Positions 1-32,000 of a stretch of DNA of 32,000 nucleotides are shown here, piece by piece; position 1 is the first letter of the stretch, and each line of letters opens with the position of its first letter. Made by a program: the position numbers and the translations under genes. The notes beneath the pieces are model-generated. The model was not told the origin of the DNA, did no database searches, and saw only the letters and a program-made list of their open reading frames with translations. This DNA is from a virus, in IMG/VR virus record IMGVR_UViG_3300024517_000071, positions 1 to 32,000 of that record, one strand, 5' to 3'.

Positions 1-47
1 ATATGAGAGACGTAGCGAGATGGCAGGAGGCAACCAATGTGCCTTGA
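1..47 (+). CDS. C-terminal end of a protein with a dockerin-like tail (partial)
   Basis: Only the last 14 codons are inside the window. The frame that begins with the codon ending in bases 1-2 reads MRDVARWQEATNVP and stops at 45-47. MRDVARWQ matches the MRDVANFQ that ends the next gene, and the two bases 'at' before it fit a GAT (Asp) codon, as in the DMRD of that gene. I infer that this is the end of a gene with the same dockerin-like Ca-binding tail. The coding evidence is short and rests on the match to its neighbour. Its last codons hold the GGAGG ribosome binding site of the next gene, and the two genes overlap by 11 nt. Confidence 0.5.
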   Translation, partial: MRDVARWQEATNVP

Positions 48-312
48 TAATCTCATAGCGTGGGCGTTGTTTCTATCGTGCATGGGTGGACCGAATGAGT
101 CTACATTTCCATCGCTTCCCGATGGGTATGTGATGTTTTGTACGGCGGATCGCATGGAACTGTACGTGCATCACGAGCACCTGATCGCACCATGCCACAT
201 AACGGCAGAGGGGGAGATCATCGGCGTGGCGTGTGTGTGTGAGCAGTGGGACATGGACAATGACGGTGACGTTGACATGCGGGACGTGGCTAACTTTCAA
301 AGGAAACAATAA
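37..312 (+). CDS. Small protein with C-terminal dockerin/EF-hand-like Ca-binding motif
   Basis: A 91-residue protein of unknown function. The N-terminus is hydrophobic (residues 5-16, ending LFLSC), so it could be exported or membrane-tethered, although no perfect lipobox is present. The end is distinctive: WDMDNDGDVDMRDVANFQ at residues 71-88. Asp72, 74, 76, 78, 80 and 83 with Gly77 give an EF-hand-type loop (positions 1, 3, 5, 6, 9 and 12), followed by the short helix typical of half a type I dockerin. Such tails are abundant on secreted planctomycete proteins; that is family knowledge, not something tested here. The ATG follows a good GGAGG site. The stop overlaps the next ATG (TAATG). Binding of calcium is inferred; the partner, if any, is unknown. 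Confidence 0.75.
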   Translation: MCLDNLIAWALFLSCMGGPNESTFPSLPDGYVMFCTADRMELYVHHEHLIAPCHITAEGEIIGVACVCEQWDMDNDGDVDMRDVANFQRKQ

Positions 313-650
313 TGCAAACGCACAATGATTCAGATTCTCTATTCATGGACCGACTAAAAGAACGAGCGACGAAGATGGCGAACGACAAGCTGTCGGAGAT
401 TACCGCCGGAAAGGATGACGAGAAAGTTCGGGACGAGTGGGAGCACGATGATATGCACGTAACCCATAGGCCGGACGACGAACAAGGAATACTCCGCATT
501 TCTATCGGTGGTGGGATTCGGGAGGCACAGTTTGACTACTGCGTTTTTCGCGGAGATCGGATTGAGTGCATGGCTATGCTCGAAAAAGCATTGGCCGCAC
601 TTCGCTACGGTGCATCAACACAACGAAGCAAGGACGAACGCAGCAACTAA
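312..650 (+). CDS. Hypothetical small phage protein
   Basis: A 112-residue protein I cannot name. The first half is charged and helical (residues 10-60, rich in Lys, Glu and Asp). The second half has a compact part, GILRISIGGG and then FDYCVFRGDRIECMAMLEKAL, that looks like a small alpha/beta fold. The ATG overlaps the upstream stop as TAATG and has AAGGAAAC upstream, which lies inside the codons of the preceding dockerin-like tail. It is translationally coupled to its neighbours in the small-gene operon. A piece of dockerin-like sequence lies just after its stop in another frame. Confidence 0.7.
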   Translation: MQTHNDSDSLFMDRLKERATKMANDKLSEITAGKDDEKVRDEWEHDDMHVTHRPDDEQGILRISIGGGIREAQFDYCVFRGDRIECMAMLEKALAALRYGASTQRSKDERSN

Positions 651-651
651 C

Positions 652-687
652 CTGCGGGACGTGGCGGCTTTTCAAGGGAGAAGGTGA
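652..687 (+). repeat. Out-of-frame remnant of the dockerin-like tail / junction module
   Basis: Just after the stop of the previous gene, in a different frame, the sequence reads LRDVAAFQGRR and stops. At DNA level it shares TGCGGGACGTGGC (13 identical bases) with the dockerin tail of the gene ending at 312, followed by a similar TTTCAA-GGA-AA stretch, and then the next start codon. It lies immediately upstream of the next gene and supplies its ribosome binding site (GGGAGAAGG). The calcium loop itself is missing. I read it as the relic of a gene end, or of a mobile junction cassette, that has kept its role in translation initiation. Confidence 0.55.
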
Positions 688-1016
688 TGAATACAGTCAC
701 GGACCGTCGGAGAAACTACAGGACGTCGCGAAAGAGATTGGACCGGGCACGCAGGTTGTGGCGATGGCTGATCGCTCCACGTCTTCTGTTTGGGGGTGAC
801 GACGCATTGATTGCGGCGGTCGCTCAGGCCAAAGAGTCCGGACTATACGCACGAAGCACATACAACCGTGACATTGCCTATGTGATTGTCCGTTCCGTGT
901 ACCGACGATACCACGACGGGTCAGGACACAACCACTGGATTCGTTGGAATCAAGGACACTTCCCACGGTTCTTCGCTAGAGAATGGGTATTTACGAAGAA
1001 GTTGCGGGCCATCTAG
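687..1016 (+). CDS. Hypothetical very basic protein
   Basis: A 109-residue protein, very rich in Arg in its first 30 residues (RRRNYRTSRKRLDRARRLWR) and aromatic near its end (WIRWNQGHFPRFFAREW). I do not recognise a family; nucleic-acid binding is possible from the charge alone. The ATG at 687 is preferred over a GTG at 684, because GGGAGAAGG sits just upstream and the ATG overlaps the end of the dockerin-like remnant. No membrane segment is clear. Confidence 0.55.
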   Translation: MNTVTDRRRNYRTSRKRLDRARRLWRWLIAPRLLFGGDDALIAAVAQAKESGLYARSTYNRDIAYVIVRSVYRRYHDGSGHNHWIRWNQGHFPRFFAREWVFTKKLRAI

Positions 1017-1034
1017 GCAAGGGAGTTTGAAGAG

Positions 1035-1148
1035 ATGATGGATGCCATACGATCGTGGCCGCCAGCAGCAGTGGGAATTGTCATTGCGATGCTCATTCCT
1101 ATTGGACTATTCACACTAGCACTACTTGAGACGTGGAGAAAACGATGA
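1035..1148 (+). CDS. Single-TM small membrane peptide
   Basis: A 37-residue reading frame starting MMDAIRSWPPAAVG, with one strongly hydrophobic segment at residues 11-31 (rich in Ile, Leu, Val and Ala) followed by a short ETWRKR tail. The layout predicts one transmembrane helix with a positive C-terminal tail in the cytoplasm. AAGGGAG lies 9-14 bases upstream. The stop overlaps the next start as ATGA, which supports it being real. The function is unknown; small phage membrane peptides include inhibitors of host functions and lysis accessories, but nothing here decides between them. Confidence 0.6.
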   Translation: MMDAIRSWPPAAVGIVIAMLIPIGLFTLALLETWRKR

Positions 1149-1432
1149 GCATGAGCGAGACGGAGTGGAATCTTGTTAAGGCTATAGCCCTCTGGAGTTT
1201 TCGCGGCGAAGGCGCGCTGGCACATGAGCGACAGCAACTACTTCAAGCCGTCGAGTCCGAGCGTGCCACCGACGTACCGGACGGGGAGAGGATGACGCCT
1301 GGAGAGGAACACAGAATGTGGGTGGAATTCAAACTCAAATACAACCTAGCAAACAAACCACTGCGGGAACAGTTCACACTGATAAGACGAATGACCGAAG
1401 CCCACCACGGCATTGGAGCGAAAGATGAGTGA
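1145..1432 (+). CDS. Hypothetical protein
   Basis: A 95-residue, mostly helical, charged protein starting MSMSETEWNLVKAIALW. The start at 1145 is chosen because ATGA overlaps the stop of the membrane peptide, and GTGGAGAAAACG supplies a GGAG site; a GTG at 1133 would add four residues. A helical pattern runs through EFKLKYNLANKPLREQFTLI. No known domain recognised. The stop overlaps the next gene by 8 nt, so the two are translationally coupled. Confidence 0.65.
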   Translation: MSMSETEWNLVKAIALWSFRGEGALAHERQQLLQAVESERATDVPDGERMTPGEEHRMWVEFKLKYNLANKPLREQFTLIRRMTEAHHGIGAKDE

Positions 1433-1637
1433 GACGACACTACATGAGCGGGAGTTGCACGCCTGTTTGCGATGGCACTACAGGAACATCGGGCATGCGC
1501 CAACCGTGGGCGAGGTGAGGGCGTGGAGGGCTAGGGCGGGGCTTACAGACCCGCAGGTGGAAGCACTTGCCAGGGAGGAAGCAGACGTGAAGCGGATGCG
1601 AGACGAGATGGACGACGAGGAAGAGTACGCCCCATGA
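1425..1637 (+). CDS. Hypothetical small acidic-tailed protein
   Basis: A 70-residue protein, MSETTLHERELHACLRWHY and onward, ending in a run of Asp and Glu (MDDEEEYAP). Residues 1-50 could form a small helical bundle: HAPTVGEVRAWRARAGLTDPQVEAL resembles a short helix-turn-helix-like arrangement, but I would not call DNA binding on this. The ATG at 1425 overlaps the previous gene by 8 nt; an in-frame start at 1413 lacks a clear ribosome site. Confidence 0.6.
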   Translation: MSETTLHERELHACLRWHYRNIGHAPTVGEVRAWRARAGLTDPQVEALAREEADVKRMRDEMDDEEEYAP

Positions 1638-1669
1638 GGCACGTTACGGGGCATTGAGAAAGGGAGAAT

Positions 1670-1951
1670 ATGAAACGGTTTAGACGAGACACGTACAGCG
1701 TTGAATGTGTTTGCACCAACTGCGGGCATACTGGAACACGCATCATCCAGAAGGGCGAACGAGTTGACAGTTGTCGCAGTTCCCACTGCGGTTCCGAGTG
1801 TCCAGAGTGTGGCTGTTGGACGTTCTTTAAGTTGATGGTACAGCCACAACGCCCGAGACTACTGAACAATAAGGTCACAACTCATGAGCAGTGGACAAAC
1901 ACCGGCAACGTCCAACCTCTAGTATGCCGCAGAGAGGACCCGGTATTGTGA
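1670..1951 (+). CDS. Small zinc-ribbon protein
   Basis: A 93-residue protein with a cysteine pattern typical of a zinc ribbon: CVCTNC at residues 13-18 and CGSECPECGC at 40-49, with another Cys at 35. The two knuckles are about 25 residues apart, as in zinc ribbons that bind nucleic acid or protein partners. The C-terminal 35 residues are low in Cys and look unstructured. A clear AAGGGAGA site lies upstream of the ATG. The stop overlaps the following ATG by one base (TGATG). Zinc binding is a firm inference from the pattern; the target is unknown. Confidence 0.75.
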   Translation: MKRFRRDTYSVECVCTNCGHTGTRIIQKGERVDSCRSSHCGSECPECGCWTFFKLMVQPQRPRLLNNKVTTHEQWTNTGNVQPLVCRREDPVL

Positions 1952-2211
1952 TGCAGATCGTAATAGTCAAATGGCTAGACGCCTTTGGATGCTCGTCCTC
2001 GTGGCGAGAACGGGACGACATTGAAAAGGCCACCCCCTCGATATGCGAATCGGTTGGTTGGTTAATTAAAGATGAAGATGACTATATCGTCCTTGTACCA
2101 CACGTAGCAAACGAAACGCTGGGCAGCACTTGGCAGGGTTGCGGCGACATGACAATTCCAAGAGCGGCAATCCAAAGAATAAACCCCCTAACCCCCGCGC
2201 GGAGCGAGTGA
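1951..2211 (+). CDS. Conserved-type phage hypothetical protein
   Basis: An 86-residue protein starting MQIVIVKWLDAFGCSSSW. Its layout (opening strand with WLDA, then an Ile-Glu segment, then SVGWLIKDEDDYIVLVPHVANE, then a Met-x-IPR-x-AI segment) is one I associate with small hypothetical proteins carried by many phages and mobile elements. The family has no assigned role that I know of. It is probably a small beta-rich fold. The ATG at 1951 overlaps the TGA of the zinc-ribbon gene by one base, which fixes the start; an upstream in-frame ATG at 1891 would overlap that gene by 61 bases. It is the last clear gene before the convergent late operon. Confidence 0.7.
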   Translation: MQIVIVKWLDAFGCSSSWRERDDIEKATPSICESVGWLIKDEDDYIVLVPHVANETLGSTWQGCGDMTIPRAAIQRINPLTPARSE

Positions 2212-2244
2212 TGAACGAAGCGAGAGAGGTTGAGGCGGCATGAA

Positions 2245-2508
2245 CTACTGCGGCAGCTTCCTGATCGCCTTCAGTGCGTCGGTTACATCCTTGAACCCTG
2301 CCTTCTGGGCCTTAGCTATTTCTTTAACGTCATCGATCAGGTTTCCCATCCGCTCATCCATAGCACTCTGCCACATCTGAAGCGCCTTCAATTCCTTAGC
2401 TTGGGATTCCTGTCGACCCCAGCCGAGTGAGAAGAGTCCGATGAACGCGGTCACCGCAAGAATGAACACTTTCCAATTCACGTAACCGTTGGATGGGTGT
2501 TTGACCAT
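2245..2508 (-). CDS. One-TM small protein, holin or lysis-accessory candidate
   Basis: An 87-residue protein with a single hydrophobic segment near the N-terminus (residues 12-30, VNWKVFILAVTAFIGLFSLG) and then a charged helix to the end (QAKELKALQMW through ALKAIRKLP). This is the shape of an N-in, C-out one-TM protein with a coiled coil outside the membrane. It is the last gene of the late operon, where phages often keep holins and spanins, and no other lysis gene is visible. AAGGA lies 6-10 nt upstream of the ATG. Holin is an inference from topology and place; a structural or superinfection role is also possible. Confidence 0.7.
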   Translation of the reverse strand: MVKHPSNGYVNWKVFILAVTAFIGLFSLGWGRQESQAKELKALQMWQSAMDERMGNLIDDVKEIAKAQKAGFKDVTDALKAIRKLPQ

Positions 2509-2525
2509 ATTGGTTCCTTATCTCA

Positions 2526-3521
2526 TTACACCTTAACCGCATTCACGCCCCAGATTTCCCCTTGCGTCGTAACGCCTTCGACCGCACCGTACTGCGATTT
2601 CATGTTCCTACTGATCGAGAACGCCCCCCCGGATTCAGGCCGATGGATAGCCTTGGTGCTGCTCTGTGTCGAAACGCTACTGAGTTCAACACCGGTATCA
2701 ATATCGACAATTCGAACGTGCAACTCTCCAGCCGTAGCCCGCATGGTTACTTCGATCTGTCGCGACAGATCATCAAATTGAGTGCGATACGGACCGAAGT
2801 CCGTCCAGTCGATAATGACGACCGGCTTAACGGCATCGCCCGATGGAAGGTGGTATGTCGGCCCCTTGTCGAACAGAGGCTGCTCCGTGGGACGATACCA
2901 CATCATAAACGTGACGAACTCAGTGGGCTCGAGAACGCCTATCCAAAAACCCTCTTGCACTAAGGGCGGCAAACCATCTGGTGGTTGATTAGGCTCAGGG
3001 ATCCAATCAAGATTCTGCGGAGTGAACAGCGTGCGCTCAAGGATACCGATCCATACCGGCCCGACATTGATGGGCTCTTTGTCGAAGAGGGGCTGTTCCG
3101 TAGGACGGAACCACTTGTCCATGGTGACATCTTCAAGGACAAAAAGACTTTCCTTGAGAACGCCAACCCATAGACCCACCTGGACGGGAGGCACCTTCCC
3201 GTCAGGTGGAAGATTGGTTTGCTGTAGCCAATCGAGGTTCTGTTCGGTGAACAGCGTCGGCTCTAGGATACCTATCCACAAGCCCTCTTGGACGAGAGGT
3301 GGCTTTGCGAAGAGGGGTTGTTCCGTGAGGCGGAGCCAGTCAAGATTCTGCTCAACGAACAGAGTGGGCTCTAGGACGCCTATCCACAGTCCTTCCTGAA
3401 CCAAGGGCTCAGGGCCGGCGGGGGGACGATGGGTTTCTACGAGCCAATCTAGATTCTGCGCAACGACAAGCGAAGGCTCGAGCGGTTCAACAAGAGATTG
3501 ATATTGCCATCGGTAAGACAC
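2526..3521 (-). CDS. 36-residue tandem-repeat virion protein (probable tail appendage)
   Basis: A 331-residue protein with a GTG start (AGGTG just upstream; it follows the sulfotransferase stop). Residues 14-232 hold repeats in which the motif L-E-P-T-L-F recurs at residues 14, 50, 86, 122, 161 and 197, so the spacing is 36, 36, 36, 39 and 36. Each unit has LWIGVLEPTLF and then either QNLDW or a W-F/Y-RPTEQPLFDK ending, and the two endings partly alternate. The last 100 residues (from VKPVVIIDWTDFGPYRTQF) form a non-repeated, probably beta-rich domain. I know no named family. Its late-operon place beside appendage genes suggests a tail or surface protein. Confidence 0.8.
   Translation of the reverse strand: MSYRWQYQSLVEPLEPSLVVAQNLDWLVETHRPPAGPEPLVQEGLWIGVLEPTLFVEQNLDWLRLTEQPLFAKPPLVQEGLWIGILEPTLFTEQNLDWLQQTNLPPDGKVPPVQVGLWVGVLKESLFVLEDVTMDKWFRPTEQPLFDKEPINVGPVWIGILERTLFTPQNLDWIPEPNQPPDGLPPLVQEGFWIGVLEPTEFVTFMMWYRPTEQPLFDKGPTYHLPSGDAVKPVVIIDWTDFGPYRTQFDDLSRQIEVTMRATAGELHVRIVDIDTGVELSSVSTQSSTKAIHRPESGGAFSISRNMKSQYGAVEGVTTQGEIWGVNAVKV
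2826..3482 (-). repeat. Protein-level tandem repeats, unit 36-39 codons
   Basis: Six copies, the first degenerate, inside the repeat protein. The anchor LEPTLF and the preceding LWIG-V/I segment are strongly kept, while the copies differ enough at DNA level that recent slippage is unlikely. Copies 1-2 have ends of the type NLDWL and copies 3 and 5 have RPTEQPLFDK, which suggests a two-type ancestral unit. Confidence 0.8.
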
Positions 3522-3522
3522 A

Positions 3523-4014
3523 TTACACCTGGGTCACGTTTTTGTGAGGCTCCGTTCGAATCTTTTGTCGAATGTGGTCGCTCAGGGTGTAGCCTGTGTC
3601 CAGGAGGACATGAATCAGATCGTCGGCAATCGTCTCCGTGTGAAGCATGTATTCCGGCGACTTCTTCAGGTAATAGTTCCATACGGGATCGAGATTACCA
3701 ATGTGCTCTTTGATGAAGTCTTCCTCGGAGCCTTTCTCGCCTTCACAGAGGGAGTCCAGTACGGGAATGTGGAAATTGGTTGACCATGTCTTGTAGATGG
3801 ACCGTAGCCAAGACTCTTCCTCTCGGATGAGCATGACGTACCGGATCCCCTTGGGAACTTCGAGCCATTGGAGGTCGGTCTCGTCGGGGACCATGTGACG
3901 ATTGGAAAATGGATTGATAAGATCCACCTCCAGGATCTTCTTCATTATGAAGACAATCCAACTGCTCCCCGTCTTGGGCGGCATCAAAAACCCTATTCCG
4001 GGCGCAATATGCAC
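3523..4014 (-). CDS. Sulfotransferase-like protein (PAPS-dependent family)
   Basis: A 163-residue protein with the hallmarks of the sulfotransferase fold. PPKTGSSW at residues 12-19 is the 5'-phosphosulfate-binding loop (family PKTGTTW). YVMLIREEESWLRSIY at 59-74 is the 3'-phosphate-binding segment, with Arg64 and Ser68/Ser72. EYMLHTETIADDLIHVLLDTGY at 121-142 matches the late helix region. His40 could be the catalytic base. The expected reaction is transfer of a sulfo group from PAPS to a sugar, lipid or protein; the acceptor is unknown. It is short for the family, perhaps a minimal form. It starts at GTG 4014 behind TAGGAG. It sits inside the tail appendage end of the late operon, so a role on the virion or host surface is possible. 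Confidence 0.75.
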   Translation of the reverse strand: MHIAPGIGFLMPPKTGSSWIVFIMKKILEVDLINPFSNRHMVPDETDLQWLEVPKGIRYVMLIREEESWLRSIYKTWSTNFHIPVLDSLCEGEKGSEEDFIKEHIGNLDPVWNYYLKKSPEYMLHTETIADDLIHVLLDTGYTLSDHIRQKIRTEPHKNVTQV

Positions 4015-4024
4015 AACGACGCTC

Positions 4025-4300
4025 CTATGGGATGATGATCACACCCTTCTCGGCATCATCAATTTGCTGCTCGTAAGGACGACAATGCCTCACGCACGCT
4101 GGAGCACCACACGTATGGCCGTTGCACTTCGAACAGTAGCTCCGCATCTTGCCCGAGCCAGGCTTGACTTCCCAGTGTCTTCCGCAGTGAACACACTGTT
4201 GCGTATCGTGTTCGACCATGGACCCGAGGAAGTCCGTAAGGAACGTGGCGCCCGCAGGCTTCGAAACCGTGTGCTCTCCTGTATGGATTCCAACGGCCAT
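4025..4300 (-). CDS. Small zinc-finger protein of the late operon
   Basis: A 91-residue protein with paired cysteines: CVHC (36-39), CSKC (56-59), C64, C69 and C73 with nearby His. The first half, MVEHDTQQCVHCGRHWEV, then PGSGKMRSYCSKCNGHTCG, looks like a small zinc-binding virion-associated protein found beside structural genes in various phages; the family is not functionally assigned as far as I know. The ATG at 4300 follows GGGAG. The stop is 10 bases before the sulfotransferase start and holds its ribosome site. Confidence 0.7.
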   Translation of the reverse strand: MAVGIHTGEHTVSKPAGATFLTDFLGSMVEHDTQQCVHCGRHWEVKPGSGKMRSYCSKCNGHTCGAPACVRHCRPYEQQIDDAEKGVIIIP

Positions 4301-4303
4301 GAT

Positions 4304-4753
4304 CTACTCCCACCAGAGCATCGTGCATTCTGTGCCCGGAGTTCCCGTGCTGTTCTCAGAGTTCACCATGAGCCCGTCACCCGCCGCAGCCGGGGACATA
4401 AGCTCACTTCCTGGTGCCGCCACCCAACGGAAGGTCGCTCTTTGGTTCACGCTGAAGAGAAGCAAAATGGCTCCCGTAGTGGGCTTGGTGGTAAAGGTTC
4501 CTTTGATCGCATCTCCTACAGCACCAACCGACAAAGGATCAAGGGGAGTTTCATTAGCCAGCCCCGTTCCGCCTACTCCAACATCCGTAGTCGTTTGAAC
4601 GCTGTACCGAGTTGCCTGATCGGACGGCGTGTCATCACTAGAGATGACCAAGTCATAAAGATGGATCCGAATCGCCGCCGATCCGGTAAGATTAACAATG
4701 GGGAGATCCACCCCGGCCGCAACTGAATCTGCTGTGCACGTAAACCTAGCCAT
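4304..4753 (-). CDS. Putative virion structural protein
   Basis: A 149-residue beta-rich protein, MARFTCTADSVAAGVDLPIVNL and onward, low in Lys, with many Thr, Ser and Gly. The pattern (NLTGSAAIRIHLYDLVISSD, then GAILLLFSVNQRATFRWVAAPGSELM, then a short WWE end) resembles small capsid or tail decoration proteins. AAGGAG lies upstream of the ATG. It directly precedes the zinc-finger gene and its stop abuts that gene's ribosome site. No catalytic motif. Confidence 0.7.
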   Translation of the reverse strand: MARFTCTADSVAAGVDLPIVNLTGSAAIRIHLYDLVISSDDTPSDQATRYSVQTTTDVGVGGTGLANETPLDPLSVGAVGDAIKGTFTTKPTTGAILLLFSVNQRATFRWVAAPGSELMSPAAAGDGLMVNSENSTGTPGTECTMLWWE

Positions 4754-4765
4754 AACATTACTCCT

Positions 4766-5587
4766 TTAGTAACTGACTACTTCCGGTCTCATAACGACCG
4801 GATCTGGAATTTTAATCCACGCTGAATGATCAATTGACGGATCGAGAACAGGCCGAGCCTTTACCCTGTGCTCAAAAGCCAACCGCCTGTTCCGTTTTGC
4901 AATGAGCGAGATCGGATGATCCGCCCGTACCGTACCTGTTGGCGTAGCATGGTTGTCATGCCCGCTATGGTCACGCTGGACTTCGGTATCTCCACCGAAC
5001 AAACCGTACTCGCTACAGATGATGTTGCCCTTGGTTCGATGCACGCCGTATTGCCACTGCCGCCAGATTTCCTTGATTGACAGGACGCGGGTCCACATCG
5101 CAAGATCGTGGAATGAACATCCGGCCGCGGTAGTTAGAATCACATACGAACCGGGGTACACTTCCATGTCGACTGAGGAAGGTTGATTTCCACCACCGGT
5201 TGTTGCTGCCCCGGTCATCTTAGTAAGCGTGTTGTCCCCTTCGTGAGCCCACCAGCCTTCCATTTCGTCAGCACGACCACGTTGGAACGTAATCACTAAG
5301 AAGGTCAAGCCCAACCCCTCAAGAAACTCCGCCTCTTGCAACTCAGAACGCAACGGCGACCCATCCGTGTTTGTCCTGAAAAACCAAGTTGTACCGAACG
5401 CAAACGCCGACAGGTAGTCGGTATCACCTGCCTGATTCGACACCGACAACAGCCGAGAAAAAGCATCCGTCGTAGCGGTAACCGTCACGTTGCCACACCA
5501 CGTATACTGCGGTCCCAACCGTGCAATCGAATCCGATGCCGGGTGGACGATGCGATCTCCCGAACTGTCAGTGATCACTAAGGACAT
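4766..5587 (-). CDS. LamG/concanavalin-like tail or surface protein
   Basis: A 273-residue protein whose first 180 residues look like a concanavalin A/LamG jelly roll. Alternating strands run from residue 28 (YTWCGNVTVTATT) and end with the classic closing helix and strand, SFHDLAMWTRVLSIKEIWRQW (about 158-178), the counterpart of the 'dv-iynRaLs--Ei' ending of LamG domains. These domains usually bind carbohydrates. The C-terminal 85 residues are extended and basic (LIAKRNRRLAFEHRVKARPV) and may anchor the protein in the virion. The TAATG overlap with the upstream gene fixes the start. Receptor or host-glycan binding is inferred. Confidence 0.75.
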   Translation of the reverse strand: MSLVITDSSGDRIVHPASDSIARLGPQYTWCGNVTVTATTDAFSRLLSVSNQAGDTDYLSAFAFGTTWFFRTNTDGSPLRSELQEAEFLEGLGLTFLVITFQRGRADEMEGWWAHEGDNTLTKMTGAATTGGGNQPSSVDMEVYPGSYVILTTAAGCSFHDLAMWTRVLSIKEIWRQWQYGVHRTKGNIICSEYGLFGGDTEVQRDHSGHDNHATPTGTVRADHPISLIAKRNRRLAFEHRVKARPVLDPSIDHSAWIKIPDPVVMRPEVVSY

Positions 5588-6150
5588 TATTGAATCTCGT
5601 CAACGATTGGGTTGAACACTACATGATGCTCTACCGCATCAGCCGTTAGCGTTTGGGCACTATTGTTCACAACAATCAAAATGCCATAACGTTCAGGCGG
5701 CATGAATACGCCAACGTGTCCCACTTGCACCGTGCTGGCTGTGTTCTCGACGACCAGGCTTCCAATCTGTATGCACACGGCCAAGAGTTCCGCGAGCGTT
5801 CCCACGCCGGAGGGAGCGGCACCATCGACACCGTCAATCTGCCCAGGATTACCATTGGCCGCAGTACCATCTGGAGATGGAGCAAGATAGAAGTCGATGG
5901 TGTTTCCAGCCGTCATAGCCGTAGTTGATTCAATAGCAGCCATGCACGAATATCGTGCCGCTCTTGTGGCACCAAAATCAAACTTAGCTGATTCTTGGCC
6001 CGACGCATTGGCCAGACTCGTCAAATCAATCTGAACATCCGTAGCACCCGCCTGTTCCAAGGAAGTCTTCGCCGCACCACCCACAAAATCGGTCCCATGA
6101 TCGGCGAAGCTAAGTTGCGTTCCGGTTTTAATTAGAACTTCATTTGGCAT
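5587..6150 (-). CDS. Putative virion structural protein
   Basis: A 187-residue beta-rich protein, MPNEVLIKTGTQLSFADHG and onward. Features: SAKFDFGATRAARYSCMAAIE, AGNTIDFYLAPSPDGTAANG, and a C-terminal pair of strands HVGVFMPPERYGILIVVNNSAQTL. This looks like a jelly-roll or Ig-like small structural protein, found in phage late operons next to appendage genes. Both ends overlap neighbours by one base in TAATG. No enzymatic signature. Confidence 0.75.
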   Translation of the reverse strand: MPNEVLIKTGTQLSFADHGTDFVGGAAKTSLEQAGATDVQIDLTSLANASGQESAKFDFGATRAARYSCMAAIESTTAMTAGNTIDFYLAPSPDGTAANGNPGQIDGVDGAAPSGVGTLAELLAVCIQIGSLVVENTASTVQVGHVGVFMPPERYGILIVVNNSAQTLTADAVEHHVVFNPIVDEIQ

Positions 6151-6563
6151 TAGAGAGCCCTCGCTTGTTGTACATGCCCAACCTTGACCACGCCTAAACC
6201 AATCTCTTCCGCACGGCTCACCGTACGCACGACCGCCGCACCGATGTTAGCACTGGTAGTTGACCCACCACCGAAGATGCTAGTCAGTACTGCCCTTGCC
6301 CGTGAACCGGGTGACAGAGTAACGGCTGGTGCCACAGATAGAACACGGTCCACGTCAGCCTTGTTACCGGCAGACAAAGCATCGAACTCTGTTGTGTCGA
6401 TCAACCCGTACAACACTTGAGAAGTCAATTCGTCAACAGGTAATGTTCGCCCAGTGTCGGTTCGGTTCATCGCGGTGGCAACTTCTTCGTCGGTCATGCC
6501 GGAGTAACCGATCGTAAGTGGGTCGGTGTCCAGTTCTGTTTTGAGATCGTCTATTTGTCCCAT
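6150..6563 (-). CDS. Conserved phage late-operon protein
   Basis: A 137-residue protein starting MGQIDDLKTELDTDPLTIGY, followed by SGMTDEEVATAMN. This N-terminal pattern is one I know from proteins encoded next to tail appendage or tail completion genes in many tailed phages; I am not aware of an assigned function. The middle has LSAGNKADVDRVLSVAP, a helical domain, and the end is a Ser/Gly/Ala-rich stretch. AGGAGAT precedes the ATG at 6563. Confidence 0.75.
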   Translation of the reverse strand: MGQIDDLKTELDTDPLTIGYSGMTDEEVATAMNRTDTGRTLPVDELTSQVLYGLIDTTEFDALSAGNKADVDRVLSVAPAVTLSPGSRARAVLTSIFGGGSTTSANIGAAVVRTVSRAEEIGLGVVKVGHVQQARAL

Positions 6564-6572
6564 CGGTATCTC

Positions 6573-7331
6573 CTAATCATCCACCAGCAAAATCTCAAAG
6601 TCCGCCGATACTTCGGTCCCCGCGCCAGACCCGTTCGCCTCAAACCATATATCCGTCAACGCCGGCAACGCCGACAACGGTGACCGAGGCTTAAAGGGGA
6701 GCGTCCCCAAAACCCCATCCCAATGCAACATAATCCGCTTGGACGCCATCGGAGCTATGACGGAATCGGTTATATCCTCACGCTTCATCACCCTGATGTC
6801 CGCCGCCTTGTTGCCATCGACGGTCACCAGCGAACTCAACAAATAGCCAGTCTTGCCCGTGGGGATGGTGTAGCCCGCGTATTGCGTCTGGCCTTCACCC
6901 GCCGCAATCGTGATCATGTCCACTCCCGACTCGATCACAATATCATCGATGTTCGTACTACCGTACACCCCCACCGCCGACACCCAGGCCCGATGAACCC
7001 GCCAGAAGGACGCGCTGGTCGCCGAGCTGGCCGAAGCGCCCGCCGTAACGATCGCCTCCGACGTCTCCGCTAGAGACGAGTCGATGCCCTGAACAGTGAC
7101 TTCCCGCGCACCCAAACCGGACGAATCGTCGAACGCCGAACCCCCAGCCTTGATCTTGACCGTGGTTGCGGACGAAGGGAAGTTGGCCACCGCAAAGGGT
7201 GTAAGCGAAACATGAGCCCAAGAACCATTGGGCACCGCGTCGTTTCGGCCGAACTTGTGGATCAGCGAATGGCCGGCCACGTTGCCCTTTTGGACCTCGA
7301 TCAGAAAATCTTTGTCACCTATGTAGCTCAT
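6573..7331 (-). CDS. Putative virion structural protein
   Basis: A 252-residue beta-rich protein starting MSYIGDKDFLIEVQKGNVAG. Segments such as WAHVSLTPFAVANFPSSATTVKIKAGGSAFDD, SFWRVHRAWVSAVGVYGSTNIDDIVIES and YTIPTGKTGYLLSSLVTVDG recur in marine podophage structural proteins of unknown exact role. The composition suggests a beta-sandwich. The start overlaps the stop of the upstream gene as ATGA. It is part of the tail appendage cluster and is followed by the small conserved gene at 6150. Confidence 0.78.
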   Translation of the reverse strand: MSYIGDKDFLIEVQKGNVAGHSLIHKFGRNDAVPNGSWAHVSLTPFAVANFPSSATTVKIKAGGSAFDDSSGLGAREVTVQGIDSSLAETSEAIVTAGASASSATSASFWRVHRAWVSAVGVYGSTNIDDIVIESGVDMITIAAGEGQTQYAGYTIPTGKTGYLLSSLVTVDGNKAADIRVMKREDITDSVIAPMASKRIMLHWDGVLGTLPFKPRSPLSALPALTDIWFEANGSGAGTEVSADFEILLVDD

Positions 7332-8041
7332 GCCGCTATCTGCCAGTTGGAGTTATCTGAAACGATCCCAATCTGATCATACTGAATAGACAACACCGCA
7401 GTAGTTCCGCCGTCAATCGTCTCGCTACCGTTGCCGTCAATCGTAACAACACCCGTGCCGACGTTCTTGATGGACACTCTGTGATCTGGAATCCCTACCG
7501 CCGTGAGCAGGGTCACAGTGAATGTGCCGTTGCACAATATGACAGTGTCGGCCGTCGTTGCCGTATACGCTGAAGTGACCGTCACCACGCCACCCACTAC
7601 GAACGGGCTCGCTTGATCGATAAAGCAAATGTCGTCGTGGTTCGTCGTCCCGGTGAGATTCCCAACGTCGTCTAGAAATACGCTGGAGCCTTGAATGCGG
7701 CCGGTCGTTTGGTCGAATCGTGTAACCTGATTGTCGACAACCGGATCAGGCGTTGAACCACCCGAAGGATCTCCGGCAGGTAATTCATTCTGAACATCAA
7801 CCATCTTTTTCCAATCGGCAGCGCCGATCGAATTATCAAAACACTGATAAATGCCCTTCAAAGCGGCGGGCACAGTAGCCCCATCCACGGTGATTTTGGA
7901 ACCGACTTTCCAGCCGTCACTCTCGTCGGCCGCCGTATTCGGTACAGTCGTAGACGGAAACGGTATGAACGGAGCCAATACCTGTAACGCTCGACGGACA
8001 TCGTCAAAGGTTCGAACATTGGTGCGGAGTGGATAGGTCAT
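7328..8041 (-). CDS. Putative tail fibre / appendage protein
   Basis: A 237-residue protein. The start at 8041 (MTYPLRTNVRTFDDVRRALQ) is chosen because its ATG overlaps the stop of the ejection-type protein (ATGA) rather than extending 30 residues into it. Residues 1-110 are a mixed N-terminal domain. VDNQVTRFDQTTGRIQGSS (about 133-151) resembles the linker preceding appendage domains in tail fibres. The C-terminus, with SIKNVGTGVVTIDGNGSETI and a W near the end, matches a beta-rich repeat ending common in phage fibre tips. Virion attachment by the N-terminus and receptor contact by the C-terminus are inferred. Confidence 0.75.
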   Translation of the reverse strand: MTYPLRTNVRTFDDVRRALQVLAPFIPFPSTTVPNTAADESDGWKVGSKITVDGATVPAALKGIYQCFDNSIGAADWKKMVDVQNELPAGDPSGGSTPDPVVDNQVTRFDQTTGRIQGSSVFLDDVGNLTGTTNHDDICFIDQASPFVVGGVVTVTSAYTATTADTVILCNGTFTVTLLTAVGIPDHRVSIKNVGTGVVTIDGNGSETIDGGTTAVLSIQYDQIGIVSDNSNWQIAA

Positions 8042-11000
8042 TCGATTTTCGCCTCTGCCATGAGTGAGCGCAGCGTGAGCAGCCGGGTGTAGAATTTTGC
8101 GTTTCCCACTTTCCGCTTGCGCATCAACCAATAGAAACGGAAATCCCCCATCAATTGCTTTTGGTCAAGATTGAGTGCTTTGAGTGCGTCAAGAGCTTCG
8201 GGATCCCTTCGTGTCGTCTTTGTTGGTGGACGAGTCGCTTTGTCAATCAGGCTACCTACAAACTTGCGGGCCTCGTTGGCCCCCTGTTCTTTCCCCAAAC
8301 GCTCTAACGCCGCGCGAGCCTGAACTGTGTCACCGAACTTCGCCGCCTGCGCAATCGACTTTTTAGGATCTGTTGGTGGGTGCGTCGTCGCCGTCATCAT
8401 GCCGATGCCCTTGGTGATCGCATCGAAAGCGTCAATTTCTCCAGCCAGGAATCCCATGGCCTGTTGTGCTTGGATTGGAGCGGTCCCGCGGGCCTCGTGG
8501 GCCACGAACGAAGGGAGTTGCATAATGTCGAGCGGTCTTCCGCCGATCTGCTTCGCAACAAGCCGGCCCTCGAGTTTCCCGCCCTTGGGATCACCGATAT
8601 CATGCGTAGACGTTTTGGTTTTGTACTGGCCCTTGTCGTCCACTCCCACCAGTTCAGCCAATGAAGTGAACCGGCGACCCGCCCAATCTTCACCGGTCAG
8701 GGCGCTAAATACCATCCGCGAGAGAACACTTCCCTTGTGTTTGGCTGATTTGATTGGATGCCTCATAAACTTGATCACGTCACGAAAATGCCCAATCAAG
8801 CTAAAATATTTCCTCTTCTCTTTGGATCCGCCCAACGCCTGATAGGGTGACGTAATGTCGATCTCAAGCCATCGCAGGTTTCCTTCCGCCCAGGCACGCT
8901 TGAAGCTGTCAAGGAACCGTTGAATGACAGACCGACGATCATCTCCCCCTTGTGGTATGGTTGCGAGAATGAACGTAGACAGGAACGTCGTCAAAACGCC
9001 CTTGATAGCCACCCGCCCCCACATGGCGCGGTAGACTTCTCCATCACGTCCACCCTTAAAGGCTTTGAGCATGGATGCGATGTTCGATTCAGTCCAGTCC
9101 GGGGCCAGCAAAAAGAACCGGGCAATTTGTTGGGCGAGCGGGCTGCGCCCCTTCCTTTGTAGATGTAGACCGCCAAAGTCATCATTCGCCAAATTGGCTG
9201 CTATAGAAGCAAGTTCTTCGCGAGTGACGTCGCCTTTACGCAGAGCTTCGTCGTTTCTCGCAAGCAGATCCACATATTCAATCAACGCCGTCCAAACCTT
9301 GAGCGCAGGGCCAAGCTCACTGAAGAGGAAGTCTGTTTCAATGTCGCGCAACTGAAGAAGTTTATCCTTGACATCGCGGGCGCCAGGCACGCGATCAATG
9401 AGCTTCCCTATCGCCGTCTTTCTCTCCAGTGCCGCGGCATCCCATTCTTGTTGGCGGCCGATAGTAAGTCCCGCACGGACAAGTTCGCGGAGTTGTGGGG
9501 TAAAACCATCCATGGCTGCTTGGCCGGCACGGAAGCCGGAAAGTTGTCTGGTAAATCCACGGGCCAATCCGAAGGGGTTAATCATTCGAGCAGGAAACAG
9601 AAACGGGTTTCCGCGAATCAAATATTTCAGCGCACCATAGATTCCCCTCATTATTTCGGCGATCGCAGATCGAACAGAGACTCTTCCAGCGAGCAAGTAA
9701 CTTCTCAGGAACGCTTGATGGTGAAACAAACTCGTAGTCAGAAGCGTGTGTTTGAGAATGTCGTTCCATTGCGAAAGGCCCTTAGCGAGCGCAATGTCAT
9801 TCAAGGGAGAGCGCCCCAAGGCGTTGTTCAGGTGACGTGCTGTTTTCTCTGGTGCGTATACCTCTTGCCGCTCAAACAATTGCCCCTCTGGGCTGAGAAA
9901 GGAATTCTTCCCACCGAAGTTCTTGACCACCCGTCGGCGTAGATCACTTTCTTTGTAGGAGACCAGATCGGATTCTCCGGGAACTCTAACGAGTACCACG
10001 TTCGAAGACTCAGACACCAGGCGCACTTCTCCGATGACACCTCGATCGGGAAGGGCCACCCAGGCCCCAGTCTCCAGCGGTGCATCTTTGTCTATGACGT
10101 CGGCCAGCCCGACCATTCGCCATGCCTTCATGTTCGGGTGTTCAACGCGAACCCATGTATCGTCGATCTGCTTCGTACTGAATATTTGGGCTTTGAGGGC
10201 CGCAGCCAGCATGTTGCGATCGTGAATTACCTGAGCGATGGACTCGCGAGCAACGCGCTGAGCCGCTGTGACGTCAGGCACTCGCAGGGTGTAATCGAGC
10301 GACCAAGCGTGTAAGATTGAATCGAGCGTTCGTTTCTTAGCGCGCGGACTCTTGAGGGTAAACTTTCCGACCAATGTTCGCCCCGCCTTGGCTTTGTCCG
10401 CCGGCGGATTCAGGAGGCGTGCGGTGTAATTTTCGTAATGGTTGCTGATTACCGACGCCTCTTGTGCGTCGATTCCCATCTGATTGTTTTCCTCGATAAA
10501 CCGTTGGGCCATGGCCTGTTCGGCTTCGGACAGCGATTGGGAACGCTCGTAAGCCTCAACCTGCTCAGGAGTCAATTCCTTTTTGAATGCCTCAAATTGT
10601 TCGGCGGGCGTTCCTAGCCCCCGCTCTTGGGCGTTCAGAAGATCAATATGTAGATGGATACCTAGAGAGAGATCCTGATGTGCTTTGGAGGACGCTCGCT
10701 TCGCCCCAGATAACTCCACCATTTCCGCTTCGCGTTTGCGTGCGTCCAGATTGACGACGGTGTGCGACTCGTCGCGATTGGCGTGCCAATTGTCGATAAT
10801 CTCAGGAAGACGGTCTCCGGGCTCCATTGTAGACGTCGCATCGTCAATCGGATCCGATGGGGGGGGGGTAGGTGCCTGGCCTTCGACGGTATGTGACGGA
10901 GTCGGGGTAGTCGACAATTCGACGATTCCAGCAAGTACGTCATCCACGGGCAGCGAAGCCCGAACGGCAAGATTGCCCTCGCGTTGCTTTTCCCATTCTT

Positions 11001-12852
11001 GCTGTATGGCGGATCCTAAGCGTTGAACTCGATCGTAGCCAATTTGTCCAACAAGGTGCCTGATGAAGTCTTCGAACGAATGGATTCCCGCCTTGATCGC
11101 CAATCCAGTGGATCTTGCGAGAGCCTTCAGGATGTCCTTGTCCAACGGATTGATAAACAACGTTAGTTGGGTCACCTTTCCGAAGTCATCAAGCGAATCG
11201 AGGAATTCCTTGCGAGATTTTTGTCCTTTGCTGTAATTCTGAATCTCTTCGTCTACGTTTTCGCCAGCCGCCCTTCGCTCAAGCAAAACCTTCAGCCCAT
11301 TCAGACTTTCCTGCGTCGTGCCCGCCGCTTTCGGCACCTCTTCCTGCGTCTGTTGCACTTGGGGCGAGGTGGTTTCCGCTGTCGGGGGCGGTTGTGCGAC
11401 GGGAGCATCTTCAACCGTCGCCGCCGCTTCGGGCATGAGCCCCTTCAATATTTCCGAAATTCTCTTTCGCTTGGAACGGGTCGTGCCAGGGATCCCCGCC
11501 TGCTCAAACGTCTGTGCGTTGGGCGTCCCACTCGCCAGCCCCTCTGCCGCGTCCACAATCGCCTTAGCGGCCTCTGGATTGTCCGTAGCGAACGACTGGA
11601 CGGCCTCTGGCGTGTCCAAAGGCCCAGGCGCCTTCGGTTGCAAGGCAGCACCAAGGGCGGAGCCACCACCACCCAGGACTCCCAGAACAGCCGCTTCTGT
11701 GCCGAACTCTCGAGCCGTTGGAATGATATTATCGGGCAGATTGATCACATCGAAGCCGCTGAGCTTGCTCAGTTCGGTCGCGGCGGTGCGAAGCGTTGCC
11801 CCCAGTCGTTCTTCGCCCAGTTCACCGGGGAACGTCGAATATCCGAACTTGGCCAGGAACTCCTTGGCCGGCATACGAAAGTTGGCAATCTTCTTATCCA
11901 CGACCTCGCCGGCCACACGCTTGAGCGGTTTGGCGACAACGGCAACGATTTCGCCAGTCCCTTCGGAAAACAGTTCAATCACGGTGTCGAGACCAGCGTT
12001 TGCAAGCGCTTTCGATAGGGATTCACCCCGCCTTCCAATGACGATGCGGAACGGTTCGACGTCGCCCTCGCCGGCACGGAAACCCGGAACCATTCTCTCG
12101 ACGGTGTTAGCCGCTATTCGTGGAGCAAAGAAAGGTGTTCGGAGAGCCGCGCCGGTAGCAGCTTTGCTGATAATGCGTTTGATTGCCGCGGCAACGCCCT
12201 TTTTGACGGCTTTCTTGCCGCCCTTTAGCACCGCCTTCTTGCCCAGTGCGATGATTCCACCGCTGCCGGCAAACTCAACAGCGAACGCGGCACTCTCGGC
12301 CACCCCGCCAACGATGTCCGCTCCGATGGTCGATCCTCGAGCCTGTTGGGCCATGTCTTCCTGGAACTCAGCCAGAAGCTCCCACTCGTCAATGGTGGCC
12401 GTGCCCGCCTCAGCGTGCTCGGACGCCTCCAAGACCTCAAACAGATCCTTTGCCTGAAGAACGCCACCGACAAAGGGGAGTGCTCGAAAGCTGCCGATGT
12501 CTTCTTGGACCTGCTCCAGTGCTTGGCCGGCCGTCTCTTCTGGCGGCAAGAGCCCTACCTCTTCGAGATTATTCTGTCGACGGACCTGATTATATCGCCG
12601 GAGTCGCGACACATCGGTCGGAGCGTCCTTGAAGAGTTGATCGTTGAATGCCTGGAGATCGCTGGACGATTCGCGCATGCGATTCTGGAGACGAGACAAT
12701 TCGTCATCCGACACATCGCCCAGAGTAGAACGTAGATCGCTCTGGATTGCCCCTACGAGGTCGCCGAGATCGTCGAACGGCTTGTCCTCGATCGAATGCT
12801 TGATGTTGTCTTGTAGGTCAGTGAGCCAATCACCGGTTTGAATTCTGCTCAT
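8038..12852 (-). CDS. Large ejection-type / polyvalent virion protein (1604 aa)
   Basis: A very large protein encoded among the internal virion genes. Residues 1-170 are charged and helical. Residues 175-260 contain a Gly/Ala-rich hydrophobic stretch (GADIVGGVAESAAFAVEFAG) next to a Lys-rich one (KKAVLKGGKKAVKKGVAAAI), which could form a membrane-active part. Two Pro/Thr/Gln linkers lie near 490-530 and 655-675. The C-terminal 900 residues are helical and contain ARFFLLAPDWTESNIASMLK followed by hydrophobic helices (VLTTFLSTFILATI), resembling the LPD38-type region of large polyvalent phage proteins. I infer delivery into the host with the DNA, as with podophage internal core proteins. No transglycosylase or protease motif found. 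A C10 tract lies near residue 662. Confidence 0.85.
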   Translation of the reverse strand: MSRIQTGDWLTDLQDNIKHSIEDKPFDDLGDLVGAIQSDLRSTLGDVSDDELSRLQNRMRESSSDLQAFNDQLFKDAPTDVSRLRRYNQVRRQNNLEEVGLLPPEETAGQALEQVQEDIGSFRALPFVGGVLQAKDLFEVLEASEHAEAGTATIDEWELLAEFQEDMAQQARGSTIGADIVGGVAESAAFAVEFAGSGGIIALGKKAVLKGGKKAVKKGVAAAIKRIISKAATGAALRTPFFAPRIAANTVERMVPGFRAGEGDVEPFRIVIGRRGESLSKALANAGLDTVIELFSEGTGEIVAVVAKPLKRVAGEVVDKKIANFRMPAKEFLAKFGYSTFPGELGEERLGATLRTAATELSKLSGFDVINLPDNIIPTAREFGTEAAVLGVLGGGGSALGAALQPKAPGPLDTPEAVQSFATDNPEAAKAIVDAAEGLASGTPNAQTFEQAGIPGTTRSKRKRISEILKGLMPEAAATVEDAPVAQPPPTAETTSPQVQQTQEEVPKAAGTTQESLNGLKVLLERRAAGENVDEEIQNYSKGQKSRKEFLDSLDDFGKVTQLTLFINPLDKDILKALARSTGLAIKAGIHSFEDFIRHLVGQIGYDRVQRLGSAIQQEWEKQREGNLAVRASLPVDDVLAGIVELSTTPTPSHTVEGQAPTPPPSDPIDDATSTMEPGDRLPEIIDNWHANRDESHTVVNLDARKREAEMVELSGAKRASSKAHQDLSLGIHLHIDLLNAQERGLGTPAEQFEAFKKELTPEQVEAYERSQSLSEAEQAMAQRFIEENNQMGIDAQEASVISNHYENYTARLLNPPADKAKAGRTLVGKFTLKSPRAKKRTLDSILHAWSLDYTLRVPDVTAAQRVARESIAQVIHDRNMLAAALKAQIFSTKQIDDTWVRVEHPNMKAWRMVGLADVIDKDAPLETGAWVALPDRGVIGEVRLVSESSNVVLVRVPGESDLVSYKESDLRRRVVKNFGGKNSFLSPEGQLFERQEVYAPEKTARHLNNALGRSPLNDIALAKGLSQWNDILKHTLLTTSLFHHQAFLRSYLLAGRVSVRSAIAEIMRGIYGALKYLIRGNPFLFPARMINPFGLARGFTRQLSGFRAGQAAMDGFTPQLRELVRAGLTIGRQQEWDAAALERKTAIGKLIDRVPGARDVKDKLLQLRDIETDFLFSELGPALKVWTALIEYVDLLARNDEALRKGDVTREELASIAANLANDDFGGLHLQRKGRSPLAQQIARFFLLAPDWTESNIASMLKAFKGGRDGEVYRAMWGRVAIKGVLTTFLSTFILATIPQGGDDRRSVIQRFLDSFKRAWAEGNLRWLEIDITSPYQALGGSKEKRKYFSLIGHFRDVIKFMRHPIKSAKHKGSVLSRMVFSALTGEDWAGRRFTSLAELVGVDDKGQYKTKTSTHDIGDPKGGKLEGRLVAKQIGGRPLDIMQLPSFVAHEARGTAPIQAQQAMGFLAGEIDAFDAITKGIGMMTATTHPPTDPKKSIAQAAKFGDTVQARAALERLGKEQGANEARKFVGSLIDKATRPPTKTTRRDPEALDALKALNLDQKQLMGDFRFYWLMRKRKVGNAKFYTRLLTLRSLMAEAKIE
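10859..10868 (-). repeat. Homopolymer G10 (C10 in the coding strand) inside the 1604-residue gene
   Basis: A run of ten identical bases encodes the Pro run of APTPPPSDP in the second linker. Adding one base would stop translation five codons later (after IGSD); removing one puts the ribosome into a frame that stops about 60 codons on. The tract is in frame as written. Confidence 0.9.
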
Positions 12853-14110
12853 CGCCGGTGACTCCCTCTTGGGCTCGCTTGTTGGCCTCGCCGATGATTA
12901 ACTGTGCCAAACGGGCTACAGAAGCCAATTCTTCTTTCTCTGATCGGCTCAAATCGTTCAAAGATGCCACGGTCGGGTAGCGCGCCAAGGTAAACCTCTG
13001 GATTCTCTGAGCCATGGGCACCGCCTGAGCCATGGTCTGCCCGGACCAAGTCGACAGATCCTGCGCTTTGTCGACTCCCAATGTCTCACTGAGACCACCT
13101 ATGAGTTGCCGGAGACCCTGTACGTTGGCCGCAATCGTCTGGTCGAGTTGTGCCATGTTCCCCGCGTCGATACCCGCTTGGCGGTCGTCCTGTGGACGAC
13201 CGATACCCGCTTGGCGGTCGTCCTGTGGACGACCGACACCAGCCTGTCCAGCACCCGGATCCACGGCACCGAAGGTCCGCGTGGCAGCTCCCGCGGCAAT
13301 TAAATCGTTATCCGGTGTGCTACCCAGGAACTTGCGCCGCGCCTGAGTGATCAACGGCTTGTCGACATCTCCGGTCGTTGGTTGGCCACGACTTTCGCGG
13401 AACACCTGGAACTTTTGGTTGATATTTTCTTGAGCTTGAAGACCGGCCCCCGTCTGCGACATGCCCTCCCCCATCAGACGGGCCTGTTCATCGTTGACCG
13501 CGTCCATCCAATCGCTGAACTTGACGTTGTTCATAGAGGGTAGCGAACGAATCGCGTATTTCTTCGGTGCGAGCATAACTCCTTGATCGGGGTAGAACTT
13601 AATCTGCCCAGATCGTTCGTCGTCCAGAATCGTTGGCGGTGTAGGTGGCGGATTCGCGGCGATAATCGCTTCGTTCTGCGCACTGATCGCATCGATCATT
13701 TGGCGTTGATCGAATTCTGGGAGCGAATTGTCCGCTGCCAATCGGGCAATCTCCTGAGTGTTGGAATAGACTTCCGCAGCCGCATGAGGTGGCATTTGTA
13801 GCAGGCGGTTGGCCTCTTGGACCTGGCGTCCGATGGCCCGCTCTCGGTTTGATTGAGTCGCCGCCTCTCGATCAAGTTGGTCATTCAGGCGGATCCGCTC
13901 TTGGGCCTGTTCGGCCTGAAACCTCTGAGTAGCCGCGCCGAAAATACTGGTTGCCGCTCCAGTGATGCCTTGGCCAATCTGGCGATTGACTTGCATGTCG
14001 TTGGCAATGTTCTGTTGACGAGTATTGCGCCTCTCTTGGTCAAGACCCACCAAAAGCGCATTGATTCCCGTCAGGGAAGAGGGCGGACCATGTTGTACGT
14101 CGAAGGCCAT
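12830..14110 (-). CDS. Putative internal virion protein
   Basis: A 426-residue, Gln- and Ala-rich helical protein, MAFDVQHGPPSSLTGINALL and onward. Long heptad-like helices (QERRNTRQQNIANDMQVNRQ; QAEQAQERIRLNDQLDREAA) are typical of podophage internal core or ejection proteins. Residues about 290-315 hold two exact and one partial copy of GRPQDDRQAGI. It overlaps the 1604-residue gene by 23 nt and lies 2 nt after the Hint-domain gene's stop, so the three are co-transcribed and probably form one internal complex. The ATG at 14110 follows AAGGAG. Confidence 0.75.
   Translation of the reverse strand: MAFDVQHGPPSSLTGINALLVGLDQERRNTRQQNIANDMQVNRQIGQGITGAATSIFGAATQRFQAEQAQERIRLNDQLDREAATQSNRERAIGRQVQEANRLLQMPPHAAAEVYSNTQEIARLAADNSLPEFDQRQMIDAISAQNEAIIAANPPPTPPTILDDERSGQIKFYPDQGVMLAPKKYAIRSLPSMNNVKFSDWMDAVNDEQARLMGEGMSQTGAGLQAQENINQKFQVFRESRGQPTTGDVDKPLITQARRKFLGSTPDNDLIAAGAATRTFGAVDPGAGQAGVGRPQDDRQAGIGRPQDDRQAGIDAGNMAQLDQTIAANVQGLRQLIGGLSETLGVDKAQDLSTWSGQTMAQAVPMAQRIQRFTLARYPTVASLNDLSRSEKEELASVARLAQLIIGEANKRAQEGVTGDEQNSNR
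13168..13233 (-). repeat. Exact 33-bp tandem duplication in a coding region
   Basis: Bases 13168-13200 and 13201-13233 are identical. A third imperfect copy starts at 13234. The unit is 11 codons (AGIGRPQDDRQ), so the frame is kept. Exact identity suggests a recent duplication by slippage. Confidence 0.95.
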
Positions 14111-14112
14111 CG

Positions 14113-15660
14113 TTACTCCTTGCGAGCCAGTCGCTTCAACATGCTCGCTGCGTAGAGGCCGCTCACCCAGTATCCGTCACAACCTTCTAGTTCTAGATCA
14201 GCACAGGCGCTCGGAGCCTCAATCTCGGTCACGTCAACAACTCTCTTGTCGAGTCCTACGTGATCGTCGATTTCAAGTTCTACGGGTAGGACTTCAGTCA
14301 GCGTCCAGTCGTCGCCCTTCTGCTCGTGTTTTTGGACCGGATGATCGTAGGTCATCCGCACAACGCCCTGCTCGCCCTTCTCGTCCTCCCAGGTAACGGC
14401 CACGAAGTCTTTCAACCGCACCTTGGGAGTTCTTCCCATGTCGGTTCGCAACACCTTGCAATACTCACCGTCATCACCGAGTACCCTGTCGCCGACTTGA
14501 ACAGCGCCTAGCGGAACCATTCCGTTTGGCGACATCACGTTCTCGGCGACGTCGATGCAAGCCACCAGGATTTTTGCGGCGACGACGGTCCCAGTGCCCT
14601 GAATTATCGGACCAGCCAACTGACTCCCCGTACTCGGCGTATCAACCTGGGGAGCAATTCTTCCACCTGAGTTCATCATCGACTGTAAAAATGTCGACAA
14701 ATTCGGCGGAATGTCATTACGAGACGCCAGCAGGTTAAGCAACTCAGTATCCGCTTTGCCGAATCGATTGATCACCTGCTCGGATCGAGCAGTCGAAGAT
14801 GCGCGACTCGCCTCGTCAAATCCACGGTTTAGATCAAACGCACTAAGCGCAAACTGATTGGCCGCATCCGCAGTCTGCGCTCTTCCAGAGGCACCGACAC
14901 CAAATCCAGCCGCACCAAGTCGTTCTTGTGCCGCAAGCGTGTCACCGCCTACGCCAGATAGGACGCCGATCCTCTCGCGCCTAAGTCGTTCATTCAGATC
15001 ATTCTCGGCTTCAAGCCTCTCTCGTTCGACACCGCTACCGGCACTGGCCAACAAGGTGCTTGATCCTAAGCCGCGGGAAGCCAATTGAGCCTGTTGTCGA
15101 GCCAATTCCTCTTCCGCACCCCGATTAAGTCGCGATCGATCTACCTCACCCAACCCCTCTAGTTCGGCAGTGATAGACGATTCTCGGTCCCGAAAACCCT
15201 GAAGCAGTGGATCGGAAAACGCACTGAACGCCTGTTGGTCGGCGTCAGACAGGCCACGCAAATTGAATAGGACGTCATCACGAGTCCCAGAAAGATCGGT
15301 AGCAGCCGCTTCACGACCTTCCTCCAGGCGACGTTGGTCGGCCGTTTCTAGGTTTTGAAGCATCTCTACGTCACGCGATGAGCCCCTACCAATAATACCA
15401 CGCGACTCTTGGAAACGCGCTTCCGTGGCTGCCGCTGCCTCTTCTTCAGCCCGTTGTTGTTCGGCCGCCTGGGTCAACGGAAGCCCAAAATCCTTGAGAC
15501 TTTGGATGAGCGGATTCCCCTTGCCTAATTGAATTATCGCCCCAAGGATTGAGTTAGAGAAAAGGCTAGGGGCCAGGCCGGTAAATGACTCCGGCAGGCC
15601 CGAAGTCGACTGACTAGCGCCCCTACGTCGCTGATCCAGAAAATCTTGTAGTAATCCCAT
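14113..15660 (-). CDS. Internal virion protein with C-terminal Hint (intein-like) domain
   Basis: A 515-residue protein. Residues 1-330 are Ala, Gln and Arg-rich and helical, like internal virion or ejection proteins. Residues 368-515 form a Hint domain: Cys368 begins CIDVAENVMSPNGMV (block A), GAVQVGDRVLGDDG follows, RMTYDHPVQKH (about 435-445) is block B with the T-x-x-H motif, and ADLELEGCDGYWVSGLY (487-503) matches block F. There is no homing endonuclease. The block G ending His-Asn plus a Ser/Cys/Thr is absent; the end reads YWVSGLYAASML. I expect no splicing, but N-terminal cleavage at Cys368 or a purely structural role is possible. The ATG at 15660 (behind GGAGG, in TAATG overlap) is preferred over a TTG at 15675. 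Confidence 0.82.
   Translation of the reverse strand: MGLLQDFLDQRRRGASQSTSGLPESFTGLAPSLFSNSILGAIIQLGKGNPLIQSLKDFGLPLTQAAEQQRAEEEAAAATEARFQESRGIIGRGSSRDVEMLQNLETADQRRLEEGREAAATDLSGTRDDVLFNLRGLSDADQQAFSAFSDPLLQGFRDRESSITAELEGLGEVDRSRLNRGAEEELARQQAQLASRGLGSSTLLASAGSGVERERLEAENDLNERLRRERIGVLSGVGGDTLAAQERLGAAGFGVGASGRAQTADAANQFALSAFDLNRGFDEASRASSTARSEQVINRFGKADTELLNLLASRNDIPPNLSTFLQSMMNSGGRIAPQVDTPSTGSQLAGPIIQGTGTVVAAKILVACIDVAENVMSPNGMVPLGAVQVGDRVLGDDGEYCKVLRTDMGRTPKVRLKDFVAVTWEDEKGEQGVVRMTYDHPVQKHEQKGDDWTLTEVLPVELEIDDHVGLDKRVVDVTEIEAPSACADLELEGCDGYWVSGLYAASMLKRLARKE
14116..14559 (-). other. Hint / intein-like domain coding region
   Basis: Encodes the last 148 residues of the virion protein, from the nucleophile-position Cys368. 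All the central Hint landmarks are present (Cys at the start, GDRV loop, TYDHP block B, DLELEG block F) but the C-terminal His-Asn pair is replaced. It sits at the very end of the protein rather than inside it, as in autoprocessing Hint proteins and not as in a classic intein. Confidence 0.75.
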
Positions 15661-17846
15661 TAGTCTGGCCTCCAATCACCAAGCGTTTCATATCTCATTC
15701 GAAGCGCTTCAGTTTGCCATCGACTTCCACTATCGTCGTCCCCGATCACAACAAACGCCGAAGCGCCACGGACCTGCGGATGGAGAACATTCCTGCCCGC
15801 ACTCACTGTTTCCGTGAACGACGGCGTGGTAAGAGCGATTGCCTCTTCCGGTGTTTGGGCAGCATATACATCGCAATTCGCGTCACCGGACAAACGAGCC
15901 ATCGTCAGATCAATGTCAAGTATCTGCCCCTCTTTGTATCCATCCCCGCCCAGGGCGATCGGACCGAGCCACACCTCCGAATCGATTGTCGTGCCGTCGT
16001 CATTGACCGATCCAGCATGGAATCTTCGAATGTACCCGTCTCGACAACCGAAGAGAACGGCAGCGTCTACCGCCGAATCGCTCTGATAGTTCACCATGGA
16101 AAGCGGCTCTTGCTCGACCGGCAGAATGAATGGGAAGAATGCCCCAATGGTCATGTTGTACCAGTAATGATGGCCGACGATCGAGTCCCACGACGTCACG
16201 GAAATCACGATACCCCGGTACACTGGATCGTAGGCCAACATGATCGCGTTGGCGTCCGGGTCCAGGTTCTTCAATTCCTCCGGGATTACGTCCTCCGACA
16301 GTGGGACCGGGTAATTTCCCGGACCTGGGTTTAGAGCGTACAAACCGTTCTGACCGAGAAAAGCAATCGCACCGCCAGGGAGATGAGTCCACGCCGTCGG
16401 GCCGATGATGCCGATCGCATAGCTAATCTGGTCGATCTGACCGCCCTGTCGAGGATCCCCGCGAAGAAGACCCAATCGATTGCGTTCCGCTAACAGCAGG
16501 TAATCGATGGCCATGGGAACCAGTGCAATGATCGGACCGGACATCGCCCCCGCAAACAAACCGCTTGACGTAGCGGCGACCGCAGATTGAACGGTCGTTC
16601 CCGAGTAGTCCCAATCCAAGGGATTGCCTTGCCCGCTCATGTACCAGATGTTCGGAGCGTCGGCATCGCCAGCAAAGACCAGCCGATCGAGGAAGGTCGC
16701 ACACACCCGCGTTTTCGTCGGAGCGGTTCCAGCAGAAGCCACCAGCGGAATAATTGAATCAGACGAAGGGTCGTAGACGAACGGCGCGGCGTTGGCCGGA
16801 TTGGGCACATAGAGCTTACCTAGCCGCTCGGCGGTAACAATCGTCTTGCGGACCGTCTGCGCCAAACTGCTACTGGTGACCGCGATCATCGTCTTGACGT
16901 TCGTTTCTCGGTAGAGATCCACATCGTCAGCCGTGTTCAGTGCCGCCGCCACCACTCGATTGCGGTTAAGCTGCTCGCCCCCCAGCGGCACGTAGCTGAT
17001 TCGAACGCCACCGAAGGCCACGAACAGACCATCCTGTGCAACAGAACCAATGCCGGAAGCCGCACCGAGACCGATACGAGTTCCCGCCGTGGTCACGTAA
17101 GTTTCGTTGTATCGCTCTACGCCTTTCCATCGTACGAGGATTGTATTGGCTGCCTGGATCTCTATTTCAAGATCGCCGCCTTCTCCGGTCGCTTCATCAA
17201 AAAGTGTACTGATTGATGTTCCCAGCACTCCCCCAGCGTAAAACTGTAGACCTATGCGATAGCGACCGCTACCCACTCCCGACAAACTAACAAGAATCCC
17301 ATCTTGCAACACGTTCGCAGTCGTGTTGTCCATTCTCGCGTAGACTTCGAGAGTGCCTATTTGCTGAACAAAATTCGTTACGTCGGGAATCGTCGCGGTA
17401 ATCGTGTAATCTTCCGCAGGATCAATGTCTCCTACTTCCTCGAGAACCGATCCCCGATCTGTCGCAGAGTCGACTGAAACAATCGTGCCATACAGCCCAG
17501 GTTGGATTCTGTTACATGCGCCAGCATTCACACCAGTTTCCTTCCATGGCGCAGCACTCCACCGCAATGTAGTATTTGTCAGGAAGTCTTCGGTGAAAAG
17601 GGAATCGCCATCGTTGTCCAGATCGCGAAGTTGCGAAAGAAGTGTGACCGGGTTACCTACTCCGAACTGCTCGTTGAACGCCTTGAGCGTCCCCATGCGA
17701 CTGCCACCGCGCACGCGGGATTCGCCAGGATCCACTGCGCGCACGTTGGATGCTTTGCGGGTGGTGAACGGCGGCTGACGCTGATACGCCAACCGTCGAT
17801 TCTCGCCACCGGCCGGGAATAGGATGTCGATGCTTCGGCGAGCCAA
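15660..17846 (-). CDS. Tail nozzle / tail tubular protein B-like (stabilisation) protein
   Basis: A 728-residue protein resembling podophage nozzle proteins (P22 gp10 or T7 gp12 type) in layout rather than in a single motif. The N-terminus FPAGGENRRLAYQRQPPFTTRKASNVR is like the entry sequence of that group. A run of about 290 residues of beta-sandwich is inserted after it. Then comes RLVFAGDADAPNIWYMSGQG plus NPLDWDY, a strong nozzle signature, and LPGGAIAFLGQNGLYAL. Its job would be to close the tail and gate DNA exit. It begins at TTG 17846 behind GGGGGTGG; no ATG is near. It overlaps the next gene by one base. Confidence 0.85.
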   Translation of the reverse strand: MARRSIDILFPAGGENRRLAYQRQPPFTTRKASNVRAVDPGESRVRGGSRMGTLKAFNEQFGVGNPVTLLSQLRDLDNDGDSLFTEDFLTNTTLRWSAAPWKETGVNAGACNRIQPGLYGTIVSVDSATDRGSVLEEVGDIDPAEDYTITATIPDVTNFVQQIGTLEVYARMDNTTANVLQDGILVSLSGVGSGRYRIGLQFYAGGVLGTSISTLFDEATGEGGDLEIEIQAANTILVRWKGVERYNETYVTTAGTRIGLGAASGIGSVAQDGLFVAFGGVRISYVPLGGEQLNRNRVVAAALNTADDVDLYRETNVKTMIAVTSSSLAQTVRKTIVTAERLGKLYVPNPANAAPFVYDPSSDSIIPLVASAGTAPTKTRVCATFLDRLVFAGDADAPNIWYMSGQGNPLDWDYSGTTVQSAVAATSSGLFAGAMSGPIIALVPMAIDYLLLAERNRLGLLRGDPRQGGQIDQISYAIGIIGPTAWTHLPGGAIAFLGQNGLYALNPGPGNYPVPLSEDVIPEELKNLDPDANAIMLAYDPVYRGIVISVTSWDSIVGHHYWYNMTIGAFFPFILPVEQEPLSMVNYQSDSAVDAAVLFGCRDGYIRRFHAGSVNDDGTTIDSEVWLGPIALGGDGYKEGQILDIDLTMARLSGDANCDVYAAQTPEEAIALTTPSFTETVSAGRNVLHPQVRGASAFVVIGDDDSGSRWQTEALRMRYETLGDWRPD

Positions 17847-17861
17847 TCGCCACCCCCTAGT

Positions 17862-18611
17862 TTATTGGTCAGCGAACGCTGGGATCGTCGCACTGAGGAC
17901 CGTACCATTCAGGAACCAGTTCGTTCCGTCGCAATACATCTTTACAAATGTACCAGTGCTCGGAATATTGACCGTGAGCTTGGAGTTACTGTCTCCGTCT
18001 CCGGCAATGGTGATAACCTCGGACGCTGCCCCTCCGACGTCACTATCACAGAACAATAGTCCGCCCTTGAAGTAGTTGGCGTCCGCTCCGGTATCAAAGA
18101 TCCAGTCGTGGCCGTCCGCCGCTTCCATTCCATGCCAGAATTCGAAGTAGAGCCCCGCAGCAGCCGATGGCAACGTGAGCGTGACATCCTGGGCCTGGTT
18201 GGCAATGATGTGGACCTTGCCTGAGTTCGCCGCCAAAACCGTGTAGGCAGCGCCATCGGCAATGGCGATCATCAACGTCTTGTCACCACCCACACGAGCG
18301 ATCGCCGTTTGGCCGGTTGCCACCGTAAGAACAGCAGCATCGGCATCGTTCTTCATTGTGATGTCGCTGGTAGTTCCCTGCCCGGTGAGGATCAACCCCT
18401 CGGCCGCAGTATAGCCCATCGAGGCGTTATCACCGGCCGCGGTGTCACCGGCCGCCGTGACCTTCCCATCCTTGAGGTTGACACTGTCGGCTGTAACGCC
18501 CGAGCCGGCCGTCTTCTCCGCAAGAACATCCGACTTGATTCCTGTGGTTTTGAAATCCGCCGAAATATCCTTCGCCTTGTTTATGTTTGCAATAACATTG
18601 TGAGCGGGCAT
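17862..18611 (-). CDS. Putative virion structural protein with GSGVT-type motif
   Basis: A 249-residue beta-rich protein, MPAHNVIANINKAKDISADF and onward. Residues 30-55 (AEKTAGSGVTADSVNLKDG) match the stretch TESTSGSGVTIDSVLIKDN of the next upstream gene, so the two share an N-terminal module. The C-terminal half has a trimer- or capsid-binding-like beta pattern (KVHIIANQAQDVTLTLPSAA, then FWHGMEAADGHDWIF). AGGAGATAAAA precedes the ATG. It probably belongs to head or tail decoration proteins; exact role unknown. Confidence 0.75.
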   Translation of the reverse strand: MPAHNVIANINKAKDISADFKTTGIKSDVLAEKTAGSGVTADSVNLKDGKVTAAGDTAAGDNASMGYTAAEGLILTGQGTTSDITMKNDADAAVLTVATGQTAIARVGGDKTLMIAIADGAAYTVLAANSGKVHIIANQAQDVTLTLPSAAAGLYFEFWHGMEAADGHDWIFDTGADANYFKGGLLFCDSDVGGAASEVITIAGDGDSNSKLTVNIPSTGTFVKMYCDGTNWFLNGTVLSATIPAFADQ

Positions 18612-18635
18612 TTTTATCTCCTAATAATTAACTTT

Positions 18636-19241
18636 CTAAGCCAATGAAAAAACTGCGAAATTTATGACCATCACGGCGTCTAGCGCATTGGCGGCATGAA
18701 CGTTCGTAATGACGATGTCAAAAGCACCGCCAGCCACTTTCAAGGCCGAAAGCATTGGCGTCCCGGCGCCGGCGTAGGTGGTACTCAAAGCAACAACATT
18801 CTTGGCGTTCATAAAACTATTAGAAACAGTGAATCTCTCTTCAGCACCTGCCGCCGTTGTAAGGGCCACAGTCGTAATCTGTCCGGCGGCGAAGTTGAGC
18901 GTAACCCCGGTGCTTGCATTGGTTATTTGAATGACCGAACCTTGCGCTGCGATCCCGTATCCGAACGAAGACGAAGTTGCCTGAAATGCCGGAGCGTTTA
19001 CATTTCCAAAATCAGTAATGTTGCATTGCCCTTGCAAGGCATTGCCAATCGTGGCAGTCTCCGCTGTAACGTTATTATCTTTTATCAGGACACTGTCGAT
19101 CGTCACTCCCGACCCCGACGTCGATTCAGTGATCGTATCGACCGCGAGGATATTGTTTTCTCCGACGTGCAACGTCCTGTCGCCACTCCTTGACAGCTCG
19201 CAAAAGCGTTGAAGTTCTTTTTGGAAGTTGTGTGTCGACAT
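18636..19241 (-). CDS. Putative virion structural protein with GSGVT-type motif
   Basis: A 201-residue protein, MSTHNFQKELQRFCELSRSG and onward. The start at 19241 is chosen because GGAGAGG lies 5-11 bases upstream of that ATG. A longer frame from 19301 would add 20 residues that are a remnant of the neighbouring MRGLP genes. The motif TESTSGSGVTIDSVLIKDN (about 39-57) is shared with the gene at 17862. The remainder is beta-rich with GVTLNFAAGQITTVALTTAA. It is likely a decoration or tail-related structural protein. Confidence 0.75.
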   Translation of the reverse strand: MSTHNFQKELQRFCELSRSGDRTLHVGENNILAVDTITESTSGSGVTIDSVLIKDNNVTAETATIGNALQGQCNITDFGNVNAPAFQATSSSFGYGIAAQGSVIQITNASTGVTLNFAAGQITTVALTTAAGAEERFTVSNSFMNAKNVVALSTTYAGAGTPMLSALKVAGGAFDIVITNVHAANALDAVMVINFAVFSLA

Positions 19242-19301
19242 AAATCCTCTCCATGCCGTCTTAAGGGCCGACCAAGTACCTTCTCGTGGTAATCCTCTCA
19301 T
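19242..19301 (-). pseudogene. 5' remnant of a third MRGLP-type gene fused to the next gene
   Basis: Reads MRGLPREGTWSALKTAWRGF, in frame with the structural gene that follows. The first 16 residues match MRGLPREGQFAALKLA of the intact gene at 19310-19684, and the distance to the stop of the preceding gene (8 bases) is the same as at the preceding junction. The rest of the copy is gone. I read it as a truncated third member of a tandem array whose 3' end was lost or replaced. Confidence 0.7.
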
Positions 19302-19309
19302 GGTCGGCC

Positions 19310-19684
19310 TTACTCATATTGCACGTTCACACTGGCCGAGCAACCTGTCGCCGCCCCTGGATCCGTAGCTGTCACCACAACCGCTTGGTTCAAGTTGTCC
19401 TTGTCGTAAAGGCCAAACGGGAAATCAAAATCGTACGGAAGCTGGTTGTCCAACAACGGCAAATCAATCAACCACACGGTTGAACCGCCGATGGCGACGG
19501 TAATGCCTGCCGCAGTTGGCGCAGCACCAATGTACGTGCAAGTGATCTTGCGGATTACATGGCGTTGATCCGCAACGGCAGCGATCGTCACAACCGCAAC
19601 AGTATCGGCGGCAGGGTGGCTGGTGGCATCTACTGGAGCCAGCTTCAGTGCCGCGAATTGACCTTCTCTTGGTAGTCCTCTCAT
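19310..19684 (-). CDS. Small virion-associated protein, duplicate copy 2
   Basis: A 124-residue protein starting MRGLPREGQFAALKLAPVD and ending VNVQYE. It is a paralogue of the gene at 19693-20052: between VIRKITC and ATDP, 51 of 67 residues are identical by hand count, including LPLLDNQ and YDFDF or HDFDF. The pattern (VVTIAAVADQRHVIRKITC; GGSTVWLIDLPLL) suggests a small beta-sandwich. The position between the connector and tail nozzle genes points to a capsid or tail accessory role, but none is proven. Confidence 0.75.
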   Translation of the reverse strand: MRGLPREGQFAALKLAPVDATSHPAADTVAVVTIAAVADQRHVIRKITCTYIGAAPTAAGITVAIGGSTVWLIDLPLLDNQLPYDFDFPFGLYDKDNLNQAVVVTATDPGAATGCSASVNVQYE

Positions 19685-19692
19685 GGGTTACC

Positions 19693-20052
19693 CTATTCGT
19701 ATTGTACGTTGAGTGTCACAAACGTATCAGCCTCATTGGGATCCGTCGCAGTGATTACAACTGCCTGATTGACCTCATCCTTGTCATATAGACCTTGGAG
19801 AAAATCAAAGTCGTGCGGGCGCTGGTTGTCTAGTAGCGGCAGGTCGATCTGCCATACGGTCACTCCGCCGATCGACACCGTAAGCCCCGCCGCCAAAGGA
19901 ATGCCACCGCGATAAGAACAGGTGATTTTTCGAATGACCCAGCGCTCATTTGCCACCGCCACAATCGTTATGGTCGCAGCTTCATCTTTGGCGGGATATT
20001 CCCCACGAAGCGTTAGCGGCCCACATTGCCCTTCTTTCGGTAGTCCTCTCAT
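19693..20052 (-). CDS. Small virion-associated protein, duplicate copy 1
   Basis: A 119-residue protein starting MRGLPKEGQCGPLTLRGEY and ending LNVQYE. It is a paralogue of the following gene. The start overlaps the stop of the connector-type gene by one base (TAATG). The copies differ mostly in the N-terminal 40 residues (after MRGLP) and in the loop before LNVQYE, so the core is under constraint. The function is unknown; two close copies could form a hetero-oligomer on the virion. Confidence 0.75.
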   Translation of the reverse strand: MRGLPKEGQCGPLTLRGEYPAKDEAATITIVAVANERWVIRKITCSYRGGIPLAAGLTVSIGGVTVWQIDLPLLDNQRPHDFDFLQGLYDKDEVNQAVVITATDPNEADTFVTLNVQYE

Positions 20053-20906
20053 TAGGATAACTCCGTGCCATAAACTGTCAGCGACGGGATTGCATCGTCG
20101 TCAAAGCCTCTTGATCCGTGCTCTCGGCGTGACCGATGACCCAACACATGATGGGGATCCATCGCTCGGCCCAGATGTTCCGGCGCCGAGACCCGCCGAT
20201 CGGCCAACACCGCCGCCTTCAATCGATCCTTGAACAGTTCGTGCATATTGCCGACCCGATCATTGAGAATCAGATCCGCGGCGGCACGACAGCCCTGTAT
20301 CAACACCTCGGCGATCAACGATCCGCCAGGAGGATAGGGATTGGCCGCGGTTAATGCCGTTGGAGACAAGTGAATCCGGAACGTCACCTCGTAGGCGGCG
20401 TTGGGCGTCGGGTGCAACATCAACAGCTTGCGAGATTCTACTTGCCCGGAATGTTCCAGGGCGACGACGGCAGCCAACGAAGGCCAACCGGTCGCCGTTT
20501 GGCTCTCTCGCAATCTACGAATGACCTGATCACCACGAACCAAGATCGGACCATAGCCGAATTGGTTTTCGTAGGATCCATCACCGTCGAGACCGTCCAC
20601 GAAGGGCGGGAGAATGTAATCTCCCAGCCCTGAAATAGTCGTGAACTTCAGCAATGGCCTCAAGAACGACCAGCGATGCGCCCACTTCTCGCCCAGAATG
20701 GTATCGGGGTAATAGGTGTTGCGCATGGCCGAATTGAGAATGTCGGTCAGCCGGGCCAGCTTCTCCGTATCGGTCGGGATGGTCCGGCCCATGCGCGCAA
20801 ACACGCCGGTCTGCTCCAGCAAGGTCGTACGCGTAACCGACAAACCCGACTCGGAGCCACCAGGCGGCCCCAGACCCAGATCGTAGGTGCCGAAGACCAG
20901 CAGCAT
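20052..20906 (-). CDS. Head-tail adaptor / tail tubular protein A-like connector
   Basis: A 284-residue protein. Key parts: TEKLARLTDILNSAMRNTYY and then WAHRWSFLRPLLKFTTISGLGDYILPPFVDG, resembling adaptor proteins that join portal and tail in podophages (T7 gp11-like group), in which a helical bundle is followed by a beta region. TFRIHLSPTALTAANPYPPGG and a helical end (ADLILNDRVGNMHELFKDRLK) complete it. The place in the operon between capsid and nozzle fits. GGAGG lies upstream of the ATG. The family assignment rests on layout and the WSFLRP segment, so it is moderate. Confidence 0.68.
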   Translation of the reverse strand: MLLVFGTYDLGLGPPGGSESGLSVTRTTLLEQTGVFARMGRTIPTDTEKLARLTDILNSAMRNTYYPDTILGEKWAHRWSFLRPLLKFTTISGLGDYILPPFVDGLDGDGSYENQFGYGPILVRGDQVIRRLRESQTATGWPSLAAVVALEHSGQVESRKLLMLHPTPNAAYEVTFRIHLSPTALTAANPYPPGGSLIAEVLIQGCRAAADLILNDRVGNMHELFKDRLKAAVLADRRVSAPEHLGRAMDPHHVLGHRSRREHGSRGFDDDAIPSLTVYGTELS

Positions 20907-20909
20907 GGC

Positions 20910-21446
20910 TTAGACCTCCACGTAAGTTAGGAAGCCCTGTGCATTCGGAGTGGTCCCAGCCAAAGACAGTTCCAGGAGAGTAGCCGCGGTCGTTTCAAAC
21001 AAACCCACCGGACAAAACGGCATCGAACACGGAATAGGCGGCACCGTTGCCAGAACCGTCATAGCCGTATCACCAATCGCGCCCGATATTGCCGTCCCCG
21101 CAGCGCCGTCCTTGAACGTATACGTCTCATCACCCGTGACAACTTCTATCGTCATAAACACGGAGAGAACGCGGATCTTTTTCCCTGTAACGGCCGCAAC
21201 CAACGTCCCAGTCGCAGTGAGATTGATTACCGCGAACTTGGGCGTCAACGCCGTACCACTGGCCGTCATAAAGTCCGCAGCCAGTTGGGCGCTGACGGGG
21301 AGTGGATTGCTATGGGCCACATCCCCGCTGTTGGTCCCATCAACACCGTGAATTAGTTTTTGACGCTGGGCGTGCATAGTCTCGCTGCCGACCGTTACTT
21401 CGTCGGTGGCGATCTTGTTGCCAGCGAAATCAATTCCATCGGCCAT
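20910..21446 (-). CDS. Putative virion decoration or minor head protein
   Basis: A 178-residue protein, MADGIDFAGNKIATDEVTVG and onward. The N-terminal HGVDGTNSGDVAHSNPLPVS resembles an arm seen in phage decoration or neck proteins. It is followed by a beta-sandwich (FAVINLTATGTLVAAVTGKK; RVLSVFMTIEVV) and a C-terminal strand LTYVEV. Gene order places it between a capsid-associated protein and the connector. GAAGGG lies upstream of the ATG. No enzymatic motif. Confidence 0.72.
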   Translation of the reverse strand: MADGIDFAGNKIATDEVTVGSETMHAQRQKLIHGVDGTNSGDVAHSNPLPVSAQLAADFMTASGTALTPKFAVINLTATGTLVAAVTGKKIRVLSVFMTIEVVTGDETYTFKDGAAGTAISGAIGDTAMTVLATVPPIPCSMPFCPVGLFETTAATLLELSLAGTTPNAQGFLTYVEV

Positions 21447-21464
21447 AATAGTGCGCCCTTCTAA

Positions 21465-22229
21465 CTAGTTCTTGTCGCCGGCACACATACAGTACATCGC
21501 CTTGACGTCCTGCGTGACCGCCGAACCCAGCTTGGTTGCCAGGACCGGGGCCATCAGAATGTCGAGCGGGAAGTCTGTTGACCCGTAAGCGGTACTCGTT
21601 GCCGTTTGAACGCCATTCACCGCAAAGTAAGCCCTCGCGCCGTCGCCGTAGATTCCCAATCGCATCAGCGTGGAAATCACCGGAACGCCAACGGCCGATT
21701 CCACCGTCGCCAACGAGCCACCGTCCAACCGCTGAATCGTGTTCAGCGAATCGCCATTGGCTTGCAACGTCTGGAAGCCGATGAAGTCAATGTCGGCCAG
21801 TGCGGCGGTGTCGTCTATTTGCCAGACATCGTTGCCGGCCGCACTCACTTCCCCGAGCCCGCAGACGATCGCACCTTCGTTGTCACCGACCAGCAGCATC
21901 GAGATGCCCCACTCGCAGATGAACTTGCGACCCGCCGAAGCCTTGACTAGCGGACAACCGTATTGAATCCACGCCTCGATGTTGTCGGTGGTATCAACCT
22001 GGATATTGACCTTGCCACCTTCAACTGTCAGGTCGGCCGTTATATCAGCGGTCGCGTCACTCTCATCGAGAACCCAGCCATTGGTCAGCGCCGGAACAAA
22101 CTGAAATTCTTCCATGATCATGTTGTAGTTCGAAACATCACCCAAAAAGTCAGGTGGCAGCCGCGACATGGCCCAAGCTGACGGGCCGATAACCGTTGGT
22201 TCGCTGCTGTGAATTTTTCCAAGACTCAT
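21465..22229 (-). CDS. Putative capsid-associated structural protein
   Basis: A 254-residue beta-rich protein starting MSLGKIHSSEPTVIGPSAWA, encoded directly after the major capsid gene. It has a jelly-roll-like series of strands (ADLTVEGGKVNIQVDTTDNI; RKFICEWGISMLLVG; GDGARAYFAVNG) of the concanavalin-like kind. It may be a head decoration or fibre-like protein attached to the capsid. AGGAG lies upstream of the ATG. Its start lies about 20 bases past the strong intercistronic hairpin at 22249-22269. Confidence 0.75.
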   Translation of the reverse strand: MSLGKIHSSEPTVIGPSAWAMSRLPPDFLGDVSNYNMIMEEFQFVPALTNGWVLDESDATADITADLTVEGGKVNIQVDTTDNIEAWIQYGCPLVKASAGRKFICEWGISMLLVGDNEGAIVCGLGEVSAAGNDVWQIDDTAALADIDFIGFQTLQANGDSLNTIQRLDGGSLATVESAVGVPVISTLMRLGIYGDGARAYFAVNGVQTATSTAYGSTDFPLDILMAPVLATKLGSAVTQDVKAMYCMCAGDKN

Positions 22230-22248
22230 AATCTATACTCCTAATTTT

Positions 22249-22269
22249 GAGCCATGCCTTGGCACGCTC
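22249..22269 (-). other. Intercistronic stem-loop after the capsid gene
   Basis: An imperfect inverted repeat (GAGC...GCTC with an inner GTGC/GCAT stem and a CAAG loop) lies about 22 bases past the capsid gene stop. No U-run follows on either strand, so it is not a standard intrinsic terminator. It could protect the capsid mRNA 3' end or reduce read-through into the next gene. Confidence 0.45.
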
Positions 22270-22290
22270 CTTAAACCAAACAGTCAACGC

Positions 22291-23370
22291 CTAATCGTTA
22301 TCCGCGGCCGTTGCCATAACCCACAACCTACGACGGTTCTTGACCTTCAGGTTGTAGACCAAGTCGAGGTCTTTACCGATCACGCCGACGTAGCCGGACA
22401 GCTCCTTGGCTTCGTCGCTCTCGATTTGCTCGTAGCCCTTGAGCACCGCGATCTTCGCGACACCCCAGTCGAAGCCGTAAATCGGATCGTCAGAGTCGCT
22501 ATCCAACGCACGCATTTCGACCAACGGGTGACCGTTGACCCGCGTGCTGCCGGCAAACTTGAACAGGTCGTCGCCCAGTTGATCGTTTTGCAACTGAGCC
22601 AGGGCTTCATGTTCCCAGACCAATTGAGGTTTCATGTAGACCTGAAGGTTCGGACGGCCACCATCGGTGACCATCGACTCGATTTTACTTCTGAGCGGGG
22701 TCTTCCAAGCGGTTTGCCCCATGCACGCTCGCATGCCCTTCACTGAATCGTCGGCGCTGACGTCGGTATATTTCAACGTGTAGTTCTTCCACCCGCTGTA
22801 GGTGCTACTGTTGAGACCGATACCACTGGAGAAGCCGCTGGGGTTTCCGCCACCGAACTCGCCGGGATAGGTCGCCGAAGAACCAGTGATCTTCTTGACG
22901 CAGTAGGACTTCATGCCAAACGGCGTGATGCCGTCGGATTGGCCGGGGTGACCTGACAGGGTCGACTCGACCAACTCCAAGAATCCCAGCCAGGAAGCCG
23001 CTCGCTTAGATCCGAACAGATCGATGAGCTTCACCTGATTGCCGGCGTTCATACGAATCGCCGCTTCATCGACGCCAAACGATTCAACGGTTCGGCCCCA
23101 GCGAATGGAAGCCTGCGCCGTTACATCTTTGGTCTCGATGATGCGCTGGACATAGTGACCCGCATGATGCGCAGTGGTTGATTTGTTCACCAAAGCAAAC
23201 CAGTCGATGGTATCACCACCGTCCAGTTGCATGCGGTGCTTGTTGAATAACTCGGGAATGAAAAGATAGTTCTGTTGGTCTGACGCGAGATCGATCAGGC
23301 TATTCCGATCGAAAAACGCAAGCGTTCCGTTCGCCAGGTCCAACAGGTCCGTGGTTACGATTGGAGGCAT
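22291..23370 (-). CDS. Major capsid protein
   Basis: A 359-residue protein directly downstream of the scaffold gene and the best candidate for the major capsid protein. Layout: an N-terminal arm (LLDLANGTLAFFDRNSLIDLAS), a long alpha/beta region (GGDTIDWFALVNKSTTAHHA; VTAQASIRWGRTVESFGVD), and a C-terminal axial-type domain (YGFDWGVAKIAVLKGYEQ; VIGKDLDLVYNLKVKNRRRLW). This fits an HK97-fold capsid protein of a podophage. It is not cleaved by any protease gene visible nearby. TAGGAGATAAACA precedes the ATG. Confidence rests on length, place and pattern. Confidence 0.85.
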   Translation of the reverse strand: MPPIVTTDLLDLANGTLAFFDRNSLIDLASDQQNYLFIPELFNKHRMQLDGGDTIDWFALVNKSTTAHHAGHYVQRIIETKDVTAQASIRWGRTVESFGVDEAAIRMNAGNQVKLIDLFGSKRAASWLGFLELVESTLSGHPGQSDGITPFGMKSYCVKKITGSSATYPGEFGGGNPSGFSSGIGLNSSTYSGWKNYTLKYTDVSADDSVKGMRACMGQTAWKTPLRSKIESMVTDGGRPNLQVYMKPQLVWEHEALAQLQNDQLGDDLFKFAGSTRVNGHPLVEMRALDSDSDDPIYGFDWGVAKIAVLKGYEQIESDEAKELSGYVGVIGKDLDLVYNLKVKNRRRLWVMATAADND

Positions 23371-23380
23371 TGTTTATCTC

Positions 23381-24298
23381 CTAGCTGCTGAACGACGCCG
23401 CCCGTGCCCGCAACTCGTCTTCTGTCAGCGTAGAGGCTTCTAGAATTCTCTGTCGCGCGGCCGCAGCTCGCTCCTTGAGTTCTTTTTGTGGATCCGGCGA
23501 GGCATTCCCTTGGCCTGCCGGACGACGTATACCTTGTGATTCACGATCCTTGACCTGCTTGGCAACTTCTTCGCGCGCCTGAGTCGCAGCACGATTTCCG
23601 AATTCCAAGCCGACAGCAGCCTTGAACAACGCCTCTTCCGATTGGGCAGGTAAGTTCATCTGCTCGAAAGATCGCTGAAGGGCCTGCATCCTAGGCAAGA
23701 GCTTTTCGACACGAGCGGTGTGCTCGCTGCTTCCTCGGGCAAAGGCCGATGTCGGGCCTTTTCCAAGGACGTCAGCGTACGACTCGCCATGTTGACCAAT
23801 CAAACCATCCATGGCGCTTACCACCAAATGATGGGTAATCTGTTGAAGTTGTTGTTGGAGCGCCTGGACAGCGTCATTACTCGAAGTTCCAGCACCCATG
23901 CCACCGTGTAGCACTTCCAATTGTCCATTGAGATCGGACAAGAACTGTTCATCGAAGTCCGCGTGATCGAAACGCTTGAACGCCGCTTTCTCGGCGGGTG
24001 TCGCGCCAGTGGGCGCTGCGGCCGGTTGCGGTGCTTGAGCTGGAGCCGGTTGTGATTGCGGCGTAGCGGTCAGTCGATTGAGATAATCGACCAGGGCTCC
24101 TTTTGTTTGAAAACCCATAGCGGCTTCGCGAGGTAGTCCCAGAGTTGCCGCAATGCCAAGAACCTCGTCGTCGATGTCGGATGTTGGAGCAGCCGCGGCC
24201 GGAGTTTCCGGTACTGTTTCAACTGGCGGATCTGTCGAAGGTGCTGCGTCATTGTCGCTGCCATCAGGAACGATCGGTTCGGAAATATCTTCGGGCAT
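23381..24298 (-). CDS. Capsid scaffolding protein
   Basis: A 305-residue acidic protein. Residues 1-40 are rich in Asp, Glu, Pro and Ala; 80-100 is a Pro/Gln/Ala linker; and then come long helices (AEKAAFKRFDHADFDEQFLS; AVQALQQQLQQITHHLVVSA). The end is basic and helical (QKELKERAAAARQRILEAS). This matches scaffolding proteins: flexible acidic start, coiled-coil middle, positively charged capsid-binding tail. It is placed just before the capsid gene. TAGGAG precedes the ATG. Confidence 0.82.
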   Translation of the reverse strand: MPEDISEPIVPDGSDNDAAPSTDPPVETVPETPAAAAPTSDIDDEVLGIAATLGLPREAAMGFQTKGALVDYLNRLTATPQSQPAPAQAPQPAAAPTGATPAEKAAFKRFDHADFDEQFLSDLNGQLEVLHGGMGAGTSSNDAVQALQQQLQQITHHLVVSAMDGLIGQHGESYADVLGKGPTSAFARGSSEHTARVEKLLPRMQALQRSFEQMNLPAQSEEALFKAAVGLEFGNRAATQAREEVAKQVKDRESQGIRRPAGQGNASPDPQKELKERAAAARQRILEASTLTEDELRARAASFSS

Positions 24299-24307
24299 CG
24301 GAAACTC

Positions 24308-24634
24308 CTAGCAAACAGTCAGCCCGCGGAAGCGAGCTGCCTTTTCGAATTCAAGTTTGGAACCAACGACGGCCGTACCGTCGTCTTTGTACTCGATTGC
24401 AATTCCGTGCCTGCGGTGTTCCTCTCGGAATTCCGGCACCTCTTCAGGCGTACAGGACAAGGCCGTGCTCTTTTTGGGCCAGAGGTCGCATTTCAAAGGC
24501 TTTGTTCGATTGCCAAATCCCATTTCGAACGTCTTCCCATCTTGCTCCACGCAACTCGGAGCGTTCCCAATCGGAACCTTCAAGATGATCAGTTCGCCAT
24601 CGTCGGCCGTATACGCTTGGTTTCGCATATCCAT
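24308..24634 (-). CDS. Hypothetical first gene of the late operon
   Basis: A 108-residue protein, MDMRNQAYTADDGELIILKV and onward. It contains several Cys (CDLW, LSCTPEE, final C) and charged segments (EVPEFREEHRRHGIAIEYKD). The ATG at 24634 is preferred over a TTG at 24652, which would lie within the terminator U-tract. GTGAG is the only ribosome site candidate, so translation may be weak. It is 17 bases downstream of the terminator in the leader. Similar small genes occur upstream of scaffold genes, but I cannot give a role. Confidence 0.65.
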   Translation of the reverse strand: MDMRNQAYTADDGELIILKVPIGNAPSCVEQDGKTFEMGFGNRTKPLKCDLWPKKSTALSCTPEEVPEFREEHRRHGIAIEYKDDGTAVVGSKLEFEKAARFRGLTVC

Positions 24635-24650
24635 TGAACACTCACAGCGC

Positions 24651-24690
24651 AAAGAAAAGGGGGCGCCAAGCTCAAAGCTCAGCGCCCCCT
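24651..24690 (-). terminator. Strong intrinsic terminator in the late-operon leader
   Basis: On the minus strand, a perfect 9-bp stem (AGGGGGCGC pairing with GCGCCCCCT) encloses a second 4-bp stem (AGCT-TTG-AGCT), and is followed directly by TTTTCTTT. It lies between the promoter at 24829-24858 and the first gene. As drawn, it would stop most late transcription unless overridden. Confidence 0.8.
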
Positions 24691-24828
24691 GTTAGGCACC
24701 TCGTGAATCAGGCACTCAGTCCCCAATGGCCCTAGGGGCGTGCCCTATTTCTTTGCGGTTGTTGCTACATTACATTCTTCCTCATCGACGCACAAATATA
24801 CGCCAAGCCTACACAATCCATCGCTTTC

Positions 24829-24858
24829 AGTATAGCATCAGTTATTGAATTCTGACAA
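24829..24858 (-). promoter_or_regulatory. Late-operon promoter (sigma70-like, extended -10)
   Basis: On the minus strand: -35 TTGTCA at 24858-24853, an 18-base spacer, and -10 TATACT at 24834-24829 with the TGC of an extended -10. Transcription would start near 24822 and run toward the capsid genes through a leader of about 190 bases. A second -10-like hexamer, TATATT, occurs at 24800-24795 in the early leader. Confidence 0.72.
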
Positions 24859-24879
24859 ACCCAGTATCGGATCAAGATC

Positions 24880-25464
24880 ATGGCCTACCGAAGAGAAACC
24901 AAGAAGGCTCGCAAAGATCGACTGGAGGCCGCGGGCAAATGGACGGATTTCAAAAACACCCGAGACGAACTGGTTCAGCGATATCTTGACCAAGGAATGG
25001 ACGAAAAAGAGGCCACAAAGCAGGGTGGAAAGGAAGCAGACTCACTTTTCGACAACTATGGGACCAAGGCTGAGATCGAGGAAGTACAGCAGGAGCAGGT
25101 CAGACGCCGCAACAGCGCACCCCAGCCCAAGGCAATCGACATGCTGGTCAAGGCCGGCATAGCCAAACAATCAGAAGGGCCTGGCATCATCAGCCCTGAG
25201 GTGGAAATCCGATGGGTCCACCAGAACCTCATGGTCTCGTGGGACGAAATAGATCCCCAGTCCGTACCCACGGGCGGCGCCGTCGCCCTACTGGAACAAG
25301 CCAAGGGCGACTTCAGGTGGTTCTTCGAGAAGTTCTACAGCAAGCTCATGGTCAGTCGAACGGTTGACGAAACCAACGGCGAAGGCGACGGGGAAGATCC
25401 CGCGGAAGTGGAAAGCATGATCGGCGATCTGTTGACCCCCGCCCAGATGCAGGCGGTCCAATAA
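24880..25464 (+). CDS. Putative small terminase subunit
   Basis: A 194-residue, charged, helical protein immediately upstream of the large terminase. The N-terminus (MAYRRETKKARKDRLEAAGK) is basic and could contact DNA. The middle has helical segments (DELVQRYLDQGMDEKEATKQ; EEVQQEQVRRRN), and the end is acidic (NGEGDGEDPAEVESMIGDLL). The only argument for small terminase is position, size and the basic start with an oligomerising-type helix; no helix-turn-helix is obvious. It overlaps the terminase start by one base (TAATG). Confidence 0.55.
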   Translation: MAYRRETKKARKDRLEAAGKWTDFKNTRDELVQRYLDQGMDEKEATKQGGKEADSLFDNYGTKAEIEEVQQEQVRRRNSAPQPKAIDMLVKAGIAKQSEGPGIISPEVEIRWVHQNLMVSWDEIDPQSVPTGGAVALLEQAKGDFRWFFEKFYSKLMVSRTVDETNGEGDGEDPAEVESMIGDLLTPAQMQAVQ

Positions 25465-27284
25465 TGAACCAGTGGCACAAGATCGTTCCTTTGGATCCCA
25501 TCGCCAACCTTCAGTTCCGGGCGGAAATGCACCAAAAGGCCGCCAATTCGGCTTCTCACCGGCGAGCCCTCAGAAAAATGTGTCAAGAAGACACCCTGTT
25601 CTTCATCAACGCGTACGCGTGGACTTATCAGCCGACGATAAACCCAGACCAGCCCAATCAGCCGTTCATCACCTTCCACCGACAGACAGAACTGGCCTTG
25701 GACCTGATCCCCACGATCGGCAAGCGCCACAGCTCTTTTCTGAAGTCCCGTTCCATGGGTATGAGCTGGATGCTGCTGCTCATCCTCTTGCCCCGATGGC
25801 TGTGGTGGAAGCTACAGAGCTTCGGACTGGCCTCTCAGACCGACGATCTGACCGACACGCCAGGCAACTACAGATCGCTTATCCCCAAGGTGGATTATGC
25901 CCTGAAACGTCTCCCGGCGTTTCTGAAGCCCAAAAAGGTCCGTCGCAAGAAGGGGGAGCTACACAACCTCGAAACGGACAGCATCTACTGTGGGAGCGCC
26001 CGGACCAAGGACGGACTACGCAGTGAGCGTCACACGGCACTGCTGCTCGACGAGTTTGGATCCTTCGAGCTGAAGATGGGAGAACTCTTTCTATCAGCAC
26101 TTCAATCGGTATCGGAGTGCAATTGGATACTCAGCACGCCTCAGGGCAGCGTCGGCGCCTTCCACCACATCGTCAAGAAGACCGCGATCAAAAACTACAA
26201 GATCCACTGGTCACAATGGCCACTCAAAGCCGCCGGGCTCTACAAATTTGACGGCAAGACGCTCAAAATCGTCGACGAGACGTTTCCGTTCCCCCCCGAC
26301 TACCCCTTCGTGCCCGACAACCGCCTTCGAAGCCCTTGGTACGATCAAGTCTGGAACGAGATTCAGATCGCCTCAATCATGGCCCAGGAGCACGATTGTA
26401 GCTTTATCGGCTCTGGAGACCCGGTATTCAACCCCATCGAGGTCGATCGGATCCGCAAAGAGCATTGCGTGGAGCCCACCTCTCGATGGTCGATCGAACG
26501 CAACAACATCATCAAAGACCCCAACGGCCCGATCCTAGTATGGGCCAACACCACCGACGGCGGACCGCCGCGAGACCGCCGCTACGGCGCCGGATGCGAC
26601 GTTTCCGCCGGGACAGGCGCCTCGGACTCCACCTGCGAGATATTCGACTGGAGGACTCGCAAAAAAGCCTGCGAATACGTCGTCAACGACCAAAACGAGT
26701 ACAAATTTGCCAAACAATGTGCCATGATAGGCCGATTTTTCTCTGACTACGAAGGCCGGCCGGCCCAAATGGTCTGGGAGGCCAACGGCGGACTCGGCAG
26801 GAACTTCGGCAATGAACTGATCGACCAGAACTACGAAAACCTCTATTGGGCGCCATCGGACGATGATTTACAGTCGGCCGCCAAGCCCGGAGTGCCCGGA
26901 TTCTGGTCAACTGCCAGCAGCAAAAAAACGATCATTAGATCGTACTTCCGCGCCCTAGCAGCCTGCGAGGTCATCGATTCCAGCCTGGCGTCCGTCGACG
27001 AACTCCACGACTTCGTCTACGGCCCCGGTGGAAAAATATGCCACAAAGCCGATCTTCCTTCGCACCCCGTCTTGTCTGGAAAAGGCGAAAATCACGGGGA
27101 CCGTGTCATGGGCAGCTCGCTGGCGTATCATATCATGCCGCCCGATGACCAACTGTTCGTCAGCGGAGAGGTGCAAATGGCCCACGGCGAAATTGCCGAT
27201 ATGATCGAAGAACAACGCGAGTACGAATTCCGAACAACCAATAGCAGAGACGGATGGTGTAGGAGTCACGCTGATGCCCTTTGA
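25464..27284 (+). CDS. Terminase large subunit
   Basis: A 606-residue ATPase-nuclease that pumps DNA into the capsid. The Walker A is the deviant type: KSRSMGMSW at 94-102, with Lys at the start and Met where the usual GKS/T lysine is (lambda gpA carries KSARVGYSK). Walker B is LLLDEFG at 194-199 region (Asp196, Glu197). ILSTPQG at 222-228 is the coupling motif. The RNase H-like nuclease has Asp379 (GAGCDVSAG), Glu439 (VWEANG) and Asp546 (HGDRVMG). Length is usual for the family. It is flanked by the small subunit and portal genes and overlaps the portal by 11 bases. Confidence 0.92.
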   Translation: MNQWHKIVPLDPIANLQFRAEMHQKAANSASHRRALRKMCQEDTLFFINAYAWTYQPTINPDQPNQPFITFHRQTELALDLIPTIGKRHSSFLKSRSMGMSWMLLLILLPRWLWWKLQSFGLASQTDDLTDTPGNYRSLIPKVDYALKRLPAFLKPKKVRRKKGELHNLETDSIYCGSARTKDGLRSERHTALLLDEFGSFELKMGELFLSALQSVSECNWILSTPQGSVGAFHHIVKKTAIKNYKIHWSQWPLKAAGLYKFDGKTLKIVDETFPFPPDYPFVPDNRLRSPWYDQVWNEIQIASIMAQEHDCSFIGSGDPVFNPIEVDRIRKEHCVEPTSRWSIERNNIIKDPNGPILVWANTTDGGPPRDRRYGAGCDVSAGTGASDSTCEIFDWRTRKKACEYVVNDQNEYKFAKQCAMIGRFFSDYEGRPAQMVWEANGGLGRNFGNELIDQNYENLYWAPSDDDLQSAAKPGVPGFWSTASSKKTIIRSYFRALAACEVIDSSLASVDELHDFVYGPGGKICHKADLPSHPVLSGKGENHGDRVMGSSLAYHIMPPDDQLFVSGEVQMAHGEIADMIEEQREYEFRTTNSRDGWCRSHADAL

Positions 27285-28986
27285 CCCAGAAGACAAAGAC
27301 TCAGTCTCAAAACTCTCGGTCGCAATGGTCCGAAGTAACGATCACATCAGGAAGTTCCGCAAGAAACGCTACCAGATCCTCCAACAATACGTCGGCTGGC
27401 ATCACCAAGAGCATCAGGCCAGGCGTTCCGTGCCACTCAATCTCATCACCGACTTCGTCGACACCTACGCCTTCGCAATGACACCGACCAACCCCACCGC
27501 GTACATCACCGTCCAAAACGGCACGCAGAACATAGAAGACAGCGCCAGAAAGCTCCAGATGGCCGTCGATCACCTGATTGGCGTAATCGATCTCTCGAGC
27601 ACCCTGTACTTCAACGTCTTCGATGCGCTGATCAGCACATTCTCCGTTATGAAAATCGGACTGCTTACCGGCCCCAACGTCACAACCCTTCCAGGCTTCC
27701 TACGGACCGTCGGACAGATATTCGCCAATCACGTTCTACTCGACAACTGGATCCACGACATCAACGCCACCAGTTGGGACTCCATCACCTACGCCGGCGA
27801 TGAAGACTTCCCCACCCGAGAAGAACTGGTCGAAGAAGGCGTGGTCACCGAACAAGAAGCCGAAGAACTACCCACCGTCGAAGTCTCAGTAGAAAAAGGC
27901 GTGAAGCCGGCCTTCGATACACAGGGCCTGAAGAAGCGAGTCAGTCGATGGCAAATGTGGCTGCCTCAAGAACGTCAGATCGTGACATTCGTAGGTGACG
28001 AACGAGGCCCCACGGCAAAAACACTCGGCGAACCCATCAGTTGGACCGGTCCCGACGAAGGCCCCTACATCAACCTCTCGCTCAAGCCCATACCCGGAAG
28101 AACATTCTCCTTGTCGCCCGCCAGTTCCATTTTAGAGCTACACGAACTGGACAACGTGCTCTTTCACAAGGCATCGGACCAAGCTCGGGACGCCAAACTG
28201 GTGTTCGGAGCACGACGCGGACAACACCAGGACGCCAATAAGCTGCGTATGTCGCCCGACCGAGAAATGGTCACCGTCGACGCGGATCCATCCATGATCA
28301 AAGATTTCCACTTCCCCGGACCCGATCAGGGCATTCTCGGGATGCACGCCATCACCGGACACGAATTCAACGTCAGAGCAGGGAACCTCTCGCTACTCAA
28401 CGGAACAGCCGCACAGACCGATACCGCCCGGCAAGACGAACTGCTCGACCGCAACGCCAACGGAAAAGTCGACGCCCAGAGAACTCGGGTAACGACCTTC
28501 ACCGGCAAAGTGCTCCGAACAATCGCTTGGTATCTGTTCACTGATCCGCTCGTAATCCTGCCGCTCTCCAGACAGGTTCCGCGAACCAATAAAACAATTC
28601 CCACCACTTTCACGCCCGACGATCAAAAAGGCGACTTCTTCGACTACAACGTGACCGTCAACCCAACCTCCATGGCCGCGCAAACGCCGGAACGGGAACT
28701 CTCAAAGCTGGTAGGCTTCCTCAACACCTTCTACGATCGATACCGACAGGAAATGGCACAGATGGGTGTGGCGATCAACTGGCCCGAACTCATCAAAGAA
28801 GCCGGGAACCTCATGGGGATCCAAAACGCCGACCGATACATCATGCTCATGGCCCAGCCGGCACAGACACCCCAATCAACAACGACATCACCCGGTGGAC
28901 AGCCGAGACAGCCGGTCAACGCCGGAAAGCAGTCCGACTTCGAAACCCAACTACTACAATCGATTGGGAAAACGAACGCGGCCTAG
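27274..28986 (+). CDS. Portal protein
   Basis: A 570-residue protein right after the large terminase. The N-terminus DHIRKFRKKRYQILQQYVGW and the following VPLNLITDFVDTYAFAMTPTNP are typical of the portal clip and wing entry region. The middle has a stem-like helix and the C-terminal helices (ERELSKLVGFLNTFYDRYRQ) a crown-type end. The disordered Gln/Thr/Pro tail is common. It forms the ring at one capsid vertex that binds terminase and the connector. The ATG is inside the terminase gene. It is at the end of the plus-strand packaging unit. Confidence 0.88.
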   Translation: MPFDPEDKDSVSKLSVAMVRSNDHIRKFRKKRYQILQQYVGWHHQEHQARRSVPLNLITDFVDTYAFAMTPTNPTAYITVQNGTQNIEDSARKLQMAVDHLIGVIDLSSTLYFNVFDALISTFSVMKIGLLTGPNVTTLPGFLRTVGQIFANHVLLDNWIHDINATSWDSITYAGDEDFPTREELVEEGVVTEQEAEELPTVEVSVEKGVKPAFDTQGLKKRVSRWQMWLPQERQIVTFVGDERGPTAKTLGEPISWTGPDEGPYINLSLKPIPGRTFSLSPASSILELHELDNVLFHKASDQARDAKLVFGARRGQHQDANKLRMSPDREMVTVDADPSMIKDFHFPGPDQGILGMHAITGHEFNVRAGNLSLLNGTAAQTDTARQDELLDRNANGKVDAQRTRVTTFTGKVLRTIAWYLFTDPLVILPLSRQVPRTNKTIPTTFTPDDQKGDFFDYNVTVNPTSMAAQTPERELSKLVGFLNTFYDRYRQEMAQMGVAINWPELIKEAGNLMGIQNADRYIMLMAQPAQTPQSTTTSPGGQPRQPVNAGKQSDFETQLLQSIGKTNAA

Positions 28987-29017
28987 CGACAGATAGGCGG
29001 GTGTGGTTTTTCATCTA
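28981..29017 (+). terminator. Weak terminator candidate after the portal gene
   Basis: GCCTA (28981-28985, overlapping the portal stop) pairs with TAGGC (28994-28998) around an 8-base loop, and a T-run (GGTTTTTC) follows about 8 bases later. The 5-bp stem and the gap before the T-run make it weak. It would be the natural end of the packaging transcript. Confidence 0.3.
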
Positions 29018-29020
29018 CCC

Positions 29021-29098
29021 CTACTTCGAAACACCAGGAATCAACGAAAGACCGAACTTCTGCTTGGACCAGCGTTCCTCGTTCGGGATGTCAAGCAT
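29021..29098 (-). CDS. Possible 25-residue small peptide
   Basis: Reads MLDIPNEERWSKQKFGLSLIPGVSK. Its ATG overlaps the stop of the preceding gene by one base (TGATG), as is usual in this genome, and the region is otherwise empty. The length is too short to be sure. It is highly polar with one aromatic and has no known family. Confidence 0.35.
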   Translation of the reverse strand: MLDIPNEERWSKQKFGLSLIPGVSK

Positions 29099-29385
29099 CA
29101 CTCCAACTCCTCAAACGTCGCCCAAAAGTCCTCGTCAGTATATGGATGCAAGTTCCCAAACTGATCCTTCACAATCCAATCACCCAAACAAAAGCGAATC
29201 GGACCATGAGGTGTTGTTACCACAAAAGCACCTTCGTAAATGCGAAGAGATCCGATAGCGCAATCACCCAATGCAAGAGCACTCTCAATCCAATCGGGCG
29301 GATCCACCATCAAAACCGCAGATGCCTCAACCCGAAAAGCATCAACCTCCAAAGCCAACTTCCGATACCTCTTCCGATACCTCAT
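29098..29385 (-). CDS. Conserved-type small phage protein (DWIV family)
   Basis: A 95-residue protein starting MRYRKRYRKLALEVDAFRVE. The arrangement of a basic start, a central IYEGAFVVTTPHGPIRF strand pair, then LGDWIVKDQFGNLHPYTDED and an F-x-A-T-F-E-E end matches a small phage protein I know from many genomes with PGDWI and a YP-x-x-x-x-F ending. It has no established role. GGAG precedes the ATG at 7 bases. It runs opposite to the portal gene and probably belongs to the early control region. Confidence 0.7.
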   Translation of the reverse strand: MRYRKRYRKLALEVDAFRVEASAVLMVDPPDWIESALALGDCAIGSLRIYEGAFVVTTPHGPIRFCLGDWIVKDQFGNLHPYTDEDFWATFEELE

Positions 29386-29398
29386 TGCAACAACTCCG

Positions 29399-29644
29399 TT
29401 ACACGTGAAACAAAACAGAACTGACCATTTGACCGAACACCCAGTACCACAAGAACCATAACACCACCAAACACGCCAAAAGGATGATTCTACCGATAGG
29501 AACCCTCAAATTGAACGACTTTGATGACAAGGGGTTAAGTGGAGTCCCACGCTCGCGGACGCCGGGACGGTTTTTCGCGTTCTGAGCGATGGAAAGAATT
29601 CTATTTGAGTCACAAGTCGTTATGTGGCAAGGTCTTACGTTCAT
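29399..29644 (-). CDS. Possible small membrane protein
   Basis: A frame whose last 35 residues form a strong membrane segment (RIILLACLVVLWFLWYWVFG) with a short tail. The first ATG of the frame is at 29644 (MNVRPCHITTCDSNR) and has no convincing ribosome site; shorter GTG/TTG starts closer to the hydrophobic part are possible. The stop is 13 bases before the next gene's start. I cannot name it; only the hydrophobic segment is well supported. Confidence 0.35.
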   Translation of the reverse strand: MNVRPCHITTCDSNRILSIAQNAKNRPGVRERGTPLNPLSSKSFNLRVPIGRIILLACLVVLWFLWYWVFGQMVSSVLFHV

Positions 29645-29674
29645 AGCGTTCGATAGTCGAGTGCAACGTAACAC

Positions 29675-29920
29675 CCCTTATAGGACTCAACGACAGACTG
29701 AAGCGACGATATGAGACAGGGGGCAAACTGGTTGTAGATACCCATCAAACCCATTGCAAACACTGTGTAAGCTCATTGCAAGTTCGAGGCGTTATCAACC
29801 ATCCAACGGGGGATACATCCTACCGCCGCTCCCCCCCTAGTATTTACTTGGCTCCTCGATTCGTCAATAGCGCCGCCCAATCCCTACCAAAAGAGTAGGA
29901 CATTCAATCTGATAAAGTCC
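29675..29920. other. Intergenic control region
   Basis: About 250 bases without a gene between divergent units. It holds two direct copies of CATTGCAA (29752-29759 and 29774-29781), a C-rich stretch near 29829-29838 and a short stem CCTAC/GTAGG (29883-29899). The hand-counted strand composition changes around here, so an origin or a regulatory hub is possible, but nothing decisive is visible. Confidence 0.4.
29839..29867 (-). promoter_or_regulatory. Candidate minus-strand promoter for the small genes
   Basis: TTGACG (29867-29862), 17-base spacer, AATACT (29844-29839): four of six at -10. It would transcribe the genes at 29021-29644. The leader would be about 190 bases. Moderate support only. 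Confidence 0.4.
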
Positions 29921-29950
29921 TTGACAGGGATACACCATTTGGTGTATGGT
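29921..29950 (+). promoter_or_regulatory. Early-type promoter with operator palindrome
   Basis: A perfect -35 TTGACA (29921-29926), 18-base spacer, -10 TATGGT (29945-29950). The spacer and -10 carry ATACACCATTTGGTGTAT (29930-29947), a perfect 8+8 inverted repeat with TT in the middle, followed by another TGGTGTA in direct repeat. A repressor bound here would block the promoter. It drives the operon from 30024. Confidence 0.75.
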
Positions 29951-29962
29951 GTATGTAGAAAT

Positions 29963-29992
29963 GCTCTCGCGTTGTTTGGTGCAACCGAGAGC
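29963..29992 (+). other. 5' leader stem-loop
   Basis: GCTCTCG pairs with CGAGAGC, and inside it GTTG pairs with CAAC after one bulged C, with loop TTTGGTG. It starts about six bases from the predicted transcription start, so the mRNA would begin with a strong hairpin. No U-run follows. It may protect the transcript or act in translation control. Confidence 0.6.
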
Positions 29993-30023
29993 GATGGTCA
30001 ACACCTGATGGGAGGAATCGACG

Positions 30024-30248
30024 ATGGCAAGCATATCGAAACAGGCGGAGAACACAATAGTATTGCGAGTCAATCCCGATGGCTGGCAAGCTATTTTCGG
30101 CGGTCCGCATGCCGAATCAGTATTCAATTCATTTGGAGCGTTTGAAATACCGACACCATTTCCAGCCCATGAACCGGCTACAAGCGTTCTTCAAAGCATC
30201 CGCGCACTTAATCCCGGCGTTGTCGTGAGTCTGGACGGTGTGGCGTGA
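30024..30248 (+). CDS. Hypothetical first gene of the right operon
   Basis: A 74-residue protein, MASISKQAENTIVLRVNPDG and onward, behind a strong GGAGG. It is a small mixed protein with no motif that I recognise; QAIFGGPHAESVF and a C-terminal [14 protein letters not shown] suggest a compact beta-containing fold. It is the first gene after the palindrome promoter and could be an early regulator, but there is no helix-turn-helix. Its end overlaps the next start as GTGA. Confidence 0.6.
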   Translation: MASISKQAENTIVLRVNPDGWQAIFGGPHAESVFNSFGAFEIPTPFPAHEPATSVLQSIRALNPGVVVSLDGVA

Positions 30249-30505
30249 CGAAACACGAATTGTCTCAAGCGTACAAGCTGGCACGTTCCTCCGCTATTCT
30301 TCCGGGCTACCTGTCGGAAGACCTTGAAGCATTCCACGGCTATGGGCTTCCAGGGTTCCAGCCGATCCACTGTTCAATCGAACACGTTGCTGCGCTTATC
30401 CGTGGGCAATGTTTTTGCCTAGACGGTTCAATGGATTCGGTCGAATTCGCTGAGCTTGCCACATTGGGACGAAGATTATTCCAGATCGTAGGTGCATCAT
30501 GCTAA
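30245..30505 (+). CDS. Hypothetical protein
   Basis: An 86-residue protein with a GTG start inside the previous stop (GTGA). Helical segments [19 protein letters not shown] and [18 protein letters not shown] flank a central [21 protein letters not shown] do not recognise a family. It ends 7 bases into the clamp-loader-like gene, so the two are coupled. The start is fixed by the overlap, not by a good ribosome site. Confidence 0.6.
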
Positions 30506-31137
30506 CCGAACAATATCGTCCGCAATTCTGGTCGGATGTCGTTGGTCAATCCAAGGCGCTCAAGCGCATCGAGACAATCGGAAAGCGCGGTTTTGCTGGT
30601 CGTGCGTACTGGATAACGGGTGCATCGGGAACTGGCAAGACGACAATCGGGCGCTTGCTGGCGTCCGAGATTGCCGATCCGTCGTGCGTTGTCGAGATCG
30701 ACGCTGGTGAATTGACCATCGGGCGATTGCGCGAGATTGACGCATCATTGTGCATGTACGGTCTAGGTGCCAAGAGCGGTAGAGCGGTCATTGTCAATGA
30801 GTCGCACGGTCTTTCGGCGTTGATTCTACGCTCTTTACTGGTCGTTTTAGAGCGCATTCCTAGCCATTGTGTCTGGATATTCACGACAACGATTGACGGC
30901 CAAGAATCCTTGTTTGAAGACAATATCGACGCGCACCCGCTCTTGAGTCGTTGCGTCACGATCGCATTGACCCGACAGGGATTGTCGAAACCGTTCGCCG
31001 AACTAGCTCAACGAATAGCGCAACGTGAAGGGCTGGACGGTCAACCGCTCGAAAAATACGTCCGATTGGCGAAGAACCATAAGAATAACTTGCGAGCCAT
31101 GATCCAAGAGATTGAATCAGGAGGAATGTTGGTATGA
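30499..31137 (+). CDS. Clamp-loader-like AAA+ ATPase
   Basis: A 212-residue protein with the clamp-loader/DnaX pattern. The start ([17 protein letters not shown]) is the 'YRP-x-x-x-x-VVGQ' opening of RFC and DnaX subunits. Walker A is GASGTGKTT (41-49). The Walker B position reads AVIVNES (96-102), with Asn100 where Asp is expected. IFTTT (127-131) is sensor 1. LLSRC (148-152) is the arginine finger region. It ends after the lid domain, without the collar. I infer a phage replication-associated subunit that loads the sliding clamp or a remnant thereof; the Asn replacement suggests reduced hydrolysis. It overlaps both neighbours. Confidence 0.78.
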
Positions 31138-31199
31138 ACACCCTAAACGAATATCAAGAACATAAAGCGGCACGCAAAGCAGGAAAGGCGGTAGCGTGA
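31134..31199 (+). CDS. 21-residue peptide similar to the N-terminus of a downstream gene
   Basis: [21 protein letters not shown], in ATGA overlap with the clamp-loader stop. It resembles the start of the gene at 31753 (MLTDYQERKRARKAQ). GGAGGAATG lies upstream. Either a true small peptide or the relic of a duplicated gene start. Its stop overlaps the next ATG by one base (TGATG). Confidence 0.45.
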
Positions 31200-31759
31200 T
31201 GCACAATAACCTTCGGTATTACTATCGTTGCATGGATTGCCTCTCAGTCGCAGCAACAGCGGAACAACTACCGCCCAATCGTAGCGCGACACTGCGCGGG
31301 CGTATCGGCTGTATATGTGGCTTGTGCAATGGCCCACTGGATTATATGGGTGCGGTAGTCGGCCGACGCTTGACGGTTGAATCGTCCGAGTGTCCCTGTG
31401 ACGCTCGATGCACAAATGCCCGAGGCCCGGACTGTGAATGTTCTTGTGGCGGCGCTAATCATGGCACAAAGCGAGTAGTGAAGGTAATCCGAGACGCTGG
31501 CGCTATCCCTCGTTTGTGCATGCCGGACACGGCCAAAGCGCGGGCGATTGCCAAAGAATGGCGCGCCGCGCGGTTGAGAGTACAAACGCATCTTGACGAA
31601 CTGGGGGAAGAACGGCGCAGCGGATGGTTATCTGATAATAAGTACAACCAACAGTATCAGTTACGCTACTCGCTCAGCAGGGCAAGTAAAGCCAAAACCC
31701 ACGCTGGGCGTATGAAGCACCTCGTTGCGGTTGAACTGGTTGGTAATGAATCATGCTAA
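31199..31759 (+). CDS. Cysteine-rich phage protein with CxCxCGGANHG motif
   Basis: A 186-residue protein. CMDC (11-14) and CICGLC (38-43) form one Cys set. CPCDARCTNARGPDCECSCG with ANHG (about 64-88) is a motif familiar from hypothetical proteins of phages and mobile elements. Metal binding is very likely. The C-terminal half is basic and helical (ARAIAKEWRAARLRVQTHLD). The ATG at 31199 follows the previous stop directly, in preference to a GTG at 31196. Its role is unknown to me. Confidence 0.72.
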   Translation: MHNNLRYYYRCMDCLSVAATAEQLPPNRSATLRGRIGCICGLCNGPLDYMGAVVGRRLTVESSECPCDARCTNARGPDCECSCGGANHGTKRVVKVIRDAGAIPRLCMPDTAKARAIAKEWRAARLRVQTHLDELGEERRSGWLSDNKYNQQYQLRYSLSRASKAKTHAGRMKHLVAVELVGNESC

Positions 31760-32000
31760 CCGACTACCAGGAACGCAAACGCGCCCGCAAAGCTCAGTTG
31801 GACGCCTTGCCGCGTTGCACCTATTGCAACCGTCGCGGTACGTGGAAGTGCGGCGCAGGCGAACCTGTGCTGTTATGCGGTTGGTGCTACCGCAAAGCCA
31901 AACGATTGACGACGGGCGGAGGCTTGCTGGCGACCTTTAGCTACTTGCTAGAGGCACTGGACTATATCGTCTATTCGGTGGCGTATCAGTCCTCCGCTGT
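31753..32000 (+). CDS. Small zinc-finger protein (partial, runs off the window)
   Basis: Begins MLTDYQERKRARKAQLDALP. CTYC at residues 22-25, then C34 and CGWC (43-46) form a zinc finger, followed by a basic stretch (YRKAKRLTTGG) and a hydrophobic end. The first bases (ATCATGCTAACCGA) are identical to those of the clamp-loader gene start. It overlaps the previous gene by 7 bases. The C-terminus is beyond position 32000, so length and role are open. Confidence 0.6.
   Translation, partial: MLTDYQERKRARKAQLDALPRCTYCNRRGTWKCGAGEPVLLCGWCYRKAKRLTTGGGLLATFSYLLEALDYIVYSVAYQSSA

Follow-up and report, generated by a model that had tools for sequence, protein, structure and literature searches.

Organization of the head-gene region

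The DNA analyzed here comprises positions 1 to 32,000 of IMG/VR record IMGVR_UViG_3300024517_000071, an incomplete record of an uncultured virus; this 32-kb stretch is referred to as the window. Its only close relative is another contig of this virus, 99.95% identical, and a DNA similarity search of the window's intergenic region against phage records retrieved none. Distant relatives (25 to 32% protein identity) were gathered from IMG/VR through TerL and portal alignments. Four of the five portal homologues in public genomes lie in Planctomycetota MAGs, where binning errors are possible; thus, the host is probably a planctomycete. When 294 Planctomycetota genomes were searched with the window portal, the sole match was the already known G015.

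Three minus-strand genes (gA, a putative scaffold, and a putative major capsid protein) form the operon under study, and their promoter lies between them and the divergently oriented TerS, TerL, and portal genes (Table 1). Portal and capsid genes occurred together in 66 other loci, some of them overlapping on the same contig, and in every one these genes share a direction and follow the order portal-(gA)-scaffold-capsid. Unlike these 66/66 loci, only the window has gA-scaffold-capsid inverted with respect to TerS-TerL-portal (22291 to 28986). Despite the inversion, the element described below keeps its position and direction relative to gA. In a compact clade of relatives (L019/L020-like), portal and gA touch and the leader is absent; its function is therefore dispensable or replaced in that clade.

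Two further features of the coding sequences were observed. The gA genes of relatives L133 (4035 to 4406) and L138 (8123 to 8494) begin with a zinc-ribbon-like stretch, MPTYCFRCPECG...CGNCG, that is absent from the window gA. Elsewhere in the window, the C-terminal part of a minus-strand product (14113 to 15675) appears intein/Hint-like by eye (CIDVAENV...GDRVLGDDG...); this product has no Pfam or PHROGs match, and its PDB intein matches are at chance level only (E values of 0.25 to 0.55).

Table 1. Coordinates of genes, promoter, and RNA features at the head-gene locus of the window
Feature	Position	Strand	Remarks
Putative major capsid protein, 359 aa	22291-23370	minus	Same-position homologues in 66 loci; no Pfam/PHROG match
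Putative scaffold protein, 305 aa	23381-24298	minus	tblastn to L020, E 3e-7; adjoins the capsid gene; no Pfam/PHROG match
gA, 108 aa	24308-24634	minus	First gene of the operon (ATG 24634); homologue of the gene after portal in relatives
U-tract UUUCUUUGCG	24648-24657	minus	Also the P1 3' strand; predicted 3' end of short RNA ~24656-24650
P3, 15-bp intrinsic-terminator hairpin	24658-24690	minus	AGGGGGCGCUGAGCU-UUG-AGCUUGGCGCCCCCU, tail UUUCUUUG
P2 arm	24694-24745	minus	GGGCAC 24745-24740 pairs with GUGCCU 24699-24694; several alternative pairings
P2b, enclosed by P2	24703-24715	minus	GUG/CAC
P2a, enclosed by P2	24738-24735 / 24724-24721	minus	CCCC/GGGG; GGCCA in loop
P1 5' strand CGCAAAGAAA	24748-24757	minus	Conserved with L133/L138
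-10-like TATATT	24796-24801	minus	Near leader position +22; candidate sigma-dependent pause
sigma70-like promoter, extended -10	24858-24829	minus	TTGTCA-18-TGCTATACT; best site in the window
Putative TerS	24880-25464	plus	Divergent neighbour of the promoter
TerL	25464-27284	plus	After TerS
Portal	27274-28986	plus	After TerL

Promoter and terminator of the leader

The original prediction placed an extended -10 promoter, on a strand it did not state, and a leader of about 170 nt ending in a strong terminator ahead of the first late gene. Each of these features was recovered on the minus strand. The promoter (-35 element at 24858 to 24853, -10 element ending at 24829) scored 11.0, compared with 9.5 for the runner-up on both strands of the 32 kb, with a P value of ∼0.005 when the region preceding the element was shuffled for comparison. 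Transcription would start near position 24822, and the distance from this point to the predicted stop agrees with ∼170 nt. The terminator, P3, has a GC-rich stem directly followed by the U-tract, which ends 14 nt upstream of the gA start codon. With its tail, P3 has a folding energy of -29.1 kcal/mol, whereas the next-best U-tailed hairpin of the window reaches -17.7 kcal/mol and the best in 100 dinucleotide shuffles of the whole window reaches -23.2 kcal/mol. The strongest promoter and the strongest terminator of the window stand together, upstream of the capsid operon.

Among the relatives, TTGACA promoters precede the element in L182, L183, and L191. No sigma70-type promoter was found just upstream of the leader in L133, L138, and most portal leaders (described below); thus, the leader may lie inside longer transcripts at these loci.

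Several other promoter- and terminator-like sites were recorded. On the plus strand of the window, a TTGACA-18-TATGGT site (29921 to 29955) precedes a tandem repeat of TGGTGTA, close to a region poor in long open reading frames (29400 to 29860). The distant relative L115 carries a perfect consensus, TTGACA-17-TATAAT, upstream of a scaffold-like gene (plus strand, ∼6580 to 6620). A weaker terminator-like site on the plus strand of the window (24733 to 24757) is a mirror image of the minus-strand element, with which it shares TTTCTTTGCG. In the phage-like contig L198, from a Red Sea MAG, five strong terminators stand in series (minus strand, 644 to 2727), three of the five followed by a recurring CCCGATA motif.

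Predicted fold of the leader RNA

The leader is predicted to fold as a whole: an outer helix, P1, closes around two arms, P2, which is branched, and P3, which is the terminator. The full leader has a minimum free energy of -74.4 (z score of -3.0; 0/200 shuffles). P1 is a 10-bp perfect inverted repeat, overlooked in the original prediction, in which the U-tract (24657 to 24648) pairs with an A-tract of the upstream leader (24757 to 24748). By itself, P1 is of moderate significance only in the window: its perfect Watson-Crick length was matched in 4/5,000 shuffles (1,278/5,000 with GU pairs allowed), and by duplex energy it is not significant (P = 0.41). The exact P1-repeat pattern also occurs in 10 other viral contigs, where the flanks are unrelated; these occurrences were attributed to chance. 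Stepwise folding suggests a local hairpin within P2 by the time transcription would stop, with P1 forming only later. GGCCA lies in the P2a loop of this cotranscriptional fold and is absent from the loop in the final minimum-energy structure.

An RNA switch, in which an upstream GCCCCT would pair with the 5' arm of the terminator, had also been put forward. The segment is present (24739 to 24734), but the antiterminator that it would form is energetically too weak: the GCCCCU:AGGGGG pairing contributes -5.6 kcal/mol alone, and its best completed fold (-50.9 kcal/mol) is ∼9 kcal/mol worse than the terminator fold (-59.9 kcal/mol). No clear conserved terminator/antiterminator alternative was found. 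At curated thresholds, Rfam gave no match in the window or 13 relatives and otherwise chance-level matches only.

Homologous leaders upstream of gA

Strong U-tailed hairpins occur directly before gA in L133 and L138, directly before scaffold in L117 and L187, and directly before portal in many others. The folds of L133 and L138 resemble that of the window, with pairing between an A-tract and the U-tract, a P2 containing two small hairpins, and a P3 terminator. A covariance model (R3) was built from L133 and L138 alone, with the window excluded. R3 matched the window from end to end at 24760 to 24618 on the minus strand, including the start codon region, with 36.7 bits (E = 3.5e-8 in an unfiltered search of the 32 kb; E = 6.7e-7 in 619 kb). 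The match lies directly upstream of gA and in the same direction. The next-best match (21.9 bits) was the portal leader of L191. BLASTN detected no similarity between the window leader and those of L133 and L138.

When these three leaders were aligned, 98.2% of pair cells formed pairs, compared with 42 to 52% in slid versions; 10 pairs were changed on both sides, compared with 3.5 in shuffles, and compensatory changes fell in P1, P2, and P3. Support for a fold shared by the window leader with L133 and L138 is good but not overwhelming, because the structure guided the alignment, which has three rows, two of them close. Beyond these loci, R3 found no match in 392 Planctomycetota genomes, a search run without a positive control. 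A viral scan with the gA proteins of L133 and L138 yielded four more loci, one being the L129 contig again, and none has an R3-type leader.

A family of portal leaders

A model built from five elements that precede portal genes (R1) found more members and was refined to R2. The resulting family consists of 16 distinct elements, mostly directly before portal, with no Rfam match; in each, the U-tailed terminator abuts the start codon. Covariation across the 16 elements is very strong: both sides have changed in 36 of 40 pairs, and 91.4% of cells are paired (64.1% in shuffles; 40 to 49% in slid versions); an earlier covariation set comprised 11 rows. Conserved features are an AAUAnCGGG start, a P2 loop of GGCCA or UGAUCC, a ACGCAAGAA junction, and a P3 with U-tract followed by GCCCG. 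In the longer records tested, the element occurs once. One member, in L175, follows TerL and does not directly precede portal. In three Planctomycetota genomes the element is flanked by genes for a terminase of the GpA type (PF05876/PF20454) and a portal of the lambda type (PF05136); judged by these genes, the regions are phages or prophages with packaging proteins of other families. Moderate R2 matches in further genomes (L207, L208, and L211 to L214) were discarded, as they resemble plain terminators and match mainly at P3.

R2 places its rank-1 match to the window at full length and at the right place and strand, but with 12.4 bits and an E value of 0.21; on this weak match, the window leader is best described as related-looking to the portal family. 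The R3 match to L191 weakly ties the two leader types. In portal leaders, the P3 loop is, by eye, exactly complementary to the adjacent 5' arm, which is not so in the window, where the P3 loop has 3 nt. This complementarity (e.g., UUUGGG-UG-CCCAAA) was observed in L122, L126, L129, L130, L135, L159, L164, L171, L175, L180, L183, and L217. The 5' arm of such a P3 could pair with either the loop or the 3' arm; the sequences vary and the complementarity stays.

Possible roles of the leader

We judge it marginally better than an even chance that the gA-scaffold-capsid operon has its promoter and a conserved, structured leader at 24858 to 24634 (minus strand), where transcription is conditionally terminated through some phage or host factor. 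The analysis shows the promoter and terminator sequences, the conserved fold, the homologous leaders before gA, and the larger related-looking portal family; from these we infer that termination takes place and is under regulation by some factor. RNA polymerase would start near 24822, P2 would fold first, and P3 would follow. The default product would be the short RNA, whose U-tail could then pair with the leader's own A-tract as P1. The head genes would be made only by read-through of P3, since the 14 to 24 nt between P3 and the ATG leave no room for a promoter. Late in infection, a phage or host factor acting on P2 or the junction, or on the polymerase making the leader, would allow passage. 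No variant has lost the U-tract, which in each faces the head gene. Attenuation, in the sense of conditional termination of transcription into the head genes, would be the simplest account and the most likely role.

An extra factor would be unnecessary if P3 were a leaky, constitutive attenuator that sets the level of head-gene transcription, with the rest of the fold helping or tuning it. The U-tract and P3 are indeed the best-conserved parts; however, conservation, with compensatory changes, extends to P1, P2, and the junction, beyond the needs of a plain terminator, and a brake before the most needed proteins would be odd. We consider this reading unlikely, and to a similar degree we doubt that the element acts on the mRNA, whether by stabilizing the 5' end of the capsid message, as a processing site, or as a translational control bound by a head protein. 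Such a role would fit a hairpin that abuts the head-gene start codon in every case, with an outer helix extending into the translation start in L117/L187, but neither a stabilizer nor an operator needs the U-tract that follows P3 in all variants.

The original prediction also likened the locus to lambda pR'-tR' and called for a Q-type antiterminator, a phage protein that would load onto polymerase near the promoter and cause P3 to be ignored. The outline of promoter, terminated leader, and late operon stands, and the -10-like TATATT would suit such a scheme, but a Q-type system is not supported. The lambda-Q family PF03589 gave no match in 13 records including the incomplete window record (an E. 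coli control was positive), PF06530 gave nothing over the cutoff in these records, and PF06323 gave no match in them in a search without a positive control. Next to the promoter lies TerS, encoded on the opposite strand, and several leaders have no nearby sigma70 promoter. Given the diversity of Q families and an incomplete window record, the absence of Q is weak evidence; nonetheless, we regard this mechanism as improbable. Slightly more improbable is that P2 and the junction act in cis on polymerase, like put RNA, so that P3 and later stops are read through. A conserved multihelix RNA right after a promoter, with P2 loop and junction conserved in the portal family, would suit this reading, but put acts on later terminators (PMC9378689), and the window leader includes the terminator in its own fold.

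Least likely, and very improbable, is a DNA-level role, either as a packaging or initiation site or as a terminator merely shielding divergent operons. The 110-bp inverted repeat, the position near terminase, and the mirror-image site on the plus strand would be compatible with it. Against it, U-tract and stem are strand specific and always face the downstream head gene, and the pair changes preserve RNA pairing; the relatives' genes are all co-directional and thus offer nothing divergent to shield.

Conditional termination remains the preferred reading. Because the fold is conserved in distant phages, the evidence that the leader matters is much stronger than in the original prediction. A wider proposal, which we advance tentatively and rate somewhat short of even, is that such leaders, each structured and carrying its own terminator, form a novel type of phage riboregulator that times head-gene transcription via some additional factor, at the terminase-portal or portal-scaffold junction, in otherwise unrelated Planctomycetota phages (SU10-like-portal podoviruses and GpA/lambda-portal phages). 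A conserved RNA at the start of head genes, common to unrelated phages and absent from Rfam, is a concrete and testable control point that bears on head-gene timing in uncultured phages of little-studied hosts. It could also serve as an annotation marker for such phages and possibly as a tool part for switching transcription.

Comparison with known systems

GP20-a and GP20-b are among the candidate motifs that Weinberg et al. reportedly described in 2017 for RNAs preceding phage head genes. Like the window leader, they are structured RNAs placed before a scaffold-type gene of a phage; they differ in that Rfam gave no match at curated thresholds in the window or 13 relatives. Terminator-type riboswitches and leader attenuators likewise combine a structured leader with an intrinsic terminator near the start codon; in contrast, the window leader matches no Rfam family, has no conserved antiterminator that we could find, and belongs to no known ligand class.

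To our knowledge, lambda pR'-tR' is not known for a conserved folded leader. Its resemblance to the window lies in a promoter, a terminated short leader RNA, and late genes past the terminator; unlike lambda, the window has neither a Q-family match nor an adjacent Q gene, and its terminator stands directly before a head-gene start codon. The put RNAs of HK022, at ∼70 nt with two stem-loops, act on later terminators (PMC9378689). They too are structured phage leader RNAs just after a promoter, but they carry no built-in terminator, whereas the window leader has one. By sequence, the relatives of the window leader are other terminator-bearing head-gene leaders, not lambda, and the leader probably represents an undescribed, RNA-based control of head production and not a copy of the lambda switch.
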